Below the pieces are notes generated by a model. The model had not been told where the DNA came from and made no database searches. It saw only the letters and a list, made by a program, of their open reading frames with translations. The translations under genes and the position numbers were made by a program. Below are positions 1 to 64,000 of a DNA stretch of 64,000 bases, in pieces; the first letter of the stretch is position 1, and every line of letters starts with the position of its first letter. Origin of the DNA: Echinarachnius parma. Lineage: Eukaryota > Echinodermata > Echinoidea > Clypeasteroida > Echinarachniidae. The stretch spans positions 1-64,000 of the forward strand of contig JBAMJV010005542.1 in the NCBI GenBank assembly GCA_037951105.1. Reading direction: 5' to 3'.

Positions 1-1263
1 ATGCTGCTGACTAGAGCTTCAATAAGGACGGGTTCGTTAGCTGGCTATTGTGTCGTATCTGGGTTTTAGACAAACATGGACTGAGATGGAGAGGGTGTGG
101 GAAAAGTTTGTTCAGGGATCTAGTAACTATTTATTTATTTATTCATGGTATTAAATTTGAACATGTACATGTATGGCAGCAAACAAGCTGAATTGCACGT
201 GCTAAACATTCAATTAATCAAAACAAACAATGTAATTCATATATTAAAACACAAACCATAATTGTGAAGTTTAAATTATATGTATATAAACATAAACTAC
301 ATCTGAAACAACCAAAATCTCTTGCATCTCTAGTGGTCCTTTCATGCCTGGTTGTTGTATTGAACCCTATTTAGATACATTTTATATTTGATCTATATTT
401 ACAAAATGATGCATGATTATTATCAGAAAATATGCTATCCTGCACATAGAGAAGGCTCCAACTTACAAGATGGCGGGCATAACTGATTTTAGGCCAAAAT
501 TGACTTAGAGCCAGATGCTCGTTTTGGGAAAATTATCGGAAATAACTTTATTGACCAACTAATTGATTAGTATTGTTGAAATAGCATAAAAAGAGGCGTG
601 TGTGGAAAAATCCGAACCTTAGTATCGTTAAATGCAGAAATATCAGTTAAAACGTTTATGAAAGCTGCTGACATTGAGCCTAAATTCACCGTCGGTTTGG
701 CTCGTCTACGCTGGCCACATCTATACGCTCGTTTGTGCGATACGCTCATGCGAAACCTGTGTGCCGCATTGCCATAGGATTAGCACGCAGCACACGAGGG
801 TGCATATCAACATTCAACCGTCGGCGATATTAATTTACAGTATTAAAATGAGTTTTATGATTTACCAAATATATCAATTAGTAGGCGTTTTCCAGGTCAA
901 ATTTGTATCATCCCGTATTAGTAAAAACATATTCTTTCACATGGTTGGTAATAAGAGCGTACATTTCATTTTTTGTGTGTGGGGCATTTCCTACTACTGG
1001 CATTTCCCTTTAATGCCCTTCTCACTCTCACCCAAAGCCCATATATTCTAGACAAAATTTGCAATTCCCTTTTCTCACCAACACTGGGTAAACAGCGATT
1101 GTGCAACAGTTATGGAACAAGCAGCGATGCACGCCTGCACACAAAGTCAATATTGATGAGATGCCCATTTATCGATCGTTGGGCACACATACCACGCACA
1201 GGAAAAAAAACCCCAGAATAACACGGATCGGATAAGGAGGCAACTGTGATTGTATAAATAGAA
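1..1263. other. AT-rich intergenic or intronic DNA, no gene seen
   Basis: No open frame here looks protein-like. Around 423-525 there is a diverged match to the fold-back family at 12.5 and 38.2 kb: a 'cacatagagaaggctccaac...aagatggcgggc' segment resembles 'agaggaggctccgacc...acgatggtatgc' at 12.66 kb. At about 1015-1040 the phrase 'gcccttctcactctcac' matches the outer end of the same family. This may therefore be a decayed copy. The rest is unassigned. Confidence 0.5.
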
Positions 1264-1387
1264 GAAGGAAAGAGGATGATAGGAAGAGACGGTGAAAGAG
1301 AGAGAGATGGAGAGATAGATTAGCTGAAGGAAAGAGGATGATAGGAAGAGACGGTGAAAGAAAGAGAGATGGAGAGATAGATTAGCT
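1264..1387. repeat. Two-copy 62-bp purine-rich tandem repeat
   Basis: A purine-rich unit starting 'gaaggaaagaggatgatag' begins at 1264 and again at 1326, almost unchanged, giving a 62-bp period. It is simple local duplication in GA-rich DNA. Confidence 0.75.
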
Positions 1388-1717
1388 AAAATTTTGGTCT
1401 AAACCCGTTCAGGTTGGTTAAAAATAATCAGGGTGTATTCTATTAACATGTTGCTAAGTACGAGAACCGGGTGGGCTATGTGCAAAGTCTATAAGGATTT
1501 CAGAATATTTAAGGGAATGCATGCTATACCAAAAGCAACTAATCCATCGCTAGATACATGTAAGTCCTCCCCCCTTTATATATCATCATGTTTAAGATAT
1601 TGCTTGTGATGTGATTGTTCACAGTTCTGTGCAATGAAAAACACAAATTGTTTGATCATTCTGCAGGCATTTATGTACAAAACTATCATGATACTTCAAC
1701 CCATTGCCCTATATATT

Positions 1718-2074
1718 AACCCATCGCCTATGGGGACCTGGTGGGTCCTGTATTTACTCTATGGGGATTGTAAAATCCAGTAGGGAACAGGGTACTCCAT
1801 TGCATATGGGAACCTGGCAGGCCCCATATTTACTCTATGGGGATTGTAAAATCTAGTAGGGAACAGATTAACCCACTGCCTACAGGAACCTGATATATGT
1901 AAAATATATTAGGGAACAGGCTAACCCATAGCCTATGGGATATCTTGTGGGCCCTTAATTACCTCGTTAGGGATTGCAAAATCTAGTAGGGAACAGGCTA
2001 ACCCATAGCCTATGGGGAATCTTGTGGGCCCTTAATTATAGAGGGGTATTGCAAATTCTAGTAGGAGTGGGTTA
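1718..2074 (-). repeat. Tandem cluster of family A (80-bp TTAA) elements
   Basis: About five diverged copies of family A lie head to tail in reverse orientation. Hallmarks are 'TTAACCCATCGCCTATGGG' at one side, 'CTCTATGGGGATTGTAAAA' inside and 'AGTAGGGAACAGG' at the other. Internal copies have lost or changed some TTAA ends. The same cluster recurs at 3548-3904 as part of the 1.83-kb duplication. Confidence 0.7.
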
Positions 2075-2499
2075 ACATGCCAGATTAATCTTCTGGAGGG
2101 GTAAAGCGACCTTTTCCTTCTCCCCTAAGGTCCGTGCTCACAATTTAATAATGAACTGGATGAAGTTTTGTTAACGGCATGTTTCTGTCATTAATTGTGG
2201 GTGCGTTGAACCCATAATGCTCATTGCCCGGTCTGGAGATTGGAATTTGGTGTCTCTTGTTGGAAATCAAGGGGCCTTGGTGATAGTACATGTTACTTTT
2301 AAAGGGATATGGTAACTTTGTTGACATACTGTGCACAAAGTGGTTAGTGGTTGATGAAATGTGTATTTTTGTGATCTGATATGTCCACTTAGTGATGTGT
2401 GAAAATTTAACTGTAAATGAGTGTCACATGACCAAGTAACGAGCGAAAATGCAAAGTGGTACTTTGTACACAGTTTTAAGCAGCGAAAAAATTAATATT

Positions 2500-2815
2500 T
2501 TTATTTCGGGGGCTCCATTTTCGGGGGCTACTTTTCCAACTTTCGGGGGCTACAAATATCCGGGCTCTTTTTCGAATTTCAGGGGCTACTAATAAGCTAT
2601 AATGCTGTAAGTGATCATTTTATAAGCATTTGATCACAATCCAAACAGAAAATCCCACAAAAAATCCCGAAAATCCCCCCCCCCCCAAAAAAAAAAAAAA
2701 CTATTTTTTTTTTTTTTTTTTTTTTCGGGGGCGAATTTTTTTTTTTCGGGGGCGAATTTGGGCATTTCGGGGGCGGATTTGCCCACCGCCCCCGTGTATT
2801 TTTTTCGCTGGTTTT
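2500..2815. repeat. TTTCGGGGGC-repeat element with C/A/T homopolymers
   Basis: The word 'TTTCGGGGGC' (with variants) recurs about seven times, flanking a run of about 14 C, a run of about 14 A and then about 22 T. Open frames here on both strands encode only Lys/Pro or Phe/Gly runs and are not genes. A second copy is at 4329-4645. Confidence 0.6.
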
Positions 2816-3547
2816 AAGTATCGAGTAGATAGTTAAAAATCCAAACACTTCAATCATAAATACATTTATAACGAAGGAGAAATTCAGAAAAGCGAAACCT
2901 GAGCCATGTTTGTACTGGAGATACAATTGCAATGAGATATGAGAGAACCGCTAGAGTTCTAGATAGGTTTTGTCGATTTACCTTTAAAGGGATATAGTAT
3001 GCATAATGTTGTCTGCATCAAACAATCTCACTTACATGTAGATCTCTAGTGGTTCTTTCATCCCTGTTTGTTTTCCTTTTACTAAGTATGAAGTCAGCTT
3101 TAGTTTCACATTTTTTCTTTGTGTTTGAGGTATTTATGATTCAATTTTAAGAAAATCCTGGGAATCATTTGAATTGTGTACACACTAATACATGTATGGC
3201 AATGAGGTAGCAAATTCCACTTTGTGTTTATTGCTCATTTCTCCGCCGTTTGGCATTCGTAAACTATGGGATATTCACACATCATTTAGTGGACATATCA
3301 CATCACAGATATACACATTGTATCAACCCTGCCTCATGTTGTTACTTTCTGAATATGTCAACAAAGTTACTGGATACTTTCTTTGCCATATATGATATTC
3401 AGTTAACATGGAATTTTCACACATCACTCAATGGACATACATATCAGATCACAGAAATGCACAATGAAAAACACAAATTGTTTGATCATTCTGCAGGCAT
3501 TTATGTACAAAACTATCATGATACTTCAACCCATTGCCCTATATATT

Positions 3548-3904
3548 AACCCATCGCCTATGGGGACCTGGTGGGTCCTGTATTTACTCTATGGGGATTG
3601 TAAAATCCAGTAGGGAACAGGGTACTCCATTGCATATGGGAACCTGGCAGGCCCCATATTTACTCTATGGGGATTGTAAAATCTAGTAGGGAACAGATTA
3701 ACCCACTGCCTACAGGAACCTGATATATGTAAAATATATTAGGGAACAGGCTAACCCATAGCCTATGGGATATCTTGTGGGCCCTTAATTACCTCGTTAG
3801 GGATTGCAAAATCTAGTAGGGAACAGGCTAACCCATAGCCTATGGGGAATCTTGTGGGCCCTTAATTATAGAGGGGTATTGCAAATTCTAGTAGGAGTGG
3901 GTTA
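3548..3904 (-). repeat. Second copy of the family A tandem cluster
   Basis: This is the duplicate of 1718-2074, 1830 bases downstream, with no difference that I noticed. Confidence 0.7.
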
Positions 3905-4328
3905 ACATGCCAGATTAATCTTCTGGAGGGGTAAAGCGACCTTTTCCTTCTCCCCTAAGGTCCGTGCTCACAATTTAATAATGAACTGGATGAAGTTTTG
4001 TTAACGGCATGTTTCTGTCATTAATTGTGGGTGCGTTGAACCCATAATGCTCATTGCCCGGTCTGGAGATTGGAATTTGGTGTCTCTTGTTGGAAATCAA
4101 GGGGCCTTGGTGATAGTACATGTTACTTTTAAAGGGATATGGTAACTTTGTTGACATACTGTGCACAAAGTGGTTAGTGGTTGATGAAATGTGTATTTTT
4201 GTGATCTGATATGTCCACTTAGTGATGTGTGAAAATTTAACTGTAAATGAGTGTCACATGACCAAGTAACGAGCGAAAATGCAAAGTGGTACTTTGTACA
4301 CAGTTTTAAGCAGCGAAAAAATTAATAT

Positions 4329-4645
4329 TTTTATTTCGGGGGCTCCATTTTCGGGGGCTACTTTTCCAACTTTCGGGGGCTACAAATATCCGGGCTCTTT
4401 TTCGAATTTCAGGGGCTACTAATAAGCTATAATGCTGTAAGTGATCATTTTATAAGCATTTGATCACAATCCAAACAGAAAATCCCACAAAAAATCCCGA
4501 AAATCCCCCCCCCCCCAAAAAAAAAAAAACTTTTTTTTTTTTTTTTTTTTTTTTCGGGGGCGAATTTTTTTTTTTCGGGAGCGAATTTGGGCATTTCGGG
4601 GGCGGATTTGCCCACCGCCCCCGTGTATTTTTTTCGCTGGTTTTA
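4329..4645. repeat. Second copy of the TTTCGGGGGC-repeat element
   Basis: This is the duplicate of 2500-2815. It differs in homopolymer lengths and in one G-to-A change in a 'TTTCGGGGGC' word near 4580. Confidence 0.6.
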
Positions 4646-5389
4646 AGTATCGAGTAGATAGTTAAAAATCCAAACACTTCAATCATAAATACATTTATAA
4701 CGAAGGAGAAATTCAGAAAAGCGAAACCTGAGCCATGTTTGTACTGGAGATACAATTGCAATGAGATATGAGAGAACCGCTAGAGTTCTAGATAGGTTTT
4801 GTCGATTTACCTTTAAAGGGATATAGTATGCATAATGTTGTCTGCATCAAACAATCTCACTTACATGTAGATCTCTAGTGGTTCTTTCATCCCTGTTTGT
4901 TTTCCTTTTACTAAGTATGAAGTCAGCTTTAGTTTCACATTTTTTCTTTGTGTTTGAGGTATTTATGATTCAATTTTAAGAAAATCCTGGGAATCATTTG
5001 AATTGTGTACACACTAATACATGTATGGCAATGAGGTAGCAAATTCCACTTTGTGTTTATTGCTCATTTCTCCGCCGTTTGGCATTCGTAAACTATGGGA
5101 TATTCACACATCATTTAGTGGACATATCACATCACAGATATACACATTGTATCAACCCTGCCTCATGTTGTTACTTTCTGAATATGTCAACAAAGTTACT
5201 GGATACTTTCTTTGCCATATATGATATTCAGTGAACATGGAATTTTCACACATCACTCAATGGACATACATATCAGATCACAGAAATGCACTATTTTATC
5301 AACCCTTTGTCAGTTTTTGCACATGTCAACAAAGTTACTAGATATATATATTGCAGCCTTCATCTCAAATGTACATTATATGATGACAC

Positions 5390-5700
5390 ACGCAGTACCC
5401 CGGGGTATTGTTGTACCCCGGTATCCCGCGTTGTGTAGCGCCATCTTGTGTCCACCCGAAGTACAACCGTACCGCAGAGCAATCATGGACACCACTGGTG
5501 TATTGCGTTGTGCATGCAGCGCTTGTATGCACGCTACCCCGGCCGCAAAGAGAGCATTTTGAACGTAAATAAAGCATAACAAAAATAATTTTCACTCTTT
5601 GGTACCCCAGTGTACAGCCCTGAAAAACAAATAAATAATTAAACAAAATGGCGGATTTTCATTTGGTACCCCAGGGTACCATTTATGTCATGCCCAATTT
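5390..5700. repeat. Fold-back element with GTACCCC termini
   Basis: The left side has 'AGTACCCCGGGGTA' (a 12-14 base palindrome) followed by 'TGTACCCCGGTATCCCGC'. The right side has 'TTGGTACCCCAGTGTACA' and 'TGGTACCCCAGGGTACCA'. Related palindromic ends surround about 250 bases without a plausible gene. I do not recognise the family. Confidence 0.4.
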
Positions 5701-5910
5701 TATTTTTCTTAAAGCTTTCTTAACTCTGGAAGCATTTTCTCATGATACTTTGCACTCTTCATATTACACTGTTATTTTGCTTCAATCTATAGCCTCGTCA
5801 CTATCTATAATCAGGGGGAGATTATAAAAGCTTTCATAACCGGAGCATTTTTTGTACCGATTCATAATTTTGTTTTTATAGATTCTCGCAGCACTTTTTG
5901 AGATCGTCTC

Positions 5911-5962
5911 GTCACGAGCGGCTCATTAGGTGAGCTAATTCCTGCAGGTCACTGCTCGTGAC
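5911..5962. repeat. Short inverted repeat (GTCACGAGC hairpin)
   Basis: GTCACGAGC is matched by GCTCGTGAC about 33 bases downstream, a perfect 9-bp stem. The flanks 'CGTCTC' and 'TTCGTC' do not extend it. It could be a small fold-back element or chance. Confidence 0.4.
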
Positions 5963-5999
5963 ATTTCGTCAGAAAGCGCTTTAGAAAATCACAACCTCG

Positions 6000-7075
6000 T
6001 AATTAAAGCATCATCGCAATATGCAGCTGTCTTTCAGCCGTATATAAATGCAGAGGAAGGGTAGAGGGTGGTGGGGAGTGGCAAGATTCGTTCGAGTATA
6101 AAAAGAGTTGGAAAGATGGAGAAAAGAAAACAACTTTGTTGAAGCCATAATATGCTGCATTAATCAGCATTTTTTTTCATGTGATAGCAATTTTTGTTTT
6201 CATTGACCATTAAGGCATTCAGGACTGATTGATTTTACTATATCATGTTATATCCATAGACCAAAGCCCAGAGTATTTTCGGGACCATGTAGGAAGACAT
6301 GTTGGCAAATCTCTGCAAATATTGCACATCGTTAAAATTGAAACTGATTCATTTTAAAAATCAAACTGTTTTATATTTTTCATAGAGTAGAATAAAGATG
6401 AGGTATTGAATTAAATGAAATCTCTTTCTCTAGAAAGTAGAAACCAATATCAACACATACAGATAACATAAGATGTAATTAATGTTAATCCATTCAGGAC
6501 TGGTCCTACAAATACTTTGTTTGTAATTTTTTGAAAATGCATCTTAAATATTAGAGGGATCTAGTTTATACTTTGTTCATATGTGCAAAAAACGATGAAT
6601 GGTTGATTATATGTGTATTTCTGTGATACAATATGCCCATGTAATAATGTGTGAACATTTCATGTTAAATGGATGTTTTATGGCTGAAAATGGCCCAGTA
6701 ATGAGCGAAAATGCAAAGGGATATTCGCTGACTAATTGCACTGACTTTGTACACAGTTATAACTTTCCAGTTGATAAGTCCGATCACCTCAATTGTAAAT
6801 ATCTTTTTAACGAAAGGGAAATTCAGAAAACCAAAACCTGTTCCATGCTTCTTTTTGTAATTCATCAAGGTAGGAGAGAACCACTAGAGTTCTAAGAAGG
6901 ATTTGTGGATTGATCAAAATGATTTGGCCTTGGATGGTTTAAAATAGGGAAAACATATTAATTTTGCAGATCCCCTGAAATGTCAATTAAGTATAGAATG
7001 CTAAGGATTGTGAGTAAATTGGAGATTTTGTGCTGATAAATTCCTTGTTGATGTACTACCATTATATAATTCTGT
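6000..7075. other. AT-rich DNA, no gene seen; family B traces
   Basis: The 98-residue open frame at 6599-6895 lacks protein character and overlaps sequence related to 2340-2930 ('gtgtgaaaatttaactgtaa', 'aaattcagaaaagcgaaacc'), so it lies in repeat DNA. Family B words ('CATTCAGGACTG', 'GTTATATCCATAGACC') occur at 6213-6290 and 6487-6512. Confidence 0.5.
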
Positions 7076-7154
7076 TTAATCCATTCCCTTGGAGATTCTG
7101 AAATCTCCATAGGACTGTACATAACCCACCCGGTTCCCGTAGCCAAGGGGTTAA
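7076..7154 (+). mobile_element. Family A TTAA-bounded element
   Basis: It begins TTAATCCATTCCCTTGGAG, contains 'GATTCTGAAATCTCCATAGG' and 'CCCACCCGGTTCCCGTAG', and ends AAGGGGTTAA. It is 79 bases including both TTAA ends. Confidence 0.75.
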
Positions 7155-7424
7155 TGTGTGGAATTGCAGACAATCGATCAATTGCAAGTAAACACATGAA
7201 ATGGACTAGGAAGAAAGCATTATGAATGTATGCATCTCCACTGGAATATGACATTGAATTTGAATTGCTACGACAACAACAAATACATGTGTGCATTAAT
7301 ACATTGAAAAGGAAAAACATGACTTTATCCATCTTTCCTTGAATGGTAGAATGGAGATGGTATTGTGTGCGGAGAAGTGCACTCTGTCAAAGCATAATTC
7401 ATTTAGCATACATGTAATGAGGCA

Positions 7425-7570
7425 GATATCAAGAGAAGGAGAAATAGAGATATATAGAGGAAGAAAGAGAGAAAGAAAGAGAGACAGGATTAGAGAAAGA
7501 GGGAAGGAAGAAATAGGAAGAAAGAGAAAAGAAGAGTGAGAGTGGAGAGGGAAATGAGAGAAAATGGCCT
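7425..7570 (+). repeat. GA-rich low-complexity tract
   Basis: The + strand is almost pure purine (GAAAGA and GGAAGA words). Reverse-strand open frames here encode Ser/Leu/Phe-rich sequence, as expected from the complement of a purine tract, and are not genes. Confidence 0.8.
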
Positions 7571-8148
7571 GGAAAAATGGGTGCAAATATTTGATGATCC
7601 ATTTGTATGCGGGTTTTTTTCGCTGCGTATTTCGACTGAATTCGTGAGCAAGGGAGCAATCAAGCAAGCAAGACGCATCTTCTCTGTAATCAACGAGTTA
7701 CCGTGGCAACAGATGCTCGTCTGCCTCTCGGCATCATCATCGCAAAGACTTTCTGATCGTCTCTGTTTTGGCTGATATTATTTGATTGAATTTTTGTCAA
7801 CGCGGCTTGTGTACTCTTGCTACACAGTCAAGGCCAGTGTATCGCATTCATTGCCGGAGAATATTCCTACTTCAAACAGGAATAAAGTAGAACTTCAATT
7901 GATTATCGCTGAATTATACTAAATTTTCATACTTAACTTATGATGATTAATGTGCTTCTATAATTAGGTTATCCATGCACATTTTACACATAATTGTTAA
8001 TCATAACTTCATGTGAATAATGTTAACGTGTGATGCTGACAACTAATTTTTAAAAGTATGTTTCTGAAATACAAGCTTGTACTTTTCTAATCAAAGTACA
8101 TATATACTGTTTATAACAGTGGTCGTAATATTCATACATTATGGTAAA

Positions 8149-8219
8149 CATGAAAACAGTTGGCTTCCCATAGCCTTTATTGATCAAGTCTAGGCCATGG
8201 GAAGCCAACTGTTTTCATG
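8149..8219. repeat. Long hairpin: 27-base arms, 17-base loop
   Basis: CATGAAAACAGTTGGCTTCC at 8149 continues to CATAGCC (8175). It is mirrored by GGCCATGGGAAGCC...TTTTCATG (8193-8219), with a single mismatch near the loop. Outside the arms, 'ATTATGGTAAA' and 'GGTTAATATGAC' pair loosely. The near-perfect stem and lack of a body fit a solo fold-back element. A small-RNA hairpin is possible, but the stem is more perfect than usual for an animal microRNA. Confidence 0.75.
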
Positions 8220-8454
8220 GTTAATATGACATGAAAATTGTAGAGAAATTATCAATATCGTCTACTTTGTAAAACTTTGTAAAAATGTAAAAATGATGCT
8301 GAGCCACTAAATATTTAACAGTATTACAATTGCTTACATTTCAGTTTTGCAGTAGATTTGTAGAAATTTAGATCGTTGTCTTTCATTATTTGGAAGTTTA
8401 TTTTATGGGGTATGTTTTCAAGACTCTCGTAAGACTTTCAAGCAAGATGTAGAC

Positions 8455-8635
8455 AGGTAGTGTCACACGACCCTTTACGCCGAATGCGGACAGACGAGGT
8501 CAAAACGTAAAATGGGGCTGAGAGTTTGATGGGCAGGTGCCGAGGGCTAATGGACGCTCGGATCGCCGCTTCCTATCGACATCAATAAGTGGGCAGGCTG
8601 GGCAATGAATCGCTACAGCTTTCACTAACACGTCT
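8455..8635. other. CpG- and GC-richer island, function unknown
   Basis: This stretch has more G+C and CpG than its AT-rich surroundings ('cctttacgccgaatgcggac', 'cgctcggatcgccgcttcc'). It has no long open frame and no repeat that I recognise. It could be an exon fragment, a regulatory module or an old transposon remnant. Confidence 0.3.
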
Positions 8636-9075
8636 TGGTACATGTACTTTGTTATTGTTTACTCTAGCCTGTGCTAGCTATTTCATCACTTTGCTTTGCT
8701 CCTTTTATGTATATAGTACCATGTTTAGTTGAGCCACTTGTCATTTGCCATGATAAAGGACTTGCTTGGTCCGAAAGCTAGGCTAGTTTTGACTGAGTTA
8801 TATGATGCAATACCATCTCTAAGCACTTTAGTTCCGTGCTAAATCCATGTTAGATGAGAGGGCTTAGTTTGCAACTTACTAGGTAATAAATGCTTATCCA
8901 GATAAACTAAGTTTAATCTACTGTTCGGGGCAAGTGAAATATTCTCTCTCGTATTGGAAAACCTTCCAAGTTTTTTTTTGAAAAAAAAAAAGACTTGTCC
9001 AAATTCCAAACGGAACTCTGTTTAGAAAAAGCTACTGTACATGTACATGTACATGTATGTAGCAAACTGATTGGG

Positions 9076-9167
9076 TTAACTCCTAACGTGCCAAGCTCGC
9101 ATTTTTGCGAGTTACAAGACACACAAATGCCATAGAGCATTAAAATACCTGGCACGTTAAGAGTTAA
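9076..9167. mobile_element. TTAA-bounded fold-back element, 92 bp
   Basis: The left end TTAACTCCTAACGTGCCAAG is mirrored by the right end CTGGCACGTTAAGAGTTAA. The terminal inverted repeats are about 18 bases, with TTAA at both edges. It differs in sequence from families A and B but has the same architecture and size. Confidence 0.7.
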
Positions 9168-9239
9168 AAGAAAATCTTGCGGGGGGAAGGACAAAGTGAG
9201 ACGAGACAACGCCTCTATAAGTTAATCTCCGACAAATTG

Positions 9240-9765
9240 GAATTGATTTGACTATTTTTGAGTGGCTGTCGCTTCGATGAAAACCCCGCCTCATTGCCTT
9301 CTAAAGGACCTGTCGTAGGGATCAATAACAAGCATGACACATTCGATTGGGGATGACGTCCTTCGCCGAAAAGATGAATTCATCAAAAGTTGAAACGGCG
9401 AAGCATTACCATCTCAAGAATCCTTCAAATAAGATACATTTCACATTTGTTAGCCGTTAGATTCCACGCTTGCTTGTGTAGTTCTACATATCTTAGATAT
9501 TATGTAACATAAAGTCTCTTACAATTTCCTGTCGTATTGGATTTCTAATGGGCATGTAACACTAGAGGAGTGATGATGCATTTTGAAGAACGCACATTCA
9601 AGAAAACCTACATGATGTATAAAGATGTCAGAACGATTCTATCACACTGATCCTTCAAATCGGATATAATACTTTTGGTGTCATACTTTAGTTTTATTCA
9701 TCGTTATATGTAGTGAAGATCCAACTTAATTGCATTTGAATGGTTCTGCCAGAGAGCATCACTCA
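9240..9765. other. No gene seen; unassigned unique DNA
   Basis: No convincing coding signal. 9250-9400 is moderately CpG-rich ('ctgtcgcttcgatgaaaac', 'gatgacgtccttcgccg') compared with its flanks. The rest is AT-rich and leads into the minisatellite. Confidence 0.4.
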
Positions 9766-10373
9766 CACTCATGTAACATTCAAGTATCTGTCTCTCACAC
9801 TCATTTTACATTCAAGTATCTGTCTCTCACACTCATTTTACATTCAAGTATCTGTCTCTCACACTCATTTTACATTCAAGTATCTGTCCCTCACACTCAT
9901 TTTACATTCAAGTATCTGTCTCTCAAACTCATTTTACATTCAAGTATCTGTCTCTCACACTCATTTTACATTCAAGTATCTGTCTCTCACACTCATTTTA
10001 CATTCAAGTATCTGTCTCTCACACTCATTTTACATTCAAGTATCTGTCTCTCACACTCATTTTACATTCAAGTATCTGTCTCTCACACTCATTTTACATT
10101 CAAGTATCTGTCTCTCACACTCATTTTACATTCAAGTATCTGTCTCTCACACTCATTTTACATTCAAGTATCTGTCTCTCACACTCATTTTACATTCAAG
10201 TATCTGTCTCTCACACTCATTTTACATTCAAGTATCTGTCTCCCACACTCATTTTACATTCAAGTATCTGTCTCCCACACTCATTTTACATTCAAGTATC
10301 TGTGTCTCACACTCATTTTACATTCAAGTATCTGTCTCTCACACTCATTTTACATTCAAGTATCTGTCTCTCA
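9766..10373. repeat. 32-bp minisatellite, about 19 copies
   Basis: The unit contains ACATTCAAGTATCTG and TCTCACACTCATTTT and repeats every 32 bases with very few substitutions. Because 32 is not divisible by 3 and the unit has no stop in any forward frame, every frame stays open. This explains the ~230-residue open frames with a 32-residue period (e.g. 9730-10422 and 9740-10435). Flanking DNA at about 10565 holds a diverged single copy ('actcattctcattcatgtta'), suggesting local expansion. Confidence 0.95.
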
Positions 10374-10379
10374 AGAAAG

Positions 10380-11257
10380 GAGGGGGAGAAAAGGACACTT
10401 TTCAACACCACCTTCGATGTAACACGCATTTCTGAGATATCCTTCAGATACAAATTACACATTATATTCAAAGAAATATTCCCTATTTGGTTCTAATCGT
10501 TGTATTCTATAACATACACATAGAACTCGCTTTGTTGCATAATTTAAATGGTTTTATCCTATTGAATGACTCATTCTCATTCATGTTACATTTGAGTTTT
10601 CATCCTTTGAGAAAAGGTAGAACAAGAAAGCTTTTTACTGGAGACCAAAATGGGTGAAACATTTCTCTCTGAACTGTCCTTCAACTCAGATTGATTCATG
10701 TTATTTTAGTCATTAGATCTAATTATATTCATCGCATTAAACATAGAACTCACTATGTTGCCTTTAAAATGTTACATGTATGTCGGATTGAATCACTCGC
10801 ACGCATGTAGCAGCTAAGCAGGGATGGCATCTCTCAAGAAAAAACTTAAGAGGATGGAAGATGAATATCTTACAGATCCATTACATGTTTTGAAGTCATT
10901 TGATCTCTAGATACTTATATTATTTGTCAGATCTATGTGCTTTGCAGAAATAAAAGATGATTTTGCCAGCTTTCAACATGCCTCTTGTGTATGATGCATA
11001 GTTTATATGCGCTGTGATGTGTATTTATTCTATTTAGGTAAGGGGTAAGATACCACTGTGCTAAACTTAAAACTATGTTTTTTAATTGATTAAATATTGT
11101 TCCTATTTTCCTATCTATAGTAGATGTTAACATGCTAATTGTTTCTTTGATTGAATTTAAATAGAATTGGAACACATCATGATGTTTAAACATGACTGCC
11201 ATATTATAAAGCAATAAACTTAGTCATAAAATCATGAAAAACAGTTTGATTTCATAT
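10380..11257. other. AT-rich DNA, no gene seen
   Basis: No plausible coding frame. At 11018-11045 a pyrimidine-rich 'TTTATTCTATTTAG' runs directly into GTAAGG, i.e. an acceptor-like and a donor-like site joined. See the findings for the better example at 22.7 kb. Confidence 0.4.
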
Positions 11258-11345
11258 TAAACCTATTCTGCACTAGCCCCCACAATACTTGGGCTGGGCT
11301 CTATGGAGAATGCCTGTTATAACAATTTAAAATTGTCTGGAATGC
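11258..11345 (+). mobile_element. Family B element, diverged
   Basis: It begins ATTAAACCTATTCTGCACTA, contains 'CAATACTTGGGCTGGGCTC' and 'TATGGAGAATGCCTGTTATA', and ends 'AATTGTCTGGAATG'. It matches family B in order, but the right TTAA end is lost. Confidence 0.6.
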
Positions 11346-11862
11346 ATTTACATTTCATAGCTGTGAAAAATGCACATCTATGTCTTTGTCTGATATACCA
11401 TAGAAAGGAGGAACCTGATTTAAGATGTGCACATATACATTATTTATTATAAAACATGTTTTTTGTATTATACCTTTTATACCTTAATTTATACAATTTT
11501 ATTATTAACCCCAACTTTTGTTTAATTCTTTTGTTTTACATAACAGCTTCCATGATATATAAATTAGATAAAAGGGCACAGTTTAACTTCCATACTTACA
11601 CTTTTATTAAAGTGCTTGCTCATTCAGGCCCTTAATCAAGTTTGTATGTAATTGTAAAGACTAAAGACTACTAATTAATAGTAAATTTGCTTAATTCCAG
11701 TTAGTTCTTGTATGACATTTTTAAAGTCGCTTGTTCTCGGAGTGAAGGCAATTACCAGGACACTGCTAATTGAAGTCACTTGTGCTTGACAGTGGCAGGT
11801 TGATGCCCTTTGTCAAGAGGTCATGTTTGCACCACACTTTCTACTAATTTGTTTATTATCAT

Positions 11863-11940
11863 TTAACCTGTTCCCTTCGAGATTCTAACATTCCCATAGA
11901 CTTTATACATAGTCCATCGGTTCCCGTAAGCAACGGGGTA
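11863..11940 (+). mobile_element. Family A element
   Basis: It begins TTAACCTGTTCCCTTCGAG, then 'GATTCTAACATTCCCATAG', 'CTTTATACATAGTCCATCGG' and 'TTCCCGTAAGCAACGGGG'. The right TTAA is changed to GGTA. Confidence 0.7.
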
Positions 11941-11941
11941 C

Positions 11942-12150
11942 GGTCAAACCCGTCTATAACAACCACCCAAGGGAGACAGAAAAGAGGGGCTTTATCAGCA
12001 GGTGGTCTCTCTAGACAGGTTCATTTACATGTAAACTGCATTCAGGGGAGTCTAGATTAGTGGTCTCTATAGACAGGTTCATTTACATATAGACTGCATT
12101 CAAGGGAGTCAAGATTAGTGGTCTCTATAGACAGTGTTTTTTTTAATACA
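11942..12150. repeat. GTCTCTATAGACAGG tandem repeats (GTCAAACCTGTC family)
   Basis: Three consecutive copies of 'GTGGTCTCTATAGACAGG' followed by 'TTCATTTACATGTAAACTG' lie about 65-67 bases apart, preceded by 'CGGTCAAACCCGTCTATAAC'. This is the end sequence of the dispersed family seen at 27.2, 29.7, 35.3 and 35.8 kb. Confidence 0.6.
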
Positions 12151-12497
12151 GGTTCATTTTAAAGATTGCACAACATTTACACATTTCCTTTCATTTGTTT
12201 CAGGGCTGTTATGTCATTTTGAATATTTTTAAACCATTGTATTTGATGTAGTTGAAATATGTCTACCAGGGCTAACACTTTTCTTCATGTTGTCATTTTG
12301 AATATTTCTTTCCTATTACGTTGGATTTAGTGGGAAACAGTTGTAATCTTTTTTCCAGAACTCCACAATTTTCTTCAAATTATCAAACCCCAATTAATAT
12401 GTGAGCTTACATCCTTGATAGGTTATAAATGCAACACATGGCGGTGCTACTGGCTAATTATAGCGTGGGACGCTAGCCAGAATACATGTACATGTTG

Positions 12498-12742
12498 TGG
12501 GTTGAGAAAAAGAAGGTCGCAAGTCACTTGTTTTTACTTCTGAGGTAATCAAGATTGATGTTTGAAAGCCATGTAGAAACCAAACGTAGCTCTCAATTAT
12601 TATTAGTATTCCACAAATCCCATATATATTATTATTATCTGAAGATTTTGCATCACCCAGAGGAGGCTCCGACCTACACGATGGTATGCGTAACTCAAGT
12701 TAGCAAAAAAATGGACTTAACCCCTTCTCACTCTCACCCAAC
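12498..12742. mobile_element. Fold-back element, GAGAAAGAGAAGGGCGC family
   Basis: The left end 'GGGTTGAGAAAAAGAAGG' mirrors the right end 'CCTTCTCACTCTCACCC'. The interior 'GTTTGAAAGCCATGTAGAAA' and 'CAGAGGAGGCTCCGACCTAC' match the copy at 38123-38364 in the same order. It has no coding capacity, which fits a MITE. Confidence 0.65.
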
Positions 12743-12884
12743 GATGTGCAATTAATCTCCCATTCATTATGCATTGTACGAAGTTGTTTGACATGGGTTT
12801 GAAAACAAAGTGGGAAAGAAGTAGTGAGTGATCATATATAAAATGCGATACGTTTTCCGGTTAATGAGGTAATTTGTTGTTGAA

Positions 12885-13610
12885 AAGTATAATTAGAGCA
12901 TCATAATAAGACAGAAGCATATATAGCTACATTATATGTGGAGGTGGCATCGTACGGAATAAGCATAGTGTAACATGGTTTAGATAATTGAGCAGAGACG
13001 AGAAACACCCTAGGAAATGTCCTAGAAAAAAATTTGCTCTGGAATAGTGTAATTTTTGTATAATATAATTGTTGTAGAAAAGTATAACTAAAGCATCATA
13101 ATTAGACAGAAGCATAGATACATTGTATGTGGGGGTGGCATCGTGCAGAAGAAGCGTGGTGTACAGTAACATGGTTTAGATAACTTAGCAGAGATGAGAA
13201 ACACCCTAGGAAATGTCCTAGAAAGAAATTTGCTCTGGAAAAGTGTAATTTTTTGGTATAATATGATTGTTTTAGAAAAGTATAATTAAAGCATCGTAAT
13301 TAGACATAAGCATAGCTACATTGTAAGTGGGGGTGGCATCGTACAGAAGAAGTGAGGTGTAACATGGTTTAGTCAGATAACTGAGGAGAGACAAGACACA
13401 ACCTAGGAAATGTCCTAGAAAGAAATTTGCTCTGGAAAAGTGTAATTTCTGTATAATATAATTGTTGTAGAAAAGTATAATTAGAGCATCATAATGAGAC
13501 AGAAGCAGATACATTGTATGTGGGGGTGGCATCTTACGGAAGAAGCGTAGTGTAACATGGTGTAGAAAACTGAGTAGTGTGAAGCAATAACCTATGTAAT
13601 GTCCCTTGGG
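12885..13610. repeat. Four-copy ~195-bp tandem array
   Basis: The units start near 12885, 13078, 13277 and 13471, each with 'AAAAGTATAATTAGAGCATC', a 'GGGGGTGGCATCGTACAG' segment and 'CCTAGGAAATGTCCTAG'. The last is itself palindromic (AGGAAATGTCCT). Copies differ by point changes and small indels. Reverse-strand open frames simply read through the array. Confidence 0.85.
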
Positions 13611-13923
13611 GGGTGTTTCACAAAGATCCTAAGTTGAACTTTACTCTAAGTTGGACCTAACTATTATGGAAAGCCATTTGTAGCCTTAGAATAAACATAT
13701 TCAAGAGCAAGAATGCATGTATTTTTAATAGACTGTCATAAATTTTAAATCAAGAACATTGAATTTCCTTGATAATAGAAAATATTATTATGACTTTAAT
13801 CAGCATTTTATGGCTTAAAAAAAAAAAATTACAACAAATTTTCAAAGAAACTAATGGCTTTCCATAATTTTTAAGTCCAACTGAGAGTTAAGTTCAACTT
13901 AGGATCTTTGTGAAACACCCCCC
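13608..13923. mobile_element. TIR element, GTTTCACAAAGATCCTAAGTT family, 316 bp
   Basis: The left end GGGGGGTGTTTCACAAAGAT is mirrored by the right end ATCTTTGTGAAACACCCCCC. Homology extends about 70 bases inward on each side (AAGTTGGACCTAACTATTAT against ATAATTTTTAAGTCCAACTG, then AAAGCCAT against ATGGCTTT). The centre is AT-rich and non-coding. Other copies are at 57735-58012 and, truncated, at 61441-61570. It is a non-autonomous DNA transposon by structure. Confidence 0.85.
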
Positions 13924-14420
13924 TGGTATAAGAGTAATTAGAAAGTAAGTTAGGAGTAGATGTCCAATTTAATCTTCCCTTCATTATGCTTTCTATAGAC
14001 GTAGTGTAACACGTTTTGAAAACTGAATTGAGAATTAAACGTAACCTCAAATAAAATATCTTTTAAGAAAACACAAACTCCATTTTGGAGTAATTATTAA
14101 CCATGTTTTAAGCAGAATTCATGTGCAATTAATCCCCTATTCATTATGCACTGTACAACAAAAGATGTCTAACATATGAGTGGTCTGAGAGTGTCTGAAA
14201 GTCTATTATCGACGACACATTCCCTTTACACACACAGTTGAGTTGCGCTAATACCAGTCTCATTGTGATTATACATGAACCTTCATGTTTATTTAGACAC
14301 GCGGGTGGCCCAGTAAAGTGTCACGAATGCGCCATCTACAATCAATTATGACACATTCCCTTTAAACCCATTCACTACAGAACCTGGTGTTCCACGTATC
14401 GACTCTATGGGTAAATGAAT
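13924..14420. other. No gene seen; family A-like trace at the end
   Basis: AT-rich sequence with a short duplication ('gtgcaattaatcccctattc' near 14110 recalls 12750). At 14363-14443 'TTTAAACCCATTCACTACAG', 'CGACTCTATGGGTAAATG' and 'CGTAGGCAAGGGGC' make a diverged family A-like copy resembling that at 42443. Confidence 0.4.
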
Positions 14421-15370
14421 TCTCTCGTAGGCAAGGGGCTCATAATTGAAACACAACGTGGTATCGAGAAAGGTGTGGTGCTCCTTGCTTTTAATGAGGT
14501 AATTTGCAACAGACAGCAGCAATTAAGGGCAATGAAAGGAGATTGTAATGGCAAAACAGCGTGCAGGGGAGATTATTCAGTTGACAAAGTCATCCTTGCA
14601 ACTAGCAAAGCTACAGGGGGCTGGGAGGGGGGGGGGGGGGGGGGACGGGTGGTGGCAGGCATGGTACCAAATCATGTCACAAATACAAAACAGTGTAAAC
14701 TTACAGTGAAAATAAATAGTGCTTAGAACTGTAAAAAGTGGAATACTCTTCAATGAGTAAGCCCATGCTATGCCACTGATCCTTGCATAAAATCTTGTTC
14801 TTTTCTTCTTCTTCTTTTTTTTTTTTTTTTACTAATGTATGCTGTGTGTTTTTTAACTGGGACTCTGTTCTGTGGTAATCACTCTGTTTTGCACTTTTGT
14901 AAGTAAATAATTTAAAGTGATTATAAAAAGCTATGATTTTTTGTTTAAATTCATAATTATCAAACTGATTATATGAAATTTGATATATCTCTGGTAATGG
15001 GAGTACATGTACATGTATATCTCAATTAAAGGGATTTTCTTTGACAGGGCCCTGGTAATATTGAAAATATCATGCATTAAGTGACATTTGAAAGTCATTA
15101 AAAGGATGCCATAATAAGACATTTCCTGCAAATTTTGTTTGCAAGGGATGTTTTCCATAAAACTCTAATTCAAGATCTTCCTATCATAATGATTTCTACG
15201 TTATAAGCACATCATAATGTCTCCCCTTCCGAGAAATGCGATCTTTAAAAACATTTTGAAGTGAATATCTCATTTCAACTTGAGTTTTTCTGAAGGACTG
15301 CCAGAATTAACTTGATGAGGAAAACAAGTGGTCTAGTTTTGCATGCAAGGCTGCTGCAGGACTCGACACT
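14421..15370. other. Unassigned DNA with poly-G and poly-T runs
   Basis: The 103-residue frame at 14415-14726 spans an 18-base G run and has no domain signature. I do not call it a gene. A T run of about 22 lies at 14815-14830. No other structure was seen. Confidence 0.4.
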
Positions 15371-15605
15371 AGCACTTGCTCATTTGCCCGGGGCAAGTAA
15401 ACATTTATTTTGGGCAAGGACAATTTCATAAATGGTTTATTTAGTTGCCCCCTTCAGGCAACTGACATTTCTGCTCAACTACGAGAGCAGAATGTAATTC
15501 TTGATGAGTAACTCTTGTGTAGAAGTAAGCGGGCAAGTACATATTCTGTTAGGGCAAGTAAAATTTGAACATTTATTATTTTACTTGCCCGAACGGGCCA
15601 GTAGA
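15370..15605. repeat. GGGCAAGTA dispersed repeat
   Basis: 'CACTAGCACTTGCTCATTTG', 'CCCGGGGCAAGTAAA' and 'AGAAGTAAGCGGGCAAGTAC' occur in the same order as at 55275-55470. The copies at 25965-26230 and 28440-28690 are more diverged. The end 'TTTACTTGCCCGAACGGGCC' is the inverse of the start, so it may fold back. Confidence 0.6.
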
Positions 15606-16061
15606 GAAAAAAGTAGATTAAAAAGTTAATGGGGAGGATTGGCTACTGAATAGGTTAACTCTTTATGTGCTATAAGTGCCTATCACCATGTATGCTGTGT
15701 GCTTTACATGCCAAACAGCACAGTAGATGCATTGGTTAGTATCAATACAATTTTACTAGCTGAATACAGATATTCATTTATTCAATTTACACATGGAAAT
15801 GATTGTATAGTGTGCACATGACTAAACACTACTGCTACTCAGCAGATGCATCTCAGATCAAGTTCACATTAATGCAACACCACAAATATTTATCCATCAT
15901 TAAATAAACATGTGTTTTTTCAAACTCCATGCCACATTAAAAATATAAAAAAATTCTATGGTGCAGGGTGTTGATATCCAGACACGAAAGGACTTCATAT
16001 ATTTCATTCTAAATGTATGTCCACCAGGCTCATTTAAGTATTAAGATAACCCTTTGTCTTC

Positions 16062-16830
16062 TATAGTATGTCCCCCCATAGGGTAATACATGGTACCCCA
16101 GACTCCAGTAAGCAGTGAGTTAACTGGTTCCCTACCTGATTGTGCAATCCCCCATAGAGTTTAATACAGGGCCAATCGGGTTCCTGTAGGCAATGGGTTA
16201 ACTGGTTACCTACAAGATTATGCAACCCCCCATATAGTTTAATACAGGGTCTACCAGGTTTCCGAAGCACTGGGCTAACCTGTTCCCTACTAGATTGTGC
16301 AATCCCCCATATAGTTAATGCAAGGCCCACCAGGTTCATGTAGGCAATGGGTTAACCTGTTCCCTACTAGATTGTGCAATCCCCCATATAGTTAATGCAA
16401 GGCCCACCAGGTTCATGTAGGCAATGGGTTAACCTGTTCCCTACTAGATTGTGCAATCCCCCATATAGTTAATGCAAGGCCCACCAGGTTCATGTAGGCA
16501 ATGGGTTAACTTGTTCCCTACTAGATTGTGCAATCCCCATAGAGTTAATACAGGTCCCACCAGGTTCATGTAGGCAATGGGTTAACCTGTTCCCTACTAG
16601 ATTGTGCAATCCCCCATATAGTTAATGCAAGGCCCACCAGGTTCCCATAGGCAATGGGTTAACTTGTTCCCTACTAGATTGTGCAATCCCCATAGAGTTA
16701 ATACAGGTCCCACCAGGTTCATGTAGGCAATGGGTTAACCTGTTCCCTTCTAGATTGTGCAATCCCCATAGGGTTAATACAAGGTCTACCAGGGCTTCGA
16801 TGAGCAGTGGTTTAACATGCGATGGTCTCA
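16062..16830 (-). repeat. Satellite made of family A elements, period about 77 bp
   Basis: About nine to ten head-to-tail copies of the family A unit lie here: TTAACCTGTTCCCTACTAG, 'GATTGTGCAATCCCCCATA', 'GGCCCACCAGGTTC', 'GTAGGCAATGGG', then directly GTTAACC again. Several successive units (16350-16660) look identical. Adjacent units share one TTAA junction, so the dispersed 80-bp element has become a tandem repeat. Confidence 0.9.
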
Positions 16831-16976
16831 TCTTCCATGGCTGTTTACATAGCTTCATGGGAGCTTGCGTGTAGTGTTTTAATTTGCATCTGATGGTGAC
16901 CCCAATTTTCCAATAAACAAATGAGCCTATTTAAGCAGTTATCTACCCTGGATGTGAACATGTTCATCATTTTGTG

Positions 16977-16977
<1 letters not shown>

Positions 16978-17014
<37 letters not shown>

Positions 17015-17047
17015 CTGTGTGTATGTATGTATGTGTGTGTATGTTCA

Positions 17048-17080
<33 letters not shown>

Positions 17081-17660
17081 ATGTGTGTGTATGTTTGTAT
17101 GTATGTATATATGTATGTATGTGTGTGTGTGTGTATTTGTGTGTGTGTGTGTTTGTGTGTGTATGGGTTTGTTAATTTTGTATCTTGTTCGTGTGCTTCT
17201 TGTAATCTTCTTGAGTGATTTTTCTTGTATATGTGTAGAAAGTATGCTGTGCATTTATGTATACATTGTTTGTATGTTTGTTTGCTTGTTTGTTTGTAGA
17301 CATGCGGTATATGTGTTTTTACATACAAGTATGTATTCTGTGGTTATGAATGTGTGTGTTTGCATTGTTCAGAATACATGTATGTCTTGACTTTGTGTGG
17401 GAGATACAGTTACATGTATGTACCCTTTTGTATGTTTGTTTAAATATGGTTTGCCTGTTGTCAATTGTTCTTGTGGTTATGACTGTATTCATGCCGTTCA
17501 GACTATGTATGTACAGTATGTATATATACATTTTGGCACTCGAACATTCCTGTCTATTTTGGTTAGGCGTTTATGTATATTTATGTATGTGTGTATGAAT
17601 GTAGTGCGGTTGTCTTGTTCAATGTTTGTGTGTACCTAACTATGTGTGTGTTTGTTATTG
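16978..17660. repeat. TG-rich microsatellite and degenerate TATG/TGTG tract
   Basis: A (GT)n run at 16978-17010 is followed by GTAT/GTGT/GTTT words for about 650 bases. Open frames of Val/Cys/Met-rich sequence on + and His/Thr-rich sequence on - are products of composition. An alternating purine-pyrimidine stretch like this can form Z-DNA. Confidence 0.9.
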
Positions 17661-17945
17661 TGCAGTGATTGTGTGTTTTTAGAAGAAAAACATATTGGGA
17701 GAACGTTTGTTTTGCCTTGTGTGTGAGTGTAGTGTGGTTGTCTTGTTTGATGTCTGTGTGTGTTTGTTTTTGTGCGAAGTGAAAGTGTTTTTTTTTTAAG
17801 AATAACATTTTGGAGAAGTTTGTTTTGCCTCATGTGTGACTGTAGTGTGGTTGTCTTGTTCAATGTACATGTGTTTGTTTTTGTGTGTACCGTGCAGTGA
17901 TTGTGTGTTTTTAGAATTAACGTCTGGGGTAGTTTGTTTTTCCTT
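17590..17945. repeat. Tandem repeat, about 115-bp period, three to four copies
   Basis: 'GTGCGGTTGTCTTGTTCAAT' near 17600, 'GTGTGGTTGTCTTGTTTGAT' near 17733 and 'GTGTGGTTGTCTTGTTCAAT' near 17845 lie 110-130 bases apart. They alternate with 'GTGTGTTTTTAGAA' and 'AGTTTGTTTTGCCT'. Confidence 0.75.
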
Positions 17946-18239
17946 CACCTTCGCTATTAAAGTGTGGGGAAGTGCTATCCATCTTCTGTTTTCCGTCTAA
18001 CGATCAATCACGAGCGGGGAAAACAACGTAAGCGACCTCATCATTGAAATTCCACCCTCGTACGCAGGTAATATGGAGCGGGGAGCACGGAGAGACGGCA
18101 ATCTTAGATCAGACCCATTAAGCGACCACCGAAAATTGGAATTTGATGACTTTTTAAGGTTTTTTTGTTTTTTTGTTGTTCAGGCTTTCCCTCCCCTTTA
18201 TCACTGTATTCCCTCCTGATTGACTGACTTAGCTCACGT

Positions 18240-18880
18240 TGTTAGGGAGTGAGAGAGAGAGGGAGAGAAATAGAGTGAGGAATAGAGAGGAGGGGAGAGA
18301 AAGGGGGAGAGGGAAGGAGGATGGTAGGGGAAATGGAAAGAGAGGAAATTTAACGTGGAAAAGGAAAGAGTTGTATAAATAAGGGGAAATTGAGTTGGGA
18401 AACATGAATCTCTCCTGACAGAAAAAGAAATAATAGGATTAATACGAGAAAATGCAAAGAGAATAAGAAAGGCAGTTATACATGTAGATCCAAAAGGAGA
18501 ATAAGTGGTTTTTATAATTTGTTTCTCTTTATAGAAAAATGCCAACAAGAGAGAAAAATAGAGGGTTAGAATGGAAGATGGAGAAGAATTAAGGTACAAA
18601 TGCAGGTTGAAGAAAATATGTAAGAGAGAACACAGCAAGTGAAAAAATAAGATAGTAATGATGGGATTGTTCCTTGTGTTTACCTTTAGGACAGAGGGAG
18701 ACGATGAAAACAAAATAGAAAGAGTACGAGAGATAGATAGAGAGGGAGAGAGAGAGAAAGCTAGTAAGAATTTGATAGGAAGGGGGAGAGATAATAAGCA
18801 GAAAGTAAAAGGACAGAGATAAAGAAAAGAAAAAAAGAGATTGATAAAGAAGAAAAAGGGAAAAAAGAAACAAGAGGAAG
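18240..18880 (+). repeat. 640-base purine-rich tract
   Basis: The + strand is dominated by A and G (GAGAGAGGG, AGAAAAGG words) for more than 600 bases. The 291-residue reverse-strand frame (18234-19109) is its Ser/Leu/Phe-rich complement and is not called a gene. Confidence 0.85.
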
Positions 18881-19546
18881 CAGGGATTCCTTTCGTGTTT
18901 ACCTTGCATGCAGCGTATTTCATTGCATCTGAAAGGGTTATTACTCGGGTAGGGCTCCCATTACACGGAGATCCCTTCTCGCCAAGACAAGATTGTGGAT
19001 TCGCTTTTAATAGTCGATCAACGACTGTAACCCAACACGCCAGTGTGCATTTATGTTTTTGTGTTGTTTGTATGTATGTGTGTTTGTGTGTGTGCGTACG
19101 TGCGTGCATACCGTACCTTACTTAATTGACTTAATTTATGAAGCAAATCTTTCTTTTAATGTTGTATTGATCTGCCTACTTGATATTACAATTGTGTATG
19201 GTTATGCAGCGTATGTTACGGATTATATTTTGTAGATTCTGCAGAAGTCAAACAAACAAAACAAATAAATGAAAATGAAGCATTTTACTATTTGTAGTCA
19301 TGAATGCAAGTGTTTATATTGAGGTCACTACTAGGAGTTAGGCAACACTTCAGATAAAATTCAGACCCTTGGGGGGAAAAATGAAAAGGAAGATTTGATT
19401 TGTTTGATTCTCTTCAAAGGAGATGTGATGGTGAAATGTTACTCTAAGCGAAGATGGAGGACTCCAGGGATGGGCATCTAATTATATTTCATTTTTGAAG
19501 AAAAGGGAAGAATAAATACAAATGTGAAGTGAGGATGACAGAATTA
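18881..19546. other. No gene seen
   Basis: 18890-19040 is moderately GC-rich and CpG-containing ('cgcagcg'-type words sparse). 19030-19110 is another TG-rich patch. The rest is AT-rich. No domain-like reading frame was found. Confidence 0.35.
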
Positions 19547-19626
19547 TTAACTCGTTGCTGACGGGAACCGGGTGGGTTGTGTACAAAGTCTATGGGGATT
19601 TTAGAAACTCAAAGGGAATGGGTTAA
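19547..19626 (-). mobile_element. Family A element, exactly 80 bp
   Basis: It begins TTAACTCGTTGCTGACGGG, then 'AACCGGGTGGGTTGTGTAC', 'TCTATGGGGATTTTAGAAAC', and ends 'GGGAATGGGTTAA'. Counting both TTAA ends the length is 80. Confidence 0.8.
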
Positions 19627-19779
19627 CACAAAGAGAGGAATAACGCAAGTATTAGATTAGAAGGATGAAGAAAAATATATAAGCACAGAGAAAAAGACAA
19701 CAAATGAATGTTAGCTGAAAGAGGAAATAATGTATAAACTTTTAGCTGGTTTTGGAGGATTGAACGCTATCATCAGATG

Positions 19780-20185
19780 GATAATTCGAAAGGAAAAAGA
19801 TTTGAGACAAAACAAAGAAATTTAAGAGGAAAGAAAATGGAGAAAACATCATGAAAAATAATAAAAGAACAATTTGAGAAGAGACAAACAAATTGGAATA
19901 TTCATGAGCAGAAGAGAAGGCAGACAAATATCAGCAAAAAGAATTGCAGAATAGTTTGAGGAGAAAAAAAGAAAGTGGAATATGAACAAAAAGGGAAGAC
20001 AGAAAAATATCATCAAAAAGGATGACAGAACAGTTCGTGGAGAAACAAAGAAATCTGAAAACAAGCAAAAGGGAAGGCAGAAAAAATATCAAAAAGGAAG
20101 ACTGAACAATTGAAGAGAAACAAATAAATGGGAATATGGGCTTAAGGGAAGGCAAAACAATATTAGCAGAAAAGAGGAAGAAAAA
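19780..20185 (+). repeat. Purine-rich tandem repeat, about 80-bp period
   Basis: Units with 'AGGGAAGGCAGAAAAATATC', 'AAAGGAAGACTGAACAATT' and 'GAGAAACAAAGAAA' recur roughly every 75-90 bases, about five times, with heavy drift. Reverse-strand frames across it are Phe/Leu/Ser-rich by composition. Confidence 0.7.
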
Positions 20186-20790
20186 TATGAGCACAAAAAA
20201 ACAAAACAAGAATGCAAGAGGCCGGAAGTTGACGAGGATAAATCCTTGGAGATGTTTACTACCAATGGGACGAGTTAATGCCATTAATTTGTTTTGAAGA
20301 AGTACCTCGGATATGCATGACTTCTTTTTTTTCATTAGATTGCGGGTCAGATTTGTGTAATTTGTTAGTTGTTTTGGATGAATAATCTGTTTTGTGGATT
20401 CTCTTTATTATTAATTTTTTCTCAAGGAGCTTGTTGATTTATCATTGTCTTCACGATTTGTTCTAGAAGATCCTTAATTTGTGTGTTTTTTTCAATGTTT
20501 GTTGATATGTTATGTTATTTCTTTGTCTTCCTTCATGTTTGAGAACTAGAAACTTGTTGATAACATGATCCGTTTCTTGTTTTCCTTTATGTGGTAATTT
20601 GTTTGTGGAGCTTGTTAGTAGGCTGACCTGATTTGTGTCATGATTACCTTGAAGCAAAAGAAGGGGGAAAATAAAGCAGCATAACATTTCAATTCATCTC
20701 TATTGTATTATCACAAACATCGTTTGTGATTGTCCTTCACATATCTTATCATTGGCGTAGGGCTAGGGGGCAAGAGGGCCACACCTGCTT
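20186..20790. other. No gene seen
   Basis: Mostly AT-rich with repeated 'ttgtttgtggagcttgttag'-like phrases near 20400-20620, suggesting diverged internal repeats. At 20750-20770 'CATTGGCGTAGGGCTAGGGG' resembles the end of the CAGTGGCGTAGC element family. Confidence 0.35.
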
Positions 20791-20794
20791 GCCC

Positions 20795-21490
20795 CCCCCC
20801 CCCCCCCCCTTGTGAGGACCCCTACCCCTCTTGCACCTGCCCCCCCCCCCCCCCCCCCCTTCACAGGGAGGATAAAACAATAATATGTATTTTAGGTTCA
20901 CAATGCCCCCTCCCGTTCTTGGTAATTGCCCCCTCTCCCATTGTGAGGACTTGCCAATATGTCACCCATCCACCCCCCCCCCCATCTCCATGGGGAGGAT
21001 AAAATAATAATATGTATTTCAGGTTCACAATGCCCCCTCCCCTTCTTGATGAAATATGTAATTGCCCCCTCTCCCATTGTGAGGACTTGCCAATATGTCA
21101 CCCATCCCCCCCCCCCCCCCCTGTTCATGAGGGGGATAAAACAATGATATGTATTTTAGGTTCACAATGCCCCCTCCCCTTCTTGATGAAATATGTAATT
21201 GCCCCCGCCCCCCACCATTGTGAGGTTTCTGGCCCATCTTGCACCCCCCCCCCCCCTTCCCACCCTGTTCATGAGGTGGATAAAACAATGATATGTATTT
21301 TAGGGTTCACATTATGCCCCTCCCCTTCTTGTTAAAATATGTTATTGCCCCATCCCCATTGTGAGGACTCTTACCCCTCTTGCAACCCCCCCCCCCCCCC
21401 CCCCCCCAGTCCACGAGGAGGAAAAAAAAGTAATATATATTTTAGAATCACAATGCTCCTCTCCCCTTCTTGTTGAAATCCGTCTTTGCC
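20795..21490. repeat. Five-copy ~138-bp tandem repeat with poly-C tracts
   Basis: 'TTGTGAGGAC' recurs near 20811, 20942, 21079, 21218 and 21359. Each is followed by a C run (10-22 bases), then 'GAGGATAAAACAATAATATG', 'TTTTAGGTTCACAATGCCC' and 'CTTCTTGATGAAATATGT'. Pro-rich or Gly-rich open frames on either strand come from the C runs and are not genes. Confidence 0.85.
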
Positions 21491-21559
21491 CCACCCTCAA
21501 TACCGACTCTGGCTATTCAACCAGTTCCTGTGGGACTTCAGTTGTGTATGTCCTTTTTA

Positions 21560-22365
21560 GCAGCAAAGGTCATTGCATTGTATGATGATGCGGGTGATGC
21601 ACAATGCAACTTTCCCAAGATAAAAAGATGGAAGAATCGATTGGCAGAGTAGAAGAATTGAATGAAAATTGATAGAAAAAGTTAGCATAGAAGGAAAGGA
21701 GAAGTGCAAGAGATAACAAATGTCCATCATGTATATGTAATACGAGAATGAGGGAAAGCAGCAAGATAGCAAGTGCAACAAAGAAAACTGAAAGGAGAGA
21801 TAAATACAAGTAAAATAGAATAAATACCCATTTCAAGATGACAGATTGTGTATTGATGTTACACCTAAAAGCTGCAAAAGAGCAATTACATTCTACGTTG
21901 ATAACAAAATGCTCAACAAATACAAATTAGAAGAATGTATAGGAGAAAGTAGAAGACAAGACAGGAGAAGTAGAAGAATAGAATGAAAAGAGGGAAGAAT
22001 CAAAGTAAACAAGAAAAATACCATACAATAATATATGCAAGCAGGAACACACATACCAACATTTACTTTGAGGAAGGGACAGGATATTAAGAACACTCAA
22101 ATCTGGCAAAATGAATATTGCATTGTATAGTGATGCACAATTTTGGACAAAGAGAGGAATGAAAGAGCAGAAAATGGAGGAAAATAGAGTGAGTGATTTA
22201 CGAAATGATGAAAATACCAAATAAGAATAGAAGCAAAGATGAGTGCATTGACAAAATGGTGACTAGCTTTGCATGCATAGAAAATGACATAAAAGAGCAG
22301 CACAATGGCAAATGGTGATGGGTTGTACATGTATGACTGCAGCAATCAAAAGGAGAGGAGAATAG
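21560..22365 (+). repeat. Purine-rich diverged tandem repeats
   Basis: The phrases 'CATTGCATTGTATGATGATG' (21570), 'AATATTGCATTGTATAGTG' (22110) and recurring 'AGAAGAATAGAATGAAA' words point to old repeats of about 250-500 bases. Reverse-strand frames are hydrophobic by composition. Confidence 0.5.
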
Positions 22366-22367
22366 TA

Positions 22368-22445
22368 GTAATAATAATATACTTGATTTATATAGCGCCT
22401 AATATGACTTATAGTCATCTCTAAGCGCTTTACAATGATAGTATA
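22368..22445. repeat. TATAGCGC...AGCGCTTTACA dispersed element
   Basis: 'GATTTATATAGCGCCTAATA', then 'CTCTAAGCGCTTTACAATG' after an ATA-rich lead. The same arrangement occurs at 52480-52570. It is a widespread short metazoan repeat by recognition. Confidence 0.7.
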
Positions 22446-24175
22446 CAAGATACGAATAGAAGAATAGAATACAAAGAAGAGTACAAATATAACAATGAGA
22501 ATGAGTAAAGAGATACAGAATAGAAATAACTAGAAGCTAGCAAATTACATTGAATAATGGTACAATACAATTGACAAATGCCTAAGCTTATAAACTTATA
22601 CAAACAATTATAATCTTATATTGATGTAATGCTGATTTTATTCAAATGTTAGAAACGTGTTATTATAATCATTCTTTTTTTTCATCCATTTTCTACAGGT
22701 AAGATGGTGTTTTGAGATAAAGACTGGTTGTCAGAGAGCTATCGTTGATTGAGTGAGTAAATACATTGTATATGCACAAGTTTTTAGAAAACTCTGACAG
22801 CATAACTTGTTATTAATTAGTACAGTAAAATATGTATGTTGTAAAAAGACATTAGGATTATGGGACATAGATTGACTGAGCTGTATAATGGACGGACTGA
22901 AGGCATACGTTACCTTTGTTGACTTTCAGCCTTTTAATTAGAATGCATTGCTAAGTTAGGTAAAATATGTGGATCTTTGAAACATGCTTGTTTATGGGAA
23001 CTATCTATGCCTATGATTTTGATATACTTGTATACATTTTCTGCTTGAAAAATCATTTTATTTCATGAAATTATTTTATTTTATAATTGGTATTTTTTTC
23101 ATATTATTTGAGAAAGTTATTGATAAATTGTACAATTTACCTATAATCACTCTGTTTACTTTGTGTATACCTTTGCACACATTCATTTGTTGAAAGAGTG
23201 TGGCCATAGATCAAACAAATCAAATCAAATTCAGTTCTTTGATATATGAAAATGTGGGTATCAATATTAATAACTTATATTGTAAATAGGTGGAAGTAGG
23301 AAGAAAAATATGTCCTGTTTTTCCTTCTTTAGAAATAATATAACCATATTATATGTATAGAAACAGGAAGTACATCAAAGAGTAAGCATTAATGTTTGTA
23401 TTTTTTGTGAAAATGCCTATTTTGGTAAATATAGGAACCAACAGTGATAGGAAAGAGGTACAAAAATAGGATATTTTTAAAATTTGAGTTGGAGTCGATG
23501 ACAAAGGAAATACTATTATAAATACATAGATTTTTCTTTGAAATTCATGGATTATATTTGGTACAAGAACAAATCAACATTATTTGTTCTGTGTTTTTCA
23601 CAAGTGAAGTTGTAGAAGTTTTGTATACTTTCAGAACATATTTGCATTTTTAACGAACGTTGACAAACATGTGCAAAAGAAATGTTTTTCAATACAATCT
23701 TGATGGGTTTCATTTGTTTAATATATTAGGATGCCACATGTTAACAAAAACAAGCTACAAACGTAGTAATCACTGCAGTTATTTGGAAATGTTTTCCTTA
23801 CACTTTAAATTGGAAGGATGTTAGTGAACATAAATAAATGTGCTCAGAATATGCTTGTATTTTCTTTAATAATCAGGGACAAGAGGAAAAAGGGCAGTTT
23901 TTATTTGATATGAAAGGTTTCATTCATTTGAATCGAAGTGTTTTGTTCATATATGTGTGTTTGCATGTTATGTGTAAATATATCTTCTAAACATATCTTC
24001 TAAAAATAACATCTCCCTCCCACTCCAATGTGGGAATTTTCAGAAAGAAGATCAGTTAATTCATGCTTTTAGCCCATTATACACTTTTGTCTTTCATTTT
24101 AAGCATCAAACAAACAAAAAACATACTGGGTACTATCAAAGCACCCTAGGTTTCCTAATGCTCATCCTCCCCAAA
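22446..24175. other. AT-rich unique-looking DNA with a recursive-splice-like site
   Basis: About 1.7 kb of low-GC sequence with no repeat or coding frame that I recognise. At 22672-22705 a pyrimidine-rich run 'TTCTTTTTTTTCATCC' and 'ATTTTCTACAG' (AG ending at 22698) joins directly to GTAAGATGG. That is the layout of a zero-length exon or recursive splice site. If real, it places this region inside a long + strand intron. Confidence 0.35.
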
Positions 24176-24187
24176 ACCACCACCACC

Positions 24188-24232
24188 CCAACCCCCCCCC
24201 CCCCCCCCCCCCCGCCTAAAGAAGGGGGGGGG
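24188..24232. repeat. Poly-C / poly-G inverted pair
   Basis: About 23 C residues are followed after about 15 bases by about 10 G residues, capable of a hairpin or quadruplex structure. Confidence 0.7.
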
Positions 24233-24464
24233 GCTGCTATTGCAGATAATCAGATGACTCTCAGATAATTGTCATGCCCTTTGGCATGCATCAGCGGGGA
24301 ACATGAAAGAAAGGGATGTCTCTTTATTGTCAGTGTTACAGAAAGGAAATGTTTATACAAGCCATATGACAGAAATTAACTGACATCTATTTAACGTGTT
24401 ACAGAACCTCTAGTTGGGAATAGGTTAGTTCAAAAGGTTTGAAAGGGTAAAGACTGATGTTCAT

Positions 24465-24556
24465 TTAACACATTCAGGACTGGTCCCGAAAATACTCGGG
24501 CTTGGGTCAATGGAGAATACATGTGAGGCAAAATCTAACGGTCCCGTGCGGGTTAA
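24465..24556 (+). mobile_element. Family B element, 92 bp
   Basis: It begins TTAACACATTCAGGACTGGT, then 'CCCGAAAATACTCGGGCTTG' and 'GTCAATGGAGAATACATG', and ends 'GTCCCGTGCGGGTTAA'. TTAA is at both edges. Confidence 0.8.
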
Positions 24557-24945
24557 TACTTTACAGAAACTGTCTCATGTAATTCAAAGTTGCGAGGGTA
24601 AATAAACTGGTGCTTGTTTTACGCGTTAGAGAACCCATCTTATTTAATTGTAAAGGGAATACAGAAAGACAAGTCTATTTATTTAACGTTTTAGTGGCCA
24701 GGAGTTAAAAACAGGTGTGAAAACATGCCCCCTTTCTCATCAAGTTTCCCCCTGAAGCGTTTTTTCTTTCTGGCTTGGTTGGGAGAAGGGATGGGAAAGA
24801 AGTGTCTACACTGCTACCGGTGTACGGATGTCTTGTTGCGTTTTATATGCATGCATGAATTATTTGTGCAGACATTTTGTATAATAGTTTGAAGTGATAC
24901 AACAATCAGTGTTTCAATGACGAATGCGAGTTGTGGAAGGAAATC

Positions 24946-24993
24946 TACCGTATTTGTCGGTGTATTAACCGCTCCGGTGTATTAACCGCACCC

Positions 24994-25042
<49 letters not shown>

Positions 25043-25133
25043 TGGTTAATACGGTCGTGTATTAACCGCACCCCCCTTTTTTTTTTTTTTTTTTTTGAAA
25101 AAAAGTGCGGGTAATACACCGACAAATACGGTA
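24946..25133. mobile_element. TA-flanked TIR element, CCGTATTTGTCGG family (copy 1)
   Basis: The left end CCGTATTTGTCGGTGTATT mirrors the right end AATACACCGACAAATACGG, each bordered by TA. The interior has 'AACCGCACCCC', a run of about 40 A, 'GGTGGTTAATACGGTCG', a second 'AACCGCACCCCCC' and a T run. The TA duplication and TIRs fit a Tc1/mariner-type non-autonomous element. Copy 2 is at 39927-40106. Confidence 0.85.
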
Positions 25134-25204
25134 AACATTTTAAAAAAATCATAGCTTAGGAACACATTTCTTCTAACAATTTAACATCCCCCTAACAGAT
25201 CTCT

Positions 25205-25735
25205 TGCAAATTATGGCAAGCGCCCACTTTTGCGATCTCAGTAAGAACTATTGCGATCTCTGACTGCTCGCAGTATTCGCGGTCAATGCCCTAATTTGCA
25301 TAATGTGTTGCGAGGAACGCATGAGTTCAAGAATGTGATATGCGTCTACGACCCCAGTACAAATATTGCGAATTCATTGCGACCTTGATGTGAGCTTAGT
25401 ACATTCACTACGACTTTAACGAGACCTATGAGAAGCATGTTCTGTTGAAATTGAACCGACTGTTGAAGAGACTAATGAGGGTGGATTGAATGGCTTGGTT
25501 ATATAATAATAAACACATTTCTTGCGTTTGAGCTGAGGTCATCATGATGAATGCATTTTGCGATGTCTGCGAAAATTATTTTCCCCGATCGTCAACCAAC
25601 ACACTCCTGCTGCTAAATATGTCAAGCTTATCGTGGAAGTAGTGCGAGCTTAACATGACAGGAGCTTAACGCAATGTCAAGAGCTCACAGGTTGTACGCA
25701 CTGAAATGGCAAAAGTGGGCGCCCACGTTTAGGTA
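25205..25735. mobile_element. Putative fold-back element, GCGCCCACTTTTGC ends
   Basis: 'GCGCCCACTTTTGC' (about 25219) is mirrored by 'GCAAAAGTGGGCGC' (about 25710). The interior is about 480 bases with repeated 'TTGCGATCTC', 'TTGCGACCTT' and 'TTGCGAATTC' words and no coding frame. The ends match over about 14 bases only, so this is tentative. Confidence 0.45.
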
Positions 25736-25835
25736 ATCATTGTTCGGCAACCCTAATCATCCGATGTCATTACCCTTTAGAACAAAAATCGCCTGAGCTA
25801 AATCCTTTGATGGTATCATTAGCCTGTGCTTTGGT

Positions 25836-25913
25836 AGGTACTAACATTTCCATAACATTTCCATAGATGTAGCATGCGGTCCTCGGGGTTCCTTGTAAGC
25901 CGTGGGTTAAGAT
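25836..25913 (+). mobile_element. Family A element, degraded
   Basis: Only the right half is clear: 'ATTTCCATAGATGTAGCATG', 'GGTCCTCGGGGTTCCTTGTA' and 'AGCCGTGGGTTAAG'. Confidence 0.5.
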
Positions 25914-25964
25914 TATATTAATAATCTGACCACATATTATTGTTTGATGTCATTATAGCAGAGC

Positions 25965-26235
25965 TCATAATCAGCACATACCCACTGGCCTAAGGCCATA
26001 AAAAAAATGTTGGGCCACCAAGCTTCCAATTATGGCTACCGACTGGGCAACCAAGTATCTAATCTAATCTAATGATTTTCTTTGTTTCGGGCCACAAAAG
26101 CTTGATGAATCTTGATAGTACTTGCCCAACAGGGCGACTATGTAATGTTTATTTCTAGCTCTGCGTTTTGACAAGACTAAAATCATTTGACGTTGTTCAT
26201 ATACATACAGAAATTGCCATAAAGTTTCTACACGG
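25965..26235. repeat. GGGCAAGTA-related dispersed repeat
   Basis: 'GAGCTCATAATCAGCACATA', 'TTGGGCCACCAAGCTTCC' and 'GTACTTGCCCAACAGGGCGA' follow the same order as the repeats at 15370 and 28440, but are more diverged. Confidence 0.45.
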
Positions 26236-27015
26236 TCAAGTGTGGCCAAGTGTTATCCACATGAGTTGATGCCATTTGGATCACATTAACATTAATGTCA
26301 CTATGCCGTAACTAAATCCTTTGATGCTGTTCATAAATATTAAAATTTGTGTATTTTAAGCCTCATACATAGGTAAAGATTATCCCGAAATAGTGGTTGA
26401 TCTTATTATGATTTTATTATCCTCTGAGATCGATGCATTATACAAATTAAAAGTCGTTAGATGGCCTTTTATCTCTGAAACCTCCAAGCCTCCCGCATGT
26501 TATTACACCCGGGACAAGCTTTCGTGCACTTCACTAAACAGGGAATGAATAATGAATGAAGGAGACATTTTAGGGTTGAATGAACGCTCGCGCTATCATA
26601 TTCTAATTCTTGCCAATACGTTGATCACTCGTATTTCCCAGTGGTGGGATTGTGTACTTATCTATGATCGGTTCATTTGTTTGAGGCACGTTGATGCTTC
26701 GAGGTGTTCTTCACCTGAGAAATTATCCGAACATTTAATTTCCTGGGAAAATTATTTTCATAGTTGATCTATTAACCCATCGACTGATTATCAAAGTAGA
26801 CACGACTGCCTGTGCCAACCCTAGTCACAAAACTATGGGAGTGTAGTCAATGTTAAAATACCCTTTTTTGCCTTGTGACCCAGTTGGTCAAGTAATACAT
26901 TAAACAAGGTTTTCCAAATTTTATAGTGGCTCCAACAAAGACAAAAAATAAAACAATTGTTTTAATTGGTTCCCATTTGATTTCAGATCAAAGATATTTG
27001 GTGGCCCAAAGCTAA
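26236..27015. other. Unique-looking DNA, no gene called
   Basis: 26380-26770 is less repetitive than its surroundings and has a 71-residue frame (26552-26767) without family features. I cannot tell a short exon or regulatory module from background here. Confidence 0.35.
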
Positions 27016-27086
27016 TTTTAACTTGTTCCCTTTGAGATTCTGAAATCCCCATAGACTTTGTACATAGCCCACTTGGTTCTCGTGGG
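27016..27086 (+). mobile_element. Family A element
   Basis: TTTAACTTGTTCCCTTTGAG, 'ATTCTGAAATCCCCATAGAC' and 'TTTGTACATAGCCCACTTGG', ending in a changed right edge ('TTCTCGTGGGCCC'). Confidence 0.7.
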
Positions 27087-27176
27087 CCCAGGCCAGCAGG
27101 GCTTGTACTAATTTTGAGCACAGGTGTAGTCCTAAGTGGCTAGAAGCTAAGATGGGGTTGAGGTCTGTTACTTACC

Positions 27177-27483
27177 AGTCAAACCTTTGTATAGTGGCCA
27201 TCTTAGGGAAATGGGAAAAGGGCCACTGTAGACAGGTGACCTCTATAGAGTCAAGGCTGTGTATAGTGGCCATTTAAGGGAAACAAGAAAAGGGCCACTA
27301 GGTTACCTTTTTTTCTTCATTTCATTTCATTTTATTTAACCATTATAAAAACAACAACAATATACAAGTTGTACAAAGTAATCGATATACAAAGGTTCCA
27401 TAAAATGGTTCTTAGTAGGAATCCCTATATAGGCAGATTTGCTGCTATAGACAGGTGGCCACTAAGACAGGTTTGAATGTAGG
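27177..27483. mobile_element. GTCAAACCTGTC family element, interrupted
   Basis: The left end 'AGTCAAACCTTTGTATAGTGG' (shortened here) mirrors the right end 'CCACTAAGACAGGTTTGAAT'. Interior GTGGCC-type words repeat, e.g. 'TATAGTGGCCATTTAAGGG' twice. At about 27305-27405 an unrelated segment starting 'CTTCATTTCATTTCATTT' interrupts it, resembling the 35643 insertion. Confidence 0.55.
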
Positions 27484-27599
27484 GGATCACGTAAGTGGCC
27501 ACAATAGACAGATTGGGTGCTATAGACAGGTGACCACTAAGACTGCATGTACAATGACCCTGCCATCTTCATGGTGAAAGCTCTTAGCACGGACGGTGG

Positions 27600-27720
27600 C
27601 CCTGATCGTTCACGGAATGGCGGAAATGAGTTTGCACGTTGCGTCACCGATCAGAAAGCCGCTCTGCATCAGGCTGGAATCCTTGACGTGATCCCGAGAG
27701 CTTTGTGGTGTTGAGGTAGA
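27600..27720. repeat. Old dispersed repeat, copy 1
   Basis: 'CCTGATCGTTCACGGAATGG', 'GCGTCACCGATCAGAAAG' and 'GATCCCGAGAGCTTTGTGG' followed by TGTTGAGGTAGACG match 28750-28880 in order. A shorter piece at 27935-27970 ('TTATCCCACAGGCGTTGCGG', 'AGTTGAGGTAGATA') looks like a third. Confidence 0.5.
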
Positions 27721-27815
27721 CGGAGTAGTGACCTTCTGTCTCTGTATGTCATTATTTACCCATTAGCTCACTGCATCTGCGTGGTGAGACATCTCAGAAA
27801 TAACACTAGTGTTTT

Positions 27816-27877
27816 TCTCCGAGTGGGTTGTGTACAAAGTCTATGGGGATTTCAGAATCTTGTATTGAACGGGTTAA
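27816..27877 (-). mobile_element. Family A element, left part missing
   Basis: 'GAGTGGGTTGTGTACAAAG', 'TCTATGGGGATTTCAGAATC', ending 'TTGAACGGGTTAA'. Confidence 0.65.
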
Positions 27878-28035
27878 TACACATTATGTCATTCAACAGA
27901 AGGTAGCTTGTCTTGCAGATTATTGCCTCAATGTTATCCCACAGGCGTTGCGGAGTTGAGGTAGATAAAAATGAAACCTGTTTGTGTTGTAAGAAATTTG
28001 ATGGTTGCTGTGAACATGCAAAACCGCATGCGTAC

Positions 28036-28115
28036 CTGAACCCGTTCCGTTCTAGATTATGCAATTCCCATAGACTTTGTACATGGCCCACCCGGTTTCC
28101 ATAAGCAACGGGTTA
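28036..28115 (+). mobile_element. Family A element
   Basis: 'TGAACCCGTTCCGTTCTAG', 'ATTATGCAATTCCCATAGAC', 'TTTGTACATGGCCCACCCGG', 'TTTCCATAAGCAACGGGTTA'. The left TTAA is mutated. Confidence 0.75.
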
Positions 28116-28439
28116 CCTACAAGAACCTGCAAGAACCTGGTAGGCTATTTAAAGCAGATGGGAAGGCTGTATGATGTGTGTTGTGCACAATTCTGGCCAA
28201 ACATATTCATAAACATATTCACAAAACCCTGCTAGCTTAGTTCTTTGCTAAGTGTACTTCAAATGAAACAGTTTATAAAGCAACAGACAGTTTTCCTAGT
28301 CCCCAACTAGGGTTAGCCGGATAAGCCTTTGGTACCCTTTAAGTTCACCCTAACTAGCTACTTAAATATCCTGTGTTTAATTCTTAGCCACATCATCCAA
28401 AATAGACTTAGCAAGGAACTAAGCTAGTGGGCTTTTATG

Positions 28440-28690
28440 AATTTGGGCTCAAAATTAGCACTGGCCTGCAGGCCCAGGCAAGCAAAAATTAATTTTGGGC
28501 CACCAAAATAAAATAATTTTACTTCTCCAAATTGGCAGCCAAATATGACTTAGTTTTAAAAAAAAAATTAAAAAATTGGGGGGGGGGGGGAGGGGGGGGG
28601 GGGGGGGCCACCAGGAGTCAGGATTTGGGGGCTTCTTAAATTAAAAAGGCTTTGATTATACTTGCCTGACTGGGCATCAAAGATAAAAAA
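28440..28690. repeat. GGGCTCAAAATTAGCACTGG dispersed repeat with poly-G
   Basis: 'GGGCTCAAAATTAGCACTGG', 'TTTTGGGCCACCAAAATAAA', a G run of about 28 broken by one A, and 'CTTGCCTGACTGGGCATC'. It is related to the repeats at 15370, 25965 and 55275. Confidence 0.55.
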
Positions 28691-28749
28691 ATATATATAT
28701 CTGGCATTGATGATGGACATGAAAGATGATTAAATCTCATAAGCATCTT

Positions 28750-28880
28750 CGACCTTGATCATTCACGTAATGACGAATGATGATGAAAGCATTGAGGTCA
28801 CCGATAGCTGATCTGACTTTAACTCGTCATTCGGTTGATCCCATGGGGCTTATTGGTGTTGATATGCAACGTGACGATTT
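28750..28880. repeat. Old dispersed repeat, copy 2
   Basis: 'CCTTGATCATTCACGTAATG', 'GAGGTCACCGATAGCTGATC', 'TTGATCCCATGGGGCTTATT', 'GGTGTTGATATGCAACG'. It parallels 27600-27720 about 1.15 kb upstream. Confidence 0.5.
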
Positions 28881-29074
28881 AACCTCTGCTTTGGGTCTGG
28901 CGCTGACGCGCAATATTCTTCAGATGTTGCAAAACATCATTAAATATTCATCTGCCATTCCATTCTAGAATTTCTGCTGACTCTGCAAAATTCTTAATAT
29001 AATGTATATATGTGTGCGTAAACTCTGCAGATTGTGCAAAATACCATTAGTTATTCATACGATATACTGAATTA

Positions 29075-29453
29075 TTAAAGGGCAATGCAACTCAAGAATA
29101 GAGTTTATCCTACTTGATACATCGTAATATGCCTTTTTATTATATATAACATAACTCCGACTCAGATTTCTGCTTTGGGAGAAATATGTGAAAACTCTAT
29201 TGGGTTTATCACTATTCATGCGAACACTGGAGGCCGCCATTATTAGGTTTGTGCGGACTTATGGTCAGTGATATGCACTAATGCATTTCAATAGCACCTA
29301 TTCAAACCATTGTCTGAATACTTGTAGATGCTTCGACGAGTCTGTAAATCAGTGAAAAGCTCTTTGTTCTGCCCGTAGCACACACGTCATAGTTTGCAAA
29401 GCATGTCGGGCAATTACATAGCCATAGTTTCATTGCCCTTTAACTTGTCTAAG
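29075..29453. mobile_element. TTAA-targeted TIR element, TTAAAGGGCAATG ends, 379 bp
   Basis: The left end TTAAAGGGCAATGCAACT mirrors the right end AGTTTCATTGCCCTTTAA. TTAA lies at both edges, as expected for a TTAA target-site duplication (piggyBac- or Kolobok-like). No transposase frame is present. Its right TTAA is also the left TTAA of the adjacent family B copy. Confidence 0.7.
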
Positions 29454-29529
29454 ACTGTTTGATGTTGATATGATATGCATGTGCTATAGACCGCAGAGTA
29501 TTTTTCAGGACAAGTCCAGAACTGGTTAA
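29450..29529 (-). mobile_element. Family B element, 80 bp
   Basis: TTAACTTGTCTAAGACTGTT, 'ATGATATGCATGTGCTATAG', 'ACCGCAGAGTATTTTTCAGG', ending 'GTCCAGAACTGGTTAA'. Confidence 0.75.
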
Positions 29530-29704
29530 TGTTAATTTAAAACCAGATTATTTTAATTGTTTGTTCGTATATTACAATGGATATAAAGATCTCCAGTAGA
29601 TATGAAAGTGTTCAAATATAACAATACTTTATGAGAAAATGTGTGCTAACTAAAAAGATATTTGGCAATTTTGCAAGTTCTGCCTACTCTCCTAAAAATT
29701 GATT

Positions 29705-29874
29705 TGATACACTCAAACCTGTCTTAGTGGCCACCTGTCTATAGTGGCTACCAAAAGTGATCCCCTGCAGAGAAAACCAATGTCATTACACATGTCTATG
29801 GAGGTCACCTGTCTACAGTGGCCAGTTTTCTTGTTTTCATTGGGTAGTCACTATACACTAGTTTGACTGTATAT
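29705..29874. mobile_element. TA-flanked element, GTCAAACCTGTC family
   Basis: The left end 'TACACTCAAACCTGTC' mirrors the right end 'ACTAGTTTGACTGTA', with TA at both edges. The interior has 'AGTGGCCACCTGTCTATAG', 'AAGTGATCCCCTGCAGAG' and 'GGTCACCTGTCTACAGTGG'. It fits a short Tc1/mariner-type non-autonomous element. Confidence 0.65.
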
Positions 29875-30411
29875 GCGCAATTATCCAAGATGGCGAAGTT
29901 TTATATCAACTCCGACAGATCATATAGCAGGAACTCTATCACCAAGGGATTTGCATGTACTTTGTAATTTCCATGATTATACAAGGTACAACAACAATCT
30001 GCAAGTTGTGTCTTTTCTCTACACCATTCTCTACACCAGATCTATTCCTGATTATTCAAAATAATGGGGAATACAATCAGCTCTGACAGCATTGTATATC
30101 AGGACCTCTCCAAGGAGGAGTCTACATGTACTTTGTATTTACTGTGATTAGTTAAGGCCTGCCAACAGTTCCCAGATTCTATCTGCGCTCCTAAAATTCT
30201 CTACATTGCTGGTAATCATGCACAAAGTTGATCTTTTATCGATTATCTATGATAGAGCGGGGTATACAATCACCCCTGACAGAACAATTTAGTAAGATCA
30301 CAAGGCCCGGATAAAAGCACAGGTCTTTTTTTATACCAGTATTAAAATAAAGGGTAAAAAGGACAGAGAATCACCCTTTTTTTACTCAAATGAAGTTGAT
30401 TTGATGTTCAT
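29875..30411. other. Diverged tandem duplication, no gene
   Basis: 'AACTCCGACAGATCATATAG', 'CAGCTCTGACAGCATTGTAT' and 'TCACCCCTGACAGAACAATT' precede similar 'ACATGTACTTTGTAATTTCC'/'ACATGTACTTTGTATTTACT' segments. About three units of roughly 180 bases run from 29890 to 30340. Confidence 0.5.
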
Positions 30412-30493
30412 TTAACCCATTAAAGGTTGTTTAAATTTGGTATAACATGCATTTTCTTTAGACCCCAACTGCAGTATTCTGTGAATGGGTTAA
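30412..30493 (-). mobile_element. Family B element
   Basis: TTAACCCATTAAAGGTTGTT, 'GGTATAACATGCATTTTCTT', 'TAGACCCCAACTGCAGTATT', ending 'GAATGGGTTAA'. Confidence 0.75.
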
Positions 30494-30522
30494 AACACAG
30501 TCACCAAAGACCCCAGCCCGAG

Positions 30523-30603
30523 TTAACCTGTTCCCTGCTGAATTTTGTAATCCCCATAGAGTTAATACAGGGCCCACTAGGTTCTTGTAGGTAAAAGGTT
30601 TAC
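30523..30603 (+). mobile_element. Family A element
   Basis: GTTAACCTGTTCCCTGCTGA, 'TTTTGTAATCCCCATAGAG', 'ACAGGGCCCACTAGGTTC', ending 'AAAAGGTTTA'. It lies 30 bases from a family B copy. Confidence 0.75.
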
Positions 30604-31223
30604 CTGGTCATTGTTGGAAGGGGATATACATGTATATATATGCAAAAGGGCACAACAAGAAACAAATACTTGTGTTTGAAGAAAAAAAATGGAGAAAGAA
30701 AAGCAGTTTGCTTATAATTTAACTTAAAAAAGGAAAAAGAAAAAATGCTTGTTTTAAAACAAATCAGGCAATCTGCTAATTTAAAGAAAATCCTTCGTGT
30801 GATGGATTGCTGGTGGTGGCAATTTCAACACTGGTTATTACGCCAATAAATAAGCTGATGCCTAAAGAATCTCACGCTAATCTGGGAAAGCGTGATACTA
30901 GATTCCCGTAAGGGATTGGAATCCCAGAAGACCAAAAGAGAACTCGTTTCCCTCCGTAACCCTCAGATGGGCCAAATATGTGTAAATCTTGATACGATGT
31001 TTGTTAAAGGGGACCACCACAACACAGAACAACACAGACTTATACATGTATGTTTTGGTACCTTTGTTTGATATTAAATAGATGTCCAACACTTTGCACA
31101 TTGTAGTGTAATTCATAAACAAAACAATTAATCTCCAACACTTACGGAACCAACAGGGCCTCATGGTTCTGTATGCCCCAAACGTCAGCGAGCGCGCCAA
31201 TACACATTTTTCAAAGAGCTTGC
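30604..31223. other. No gene seen
   Basis: A-rich at 30660-30760, otherwise unassigned. The 133-residue reverse frame at 30898-31299 overlaps a family B copy and has no family features. Confidence 0.35.
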
Positions 31224-31319
31224 TAACACATTCAGGACTGGTCCTAAACATCCTTGGGTTTGAGTTAATGGAGAATGCATATGTATACATCCAAAGCAAA
31301 TTTGTCTTGAACAGGTTAA
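31223..31319 (+). mobile_element. Family B element
   Basis: 'CTAACACATTCAGGACTGGT', 'CCTTGGGTTTGAGTTAATGG', 'AGAATGCATATGTATACATC', ending 'TCTTGAACAGGTTAA'. Confidence 0.75.
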
Positions 31320-32045
31320 TGTGTAATGTGTTTTATGAGCCTTACATGTTTGTGTCTGTGTCTGTGATTTTGCGCATTTGCATAAATTATGGGTTTATCG
31401 TCTTGGGTATGTGTGTGCATGTATGTTTGTTTGTGTACGTATCGACTTGTTTCTACAAAAGCGCAGAGAGTTAGTGTCTTCATTTATTATGCACGAATCT
31501 GTACCTCTGAGCTTACTTCCTTTCAGGCTAACAACTCTTACTCCCGGTGCGGCACATCGCTCCGACCGATTCAACAAAATAATTCAACAGATGAAATGAA
31601 TCGGCGATGTATGGTTAATAAATAATATTGATGATGTCACTTTAGAAATTTTCATGCAGTTCATAATGTGTGTCTAGGGATATGCATCTGGGTAGGTTCA
31701 TATAAATCTTCTCAAGACTATTTGATTGACCCAGCTCCTTAATGGGTTAACCAATTCCTGTCTATATACATAGAGTTAATAACTTGTACCAGTGGCTTAG
31801 CTACGGGGATTGGGGGTTACATGCCCCCCCCCCCCCCCAATAATTTCACAAAAAAATAAAATAAAATAGAAGGGTAAAAAATGGTCATTAACAGTATCAA
31901 ATTAATTGTAGTCCTGTTATTATGACATGTGATTGAACTGTACATGTAAATGCTTATTAAAAAGTACTTTGATTTGATTTATTAGCTTATAATTTATACA
32001 TAGAAATTATGCTAGTATTTCAGAATGTTTACCATCATGTATAGA
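31320..32045. other. No gene seen; poly-C run and partial elements
   Basis: A partial family A piece lies at 31738-31785 ('TTAATGGGTTAACCAATTCC', 'ATACATAGAGTTAATAAC'). 'CCAGTGGCTTAGCTACGGGG' at 31789 followed by a run of about 15 C at 31825 resembles the end of the CAGTGGCGTAGC family. Confidence 0.4.
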
Positions 32046-32132
32046 AATGTTTGATTTCACCCGTTCATGACTGGATCTGAAAATGCTTGGACTATGGTCC
32101 GTCGGAAATACATGTTATACCAAAATCAACTA
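32046..32132 (+). mobile_element. Family B element, diverged
   Basis: 'TTTCACCCGTTCATGACTGG', 'TCTGAAAATGCTTGGACTAT', 'GGAAATACATGTTATACC'. The TTAA ends are lost. Confidence 0.6.
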
Positions 32133-32471
32133 CTAGTATATGAGTAAAAAAAGAAAAATAATTCGAGCACCAGCACTAGTAAACCCGTTGCTTGTTATTC
32201 AATTGCATTAGTGCTCCTACATGTACACCTAATAACGCTTTTGATGCAATTTCTGACTTTAATGACATTCTACTGCCAATAATCGACGCTGGCTCTAACA
32301 GAAAGCGAATCCTCTTTCAGCCACTAATGATGCGTATGTTCTTTACAAACTCAGAAGCACCGTGATTCGTGAATGCCCGCCAGGCATATAATGGCTGGCT
32401 CACTTATGTAAAGCAGCCACTTGTGTTTCACTTTAATACAGCCATTAGATGATGGGTGTTGGCACGAGTGT

Positions 32472-32637
32472 GCAGTGGCGTAGCGTGGACGGATGGACGG
32501 ATCGGGGGAGGGGGAACACAAATTGGTGCACACACTTTATGTATCTCTTTACTTTAAACAACATTTTTCTTTTAAATTTTATATTTTTTTGGTCAAATTA
32601 TTCAGGGGGGATGTGCCCCCCTAGCTACACCACTGCA
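32472..32637. mobile_element. TIR element, CAGTGGCGTAGC family
   Basis: The left end 'TGCAGTGGCGTAGCG' mirrors the right end 'TAGCTACACCACTGCA'. The arms continue into G- and C-rich flanks ('GGGGGAGGGGG', 'TGCCCCCCTAGC'), about 166 bases with no coding frame. These ends are common in hAT-like MITEs; I could not find a clean target duplication. Confidence 0.65.
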
Positions 32638-32694
32638 AGTACGGGTGCAGGGAGAAAAAGGCCAGACGCCGCTCCCAGGCAGAGTAGAGAGTGA

Positions 32695-33350
32695 AGAGCA
32701 ATCGCCATCATTTATTCATCAACGGAATCGACGCCCATCTAACTTGTTGATTTATTTTTCTTTTCACTTTTCACCGATAACAAAAACACATAGTGATTGG
32801 AGAGGGGGTGGGGAAATTAAAAAAGAGGTTTTTTAATTTTTTAAACGGCTTTCCAAACGGTGGTTTGAACTTTTAAAGAACACATTCAATACAGACGAAA
32901 AATGAAAGCTAATGCCATCATTTATTCATCCACGGAATTGACGCCAATCTACCGTGTTGATTTATTTTTCTTTTCATACAAACAATGAATAAATAAATAC
33001 ATACTGGTAGAGTAGGGGATGGTCAGGTGTTTTGTTGTACAGCTATCCACATGGTGTTAGAACAAATTCAATTTTACTAATTGTGAAAGCAAGTGCCATG
33101 ATTTATTAATTCTCAAATTGAAGCCAATCTAGCTCGTTAAATTATTTTTCTTTTCATCCCCCCAAAAAACACATTCTGGTTGGGGAGGAGTTTTCTATCA
33201 ATAAGACAGCTTTCCAAATTGTGGTTGCATTTTTAAAAAACAAATTCAATTTGGACAAAAAAGCAAGCAAATGCCATGATTTATTCATTTTCAAATTGAT
33301 GCCCATCTAGCTTGTTGATTTATTTTCATCTTCATTAAAAAGACATACTG
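32695..33350. repeat. Local tandem repeat, 180-212 bp units (four units)
   Basis: 'GCCATCATTTATTCATC' or its variant recurs near 32703, 32915, 33095 and 33274, each followed by 'TTGTTGATTTATTTTTCTTT' and later 'CTTTCCAAACGGTGG' and 'AACACATTCAAT'. A fifth unit (34703-34800) is separated by the inserted AGCTCACC element. Confidence 0.8.
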
Positions 33351-33410
33351 ATATGGGGGGGGGGGGGGGGGGAAGGGGGTTGGTGAGGAGATTACAAAGG
33401 ATCTTTTTTT

Positions 33411-34705
33411 AGCTCACCTGAGCCAAAGGCTCAAGTGAGCTATTGTGATCGCTTTTCGTCCGTCGTCCGTCGTCCGTCGTCCGTCGTCCGTCGTGCGTCG
33501 TGCGTCGTGCGTCGTGCGTCGTGCGTCGTCCGTCGTCCGTAAACTTTTTACATTTTCATCTTCTTCTCCAGAACCAATGATCGGATTCCAACCAAACTTG
33601 GCAGGAATCATATTTAGGGGTAGAGGAACCAAAGTTGCTAAAATGGTGGGCGTGGCCCCCAGGGGGGCCCTGGGGGAGGGCACCAAATGTAAAAAATATG
33701 TAAATTTTAAACATCTTCTTCTCAAGATCCAGAAGTATGACAGACCTGATATTTCATATTTAGATGCCTCTATTGATGAAGAATGAAAGTTGTTCACAAG
33801 ATTTTTGTGGGTGGTCCCATAAGGGCCCTGTGGGCGTAACAGTTTTTTTGGGGGCCCTACCATAGGAAATATACATTTTCATCTTCTTCTCCAGAATCAA
33901 TGATTAGATTCCAACCAAACATGGCAGGAATCATCTTTAGGGGTAGAGGAACCAAAGTTGCTAAAATGGTGGGCGTGGCCCCCAGGGGGGCCCTGGAGGA
34001 GGGCACCAAGTGTAAAAAATATGTAAATTTTAAACATCTTCTTCTCAAGATCCAGAAGTATGACAGACCTGATATTTCATATGTAGATGCCTCTATTGAT
34101 GAAGAATGAAAGTTGTTCACAAGATTTTTGTGGGTGGCCCCACAAGGGCCCTGTGGGCGTAACAGTTTTTTTGGGGGCCCTACCATAGGAAATATACATT
34201 TTCATCTTCTTCTCCAGAACCAATGATTAGATTCCAACCAAACATGGCAGGAATCATCCTTAGGGGTAGAGGAATCGAAGTTGCTAAAATGGTGGGCGTG
34301 GCCCTCAGAGGGGCCCTGGGGGAGGGCACCAAGTGTAAAAAATATGTTAATTTTAAATATCTTCTTCTCAAGATCCAGAAGTATGACAGGCCATCGCAGA
34401 ATGGCCCCATAGGGTCCCTATGTGAGTGGGGTTAATATGCTGAAGTGGTCAGTGGCTGGTGAAATGTGTTAAGCTTTGTCTTATATGTGTGTCTGTCTTT
34501 TTTTATGATTCACCCAAACATTATGGTAAATCATAATGTTAGGTACAGGGGATCAAAAGTTATTGATTAAATAGTACATCACATTATAGATTTTGGCATG
34601 ATTTCAACTGATTTCATATCTTCTGAGGGTGCCAGAGAGAACATGCGCCAGATGTGAATTGATTGACCTCAGGTGAGCGTCGTGCCCCCCTGGGGCTCTT
34701 GTTAT
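33411..34705. mobile_element. AGCTCACCTGAGC element with three 323-bp internal repeats
   Basis: It starts 'AGCTCACCTGAGCCAAAGG' and ends 'CTCAGGTGAGCGTCGTGCC' plus 'CTGGGGCTCTTGTT'. After the start lies a (CGTCGTC/CGTCGTG) run at 33457-33540, then three copies of a 323-bp unit beginning 'TCCAGAACCAATGAT' at 33567, 33890 and 34213. Frames inside read through repeats and are not genes. By recognition this is a widespread marine-invertebrate repeat. It splits a local satellite unit. Confidence 0.8.
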
Positions 34706-34800
34706 AAGACAGCTTTCCAAATGGTGTTAAAGAATACATTTAATTTTGACAAAAAATGCAAGCAATTGCCATTATTTATTAATCCTCGGAATAGAAACCT
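34706..34800. repeat. Fifth unit of the 180-212 bp local satellite
   Basis: 'AAGACAGCTTTCCAAATGG', 'GAATACATTTAATTTTGACA' and 'GCCATTATTTATTAATCCTC' continue the array of 32695-33350 after the inserted element. Confidence 0.75.
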
Positions 34801-35139
34801 TGCTTTATTTTCTTTTTGCCAAAAGTGAATACTAATGTTTTTCTACCTCTTACTAAAAAAATAATAAGACATTTAACAAACACAGAATACATTCATATGA
34901 GAGTGTTAGGGGTTAGCAGAAAGGATTATGGCTCCTTATATGAAAGCTAACCCCTGTAAAGTATTACATATGATATGATAACTATACATGCATACAAATC
35001 AAAACAAATACATTAAAAATTGTCATATTGCCCGATATATCTATTGCACATTGTAATTATCTAATAAGTATTTTTGATACTTATGCTTTAAAATGTTTAC
35101 AGATTGACTAGACTTAAATTCTGTGGGAATATTGATAAC
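34801..35139. other. AT-rich DNA, no gene seen
   Basis: No repeat family or coding frame recognised. Confidence 0.4.
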
Positions 35140-35880
35140 CATTGATGCTGCCTTTTGAAGACAAAAAACATAAGCATGTATACATGTATTTATATCAAGA
35201 ATTAACACCCCCCCCTGTAAATGTTGTTACATTTATGCTGCCTTATGAAAGGGAATAATTTCACATAATAATACATTTAATTTTAATTTGTTGGTGGCCA
35301 CTGTTGTGATGACCACAGATTGGCTGTTATATATACTGTAGGTGGCCACTATGTAAAGACAGGTTTGACTGTAATCGCTTAGTAAGGACAAATTGGCACC
35401 AATAATACAACCACAAAATCCTTTATTTAAAGTTTGGAAAATGAGATGGGTATAAGATACTATTTGATGGCAATTCTGAACAATATAAGCATGTATTAAG
35501 AATTAACACCAAACCAGTCTTAATTTTCCCTCTAAATGTTGTTGCATTTATGCTGCCTTATGAAAGGAAATAATTTCACAAAATAAATTTCATTTTTATT
35601 TTGGTGGCCACAGTTGTGATGACCACTATAGGCTGTTATATTCAGTTTCAGTTTAGTTTATTTCATTTCCAACAAAAATACATAGCATTGTACAGAACAA
35701 AACAAAGTTTACATTATGTAAAATTAAACAAATGTACAATGAAAACTAGATACATGTAGGTAGCCACTGTATAAAGACAGGTTTGACTGCAATCGCTTAG
35801 TAGTAAGGACAAATTAGTGCCAATAATACAACAACCAAATCCTTCATTTAAAGTTTGGAAAAATTAGATGGCAATATATA
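35140..35880. repeat. Diverged tandem duplication, about 370-bp unit, second unit interrupted
   Basis: 'AAGCATGTAT...AGAATTAACACC', 'TTATGCTGCCTTATGAAAGG', 'TGGTGGCCACTGTTGTGATG', 'GACAGGTTTGACTGTAATCG' and 'AAATCCTTTATTTAAAGTTT' appear once at 35170-35440 and again at 35487-35870. The second unit carries an extra segment of about 105 bases at 35643-35750 starting 'TTCAGTTTCAGTTTAGTTT'. Both contain the right end of the GTCAAACCTGTC family. Confidence 0.75.
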
Positions 35881-35944
35881 GTCCTGAGCGGGTTAGGAGT
35901 CATGGCAATACTGAATACTTGTGCTTGGTAACAATCAGGCAGGA

Positions 35945-36110
35945 ACTCACCGTGATTGAAGATGGTTACGTTCGCGACGCGCCACGGGGATCAGCCACGT
36001 ATCAATTATTCGGCGCGATGACATGAGACCTTCGCACTAAATCGGCCAGACACCGTAAAGGGAATTCTAATTGCACACACCGGTACCACTTGGGGGCAAC
36101 TTGTCACGGA
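35945..36110. other. CpG-rich island, function unknown
   Basis: 'GTTCGCGACGCGCCACGGGG', 'ATTCGGCGCGATGACATG' and 'CTAAATCGGCCAGACACCG' stand out in AT-rich DNA. No open frame or repeat was recognised. It is a candidate regulatory or exon fragment. Confidence 0.3.
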
Positions 36111-36119
36111 TAGTTTATC

Positions 36120-36520
36120 TATTCCTCTCTCTCTCTATCCCTCTCCATCTCTCTCGCTGTCTGTTCTATTTTGCTTTGTAATTTTGTCCTTCTTTTGGTT
36201 AGTAATCTATCAATTTTGTCTCTCTTTCCTTTTTTCCTTTATTATTCATTCATGTTGCTTCCTACATACACAATGTAGACCTGTAGGTCTGTGAAATAAT
36301 GTGAAGATTATCCCTCCCTTATTTTGTCCACATATATATTCAAACTCTTAATTTATCATATACATTACTCACTGGGTTTGCCCCCCCCCCCCCCCCCTCC
36401 CCCAAACAAAAAAATATATATATAAATAAATAAATAAATAAATGAATGAATACAAAAATTACTTAATAAATGAATAAAAATAACTTTAAAAAAACATAGA
36501 GACGGGAAAAAGAAAAAAAT
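36120..36520. repeat. Low-complexity cluster: TC, C run, TAAA
   Basis: (TC)-rich at 36124-36160, a run of about 16 C at 36381, (TAAA)n/(TGAA)n at 36418-36475, and A-rich DNA after. Confidence 0.75.
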
Positions 36521-37416
36521 AATATAATGATGCAGGAGTAATTGTCAATTTGAATTTTTCACACAGCAAATTTCACTTTTTTTCATAGCAATTGTCGCTG
36601 AAGGATATGTCATGGAACCCTTGATCATCTATCAGATGTGTATTGAATTTCTGAGAAATACTCTGGTATATTATGCAGACATTTATACTTGTTTTGGCCC
36701 AAAATAAAAAATAAAAAATAGATGCCAATCTTCCTACCTACTCTAAAATACAGTCAATTAACATCAAGTCCCATCCATAACTGATCAATCTATTCATGGT
36801 TAATCTCAATAGACGAAATATATTTTATCGTATTGAGTCTGTTTACGTTCACAGATAAAATCATTGTTTAAATGCAAATGTGAATGAACTTTATTTCAAA
36901 TGCCAGTGGCCGATTCTATTTAACATAATGTAGGTCTCAAGTTCTCAAGGCTTTGTAAATTTTCTATAACGTGCATTCTTCACGGACCCCGACCGGAGTA
37001 TTTTCAGAATCATTCCTGCATGGTTGATAATTTATATTCTGTTTTTTTTTAAAGCTTAGAAAAGATTTAGCTGATTAATTGAAGATTGCTAGCTCACAGG
37101 CTAAATACAAGGAAAGAAAGAAATTTTAAAACATAATTAACATATAATAAATGGATCAAATAAAGGGATCATTGTTATTTTGAATCAATTGTTTTAGTTC
37201 AAAAGCAATTTTTGTTATAAAACGTTGATCACCACGTTCAGCTTATAATGTTTATGACAAACTTGTCATATTCACTGAAATAGATGAAAAGTGAGTCTGT
37301 TTTTGAGCTGTAACAGTCGATTGACATTAGTCTTCATTTGAAGATAAGTTTATTTCTCTAGATCTGCTCGGCATTTACAACGAGCCGCAACATATACCCC
37401 AGTCATCCAGGAGGAC
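36521..37416. other. AT-rich DNA, no gene seen; family B trace
   Basis: At 36938-37033 'CAAGTTCTCAAGGCTTTG', 'CTATAACGTGCATTCTTCAC' and 'GGAGTATTTTCAGAATCATT' form a reverse-oriented, diverged family B copy. Nothing else was recognised. Confidence 0.45.
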
Positions 37417-37999
37417 TTAAAGGGGTTCTTTTGCGTGCAATTCACTGGTTTATAAGGTTGTTTATGGCTAGTATGCTCCCTGGAGAGTTGAAAAGGTGTG
37501 CATAGTTGCATACTGCAAGTTAATTGTGTGTGATTAAATTAATTGGGGGGTATTGAATTGCACCTTTGAAAAATGCTTCTAGAGAGATGATTATGAATCA
37601 TGATAGTTGCTCTATAGATTTTTTTTGAAGAATTTTTTTTTCTTTATTTTGCTGTTATTTCTGGAAAAAATGTATTACCATAGTCCCATTATGGCCTGAA
37701 TCTTATACAAGCTCAAATTAAATTAATTTATACATAAGCCTTTGGAAAGAATAAATATCACTGAAAAGGAACATGTTAATGAATTTGTGACACAAATATG
37801 CACATGTGGGACTGTGCTGTCACTATAAATATATGACAGCCCAGTAAAATGGCAATATTTTTGTGATTTTTCAGTTGGATTATCTTTAATAAATCTCAAA
37901 ATGGAGCATTTATATCTATTTTCACAGTTTTCTCTCCTTCTTTATTGCAAACTTTTGTTTTGAAGTTCATTTTAAACAACGACTGAACTGCCCCTTTAA
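37417..37999. mobile_element. Putative TTAA-targeted element, TTAAAGGGG ends, 583 bp
   Basis: The left end TTAAAGGGGTTC mirrors the right end GAACTGCCCCTTTAA imperfectly. The first nine bases match, then CAGTTCAGT resembles the TIR of the element at 54194. TTAA is at both edges. The interior is AT-rich and non-coding. Confidence 0.5.
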
Positions 38000-38122
38000 T
38001 ACGAGCATGGACATGTACATCAATTGTCCCAGAGGATTTAGGGTTAGGCAAGATGGATTCAACTTGTCAATACCGCTTGCCCTATGGATGCCTCCTCATA
38101 CGAGGAGAATTATGATAGCGTC

Positions 38123-38364
38123 CGGTTGAGAAAGAGAAGGGCGCTAAGTCACTTATTTGTTCTTTGGATGGAGATGTTTAACGTTTGAAAGCCTTATAGA
38201 AACCAATGTAGCTCTCTTTAATATTTGGTGGAATGTCCCCAAATTGTGGCAAAATTTTTGTCTGAAAATGTTGCATCATGTAGAGGAGGTTCCAACCGAC
38301 AAGATGGTATGCGAAATTCAATTCAGCAAAATATTTACTTAACGCCCTTCTCACTCTCAAACCG
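38123..38364. mobile_element. Fold-back element, GAGAAAGAGAAGGGCGC family, 242 bp
   Basis: The left end 'CGGTTGAGAAAGAGAAGGGC' mirrors the right end 'GCCCTTCTCACTCTCAAACCG' (one base shortened reading: CCCTTCTCACTCTCAAACCG), with 'GCTAAGTCACTT' against 'ACTTAAC' inside. The interior matches 12498-12742. The 60-80 residue frames on both strands are repeat-derived. Confidence 0.75.
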
Positions 38365-38449
38365 ACGACGATATGGAATTATTGGCAGCACGTTGTCGAG
38401 GGAGGTAACGCATAAAAGAGGTTATGTTATCGGCTATTCTGCTGGATTT

Positions 38450-38735
38450 ACTTTTGGGGGTTAAGGTTATGACGAAATGGGTTACACTTGAGTCTCAGAG
38501 TTAAGTTGAAGTAGATATTACATTGTAATAATTGCTGGATGGGAGGGGGGGGGGGGGGGTTGGCCAACAATATTGGGTAATGATGTCAAGAGTATGTGAT
38601 GGATCCTTTTGAGGGTTAAATGTTATGCCAAAATGAGTTACACAGAGACTCTGAGTTAAGACAAAGTAGATGTGATGATGGCCGGAGGGGAGGGGGTTAG
38701 GGTTGCTGATACAAATGGGTTATAATGTAAAGGTT
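38450..38735. repeat. Two-copy tandem repeat of about 170 bp with poly-G
   Basis: 'GGGGGTTAAGGTTATGACGA' (38455) and 'GAGGGTTAAATGTTATGCCA' (38612) are each followed by 'AATGGGTTACAC', 'CTCTGAGTTAAG', 'AAGTAGAT' and a G-rich stretch. Confidence 0.65.
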
Positions 38736-39620
38736 TTATATGATCAATCCCTGTTGGTGGCCCCGGGCCACAGGGCCACTGCGTATGTCAAGCCTTGTAT
38801 TACAGGTGAATGCCAATTGAGTTTAATATGTCATAATATTTGATGCAATTTGATGGGCTTGGTGTAAAGGGGAAGGGTTAGACTAATACAATTAAATGAT
38901 GATACCCAAGTACTGTCCCCGAGGGAAATAAAGATGAATGCAGACTACAGTTGGGTAGTAGGCTTGAAATAAAGGGGTTATGACAACAAAGTATAATTTG
39001 GTGCAATGCTGAAGGCATATTACCAAACAAGCTACGTATGAATTATTCATACGTATGAATAGTTGCTACATTATTATTTTGTGGAAAAGCTGGGGGCATT
39101 GAATCGAGCTAGTCTGTGCATAATACTCAAGCCTTGGCTAAAATGAAACAAACTAAACTGCCATGTCAACATATTAGGGGGGAGAGGCTTATGGTAAAGG
39201 GTATCAGCTAGCGCTAGCCAGTTGATTTAGCATGTCAATTCCAGTTTGGCCTGGCTATATTTTTGAACTTGCAATTCTAAGCTTTATTACGTAATTGTGA
39301 GCCTATGGAATAAAGGCGTATTTGGCATTAAAAGTGGCACTGCTGCCGTTCAGAGAATCCTCAAGTTCTCCGTAATAAATTTCTGCAAGGATTTTACTTG
39401 TTCCCTTTGATATTACGCACCGTACATCTTGTTTAGAGTTTAAATTGATTCATATCTGCAAGCTTTCGAGCAGTATGAAATACAACTTCATGAATAACAA
39501 CAAATTGGATAACATTTCGTAGTATTCTGCCTCCTAATACAGCTATACGTTTACATATTTCTCCTTAAAGTAAGATGAACGGTGGTCAAACTTGAAGTCT
39601 TCATATGTAATACAGAGCTG
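38736..39620. other. No gene seen
   Basis: Unassigned. At 39033-39053 ACGTATGAA-TTA-TTCATACGT is a perfect 9-bp stem. No repeat family was recognised in the rest. Confidence 0.35.
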
Positions 39621-39700
39621 TTAACCCGTTCCCTTCAAGTTTCTGAAATCCCCATAGACTTTGTACACAACCCACCCGGTTTCCGTTGTCAAGGGGTTAA
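39621..39700 (+). mobile_element. Family A element, exactly 80 bp
   Basis: TTAACCCGTTCCCTTCAAG, 'TTTCTGAAATCCCCATAGAC', 'TTTGTACACAACCCACCCGG' and 'TTTCCGTTGTCAAGGGGTTAA' (last part overlapping). Both TTAA ends are intact. It is a good reference copy. Confidence 0.85.
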
Positions 39701-39926
39701 CCTGTTTGCATTTTGAAGACTATAACTGAGTGGTATCATCATCATGGAACATTTGTTTAGAGGTAAAATATGAATCACAAGTAAACGTATGAAAATGTTT
39801 GTAATGTATTTCCATAGATTTAGCATTTTGGTAGCTAGAGAGGAGAAATTTGTAGCATTAAGGTAGGTATAGATTAGAGGTTGATTTATCGATTTATTGC
39901 ACAGTCAATGCTCAAATGTTTATGAT

Positions 39927-39974
39927 TACCGTATTTGTCGGTGTATTAACCGCTCCGGTGTATTAACCGCACCC

Positions 39975-40015
<41 letters not shown>

Positions 40016-40106
40016 TGGTTAATACGGTCGTGTATTAACCGCACCCCCCTTTTTTTCCCTTTTTTTTTTGAAAAAAAGTGCGGGTAATACACCGACAAAT
40101 ACGGTA
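39927..40106. mobile_element. TA-flanked TIR element, CCGTATTTGTCGG family (copy 2)
   Basis: It has the same ends and interior as 24946-25133, again bordered by TA. It differs mainly in the A run length and in a 'CCC' break within the T run. Two such similar copies 15 kb apart point to fairly recent activity. Confidence 0.85.
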
Positions 40107-40194
40107 GTCATAATACATTTGAACAGGTTAGGTTTATATGTTATCCAGTACTCTTCTGGATATGGTTCATTCGTGTTTGCATGATGAAGATATT

Positions 40195-40272
40195 TAACCT
40201 GTTACCTTTGAGATTCTGAAATCCCCATTGACTTTGAACATAGTCCACCCATTTCCTGTAAGCAACGGGTTT
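40195..40272 (+). mobile_element. Family A element
   Basis: 'TTTAACCTGTTACCTTTGAG', 'ATTCTGAAATCCCCATTGAC', 'CATAGTCCACCCATTTCC', 'TGTAAGCAACGGGTTTA'. Confidence 0.75.
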
Positions 40273-40309
40273 ATGTGATCATTCATAATGCATATTTATA
40301 CTACTACTC

Positions 40310-40532
40310 ATCACTCTATGTCTCTGGGCCAAGGGTACTAACTTCATAATGTTGCATCTAATCTGTATCTACTCCTATCTACTTTGGCCAATAGTACTAA
40401 AAACGTATTGTTGTCTATGTTGCATCTAAGCTGTAACTTTTCCTATATATTTTTGCCAATAGCAAGAAAAAAAAACTATTGCGGTCTATGTTGCATCTAA
40501 TCTGCAACTACTCTATCTATTTTGGCCAATGT
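40310..40532. repeat. Three-copy tandem repeat, about 72-bp period
   Basis: 'TGTTGCATCTAATCTGTATC', 'TGTTGCATCTAAGCTGTAAC' and 'TGTTGCATCTAATCTGCAAC' lie near 40353, 40418 and 40489, each followed by 'CTATCTA..TTTGGCCAAT'. Confidence 0.75.
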
Positions 40533-41155
40533 AACAGTACGACCCTCTCATATATGAGAAACCCATTGCGGTATAAATAGGTCAGAGTAAGTATTTCTAG
40601 TAAATTAATAGATGGGGAGGCTGAATTGGCCATGGATGGCGGCGTGCCTGTGAAAAAAGGCCCAAAGTTAGACTCCTGTTTAGTCCTCCTGTTTTTTTTT
40701 TTTACAAAATGTCTTCCATGAAAACCAATCAGTTTGAGGATGAGGTTATGAGGCAGAAGGAAAAGTGATACAAGACGAAAATAGGGTCGCCGATTTGGGT
40801 GAGCAGAAGTGCCATAGAAATTGAGCAATATGCATTAGATCAAGAGGGAGAGAGGGGGAGAGGGGGAGAGGGAGGGGAACATAAAGAGTAGAATTGATAA
40901 AGAAAGAGGGGAAATGATATTGAGTGAAGGAGGAGAGAGGGAGAGAGAGAGAATAGAAAAGAGTTTTAATATAGTGATTTGACACTTCAAATTCATAAAC
41001 ACTCTGAAATATGCTTGTAGATTAACTTAATAGGCATATAAAGGATAGACATGTATTCAAGCAAATGTGCAGTCTTCAACTTTTGGAGGGGCTGGTGCCT
41101 TTGTATACATATGGCACATATAAATGTCACTATACATTGTACATGTGATGTTGAT
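40533..41155. other. No gene seen; GA-rich patch
   Basis: 40835-40965 is a (GA/GGA)-rich tract. The 103-residue reverse frame at 40517-40828 shows no family features. Confidence 0.4.
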
Positions 41156-41157
41156 CC

Positions 41158-41286
41158 TCATCCTCTTCATCATTATCCTCATTGCTGTCTTCCTCATCAT
41201 CATCATCATCACCATCATCACCATCATCATTATCATTGTCATTGTCATCATCATCATTATCATTATCATCATCATCATTATCATAA
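41158..41286. repeat. (CAT)n microsatellite
   Basis: Nearly pure CAT/ATC with a few interruptions. Frames of His, Ile or Met runs on either strand are products of the repeat. Confidence 0.95.
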
Positions 41287-41700
41287 AGAGTTATTGGAAG
41301 AGAGGCAGAGAGAGATGGGAGGTTAGGGGATGAGGAGCGAATGAGAGTAATAGATACATAAGCCGTAGGTCTGATTGTATGTTCGTGAAGTTGTCACTTC
41401 TGCTCGGAAAGTAGGTGAAAGTGGCATACGGTTATGATCTATTTTTCACCTGCAGTGTTTGCTGGGGCAATAATAATCCTTAAAGTGCAGTCATCATTCA
41501 TCCGAGTCATCTTGCACCGACCTAGCTCCCATGCTCTCAGGTGACAATTTTAGGACCTGCTCTGTAAACACCTTCTATTGCTCCCCATCTTACCACCCCC
41601 TTATTTCTCATACCCCACCATTCTGCATCACATCTCTTGTTCGTATTCGATCCTCCTTCTTTCTCCCACTGCATCTCCTGACGTATTTTGTATTCTCTCC

Positions 41701-41853
41701 TGGGCCCTGTTGCAGAAAGAGCTACAATCGATTGTCAGAAAGTCAGAAAAGTTTGCATTTCAACCAATAGGATTTGTGCATTCAATCATGTGATCTGACT
41801 TGCAATTAATTGCAACTTTACAATAGATTGCAACTCTTTATTGCAACGGGGCA
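41701..41853. mobile_element. TIR element, GGGCCCTGTTGCAGAAAGAG family
   Basis: The left end 'GGGCCCTGTTGCAGAAAGAG' continues CTACAATCGATTG. The right end is 'CAATAGATTGCAACTCTTT' followed by ATTGCAACGGGGC. It is about 153 bases with TIRs of about 33 bases and no coding frame. Confidence 0.75.
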
Positions 41854-42440
41854 ATAATGTCTCCCTACACAGTGTTCATATCATCCTTCTATATTTTTCC
41901 CACAATCTCTTAGTTTTACTCACTTCTATAAACCCCTTGTCTCTTTTCTCTTCTCATCGTTTTTTCTCTTTGTTTCATTTATATTTACCCAAATCTCCAG
42001 CATCAGTACTCGGCTGTAGTGGTTTAATTTTCCCTTTTTTTTCTTCTTCAATTTTCTATTTGGGTTTGTTATCTCCCATTTTCCAATCTCCCATTTCCCC
42101 ATCTACCATTTCCCCCTCCTCGCCCCTTTTCTCCTTTCTTTTGTCCTCCAAGAACCCCCACCCACAGCATCAATACTCAGCTGAAGTGGTTTAAGTTTCT
42201 TTTAGCCGAGTGCCTTGCACGTGACCCTGCATCCATTTATGACCCCCTAAACAAAGAGACAACTCCCTTTGCAGGGATAAAAGCCTTCTCAGCTCCCCAA
42301 CATGGGGGTGTTAAACGTAAGATTTTTGTTTGCGCAAATTGAAAGTTCCTCTCCATTACACCTGTACATATTACCCGGGTAATGTGATTTCCTTTCCTTG
42401 TGATGGAAAAAGTTCTATATGTCCACTTTTAATACTTTTT
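41854..42440. other. Pyrimidine-rich DNA with a short duplication, no gene
   Basis: 'CAGCATCAGTACTCGGCTG' (41998) and 'CAGCATCAATACTCAGCTG' (42164), each followed by 'TGGTTTAA', are an old repeat of about 165 bases. The 117-residue frame at 41841-42194 is Ser/Phe/Leu-rich from composition. Confidence 0.5.
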
Positions 42441-42442
42441 TA

Positions 42443-42520
42443 TTAACCCATTCACTCGAAGAACATGTGTACCACATATTAACGCTATGGGAAATTCATA
42501 ATCTTGTTGGCAACGGTTCA
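42443..42520. mobile_element. Family A-like element, diverged
   Basis: 'TTAACCCATTCACTCGAAGA', 'ACGCTATGGGAAATTCATAA', 'TCTTGTTGGCAACGG'. It resembles the 14363-14443 copy, so the two may form a subfamily. Confidence 0.55.
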
Positions 42521-42774
42521 GAAGCAATATCCAGCAATTTTACTTCAGGCAACATTTTGTTTTTTGCGGTTTTTGAGGTTTTGCAGTTGCTATTTTCTTC
42601 CTAGAGGTGACCCAAGAAGTAAAAATGTCGAGATTGCAATGTTTGTACTTTTTATTATTCTATCGAGCAGGAATGTGGTGAAATTATTCGTACAAATTAA
42701 TGTTATGTATGATAACGGTAAGAAATATGTCCTAGGAACATAGGGTAAATGTGTTTCCCTAAACCAAATAATCT

Positions 42775-42945
42775 CTAACTGGTTTAGTTTCAAGACTATT
42801 TGATTTGGGCATAACATGCATTCTCCATAGACCCCAGCCCAATTTTTTGTCAAGACTAATTCATAAGGGGTTAACCTGTTCAAGACTGTTGATATTGGTA
42901 AAACATACATTCTCCATAGACCCCAGAACAAGTACGGTATACGCT
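42775..42945 (-). mobile_element. Two adjacent family B elements
   Basis: First: 'GTTTCAAGACTATTTGATTT', 'GGCATAACATGCATTCTCC', 'ATAGACCCCAGCCCAATTTT', ending 'GGGGTTAA'. Second, from 42872: 'TTAACCTGTTCAAGACTG', 'TGGTAAAACATACATTCTCC', 'ATAGACCCCAGAACAAG'. They share one TTAA. Confidence 0.7.
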
Positions 42946-43036
42946 GTATATTTCGCATACATACATTTTCACAAATCTGTTACCCACACGCTTTCATGAC
43001 TGTCTTGAGAGAGATGCTAGTGCAGTAATTCATGCA

Positions 43037-43534
43037 AAGGGCCATTCTTTGAAAAGTGAAACTTTTTCGGAAAAATTGAAGTTTTATTTTTCTGTAGTTT
43101 TGTTCCATTTTCAGAATGATCCATGTGTAAAGTTTCATGAAATACATGATTTGAAGTTTAAAATTAAACTTTTTTACTCATTTGCATAAATTTACATATT
43201 TCAATATTTTTCTAATAATCATAATTCAGAAAATAATCAAGATATCAAAAGGATAATTAGCAAGCTCATTCTTCTCACTTTCCTGTACAGGTTGATACCA
43301 ACTTTGTAAAAATTCAACCTTTCATTCTTTTCTAAACCCGATATTATAAAATTCCCATTTTTCCATTCATATTGTACATGTCACACACGTGACCAACCCA
43401 AAATGTCACACACGTGACCAGACGTTGCCACATAATTAAGTACTATAAAACACAACGGTTTGATATAATTCTCATTCATTGCTATTGTTGTACTTACAAA
43501 TGTATAGTACTTCTCTGGTAATAAGATGAACATT
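43037..43534. mobile_element. Host element interrupted by the DIRS insertion (left part)
   Basis: 'GGGCCATTCTTTG' at about 43038 is the inverse of 'CAAGAATGGCCCC' at about 50137, one on each side of the DIRS element. The 15-mer GTCACACACGTGACC occurs twice here (43380 and 43405) and twice on the far side (49944 and 50124). I infer an older AT-rich repeat into which the DIRS element inserted. Confidence 0.4.
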
Positions 43535-43550
43535 ATCCATATCGAGATCC

Positions 43551-43694
43551 CTAACCAACCCCCTTCAACATTTGTATATCCATTTGGATGCACAGAAAAC
43601 AACTCGCTAAAAACCACCCTAAAAAGAAACTGCCTTGGACCGAGACTACACCACCTATATATACCTGGCGCTGGGCCATAATTGTCCTCTTTCA
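43551..43694 (+). repeat. DIRS left inverted terminal repeat
   Basis: It runs from CTAACCAACCCCCTTCAAC to 'AATTGTCCTCTTTCA'. It is identical by eye to the reverse complement of 49695-49838 over 144 bases. The unique outer extension 43535-43550 (ATCCATATCGAGATCC) is found again, inverted, in the ICR. Confidence 0.92.
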
Positions 43695-44439
43695 TTTGCG
43701 ACGCCTTAGAGACAGTCACGCTGAAAATCGCGCTCTTACATTTGATTCTAAGAATTTTCGTAGCAGTCTACAATCTAAAGTAAGACCGTTCCTTTTCTAT
43801 CTATCAGTGTAGCGCAATAACCCTATTTGATTTGTAAGTCCTTGGACCTTGTCAGAAGCGATTTTGAGACCATTTTCGGAGCTTTCTGTTAGGTTTTTCT
43901 GGCGCTCCGTTGGTGGTTAAGAAAATGACGCATGCGTGAATTTTTGGACGGCTCGCGGTGGGAGTGTTCCCCCGTAGTTACGGGCGAGATTCGGTCCGAG
44001 TTTTCACTCTCAGTTAAATTTTTTCTCGGGGTTTTTATACCTCGGGTCATGTATAAGATTGATTTTTATTTGGGCTTTCTCGGCCCCCTCGTTCGGGGGG
44101 TCTTGCGTCTTGGCTCGTGTATAATGTTGCTTCCTCTCTTTCCATGGCCGTCAATCATTTCGGAGACGTTGTGCTCGATTCATGAATGATGTTGAAAGTT
44201 TTTTATTTTTTTATTTTTGATGTCATGTTCGTATTCTTGCATGCCCGCCATTTTGTTTTTATAACCTTGTTGTGGTGTGTGTTGGCTCGACCTCGGGGTC
44301 GTGGCTTGTCCTTTGTTGGCCTTTGTTTTGTTGAGGGGGGGTGGTGCCTCGTCGGGGTCACCATGGGTTGAAACATGTGTTGGGGAGAGGTGGTGTCGGG
44401 GTTCTTGGCCCCTCCACCCCCTTCCCCCCCCCCCCCCTC

Positions 44440-44509
44440 CCACCCCCCCTCCCCCACACTTTAAAAAAAAAAAAAAAAAAAAAAAAGTGCGGGGGTGCCC
44501 TCGAAGGGA

Positions 44510-44543
<34 letters not shown>

Positions 44544-44600
44544 TGAAAAAAAAAAAAAAAAAAATTATTTTTTGTTAAAAAAAAAAAAATAATAATTGAG
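44440..44600. repeat. Poly-A blocks inside the DIRS element
   Basis: Runs of about 26, 30, 20 and 12 A, separated by 'GTGCGGGGGTGCCCTCGAAG', 'CTTG' and 'TTATTTTTTGTT', follow a C-rich stretch. Lys-rich open frames across it are products of composition. Confidence 0.85.
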
Positions 44601-45216
44601 TGCTTATGGGGGGATGCTAACCTCCCTTTTTTCCTTTGGTTTTTTCTTACCTTGTTCCTTTGTGCATCTAGGTATGACATCGGATGATGGTTGGGTGGAC
44701 GTCTTGTCGGCCTCGTCCGGCGAGGGTCACGAGACGGGGAGTTTGAGGCCGGGTTCCCTTCCCCCGGGGCGTTCAATGTCGGTTCCGGGGGAACCAAATT
44801 TAGAATCCCGTGCTACTAATTCGCGCCTCACGGATGGGCGAAGCAGTAGCTGTGGCACCCAGGGGTATCCTATGGCTAGAGGGTTAGTAGGGTCCCCTGA
44901 AGACGGTCCCCCTATCATCGTAGGGCCCGGGGATCGTGGCGTCAGCCGGGGTGCCGTCCCCGGTTGTAATTCGCCTATGATGTCCGGCTTTGGCCACGGT
45001 GAGCAGTTCAAGACTCGGGCCATTTCTCACCGCACACGTAAGTCCTCTCGCAAGCCGGGTAAGTCCGCTCTTTCCATAGCTTTTGACGGGCGCGGGACAC
45101 CGCGCCCGGTGCACTCGAAACGTCGCACCCAGCATGGACGAGTGACTTCTTCTCCCGGGATTCCTGACCGAGGGAGGCCAGTCCCCTCTGGACCAGGGGT
45201 AAGTCCCATGACGTGA
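44596..45216 (+). CDS. Gag-position ORF remnant in DIRS element (unassigned)
   Basis: A 206-residue frame, with another plausible Met at 44671 (MTSDDGWVDVL). It is rich in Gly, Ser, Pro and Arg, with a basic stretch near residues 150-185 (HRTRKSSRKPGKS, KRRTQHGR). No zinc knuckle or other domain was recognised. Its place, first after the left repeat and on the sense strand, is where gag would lie. The sequence is partly repeated downstream at 45826-46372, so the frame may be a reiterated, decayed fragment. Confidence 0.3.
   Translation: MSAYGGMLTSLFSFGFFLPCSFVHLGMTSDDGWVDVLSASSGEGHETGSLRPGSLPPGRSMSVPGEPNLESRATNSRLTDGRSSSCGTQGYPMARGLVGSPEDGPPIIVGPGDRGVSRGAVPGCNSPMMSGFGHGEQFKTRAISHRTRKSSRKPGKSALSIAFDGRGTPRPVHSKRRTQHGRVTSSPGIPDRGRPVPSGPGVSPMT
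44741..44970 (+). repeat. DIRS internal module, copy 1
   Basis: It contains 'GCCGGGTTCCCTTCCCCCGG', 'GCGCCTCACGGATGGGCGA', 'TGTGGCACCCAGGGG', 'CTGAAGACGGTCCCCCTATC' and 'GTCCCCGGTTGTAA'. These recur in order at 45826-46050, and in part at 45628-45742. Confidence 0.75.
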
Positions 45217-45627
45217 TTCCTTCGCTTAGAATAAACCGCTTATCAGGCTGACAAGCGGTATGATATTTCAGGTCTCAAACCTGCATCGTCTAGATTTGTA
45301 TTATTGTTGTCACTTCCTTATTACTAGCCCCTCTCTCGGTGGTAGCACTGGGCCTCGGGGTCAGTTAACACAATTGGGATTGTTGTCAGTAGTTGATAGA
45401 ATTGTTAGAAACCGATAGGAATGTGATTGAGTTGAGTACCACGGTGGTGGAAATCTAATCAGCGCTTCGGCCGTTTTTTCGTGTTATTTATAGCGCGGCC
45501 CCCTCGGAGGGGGCCTTTGCAGCAGCGCTCCGCCCCCTCCCCCCCCCCCCCCCCCCGAGATGGGGGGGGGGGTGTCTCGTTCCGCGCCGCAGCCCCCGCG
45601 GGGGGGCTAGGCTCAGAGATTTGTTGC

Positions 45628-45742
45628 CGGGTTCCCTTCCCCCGGTTCGCTGTGTGTTGGGACCGGGGGGGTATGGTTTTTTTTTTTTGGAACTCCGTTC
45701 TGCCACACAGGTGGGCAAGACAATGTATGTAACACCCAGGTG
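45628..45742 (+). repeat. DIRS internal module, copy 2 (partial)
   Basis: 'GCCGGGTTCCCTTCCCCCGG', 'TTGGGACCGGGGGGGTATGG', 'CACAGGTGGGCAAGACAATG' and 'AACACCCAGGTGAG' align with the left half of the module at 45826. Confidence 0.65.
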
Positions 45743-45825
45743 AGTTTGTTGTGTGTGGTATCTAAGCTAGGTCTTGTGCTGCCCTCTCGTTGGCCTCGGG
45801 TAGCGAGGATCGCGAGTCAGGGCGA

Positions 45826-46372
45826 TTGAGGCCGGGTTTCTTCCCCCGGTTCGAGTTGAGTTGGGACCAGGGGGAATGGATTTTCACTCCCGTTTTGCCT
45901 TTCGCGCCTCACGGTTGGGCGAGGCAATGTTGTGGCACCCAGGTGATCCCTTGGCTTAAGGTTTGTAGGGTGATCCTGAAGACGGTCCCCCTATCACTGC
46001 AGGGCCCGGGACCGTTGCGCCAGCCTAGGTGCTATCCCCGGTTGTAAGTCGCAGGCGGTACGGTAAGGCCGACTAACCCCAGCTTTAGATAATTAAGCTA
46101 TATTAAAGCTAGCTGGGGTTCGCCACGGTAAAAGATGTTATTCCCCGGGCCACTTCTTACCTTTACCAATAAGTCCTCTCACAAGCAGGAGTAGCCAGCT
46201 CGTTCCGAGGCCTTTGACGCACGTGGGTCAGCAGTGCATCCAGGAGCCTACTGGGCATCGTCCAGCTTACGACCATACCACGCTGGTTATATCTACCCAG
46301 GATGGACGGGCTACTGCTTATTCCCGGATACCTGGTCTCGGTAGGCCAGTTCCCACCAGGCCGTGGGTAAGT
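45826..46372 (+). repeat. DIRS internal module, copy 3 plus its extension
   Basis: 'GCCGGGTTTCTTCCCCCGG' through 'CTGAAGACGGTCCCCCTATC', then 'GCCACGGTAAAAGATG', 'AATAAGTCCTCTCACAAGC', 'GGTAGGCCAGTTCCCACC' follow the same order as 44741-45205. An extra 'AGCTTTAG..CTAGCTGGGG' inverted pair near 46080-46115 is unique to this copy. Confidence 0.7.
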
Positions 46373-46457
46373 ACTCTTAGTCTTGCGGCTGTTTCTGTCC
46401 GTTCTGTCGGCGCTCCCCCTGGTGCTGTGGTACAGGGGGATGTGATGTACATTTCGG

Positions 46458-46532
46458 GGTGCCGTGGCGCAGCGGTAACGCCTCTGACTCCAGGTCAGAA
46501 GACTGCGTGTTCGCATCACGTTGGGGTCACCA
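46458..46532 (+). tRNA. tRNA-Trp(CCA)-like sequence with encoded CCA, probably a pseudogene or SINE head
   Basis: The 72-base body (46458-46529) folds as a cloverleaf. A box TGGCGCAGCGG; anticodon stem TCTGA/TCAGA enclosing loop CTCCAGG, anticodon CCA at 46490-46492; T arm GCGTG/CACGT with loop TTCGCAT (B box). The D-arm, anticodon and T-arm sequences closely follow metazoan tRNA-Trp. The acceptor stem GGTGCCG/TGGGGTC has several G-T pairs and one G-G mismatch. The discriminator A is followed by CCA, normally added after transcription in animals. That and the location inside a DIRS element argue for a retroposed, tRNA-derived sequence. Confidence 0.6.
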
Positions 46533-47959
46533 TTATGTGATATGGTTCTTTGGTGTGTATATATTTAGAGTTAAATTTGAAGTTTGTCCCATACTCGTTG
46601 CTCATGACAGTGCGACAATGTATGAGGGAATAGATTTTATGATGTGGCTTCCAGGAGATCCCGTTACTTTAGGTAGTGGGATCGATCCGTGCGCTAGCCA
46701 GGGTGTCGCCCCGGGCTATTAGACGCTAGCGTAATTTTTGATAATTGCCACGGTAAATTAATTAAGAAAGGAGCCATGTTATGGCTTGTATTTAAATTTT
46801 GGTTACGCATATGGATAAGTTCCTGTCGCTCTCAGTGAATGCTATTTGATTCTTGAGGAGCGGGAGTATGGTTTGAGCCCCATCTAGACGTAGGTCATGC
46901 TGTGAGCTGTATTAAAATTCTCTCGATATAGTCGTCTTGACCGCATGTCCTTGACGCACGGGTTGATGCGCGTCACTTGCCACGGGGTGTTTAGTCACCT
47001 GCGCGGGGTAGGTTCCTTTGGTTCCGTTGGTTCCTTTGGCTCCCCCGGGATCCCTGTCCGCGGTAGACCTATCCGGGTGCCCGCGCGACCCCTGGCGGGT
47101 CCCCTTATCGCTGTCCTTGCTCTTGTCCCGTGGGGTGGGGGGGGGAGCCGGTGCCCCCCCCCCCCCACCGACTTCCCTTTGGTTTTTACCTTCGGGCGTC
47201 TAGGTGGGGCGCCGGACAGTTATATTTTTTGTGGAGGTTTCGCTTCCCTCGTCGAGTGAGGGTCGCGAGGCTGCAGGATGAGGCATCTGTTTGCGGACCA
47301 GGCGGGTCCAGATTCGTGCTCGGACGAGATCGCCAGGGCTTTAGGTTGCGTCCTGGCAGGGTCGCCACGACTCTTGTCTTATGGCTTGTTTGTCTACTAC
47401 TAACTCCCCTAGGCCTGTGTGGATCCGGCCCGGTTTGAGCCCGATCTCAGGGCATAACGTTGCCTGTGGGTCTGGGTTATGCGCCGGGCTCCGTTGCGAT
47501 GGCCAGTGGGCCATTGTTGGTTTTAAGCCACGCGATCGGCGTTGTTTATGTTGTGGACAAGGAGTTGTATCATAGGGTCAGCCTCGTTAAGGCGGTTACT
47601 CATCAGTTCGATTCCCCTTTCTCAGTCGAATGCTCGTGTGCACGGATGGCGGGCTGGCCATTGCATTTAAGACAGTTTGGCTTTGATAGGGTGGTTAGCC
47701 AACTTGGTATCCCAACGTTCTATACCTCGTTTTCCGGGGGAGGACTGAATTTTCCGTGGACACAGTCGGGGTTTTCTTCTTCCTCAGCCCCGTTGCTGTG
47801 TAACTAAACCTGATCCGGTGTCGTTGGTTCCCTTGCGTACGAGGCTCCCCGGCTGATATTGTATCTCGGTTTTTTTTTGCCGTTCTAGATGTCCCTTGTT
47901 TCAGCATGGAGTCTTTCATTCATCCCCACGCCCCCGTTCGCCTAGGCTGTTGGCAGTCT

Positions 47960-48503
47960 CTCGGTTCCCAGGTTGGGTTGCGGTCAGTTCAGTGCCGAGG
48001 CCTTCTCATTTGGCCTGAAGTCCTTCTCCAGGGACCCCTTTCGGCAGGTGTCGGTGGTGCCAGGCTCCCACGATCTCGAGGAGTCCGGATATTCTCTTTT
48101 CAGAGGTCGTACTTCGTCTGCTCCTTGCAGAGATACTCAGTTGGGTCAGGTCGCTAGGTCCCTCATCATCGAGTTGAAGTCACGAGTGATTCCTTCGGGT
48201 GGTTCAGATGCCTTCCGTCGCCTACGCATGAGGCTGTTGGCTCCGGCGGAGTCTTGGCAGGTTCCCGGCCTCCTCATCAGCTTGGTGGTCCTAGTGCCGG
48301 TTGTCGTTTCTCCTTCCGGTCCCTACAAATGCTCCAGATGCAGGATATTTGGGGGGTTTTTCTTCCGCCCCTCCAGGGACGGTCGGTCGGGGTTGGGTTC
48401 CCGACAGTCCCATGGTCGTTGCAGATATAAGCTGGCGGGGGGGGGACGCGAGGCCGTCTCCTCCCGTCTCAATGGCTCCTTCTCCCCACGGTCTTCAGGA
48501 TGA
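47960..48503 (+). CDS. Uncharacterised ORF in the DIRS body
   Basis: A 176-residue frame (Met at 47973) with charged, mixed composition for its first ~100 residues (DLEESGYSLFRGR, LIIELKSRVIPSGG), then compositionally odd. No RT or RNase H motif was seen (no YxDD-like motif). By position it could be a gag remnant or part of a decayed polyprotein. Confidence 0.25.
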
Positions 48504-48529
48504 TTTGCGGGGGGGCAATTAAGTCTTAA

Positions 48530-48885
48530 TGGACAATAGATTCCTTGAGAGTCATTTATCTGGCTTATGTGGGGTAGCTCACATGAAATAGTGATACACA
48601 TGATTGAGGTGACCTAATATGTATGTAGGTTGCCTATTACTGATGGCACTAACATTAGCAGTGTATCTGCGGTATTCGTCATGGCGCTCTATTTATATGA
48701 GAATGGGTTTATAGTGACAATATTTGGCTAGTATTGTAGTGGTGGAGTTTGCAATTTGAGGGCCAGAACATGGCTCATTTGTTGTTTTGCCTATGGTAAA
48801 GGAAATGCAAGTATTTGGTAAATGCTTGCCAATTGCAAACTTAATAATTTTATTTGAATTATACTGCATCGAGAGCCTAGTTCCC
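48530..48885. other. AT-rich interruption within the DIRS body
   Basis: About 350 bases of low-GC sequence, unlike the GC-rich flanks, sit immediately before the recombinase remnant, where RT/RNase H would normally end. It may be an insertion or a filler at a deletion. No repeat family was recognised. Confidence 0.4.
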
Positions 48886-48897
48886 GAATCATGCAGG

Positions 48898-49427
48898 CGC
48901 TTTGTGTTACGACGCCCATCTCCCAGGTCTCTGGTACCGTCCTGGGTCTCGACCGGTGTTCTCAGGCCTTGGTCCGTGCTCCAGGTTGAGCCTATGTTGA
49001 GGGCCTCCCTTGGCTGGAGCCGGTCCTGCCGGTCTTCCTGCTGGCGTTGGCCCTGACCCGAGGCGGAGTACCTGGCGCACCTTGTTAGCATTAGGTCAGG
49101 GCTGGTAAGAGATGGGTGGTGGTCGGCCCTTCCGTCCAAGGGGGCTGTTTATTACTGGGAACCCAGTTTTTTGCCCAGCCGCCGGCCCGGGGTCACAAGA
49201 CCCGGGCAATGGACGCGTCTGGGCTCCCCTTCGTTAATGGTGCTGGCGATTCTCGCAGCAGGACATGATACGCTTGTTTTTAGTCACTTGTCCATGCCCA
49301 CGAGTTCCGGGCGATGGCCGACTCGTGGGCTCTCGTTAACGGAGCCCCTGTTGGGCGAGGTTCTACGGGCTCCTTGCTGGGCGTCGCCAAATGCGTTCGT
49401 CTCATGTTATCGGCGAGACGTGGTGGC
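48898..49427 (+). pseudogene. Tyrosine recombinase remnant of the DIRS element
   Basis: DIRS recombinases are integrases that circularise and insert the element using an Arg...HxxR...Tyr set. The sequence reads RRPSPRSLVPSWVSTGVLR, then QVEPMLRASLGW, then in a second frame VFLLALALTR (candidate Arg box, CGA at 49059-49061). After a gap come HAHEFRAMADSWALVNGAP (His at 49299, Arg at 49308) and, after a one-base shift near 49350, LGEVLRAPCWASPNAFVSCY with Tyr at 49408-49410. Order and spacing fit the family, but at least two frameshifts and a stop (TAG at 49281) make it inactive. The location just before the ICR is as expected. Confidence 0.75.
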
Positions 49428-49552
49428 CGGAGGCCCGGTCCTTGCTGAGGCGGTTCTGGCGGCTGGCCCTATGTAGATGTAGTCTGCGTTGTCCGACCCC
49501 TCCTCCAGTCAGTAAGTATACTTCCCGTATGCTATTTGTGTGGGTCAGGGAT

Positions 49553-49651
49553 TATACAAATGTTGAAGGGGGTTGGTTAGGGATCTCGATATGGATTAAA
49601 TGAATCTTAGTGATTTCATTATCCATTAGAGATACTAACCAACCCCCTTCA
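49553..49651. repeat. DIRS internal complementary region (ICR)
   Basis: 49553-49596 is the exact reverse complement of the left outer end (43535-43578). 49597-49651 is the reverse complement of the right outer end (down from 49876). The junction reads ATATGGAT|TAAATGAATC. In DIRS elements this region templates completion of both ends. Confidence 0.92.
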
Positions 49652-49694
49652 TAAATTCCCTCCCGTCCTCCCCGCGTCGGTAGTCGTGCGCGTT

Positions 49695-49838
49695 TGAAAG
49701 AGGACAATTATGGCCCAGCGCCAGGTATATATAGGTGGTGTAGTCTCGGTCCAAGGCAGTTTCTTTTTAGGGTGGTTTTTAGCGAGTTGTTTTCTGTGCA
49801 TCCAAATGGATATACAAATGTTGAAGGGGGTTGGTTAG
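49695..49838 (-). repeat. DIRS right inverted terminal repeat
   Basis: Inverted partner of 43551-43694, with no mismatch seen. The unique right extension (49839-49876, TATCTCTAATGGATAATG...) is mirrored in the ICR. No target-site duplication was evident, as expected for recombinase-mediated insertion. Confidence 0.92.
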
Positions 49839-49876
49839 TATCTCTAATGGATAATGAAATCACTAAGATTCATTTA

Positions 49877-50150
49877 ATAGCTATTCATATTTTAAAGAAT
49901 TTTCCAAATGAAATTTAGTTATGAAAAAAGCGCTCCGTGCGAAGTCACACACGTGACCCATGCCATTTGACCTCTGACATTGAGTTACGTAATCCTTATA
50001 AAATCTTTTGTGTTAAGTTTGAAAGACTACATCATATTCAAGTCACATATGAAGTAAAAAATCATTATAGTCTCATACTTACTGAAATATAAGCATCCCA
50101 TTTCAAAATTTGTCATGTTTTGGGTCACACACGTGACCAAGAATGGCCCC
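49877..50150. mobile_element. Host element interrupted by the DIRS insertion (right part)
   Basis: AT-rich DNA with GTCACACACGTGACC at 49944 and 50124, ending 'CCAAGAATGGCCCC', the inverse of the left edge near 43038. Confidence 0.4.
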
Positions 50151-50429
50151 AATACGCATAAGTCTATTGCTTTGCACTTGATGTCAATATTTTAGCATGT
50201 TGCTAATTTCGCGATTCACAAGTGATTCGTGAAATTCAGGACAATAAAACCCTCGCAAAATATATAGCGTAGCCCAGAATGAGTTAGTGATGATGAGATA
50301 AATTCAATTAAATTCAATTCAAAGCTGAAATGTAATGTTTCCACATCAGCAGTAGATCACATTTTATATGTTGCTGTTTCTAATGATGGATTTTTAATGT
50401 TTTCATGGATATACACACTTGTGATGTAA
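50151..50429. other. No gene seen
   Basis: AT-rich, with an 'AAATTCAATTAAATTCAATTC' style short repeat near 50300. Nothing else was recognised. Confidence 0.4.
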
Positions 50430-50665
50430 CAAATATATATTTGTCTGTTTGTATGTTTAAGTGTGTATGTGTATGTACAAGTGTTTTCATATATGTGTGT
50501 ATGTGCGGGCTTTCATGTGTGTGTGTTTTGATATGTGATTTAACATGTGATTGTTTGTGTGTTTTCATGCATGTGTGTATGTTTGTGTTTCCATAAAGGG
50601 GTGTTTGTATATATCACTTGTGAGAATATGTGTGTTTGTATGTGTTTTTTTTAATACATATATGT
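50430..50665. repeat. TG-rich degenerate microsatellite
   Basis: TGTGTGTATG-type words predominate on the + strand. His/Thr-rich reverse frames are products of composition. Confidence 0.8.
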
Positions 50666-50854
50666 ATGTGTAAGCTTGTTAAAATTGGATTTACACAAAG
50701 ATATAACATATCTTGCTCAATTAGATTTAATGAGAAATGTTTCTGGATAACAACCCATTATATGCATTAGTAATGCTCCAGGCTATATAATACTCCCTCT
50801 TCCGCTTTTCATCACTATGAGTGGTGTTAAGAACTTTAGACATTCCTTCCTATC

Positions 50855-50915
50855 TATTTATTTTCCCATAGAGTTAATGCACAATACATCATGACCATGT
50901 GGGCAGTGGGTTAAC
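50855..50915 (+). mobile_element. Family A element, right half
   Basis: 'TTTTCCCATAGAGTTAATGC', 'CATCATGACCATGTGGGCAG', ending 'TGGGTTAAC'. Its right TTAA joins the following family B copy. Confidence 0.55.
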
Positions 50916-51229
50916 CCGTTCAAGTTAATAGATTGTTGGTATAACATGCATTCTTCATTGAACACAGCAGATGGGTGGAATTCACAAAGGAGGTTTGTAC
51001 AAACCATGGTTTGACAATGGTCTACATCTATGGAATGTTGCTCATATACAAGTAAATTGTACATCCACATTGTTAATAAGTAAGGAGTTTACATTCCTTC
51101 TCCATCAGTTTACAAATGGCATTCCATAGATGTAAACCATAATAGTCAAACCATGGTTTGTACAAACCTACAAACCTCCTTTATGAATTCCACCCATGTC
51201 TTTGTGAGACCATCCTGAAAGGGTTAAAA
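50912..51229 (-). mobile_element. Family B element split by a nested MITE
   Basis: The left part is 'TTAACCCGTTCAAGTTAATA', 'TTGGTATAACATGCATTCTT'. The right part is 'TTTGTGAGACCATCCTGAAA' and GGGTTAA. The two parts make one family B copy when the 227-base element 50971-51197 is removed, so this insertion is younger than that copy. Confidence 0.7.
50971..51197. mobile_element. TIR element, TGGGTGGAATTCACAAAGG family, 227 bp
   Basis: The left end TGGGTGGAATTCACAAAGG mirrors the right end CCTTTATGAATTCCACCCA. Pairing continues through GTTTGTACAAACCATGGTTT on both arms and GTCTACATCTATGGAATG against CATTCCATAGATGTAAAC. The TIRs are about 65 bases with a short AT-rich centre. Confidence 0.8.
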
Positions 51230-51312
51230 CATTTGATTGTTGGTGTAACATGCATTCTCCATAGACAACAGCCTAGATGTATGTGCAAGATCAGTCCTGA
51301 AAAGGTGAAGTG
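51223..51312 (-). mobile_element. Family B element
   Basis: 'GGGTTAAAACATTTGATTG', 'TTGGTGTAACATGCATTCTC', 'CATAGACAACAGCCTAGATG', 'AGATCAGTCCTGAAAAGG'. It follows directly on the interrupted copy and shares its TTAA. Confidence 0.65.
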
Positions 51313-51404
51313 GAAAATAGTGCAGGCAGGCAGCCTTCACCTTTCCCTGCACATTTTAAGCCCCCAAAATCAATTTTTAATGTTTAAATGTCTGTGTTAA
51401 TGGA

Positions 51405-52345
51405 TTTTCATTGCCTGTTTAATGATGTGTTTTATTGGTTAGCACTAGTTGTTCATCCGTGCATGCTTAGCGAATGTTCGGTTTGGGTAAACATTGCTTT
51501 TGTATTGCTTTTGTATATCTCAAATTGTGTTTAATGATGTGCTTCATTCGCATTTACATGGAAGTGGTACTAGTTGTTCATCAGTGCATGCATATCGAAC
51601 GCTCACTTTGGGTCGCTGTTGTATATGTGTTTTCATAACCCTAACAGTTAACTCATGATTCGGGACTGGTGCCCAATATACTCAATGTGAGGTAGATGAG
51701 AAGAATATACATGTACAATATACCTCAATCAAATACTCAGTAGTCTCAAACAGTTTTAATGGCTTTTCATTGTGTGTTTAATGATGTGCTTCATTGGCAT
51801 TTACATGGAAGCCGGACTAGTTGTTCATCCGTGCATGCATAGCGAATGTTCGGTTTGGGTATAAAACATTGCTATTGTTTTTGCTTTCATAACAGTTAAC
51901 CCATTCAGAACTGGCGCCCAATATACTCAATGTGAGGTTGATGGAGAATATTCGTTATACCATAATCAAATACTTAGTAGTCTCAAACAGCTCTAATGGC
52001 TTTTCATTTTGTGTTTAATGATGTGCTTCATTGGCATTTACATGGAAGCCGGACTAGTTGTTCATCCGTGCATGCATATTGAATGTTCACTTTGGGTATA
52101 AAACATTGCTATTGTTTTTGCTTTTATAACTTGAACAGTTAACCCATTCAGAACTGACGTCCAAGATACTCAATGTGAGATCGATGGAAAATACACAATC
52201 AAATGCTGTACTATTTGCACAGCTTTAATGGCTTTTCATTGTGTGTTTAATTATTTGTTTTTATTGCCATATACATGGAAGTCGCATTAGTTGCACATCC
52301 CGTGCATGCTAATTGCAAAATGAATTTTCGCTTTGGGTAAACATG
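51405..52345. repeat. Tandem repeat, about 235-bp unit, four copies, each including family B
   Basis: 'CTAGTTGTTCATCCGTGCAT' or a variant lies near 51448, 51571, 51821, 52054 and 52288. Each main unit also has 'TGGCTTTTCATTGTGTGTTT', 'GCTTCATTGGCATTTACATG' and a family B segment 'AACCCATTCAGAACTGGCGC', 'ATACTCAATGTGAGGTTGAT'. So the amplified unit already contained the short element. Confidence 0.8.
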
Positions 52346-52479
52346 TGCAATTTGCTGACTCATTGCTATAGAATTGTACACAGTTAAAACATAATCCTCT
52401 CTAATTTGTTTTTTCTCCCAATAAAACCATAATTATCTCAATAGCAGAGAGGACATTTGAATTGAAATTATACTTCTAT

Positions 52480-52640
52480 AATAATAGTAATAATAATAAT
52501 AATATAGTTTCTTATATAGCGCTAAATACATAAATTATGTTCCATAGCGCTTTACACTATTATTACCCCGGTCATAGGATACAATGCATACCAGCACACA
52601 TTGTGTGCACCATCTCCACTCCCTGGGGAGCATTCCTTCA
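52480..52640. repeat. TATAGCGC...AGCGCTTTACA dispersed element
   Basis: 'TTTCTTATATAGCGCTAAAT' and 'CCATAGCGCTTTACACTATT' follow a (TAA)n lead. 'TACCCCGGTCATAGGATAC' and 'CACTCCCTGGGGAGCATTCC' extend further than at 22368, so this copy is longer. Confidence 0.7.
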
Positions 52641-52799
52641 TTACAATGTATTAGTAAGAGAAACCAAACAAAGTATGACAGAACCAAGAGGGTTTGAAGT
52701 GAGGTTGTTCAAATGACTCAAATACTAGATTCCTTTAAAGCCTTATAGCAGTATGGGAAACAGCCCACACACAAAAATGGAAAATATGCTTTCATCACC

Positions 52800-52930
52800 T
52801 ACCATGTGAAAGAAACCCCCTTTTATACTATTTCAACAATATTGATTAGTTAGTTTAGCAATTATAGATGCTTTTGGTAACTTTCCTAAAACTGTTATTT
52901 GGCTTTAAGCAAGTATGTTTGGGGAATGTC
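52800..52930. repeat. Dispersed repeat shared with 62440-62530
   Basis: 'TTTCAACAATATTGATTAG', 'TATAGATGCTTTTGGTAACT', 'TTCCTAAAACTGTTATTTGG', 'CTTTAAGCAAG' match 'ATTCAACAATATTGATCAA', 'TATAGATGTTTTCGGGTACT', 'TTCCCAAAACTGGTATTGGG', 'CTTTAAACCAAG' at 62440-62530. Confidence 0.65.
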
Positions 52931-53026
52931 TCATCTGCAATGTGTTGCAAGTATGTTTGGGGCAGACATTACATTTAACATGCTTCAATATGTCTGGTGT
53001 GTAATAATGCACAGTATTTTGAGACA

Positions 53027-53106
53027 TTAAACCCATGTCTACGGGAACCTGGTGGGGCTATGTACAAGGTCTATGGGAATTCAGAATCTTTAAGGGGATG
53101 GGTTAA
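53027..53106 (-). mobile_element. Family A element, exactly 80 bp
   Basis: TTAAACCCATGTCTACGGG, 'AACCTGGTGGGGCTATGTAC', 'GTCTATGGGAATTCAGAATC', ending 'AAGGGGATGGGTTAA'. Confidence 0.8.
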
Positions 53107-53630
53107 TAATGCAAGATTCATTACACCTAATCGAGACATAATTATTTTCTTGACATTCGTGCGGTGAATTAAGCAGCGGATGTCAACGCAACATGCTAAC
53201 ATAATTACATGATCCATTACATGTTTGCAATTAAGATTCTGTTCAATTCACTTCAGTAATGGAGGTAATTAGTACTACCGGATGTTTGCATTGCTCGGAA
53301 TAGGTCGCTGTGACCTTTAATTCTTTGGTTAGGCACATTTTCCACTCCCTTTAGGTCATTCTAGCAAGGCTGGGATATATCGGGTATCATCCTTAGCAGG
53401 TTAAAATCTAGTACGCTATATGATTGTCATAGAGAGGATAATACTTCTAGGATTCGTTATCTCAAGTCCGCTATGTGGACTGTGACATTATGATGTCATC
53501 ATTCAATTACCAGACTCATGAATGGCAAAATTCAAAATCTATTGGATAATTTGTCACTGGGATGAGACGATGCAATGATGCATGGGCATGGATCATCATG
53601 GCCCTGTTCACATAGTGGACAAAAAGCCCC
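53107..53630. other. No gene seen
   Basis: 53130-53340 has mixed-composition unique-looking sequence ('GAATTAAGCAGCGGATGTC', 'CATTGCTCGGAATAGGTCGC'). No coding frame. It is a candidate regulatory or conserved stretch, without proof. Confidence 0.3.
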
Positions 53631-54810
53631 CATTTGCTCCATGGCTGACCACTGAAGTACGGACATCATTGAAGTCCCATTGACCATTTTATCAAGAGGA
53701 GCAGTTGACCAGTTCTGCAGCCCGATGATCAGTGCTTGAATTGATGAGCACTTGGCCTCTATAAAGGATTAAGCTCTTCTTTTATTCTGTATCATCTATT
53801 TGGCCCCCAGAAGATCCATATCGGCTGGACTCATGCTAGGCGGCCAAGTAGGCCCCCAACAATATTCAGAGCAAGCTAACTTGTTGTCACACAAGGGCTA
53901 TTTGCTCCATGGCTGACCACTGAAGTATGGACGTCATCTAAGTACAATTGACCATTTTATCAAGAGAACAGTTGACCAGTTCTGCAGCCCGATGATCAGT
54001 ACTTGAATTGATGAGCACTTGGCCTCTATACATGATAAAGCTCTTTGTTTTTATTCTGTATCATCTATTTGGCCCCCAGAAGATGACACCAACAATGTTC
54101 AGGCAAGCTATTACTTGTTGTCACAGAAGGGCTATTTGCTCCATGGCTGACCACTGAGGTATGGACGTCATACAAGTACAATTGACCATTTGATTAAAGG
54201 GGTAGTTTAGTTTTGGTAAGGCTGAACTTTAGTAACCAAACCTGGACAGTAACACTATAAACTAATGGTTATAACTCTACCATGCTCAAAATGTATACAA
54301 AATTACAAACGACTAAGTAAAAAGCCCGTTATCATTCAAAAAGAGCCATTAAAACTCAAGAGGGCGCTTTCGTAAAAGGCATTGATTTCAACCATTTTTC
54401 ACACAAAATTATGTATGTGATGTTTTATTGAAATAATGATTAAATAGAGAGATCATCAACAACTATTTTAAAAAAGCTTTTGAAAATTTTTGAAAAAGTT
54501 CAAGCATTTTTTTTATTTTTTGAAAAAAATCATCTAATTATTTGGGCCCCAAATAATTATAAGATCCGACATATTTATTGATATTTCAGCCGTTTCTGGG
54601 TCGATTTTGACCAAATAAAGTTTATTCTGCCATTAAAATTGCATGTTCTCTCAAATTCGACACTCAGTTTTTCATTACCTCACAAAAAAATTGTGATGTG
54701 CAGCGCCCTCTCTACCAAAACTAAACTACCCCTTTAAGAGAAGTAGTTGACCAGTTCTGCAGCCCGATGATCAGTGCTTGAATTGATGAGCACTAGGCCT
54801 CTCAAAGGGG
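53631..54810. repeat. Tandem repeat, about 240-bp unit, three copies, third interrupted
   Basis: 'GCTCCATGGCTGACCACTGA', 'TTGACCAGTTCTGCAGCCCG', 'ATGATCAGTGCTTGAATTG', 'ATGAGCACTTGGCCTCTATA' and 'CATCTATTTGGCCCCCAGAA' occur in order at 53637-53905 and 53905-54130, and again from 54139. The third copy is split by the TTAA element 54194-54737 and resumes at 54738. Confidence 0.85.
54194..54737. mobile_element. TTAA-targeted MITE, AGGGGTAGTTTAGTTTTGG ends, 536 bp
   Basis: TTAA at 54194-54197 and 54734-54737 flanks TIRs AGGGGTAGTTTAGTTTTGGTA (left; first 19 matter) and CCAAAACTAAACTACCCCT (right). The disrupted array unit reads ...CATTTGATTAA|GAGAAGTAG..., while the intact neighbours read ...CATTTTATCAAGAGGAGCAG, giving an empty-site comparison. 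No transposase frame. Target and TIRs fit a piggyBac- or Kolobok-like non-autonomous element. Confidence 0.85.
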
Positions 54811-55270
54811 TCAAGCTTTTCTTGAATATTCTTTAATACGATGCCTTGAAAAAAACTGGTAAGTTTTGTAATCACAGATTTAAAGGATGCCATAAAATCT
54901 AACCTTTATATTGACTATTGCATTAGAAGGATGAGTTGCTTATTATGAAGTCCATGGCAAGAGATCGATTAAAGGGCAATTGACCTTCATAGAAGGGCAG
55001 AATGAAGCTTAATATGAAGGTCAAATTCATATATTTCCCTCTATTATGTTCAATCCTTTTATATGAGGCATAGGAAAGTACTTTTATTGCCCATAATCAT
55101 AGTTATATTTATAGGATGCCATCAAACAAAGCAGAGTGATTATATTGACTATTGAATTAGGAGGAAAAGTTTTTCATTTCTGAAGTCTATGATTATTGAT
55201 AAAATAAATGGGCACTTGACCTTCTAGAAGGTCAGCTTGAAAGTTAAATTCACATGTCTTTCTTGTCCAT
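54811..55270. repeat. Diverged two-copy repeat, about 250-bp unit
   Basis: 'GGATGCCATAAAATCTAACC', 'TTATATTGACTATTGCATTA', 'GAAGTCCATGGCAAGAG', 'GGGCAATTGACCTTCATAGA' (54894-55010) are echoed by 'GGATGCCATCAAACAAAGC', 'TTATATTGACTATTGAATTA', 'GAAGTCTATGATTATTG', 'GGGCACTTGACCTTCTAGAA' (55115-55235). Confidence 0.65.
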
Positions 55271-55274
55271 ATAG

Positions 55275-55475
55275 GCAGGGCTCAACATTAGCACTTGCCC
55301 TATTGCCCGGGGCAAATGAAAATTGATGTCAGGCAAGTAAAATTTCATAGAAGGCCTAGTTTGGTTGCCTGATTGGGCAACTAAATTATTGGTTAACTAT
55401 GAGAGAATAATGTAATTTCCTCACGCGTAAATATTATCTAGAAGTAAGAGGGCAAGTATGTAATAGAGCCCTAGA
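55275..55475. repeat. GGGCAAGTA dispersed repeat
   Basis: 'GGGCTCAACATTAGCACTTG', 'CCCTATTGCCCGGGGCAAAT', 'GGCAAGTAAAATTTCATAG' and 'AGAAGTAAGAGGGCAAGTAT' parallel 15370-15605. Confidence 0.65.
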
Positions 55476-55751
55476 TATTAGACGGGGGTCACTGAAGAAT
55501 GAATGTTATAGCAATTATATCAAATTATCTCCAACCCGATAAAAATAGAAGTCAGCCACTAGGTAAACAAACACCTTTCCTACTTACCAGAAACATGAAG
55601 AGTGCTGGCATTTTGTACCCTTTTAGAAACAAATTGTCACCCATGCTTCCCCCGTACCACCTGAGAAAGATGTAAAATCAATATTGTTCAGCGAGAGTGA
55701 GAATAATACGTGTGGTTTGCGGTTGCACCATGTGAGATGGGTGGATTGGTG

Positions 55752-56075
55752 AGTCCTGAAAAGGACTATGGTAGTCCTAGAAAGGACTGTTGGTGTAGTC
55801 CTGAAAAGGACTGTTGGTATTCTTACTAGGAGAGTCCTAAAAAGAACTGTTAGTAGTCCTAGAAAGGACTGTTGGTAGTCCTAGAAAGGACTGTTGGTAG
55901 TCCTATAAAGGACTGTTGGTAGTCCTAGAAAGGACTGTTGGGATAGTCCTGAAAAGGACTGTTGGTATTCTTTCTAGGAGAGTCCTAAAAAGGACAGTTG
56001 GTAGTCCTAGAAAGGACTGTTGGTAGTCCTAGAAAGGAATGTTGGAATAGTCCTGGAAAGGACTGTTGGTATTGC
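55752..56075. repeat. Tandem array of 13 AGTCCT-AGGACT hairpins
   Basis: Each unit of about 22-36 bases has AGTCCT, a 4-base spacer (AGAA, GAAA, AAAA or TAAA), AGGACT and then TGTTGGT. The repeat is therefore a string of small hairpins. Two units carry an extra 'ATTCTTACTAGGAG' tail at the same relative place, so a multi-unit block was duplicated. It lies next to the GAAACGTCG motif at 56103-56140. Confidence 0.85.
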
Positions 56076-56102
56076 GAGGAGAGGGTGGATGGTAGGAGGG
56101 GC

Positions 56103-56140
56103 TCGACGTTTCGAATAGGTTGACTGTCCGTCGTCAGAGA
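56103..56140 (-). other. CTGACGA...GAAACGTCG motif
   Basis: The reverse strand reads CTGACGACGGACAG, then after 9 bases ATTCGAAACGTCG. The CTGAnGA and GAAAC boxes recall a hammerhead ribozyme core, but the intervening stem is poor (one extra base, weak pairing). I describe it as a motif only. A related one on the + strand is at 62597-62633. Confidence 0.35.
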
Positions 56141-56387
56141 GTGAGAATGGCATTTAGTTTGGGGCTAAATTGAGTTCTGTATACCATCTTGTACAGTAGA
56201 TCGAAGCCTTATATATTTCATGTCATATCTTTAGATGATAATTATTTCACAATTTTAGAATATTTATGAAAAAAGGAAAGAGAGATAAATTTGGTTTTGT
56301 CTGTACAGTTAGGCTCCCAAACTTTAAACGCAATTATCAGCGAAGTACAAACAATTATTTAGCGCCCTTCTCTTTCTAAGCCAACAA
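56133..56387. mobile_element. Fold-back element, GAGAAAGAGAAGGGCGC family
   Basis: The left end 'TCAGAGAGTGAGAATGGC' mirrors the right end 'AGCGCCCTTCTCTTTCTAAG'. The interior 'TTGAGTTCTGTATACCATC' matches 'TTGAGTTCTGCATGCTATC' in the 63440 copy. Confidence 0.55.
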
Positions 56388-57405
56388 TACGCAAGTGCTT
56401 TTTGCATTGCAGGTTATATTCGACTTGGTGAACAGTTTGGTAAACAGGTTGAGCTGCATCCCCCCAAAAAATGCTTCATTTTGTACCACTCAGACAGCTT
56501 TGGTTTTATTTTTTGATAACATTTTCCCCTGGTAAGAATTATACAAGTGTTAGTGTGTGTACCAAGCAATGTCCGTATCAGTCATTGCCCCCAAGGATGT
56601 GTATAAATAAATTAACATTCATTTCGAATTCTGCCCAGCTTTTCAGCTCTTTGATTTATTGACTACGAGACAGGGAAACGTTGTCAGAGAGAGTGTGAAC
56701 TTTCACAGGAGAGGGCGTTCCAGACCCATAGGTCAACTTTATTATTCAAGCACCTTCTTTGATCAAACTAAAAATTATTTATTTATTAACCAAGAGCATA
56801 TGGGACCCTGTATAGGTTATGAGGATTGCCAAAAGGACTCGAGTTCCTGTAAACGGCTCTCCTCACTAGTCGATGGGTTACAAACAATTATACATTAACA
56901 CATCAAACACATAAAACAAACATTAAAAATACATTGATACCGACCACGGAAGTAATACCACTAAAACAATACCTCGGTAAGAGGAAGAGAAAATAGGTAC
57001 TAACGTAAAGAATATAAGATAGTATTGACAGAAGAATAATAAATAAATCCCTGCAATCTACAGGTTCAGTGTCGCAAAATCGCGTGAATGTATTAAAGCA
57101 AGTAAATTTAAAAGCATGATTTATATATGATATAATACATATTGGTGTCTGAATGATTTATTAACCTAATTTGTATAGGACTCTGTTAGGCATGTACTTT
57201 GCATATAGGAACTTGGTGGTCCATATACTTTCTCTATAGAAACAAATACAATCCATAAGTAAACGGGCTAAATGTATTAATATGTTAAATATCGATAATT
57301 TAAATATTGATATGTTAAATATTAATGAAAATGAGCTAATAACATAGGGCTTCCCCGGGATATTGTCTTTGCTCATTTTCATTTAAATTATATATTTCTG
57401 GTCAG
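56388..57405. other. No gene seen
   Basis: Small frames (56471-56662, 56659-56898) show no family features. 56670-56740 ('GAAACGTTGTCAGAGAGAGT', 'GGAGAGGGCGTTCCAGACCC') is less AT-rich but unassigned. A possible degraded family A copy starts at 57167 (TTAACCTAATTTG). Confidence 0.35.
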
Positions 57406-57409
57406 TTTG

Positions 57410-57630
57410 TTTCCAAATAGTAGGTCTAAAAAACAAAAAACGTGAGTGTGCGTCAAATATTGTTCTATGTAGAGTGTGAACGAAGTCCATAGAAAGATGT
57501 TTTCAAATAGAAGGTCTCAAAAAAATGTGAGTGTGTGTCAAATATGAAGAGTGTGAACGAAGTCCACAGAGAGGGGTTTCCAAATAGTACATGTAGGTCT
57601 TTTAAAAACGTGAGTGTGCGTCAACTGCAG
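57410..57630. repeat. Three-copy tandem repeat, about 80-90 bp unit
   Basis: 'TTCCAAATAGTAGGTCTAAA', 'TTTCAAATAGAAGGTCTCAA' and 'TTCCAAATAGTACATGTAGG' are each followed by 'CGTGAGTGTGCGTCAA' or a variant. The first two also have 'AGTGTGAACGAAGTCCA'. Confidence 0.8.
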
Positions 57631-57734
57631 GTCGCCTGTCCCTGCCCCAAGGACTGAAATCAATATACCGCTTCTGACATCAACGCAAGCGAGACGAGAC
57701 GCACTTGTACTTTTCCTCCTTCATCTGGAATTCT

Positions 57735-58012
57735 GGGGGTGTTTCACAAAGATTCTAAGTTGAAATTATTTCTAAGTTGGACCTAACAATTATGGAAAGC
57801 CATGTGTAGCCTAGGAATGAAAGTATTTGACAATTCCGACAACAATTTGTAACAATTATTTAAAGGGTCCTTGATTATAACAAATATAACTAATTTTTAT
57901 CAAAGTGAATGCAAAAGGACTGTTTCAACAATTTTACTAATAAACTATTAAATGGCTTTCCATAATTGTTAGGTCCAACTTAGAGTTAAGTTCATCTTTG
58001 TGAAACACTCCC
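57735..58012. mobile_element. TIR element, GTTTCACAAAGATCCTAAGTT family (copy 2)
   Basis: GGGGGTGTTTCACAAAGATT and 'CATCTTTGTGAAACACTCCC' are the ends. 'AGTTGGACCTAACAATTATG' mirrors 'CATAATTGTTAGGTCCAACT'. It is about 278 bases. The right arm lacks a short AACTTAGGA piece present in copy 1, and a run of about 20 C follows the right end. Confidence 0.8.
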
Positions 58013-58519
58013 GCCCCCCCCCCCCCCCCCCCGCCCCTCACTCTATTACCAAATGCAGAGAAGCCAAGTCTCCCTGGTTATCAGGGTGGCTCCCTGCATT
58101 GTGTTTGTAATATGTCACACGACACAAATGTCAATGCCTCCCTGATTTGTGGAAAGACTATTCCCATTATGCTGCTGTATCCATGCAATTGATAAAACTC
58201 TCCCTGATTTCTGAACAAATCCTCGCTGAAAGCGGGAAAGTAAAGGTTGGCATCTCTGCAAATGGTGTGTGTTACCAGGTATTTGGAGCAGGGGTGTCAG
58301 GGTTGATACTCCTTCCCCCTCCCCCCCAGCCCACAACCAACACCTTTTTTCCCCCGTTTAGTACTGGTCCCCAAAGTGCTCATGAAAAAATGGTGTATTT
58401 TCTGTCTTTCTTGCACTCACCGTTGTATAAACTTACATACATGTACATTAATTGGCATGTCAGACAAGTCTCTTAATGTGAAATTAATTGGTTCTTTGAG
58501 GGTGCCTACTATCTATGGT

Positions 58520-59050
58520 TGATTGATTGTATTGATTGTTTGAGCTGAAGATATGCTACAGTAGAATATTCACAGCATGTAATTGACTAGAATATCATTG
58601 TGAGTTTAATCCATTTATGACTGGTCTTGAACATACCCTGACTGGGTACTATGGAGAATGTATGTGATACAAACATCAAATAGTCTTGACTCTTAAATGG
58701 GTTAAAGAGTCAGACATTCACTAACCGACTATTCAGGGTTAGTTTATTGATTGTTTAAACTGACGCAACGCATGAGTAAACTAATTACCACACATGAATT
58801 GACTGAATTATCATTACGAGTTTAATGCGTCCAAAATGTGGCTAACCGACCTTGCGACATTGATTTTTATATTGATTGCTCAAGCTACAATGCAACAGTA
58901 ACATGTATGCAAACACCATTTGCTACATGTATGTATCGAGTAATGTAATGATTACTAAATGTTGCCGACTGACTTTGCAGTAAGACAAGTAATTGATTGA
59001 AACGCAGGAAAATAATCTCCACATATAATTTAATAAATTATCATTATGAT
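58520..59050. repeat. Diverged repeats with family B inside
   Basis: 'TTGATTGTTTGAGCTGAAG', 'TTGATTGTTTAAACTGACGC' and 'TTGATTGCTCAAGCTACAAT' start units near 58532, 58748 and 58872. 'TAATTGACTAGAATATCATT', 'GAATTGACTGAATTATCATT' and 'ATTTAATAAATTATCATTAT' follow. They look like old tandem copies. Confidence 0.55.
58606..58705 (+). mobile_element. Family B element, 100 bp
   Basis: TTAATCCATTTATGACTGGT, 'CTTGAACATACCCTGACTGG', 'GTACTATGGAGAATGTATG', ending 'CTTAAATGGGTTAA'. Confidence 0.75.
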
Positions 59051-59064
59051 TAGTGTGGTCAATA

Positions 59065-59440
59065 GGAGGGAAGAGAGTTTGCTTGACCAGTTATCAATTG
59101 GTTAAAGCTCAAATATGCGTGAACAGATTCGAGGTAAGTGCTTTGTTAGACGGGCCAGAATGGTCAAAGATGGAATTGACCAATTTCGTCACTGCCGACT
59201 ATTGCTTGCCTGACCAGTCCGTGTAGTGAAGCACAAACAAAAATGAATTAGGACTGGGGGTTTGCTTGACCAGTGATCACTTGGTTAAAGCTCAATGATG
59301 CATAAACAGATTTGAGGTAAGCGCTTGGCCAGACAGGCCAAATTAGTCAAAGACGGAACTGACCAATCTCTTCACTGCTGACTTTTGCTTGCTTGACCAG
59401 TCCACGTAGTGAAACAGAAGTGACCAAATGGAATTAGAAT
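59065..59440. repeat. Two-copy tandem repeat, about 188-bp unit
   Basis: 'AGTTTGCTTGACCAGTTATC' (59078) and 'GGTTTGCTTGACCAGTGATC' (59259) each lead through 'TTGGTTAAAGCTCAA', 'AACAGATT.GAGGTAAG', 'GACCAAT' and 'TTGCTTGCCTGACCAGTCC' to 'GTAGTGAA'. Confidence 0.8.
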
Positions 59441-59587
59441 TATTACCACCTTACTGGATAGAATCAGAAACAAATACTGCAGCTGGGTGGAAATAAAATG
59501 GATGTAGAGAACAACAAGACAAATGTTGTTCCTGTGTAAGTCTTGGAGAAGGAGGTGGGGGTCAAAGTGGATTGTCAATGATTTTAC

Positions 59588-59662
59588 CCATCAAATACTA
59601 GATTTTTCAATTTCCATAGAGTTAATACAGGGCCCACCAGGTTCTCATAGGTCATGGGTTAA
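59588..59662 (+). mobile_element. Family A element
   Basis: 'CATCAAATACTAGATTTTTC', 'AATTTCCATAGAGTTAATAC', 'AGGGCCCACCAGGTTCTC', 'ATAGGTCATGGGTTAA'. The left end is degraded. Confidence 0.65.
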
Positions 59663-60440
59663 GAAAGCCGACAGAGATATCATCTGTAGTATGACAGTTC
59701 ATATTTATTTGCTACATGTATTTCATTGAGAAAAAAATATCATGCAAATTTCAATGCTAAACCATTATCGCAAGGACATTATTAAAACCTGTATTATGCT
59801 GAAATAAAATAAGAGTAATGTATAGATGTTGGTAAGATACATTAATACCCTTTGCTTTGTGTGAATACCCTTTGATTTGTGTTAACCCATAACATGCCAG
59901 CAGTGCATCTCACAATACACATTAATGTATCATTAATGGAGCTGGTATGTACAGACTTATGTGGTACTTTGTTAAAAATGTTTGTGACTATTTTTTTGAT
60001 TAGACCCAAATAACCTCGGGACTAACTACAAAGACCATGCGCACACTTCCACTTCATAACAATTTTATGTGCAGCCATTAGCTACTGACGACTCATTTGC
60101 ATAATCACCAGTTTTATGGTACAACATGATAATAATTTTGTTTTCCGCTATACACTGAGATGTGCTTTGAAGCTCACAGAGACAACGAAAACGGCATAAA
60201 CTACTGATTTATGTATATTTCCATGAACTCTTCAACTGAAAACATAATCACCCCGCTTTATCATCAATTTTGTTGGTACTATTTATTATAATATTCAAAG
60301 AGGAATCGTTGCAAATTGTAGCCTACGGAAAATGTAATGCTCATGTCTTTGCATACAAACATGGCAAGATTTTAAATGAACTGATTTTGAAAGAAAAATG
60401 CCAGCGTTATCTTTATTTGAATCATCGTAATCCTTCTCTT
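59663..60440. other. AT-rich DNA, no gene seen
   Basis: 'GTTAACCCATAACATGCCAG' at 59880 is a possible TTAA-element left end without a matched right end. Otherwise unassigned. Confidence 0.35.
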
Positions 60441-60441
60441 C

Positions 60442-60484
60442 ATCAGCAGCAGCAGCATCACCATCATCATCGTCATCGTCATCG

Positions 60485-60527
<43 letters not shown>

Positions 60528-60625
60528 TATGATCATTATTATCACTGTCATCATCATCATCATCATCATGGTCGTCATTGTCATCATCATCGCTATCATC
60601 ATGGTCATCATCATCATTATCAATT
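60442..60625. repeat. (CAT)n microsatellite
   Basis: CAT/CGT/CAG words predominate for about 180 bases. The 140-residue poly-His frame (60270-60692) and the poly-Met reverse frame arise from it. Confidence 0.95.
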
Positions 60626-61206
60626 ACACAAGTTAATAGGGTGGTTCAAATTGGGGGGAAATTGTCTACTTTTCAACCCTTTTTCAGTATGAAAATAGCA
60701 CTCTAAAATGTATTTCGCATTGTATTAAATGATGCAAATTTACTATCCCTGGCACTTTTTCAAATCAAAGATTTTCAGGGGGCTCTTTTAAGCATTTCAG
60801 GTGGTTAAATCCGGGGGGGGGGGGGGGGGGCACTCATGTATAATGCATGTAAGACGGGTATGTGCCGCTTAAAAGAACCCCGTTTTCACACCCGATACCC
60901 CACGCCCCCATGTTTTTTCTCACTGTTGAACGGTATCGGATGACAAGACAGTGTCGGAATGGAATATCCGTTTTCCCAAGATGTTGTAGATCGGTACCAT
61001 TAGATTCTGTCAACACACTCAAGGTTAGAAAGGCATCTTCCACATCCCCCATCCAACAAGTGACTTACGACATTCTCCGGTGACATCCGACAGCAAATTT
61101 GACTGTTTTTCCATTAACACCGGACACGACTGTGAACTGCTCCATTGATTTTTGAACACAAGCCGTATTTGGTAAAGGTCAGGTGACGTTGCAGTACTAT
61201 GGAACG
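60626..61206. other. No gene seen; poly-G run
   Basis: A run of about 18 G lies at 60814. 60860-61130 has better base balance and opposing frames (60834-61052 and 60862-61083) without recognisable domains. Confidence 0.35.
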
Positions 61207-61286
61207 TTAACCCGTAGCATCCTTGAGTGGCTCATTCCCATTGAGTTTATACACAGTATGCTCAGTTCTTGTAAGCGATGGGTTAA
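61207..61286 (+). mobile_element. Family A element, exactly 80 bp
   Basis: TTAACCCGTAGCATCCTTGA, 'GTGGCTCATTCCCATTGAG', 'TTTATACACAGTATGCTCAG', 'TTCTTGTAAGCGATGGGTTAA' (trimmed). It is diverged in the middle, yet still 80 bases between TTAA ends. Confidence 0.75.
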
Positions 61287-61440
61287 GAATTAGGCCAAGA
61301 ACGGGAGTGAATGGCTCTTGAACTCATGGTCCTCTTTCCCTCATTTCTTGACACAATCTTATCAGCCTCTCTTCTATTGCCTATTTCTATCTATTTATGA
61401 AAAGTCTAAAATTCTTGTTTTTTGTTTGTTAATATATTGT

Positions 61441-61570
61441 ATTCCAAGGCTACAAATGGATTTCCATTATAGTTAGGTACAGCCTAAGCGTAAGTTCAAC
61501 CAAGGAGGTATAAGAAAGTACTTTCTTATACCTCCTTGGTTCAACTTAGGATCTTTGTGAAACACCCCCC
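61441..61570. mobile_element. Truncated TIR element (GTTTCACAAAGATCC family) with a 44-bp palindrome
   Basis: 'CAAATGGATTTCCATTATAG', 'TTAGGTACAGCCTAAGC' and the right end 'CTTAGGATCTTTGTGAAAC' plus ACCCCCC place it in this family. At 61498-61541 AACCAAGGAGGTATAAGAAAGT meets its exact reverse complement with no spacer. Beyond one mismatch a further 6 bp pair (TAAGTT/AACTTA). Confidence 0.8.
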
Positions 61571-61840
61571 TGTTCTTGTGGATGTATGTCTGTTACTATT
61601 GCAGTGTTTAACAGTTCAACACAAGTTCCTCTTCTATTTTGTGTCTCTTTGTTCTCGTTCTTTGTTGCTGCTTTTGCAATGTTGTTCTTCTATTCTTCAT
61701 TCACATTTTGCTCTTTTTTTACCACCTGTTCTTCCCATTCTGCTCTTCTGATTTTAGTTTTTTTCCATCTAATTATGTCTCTCTTCTTTTCCCCTGCTCA
61801 ATTATTTTTAACTGTCACTCTTTATTTTGTTATGACACTT
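61571..61840. repeat. Pyrimidine-rich DNA, no gene called
   Basis: Overlapping Phe/Leu/Ser-rich frames in all three + frames are explained by the T/C-rich composition. Confidence 0.6.
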
Positions 61841-62085
61841 GCCTCTTAAAATAATTCAAAATTTCAGTACTTTCATATCTACTGAAGAGAGGGGTTTACT
61901 TTTCATATTTTGTCTGTATTTTCTAGATTGTTTTTCCAATCTCATTTCTCTCTCTTCTTTTTCTTCGCTCCGCTCATTTTATCCGTCACTCCTTCGTTAT
62001 TTTGTGTCACTTTCCTCTTAAAAATAGTTTGAATTTGCAGTTCTTTCATATCTACTAGAGGGAAGGGTTTTTTCTCTTCATATGC
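61770..62085. repeat. Two-copy tandem repeat, about 180-bp unit
   Basis: 'CCTCTTAAAATAATTCAAAA', 'CAGTACTTTCATATCTACTG' (61843-61885) are echoed by 'CCTCTTAAAAATAGTTTGAA', 'CAGTTCTTTCATATCTACTA' (62013-62060). Both are preceded by 'TCTCTCTTCTTTT' and a 'TCACTCnTT.TTATTTTG' stretch. Confidence 0.65.
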
Positions 62086-62439
62086 CCTCTTCAACTTTTT
62101 TTCATCGTGTAACATTAACCTGTTTCTATTAAAGGTGAATGACAGTAGTGAACCGCCTAATAATTGATATATTTGCATAATTATAAAATTGATCTACTGT
62201 ACATTGATATCGCCTTCGCGGAATTACCATACGCTACGTGCAAATAAGCTTGTGCGTTACACGTGGACTTCGCTATATACGGGCTATATTGTCCCCGGCT
62301 TGTCGATATCTCCAGCCCAGCGCTAGCGGCGCGAACGGGTGGTGGATTTATAAATTTCACGGGCGGGTATTGGATTTCTTCCGATATTTCTGTATTCAAC
62401 GATGCTTAGGTTCGGATTTTACCACAGAAGCCGTATTTA

Positions 62440-62530
62440 GATACTTATTCAACAATATTGATCAATTTATATAGATGTTTTCGGGTACTTTCCCAAAACT
62501 GGTATTGGGCTTTAAACCAAGGGTATATGA
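62440..62530. repeat. Dispersed repeat shared with 52800-52930
   Basis: See the partner words listed there; the order is the same with several substitutions. Confidence 0.6.
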
Positions 62531-62561
62531 TTTGATGTAGATTATCATTCATCCAGTCGAA

Positions 62562-62692
62562 GTTAATGATATCTTGTTATTAATGAAGAAGTGTAGCCAG
62601 AAGAAGCCGGTAGTTCACCGGCGAAACGTCGCCTTACAAATAGTAAGTTTCCAGCTTCTAGATTTATAACAAGATATTATCAACGGTACATG
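62562..62692. repeat. Inverted repeat enclosing a GAAACGTCG hairpin
   Basis: AATGATATCTTGTTAT (62566) is mirrored by ATAACAAGATATTATC (about 62667), a stem of about 15 bp with one mismatch. Inside, 62597-62633 reads CCAGAAGAAGCCGG, a 7-base loop and CCGGCGAAACGTCG, with a perfect GCCGG/CCGGC stem. The motif is related to that at 56103 (reverse strand). Confidence 0.6.
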
Positions 62693-62877
62693 ACTATTAG
62701 ATTTTGGATGGATTATGTGATTCATTTCAGAAATTGGCAGAAATGTAAGTCAACTGCCTGTGTAAAAAACCTTCAAATTTGTATGAATAGAATAAGGAGG
62801 CAGGAAAGTGATACATCCCCAGCGGCAAGGGAAGTCAATGGCCTCTTTATGCCTCCATTCATATTTCGTCCGCTCTT

Positions 62878-62972
62878 TTAATCCAGTCAGGACTCGTCCT
62901 TAAAATACCCGGTGCTTGGGTCTTTAGAGAATGCCTGTTTTACCCAACTCAAATTGTCTTCAACCGGTTTAA
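62878..62972 (+). mobile_element. Family B element, 95 bp
   Basis: TTAATCCAGTCAGGACTCGT, 'AAAATACCCGGTGCTTGGGT', 'TTTAGAGAATGCCTGTTTTA', ending 'CTTCAACCGGTTTAA'. Confidence 0.8.
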
Positions 62973-63432
62973 TTTCCCATTGATATTTGAGGTTTTGGGA
63001 AAAGGGAAAAACCCAGTTTCTTTACGGCCATACAGTAATCATCCATCATTATCCTTGAAGGAGAAGTCTATAAGCCATCTTGTTTGTTATATTAAGCACC
63101 TTATCTTTCCGGGCATCTGTCAATTGACCGACCATGAGTATGTTTCTTCTTAAGACATGAAAAGTGCACCTCCCAAACATCTTATGTGCAAATTATCTCC
63201 AACAGGTTTAATTTCCCATTGATATTTGAGGTTTTGGGAAAGGGGAAAACCCAGTTTCTTTACGGCCATACAGTAATCATCCATCATTATCTCGTACACA
63301 AACCTTGAAGGAAAGTCTATAAGCCATCTTGTTTGTTATAAGCACCTTATCTTTTCCGGCATCTGTCGATTGACTGACCATGAGTATGTTCTTCTTTAGA
63401 CATGAAAAGCTCACCTCCCAAACATCTTATGT
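62970..63432. repeat. Two-copy tandem repeat, about 237-bp unit
   Basis: 'TAATTTCCCATTGATATTTG', 'CAGTTTCTTTACGGCCATAC', 'AAGTCTATAAGCCATCTTG', 'GACCATGAGTATGTT' and 'CACCTCCCAAACATCTTATG' occur at 62969-63187 and 63207-63432, with small indels. The right half of the second family B end ('CTCCAACAGGTTTAA', 63196-63211) is also duplicated, so the breakpoint lies inside family B. A much-diverged third copy may lie at 63700-63895. Confidence 0.85.
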
Positions 63433-63439
63433 GCTATTG

Positions 63440-63690
63440 TATCACCAGCAATGAGAGTGAGAGTGAGAAGGACGTTAAGTTGATTTCTTGCTGAATTGAG
63501 TTCTGCATGCTATCATGCAGGTCAGAGCCTTTTTAGTTCTTTATGTTATGCCAATTTCTTTTTAAGATCATATCTATTTCTAATTTTTGAAATATTAAGG
63601 AAAAATAAAAGAGAGCTTTATTGGTTTCTACAGAGTGCCGGAACGTTAATAATGATTATATCCAAAGTACAAAAAGTGACTTAGTACCGT
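63440..63690. mobile_element. Fold-back element, GAGAAAGAGAAGGGCGC family, diverged
   Basis: 'GAGAGTGAGAAGGACGTTAA' on the left and 'GCCGGAACGTT' with 'GTGACTTAG' on the right. The interior 'TTGAGTTCTGCATGCTATCA' and 'TTTTTGAAATATTAAGGAAA' follow the 56133 copy ('TTTATGAAAAAAGGAAA'). Confidence 0.5.
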
Positions 63691-64000
63691 AATACCCCTC
63701 AATCGATGTCATGTGTGCTATTGTATCATCAATGTCAAAAGGTGGAGTCTTTTTGCCAGATAATCATCCTTTGATATTATCTAATATACTGTATAAGCCT
63801 TGTAGGGATTGCCACATTTTACGTGCCTTATCATCCCCAGGTATCGCCGATCTTCCATGAATATCTTGTCTCAGAGGTCATGAAATGCACTACATGTGAT
63901 TGAAGCTGTATTATGTCATGAGGTGAACTGGTGGACACCGTTTCTTCTGCTTAGAAATAATTATTAGATGTTATCTAAAACATACCGTCAGTAACCATGC

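Follow-up and report, generated by a model that had tools for sequence, protein, structure and literature searches.

The 64,000-nucleotide stretch of Echinarachnius parma DNA analysed here (contig JBAMJV010005542.1; hereafter, the window) carries an element that very probably represents a young, non-autonomous DIRS1-like family of ~6.3 kb, with a body encoding nothing recognisable and moved in trans. The enzymes would most likely have been supplied by another element, a relative. A preliminary description of this DNA had taken the perfect ends of this single copy as the sign of movement in trans. Such movement stands as the best inference, but those ends are not a proof by themselves, because so young a copy would often keep perfect inverted terminal repeats (ITRs) anyway. 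Stronger evidence, and the main support for it, comes from comparing sequences across the host genome, where noncoding copies are numerous, sit at different sites, and carry shared changes in a nested pattern, in favour of mobilization in trans.

Architecture and boundaries of the element

The layout of the element is that of DIRS elements, as the preliminary description had recognised (Table 1). Short outer extensions flank the two ITR arms, which in the window copy are 100% complementary over their 144 nt, in agreement with the mismatch-free repeats originally noticed. The ICR (49553-49651) is complementary to both outer ends, each half being the exact complement of one of them, also as first described, and the two halves overlap by 2 nt (AT, 49595-49596). 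The final two bases of the right-hand stretch complementary to the ICR are in fact the AT of the target. Both the flanked ITRs and this two-half ICR with a short overlapping junction are characteristic of DIRS1-like ends.

To compare copies, we used a set of 21, composed of the window copy and its 20 best left-end matches in the host assembly, a sampling that therefore favours young copies. The original boundaries (43535-49876) held in this set: the outermost 18 left bases are the same in 21/21 copies and the outermost 24 right bases in 20/21, L016 being the exception.

Table 1. Coordinates of the element and its parts in the window.
Feature	Position	Strand	Basis
Whole element, non-autonomous DIRS1-like family (probable)	43535..49876	+	Comparison of ends and flanks in 21 copies; empty-site relatives of other copies
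Left outer end; leading AT is the presumed crossover dinucleotide	43535..43550	+	Complement in ICR; junction table
Left conserved ITR, 144 nt	43551..43694	+	Inverted pair
Noncoding body, common to 20 fetched copies	43695..49552	.	Copy comparison; no homology in searches
Internal duplication, first copy, old	44691..45204	+	Self-alignment of duplicated units
Internal duplication, second copy; no codon-phase bias relative to the first	45774..46372	+	Self-alignment of duplicated units
tRNA-Trp-like sequence	46458..46532	+	Present in window copy and 20/20 fetched copies
ICR half complementary to left outer end 43535-43578	49553..49596	+	Exact complement
ICR half complementary to right outer end 49822-49878	49595..49651	+	Exact complement
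Right conserved ITR, 144 nt	49695..49838	-	Inverted pair
Right outer end past conserved ITR	49839..49876	+	Arm comparison; ends of 21 copies
Target AT, opening two bases of right flank	49877..49878	+	AT here in 15/21 copies

A family of copies with a shared noncoding body

Left ends with 98-100% identity over 166 bases were present at least 40 times in the host assembly, which has 1.2 Gb in 14790 contigs; the count includes the left end of the window element and was obtained by scoring 40 of 269 first-look candidates. The 36-nt ICR junction matched the genome 135 times (≤3 mismatches) and its reversed control 0 times, so that the ICR is well outside what chance would give; 100 of these junctions were listed, all of them exact, and 35 places lie outside the list. 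A probe for the body, drawn from its 3' part, had 117 matches (≤3 mismatches), the 100 listed ones being all exact. This exact probe occurs beside 77 of the 100 listed ICRs, leaving 23 without it. One of the 23, on contig C3414, is L018, a family copy with one probe mismatch; its absence from the listed body-probe matches shows that exact matches were ranked ahead of the others. Among the 17 matches outside that list are at least two exact ones on later contigs, L009 and L012. This leaves no more than 15 of the 23 that could carry the probe within 3 mismatches, and at least eight listed ICRs without it, which we reckon to be deletion forms or to have other bodies. Family copies with another body, perhaps a coding one, may exist among the ICR places unread.

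All 20 fetched copies match the noncoding body of the window element, each at a different place, with lengths of 4.6-6.5 kb. Large stretches of the interior are missing from L012 (4555 bp) and L018 (4808 bp), and a smaller one from L017. Two more copies were fetched beyond the set of 21: L056 has lost element positions 461-4712, keeping ~0.46 kb on the left and ~1.63 kb on the right, body probe included, and L055, considered as a longer copy with genes, turned out to be a family copy with a 1.6-kb insertion. Pairwise divergence among the 21 copies is only 0.08-1.9% (median 1.2%), private changes amount on average to 0.17% per copy, and the window copy has five of them in 6227 sites, all of which supports the recent movement originally proposed. 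Shared, nested changes set apart several lineages of noncoding copies, and the body tree contains four splits with 100% ultrafast bootstrap among them. These splits suggest that noncoding copies have themselves given rise to others.

The longest open frame in any of the 21 copies has 239 aa; in the window copy the longest forward frame has 185 codons (95% of shuffles have up to 218) and the stop density falls within the shuffled range. Pfam searches with ten forward frames of the body yielded no RT and a single match, far below cut-off, to a domain of unknown function. When proteins encoded at 12 recombinase loci in the host genome were compared with the body by tblastn, E values were ≥0.19; with profiles made from six recombinases and from six RNase H fragments, they were ≥1.7 against 208 open fragments. 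With no recombinase or RNase H homology in these three types of search, and with stops and frames like those of shuffled sequence, we rejected a recombinase or RT remnant in the body, including the recombinase remnant of the preliminary description; its remark that no RT is visible agrees with the Pfam result, within the reach of that search. By eye, a stretch around 47976-48250 resembles what we take to be the DIRS RT/RNase H junction motif; two weak tblastn pieces (E 0.5-0.8) follow the same order, and the profile search was blank there. DIRS1-like elements carry gag, RT/RH (MT), and tyrosine recombinase frames, whereas none was found in the window element, which we therefore file as a non-autonomous DIRS1-like derivative and not as a complete DIRS element.

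The two units of the internal duplication share ~74% identity over their best 285 columns. We considered coding constraint in them and rejected it, since mismatches are distributed 30/39/40 by codon position and many gaps do not come in threes. Given that identity, as compared with the divergence of at most 1.9% among copies, the duplicated part was probably noncoding long before the present burst.

Segmental duplication was discarded as a way of spread, as no two of the 21 copies have flanks in common at ≥92% identity over ≥150 bp. A search for the family ends in viral contigs and in plasmids found none. The 100 listed ICRs form 18 pairs within 100 kb, against 0.8 expected and a maximum of 6 in 5000 simulations; six of these pairs come from four copies on contig C4517 within 61 kb, three of which, those with flanks compared, are separate insertions. 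The accessible part of PMC5633606 reports that DIRS-1 targets its own copies; similar self-targeting, or a preference for certain chromatin, may either of them account for the clustering.

Insertion sites and replication

Several of the 21 copies sit in older interspersed repeats. For 4/21 copies (L009, L014, L025, and L027), the fetched sequences contain a related repeat devoid of the element, that is, an empty-site relative. Two relatives of the L027 site join without gaps and are alike on both sides, one of them being located in the window itself (13789-13912, minus strand). The L014 comparison is also gap-free, but the left likeness spans only ~16 bases; those of L025 and L009 show small gaps near the junction. 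Target duplication is absent in all four comparisons, most cleanly in L027, so that these sites of other copies support the absence of duplication first claimed for the window element. The two bases to the right of the element are AT in 15/21 copies (tt in 3, gt in 2, and cc in 1), compared with a background of 9.4% in the window (P about 1e-11). This excess suggests a crossover at the AT dinucleotide.

The two ITR arms are identical and gap-free in 17/21 copies, with small differences in L009, L016, L018, and L026. Two sites, at element positions 128 and 132, vary between copies, yet the two arms of a given copy agree there (in 21/21 and 20/21 copies, respectively), a fit that random re-pairing of the arms reached in 0/10000 trials. 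Neither site belongs to the 44 bases with a complement in the ICR. Because the variants match in both arms though copies differ, we infer from these two sites at least two transfers of a new change between the arms, which suggests that the cycle includes a step copying one arm from its counterpart. All 21 copies have the same 100-nt ICR (100/100 positions), where ~5 variable sites per 100 bases would be expected from the variant sites counted over ~6250 (124 informative, 212 private), a hand estimate inflated by a low-complexity stretch (43935-44735). The copies had been chosen by their left end, of which one half of the ICR is the complement, and this bears on the invariance.

These features are consistent with an element that works through its ends. 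Its transcript would most likely be copied by the reverse transcriptase of another element, the ICR would serve as template to restore the outer ends, and the product would close into a circle. A tyrosine recombinase acting in trans would then join this circle, at the AT dinucleotide, into a genomic site preferably carrying AT too, the target not being duplicated. For DIRS elements, the model of replication with end restoration by the ICR is described in the accessible part of PMC5633606 as not fully proven. A family moving with a noncoding body, together with derivatives such as L056, helps to map the cis requirements of this process.

Candidate helpers and comparison with known elements

The recombinase domain PF00589 had 131 matches in the host genome, from 148 of 259 candidates scored, none of the 131 being closer than 10 kb to any of the 100 listed ICRs. 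Among them were four DIRS-type families, whose open recombinase frames measure 310-340 aa (L032/L033/L034/L038; L039/L040; L050, known from its recombinase end; and L029/L030/L031/L036/L037). The first three have perfect ICR/right-end repeats of 74-79 bp, with L035, of the type of the first, having no ICR; the fourth has an imperfect palindrome (76-77%) at that place, in which an ICR is seen by eye. Comparison with the window element, covering the recombinases and ends of these families, revealed no likeness between ends apart from two 18-nt matches (E 0.68). Other PF00589 matches, with frames of 441-564 aa, presumably represent Crypton recombinases, judging from their motif. An autonomous partner with the ends of the window element was found neither among the 131 matches nor among the four families, and the autonomous relatives with the same ends envisaged in the preliminary description did not appear in the 20 fetched copies or near the listed ICRs.

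The preliminary description also saw a broken body, left by a once-intact copy with a dying recombinase. A lone DIRS copy that had been autonomous and lost its genes once inserted would indeed look like this single copy, with perfect ends and no genes. It is extremely improbable in view of the noncoding body common to every copy read (20/20 fetched copies, ≤1.9% divergence), the mostly even variation along this body, apart from the 43935-44735 stretch, and the lack of gene homology in the Pfam, tblastn, and profile searches. It is rather more conceivable, if still unlikely, that a coding sister with these ends is hidden among the ICR places unread, and that the noncoding copies derive from it by deletion or decay. 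The 23 listed ICRs without the exact body probe, at least eight of them without it at 3 mismatches, and the 35 places outside the list leave room for such a sister. However, no PF00589 match lies near the listed ICRs, and deletion forms such as L056 exist, though L056 keeps the probe. A coding sister is compatible with a non-autonomous family moved in trans; it would simply name the helper.

That the mover was one of the four DIRS-type families despite their different ends seems doubtful to us. They possess open recombinase frames and their own ICR repeats, but their ends show no DNA similarity to those of the window element beyond 18-nt chance matches, and their right ICR repeats measure, where this was done, 74-79 bp versus 57, which hints that they belong to another DIRS clade. 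We are just as doubtful about a long-lived parasitic DIRS lineage that kept only its ends, became noncoding well before the burst, and uses a helper either of a different DIRS clade or with quite different ends; if it were true, the ICR and ITRs alone would define what a DIRS recombinase and RT accept. A DNA circle moved by the recombinase alone, Crypton-like and with no RNA step, appears very unlikely. An RNA step is presumed for the family, and integration that leaves the target unduplicated is what any tyrosine recombinase would give; yet the ICR, which would have no evident use in such a cycle, is conserved at 100/100 positions in 21 copies, and the arms carry matching new variants.

Crypton elements have a recombinase gene, lack the combination of ITR and ICR, and move only as DNA; the window element, which has ITR and ICR and in which no recombinase frame was found, does not fit this class. 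The Ngaro, PAT, and VIPER types were excluded because they need split direct repeats and the terminal repeats of the window element are inverted. TOC1 of Chlamydomonas is a non-autonomous recombinase-type retroelement with PAT-like repeats, and LARD elements are large, noncoding, and presumably moved in trans, although of LTR/integrase type with target duplication. The LARD name occurs in the accessible part of PMC8498967. According to the relevant portion of PMC6681497, SIRE is a truncated, non-autonomous form of VIPER and, like the window element, a non-autonomous relative of a tyrosine-recombinase retrotransposon; it differs in size (~0.4 kb versus 6.3 kb), and VIPER has split direct repeats in place of ITR and ICR. 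The SIRE/VIPER pair thus offers a precedent from a related group of elements. No paper in the literature searched used the expression 'non-autonomous DIRS' or similar ones; this literature excludes most subscription journals, bioRxiv preprints, and Repbase.

The non-autonomous DIRS1-like family most closely resembles known DIRS1-like elements in its ends. As far as the available part of PMC3266345 describes them, these elements have a short outer extension, a two-half ICR, and no target duplication, as the window element does, and its Table 3 gives conserved ITRs of 141-144 bp for GaDIRS2, SkoDIRS2, and LgDIRS2, similar to the 144 nt found here. The usual ICR overlap is 3 nt in DIRS1-like elements (PMC3266345, same part), in contrast with the presumed 2-nt AT of the window element. 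Its ICR halves (44-57) are nearer to those of GaDIRS2 (38-57) than to the right halves of the mollusc elements AcaDIRS1/2 and LgDIRS1/3 (86-88; 67 in LgDIRS2) in that table, with the other families of the host (74-79) in between.

Motif cluster around the insertion point

Across the 64 kb of the window there are four instances of the motif TCACACACGTGACC, against 0.02 expected, and all four surround the point where the DIRS1-like element is inserted; a TATA-like stretch lies among them, near 43444. These motifs may constitute a regulatory cluster that the element interrupted when it inserted. The core CACACGTGAC was found within 700 bp of none of the 20 other copies of the element family.

Features of the window
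Feature	Position	Remarks
TCACACACGTGACC motif	43381-43394	
TCACACACGTGACC motif	43406-43419	
TCACACACGTGACC motif	49945-49958	
TCACACACGTGACC motif	50125-50138	
TATA-like stretch	near 43444	
tRNA-Trp-like sequence	46458-46532	Rfam tRNA, 38.6 bits
Interspersed host repeat	6793-6915	element-bearing relative elsewhere, L025
Interspersed host repeat	13789-13912	element-bearing relative elsewhere, L027
32-bp tandem repeat	9762-10373	19 copies, 98% matches
Tandem array	1715-2012	
Tandem array	3545-3842	

The element family and its relatives in the host

The tRNA-Trp-like sequence internal to the element is retained in all 20 fetched copies and may be a tRNA that was captured, or the head of a SINE. 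Four family copies (L025-L027 and a fourth), all in the same orientation, lie within 61 kb of one another on host contig C4517, where the three examined are independent insertions. The host genome also houses four further DIRS-type families with open recombinase frames (represented by L029, L032, L039, and L050), three of them with perfect repeats shared by the ICR and the right end.

Repeats elsewhere in the window

Since the element sits in their relatives, the two interspersed host repeats are usable as empty sites. The two tandem arrays, spaced 1830 bp apart, have identical consensus units and scores, which suggests a recent duplication of the stretch that contains them.
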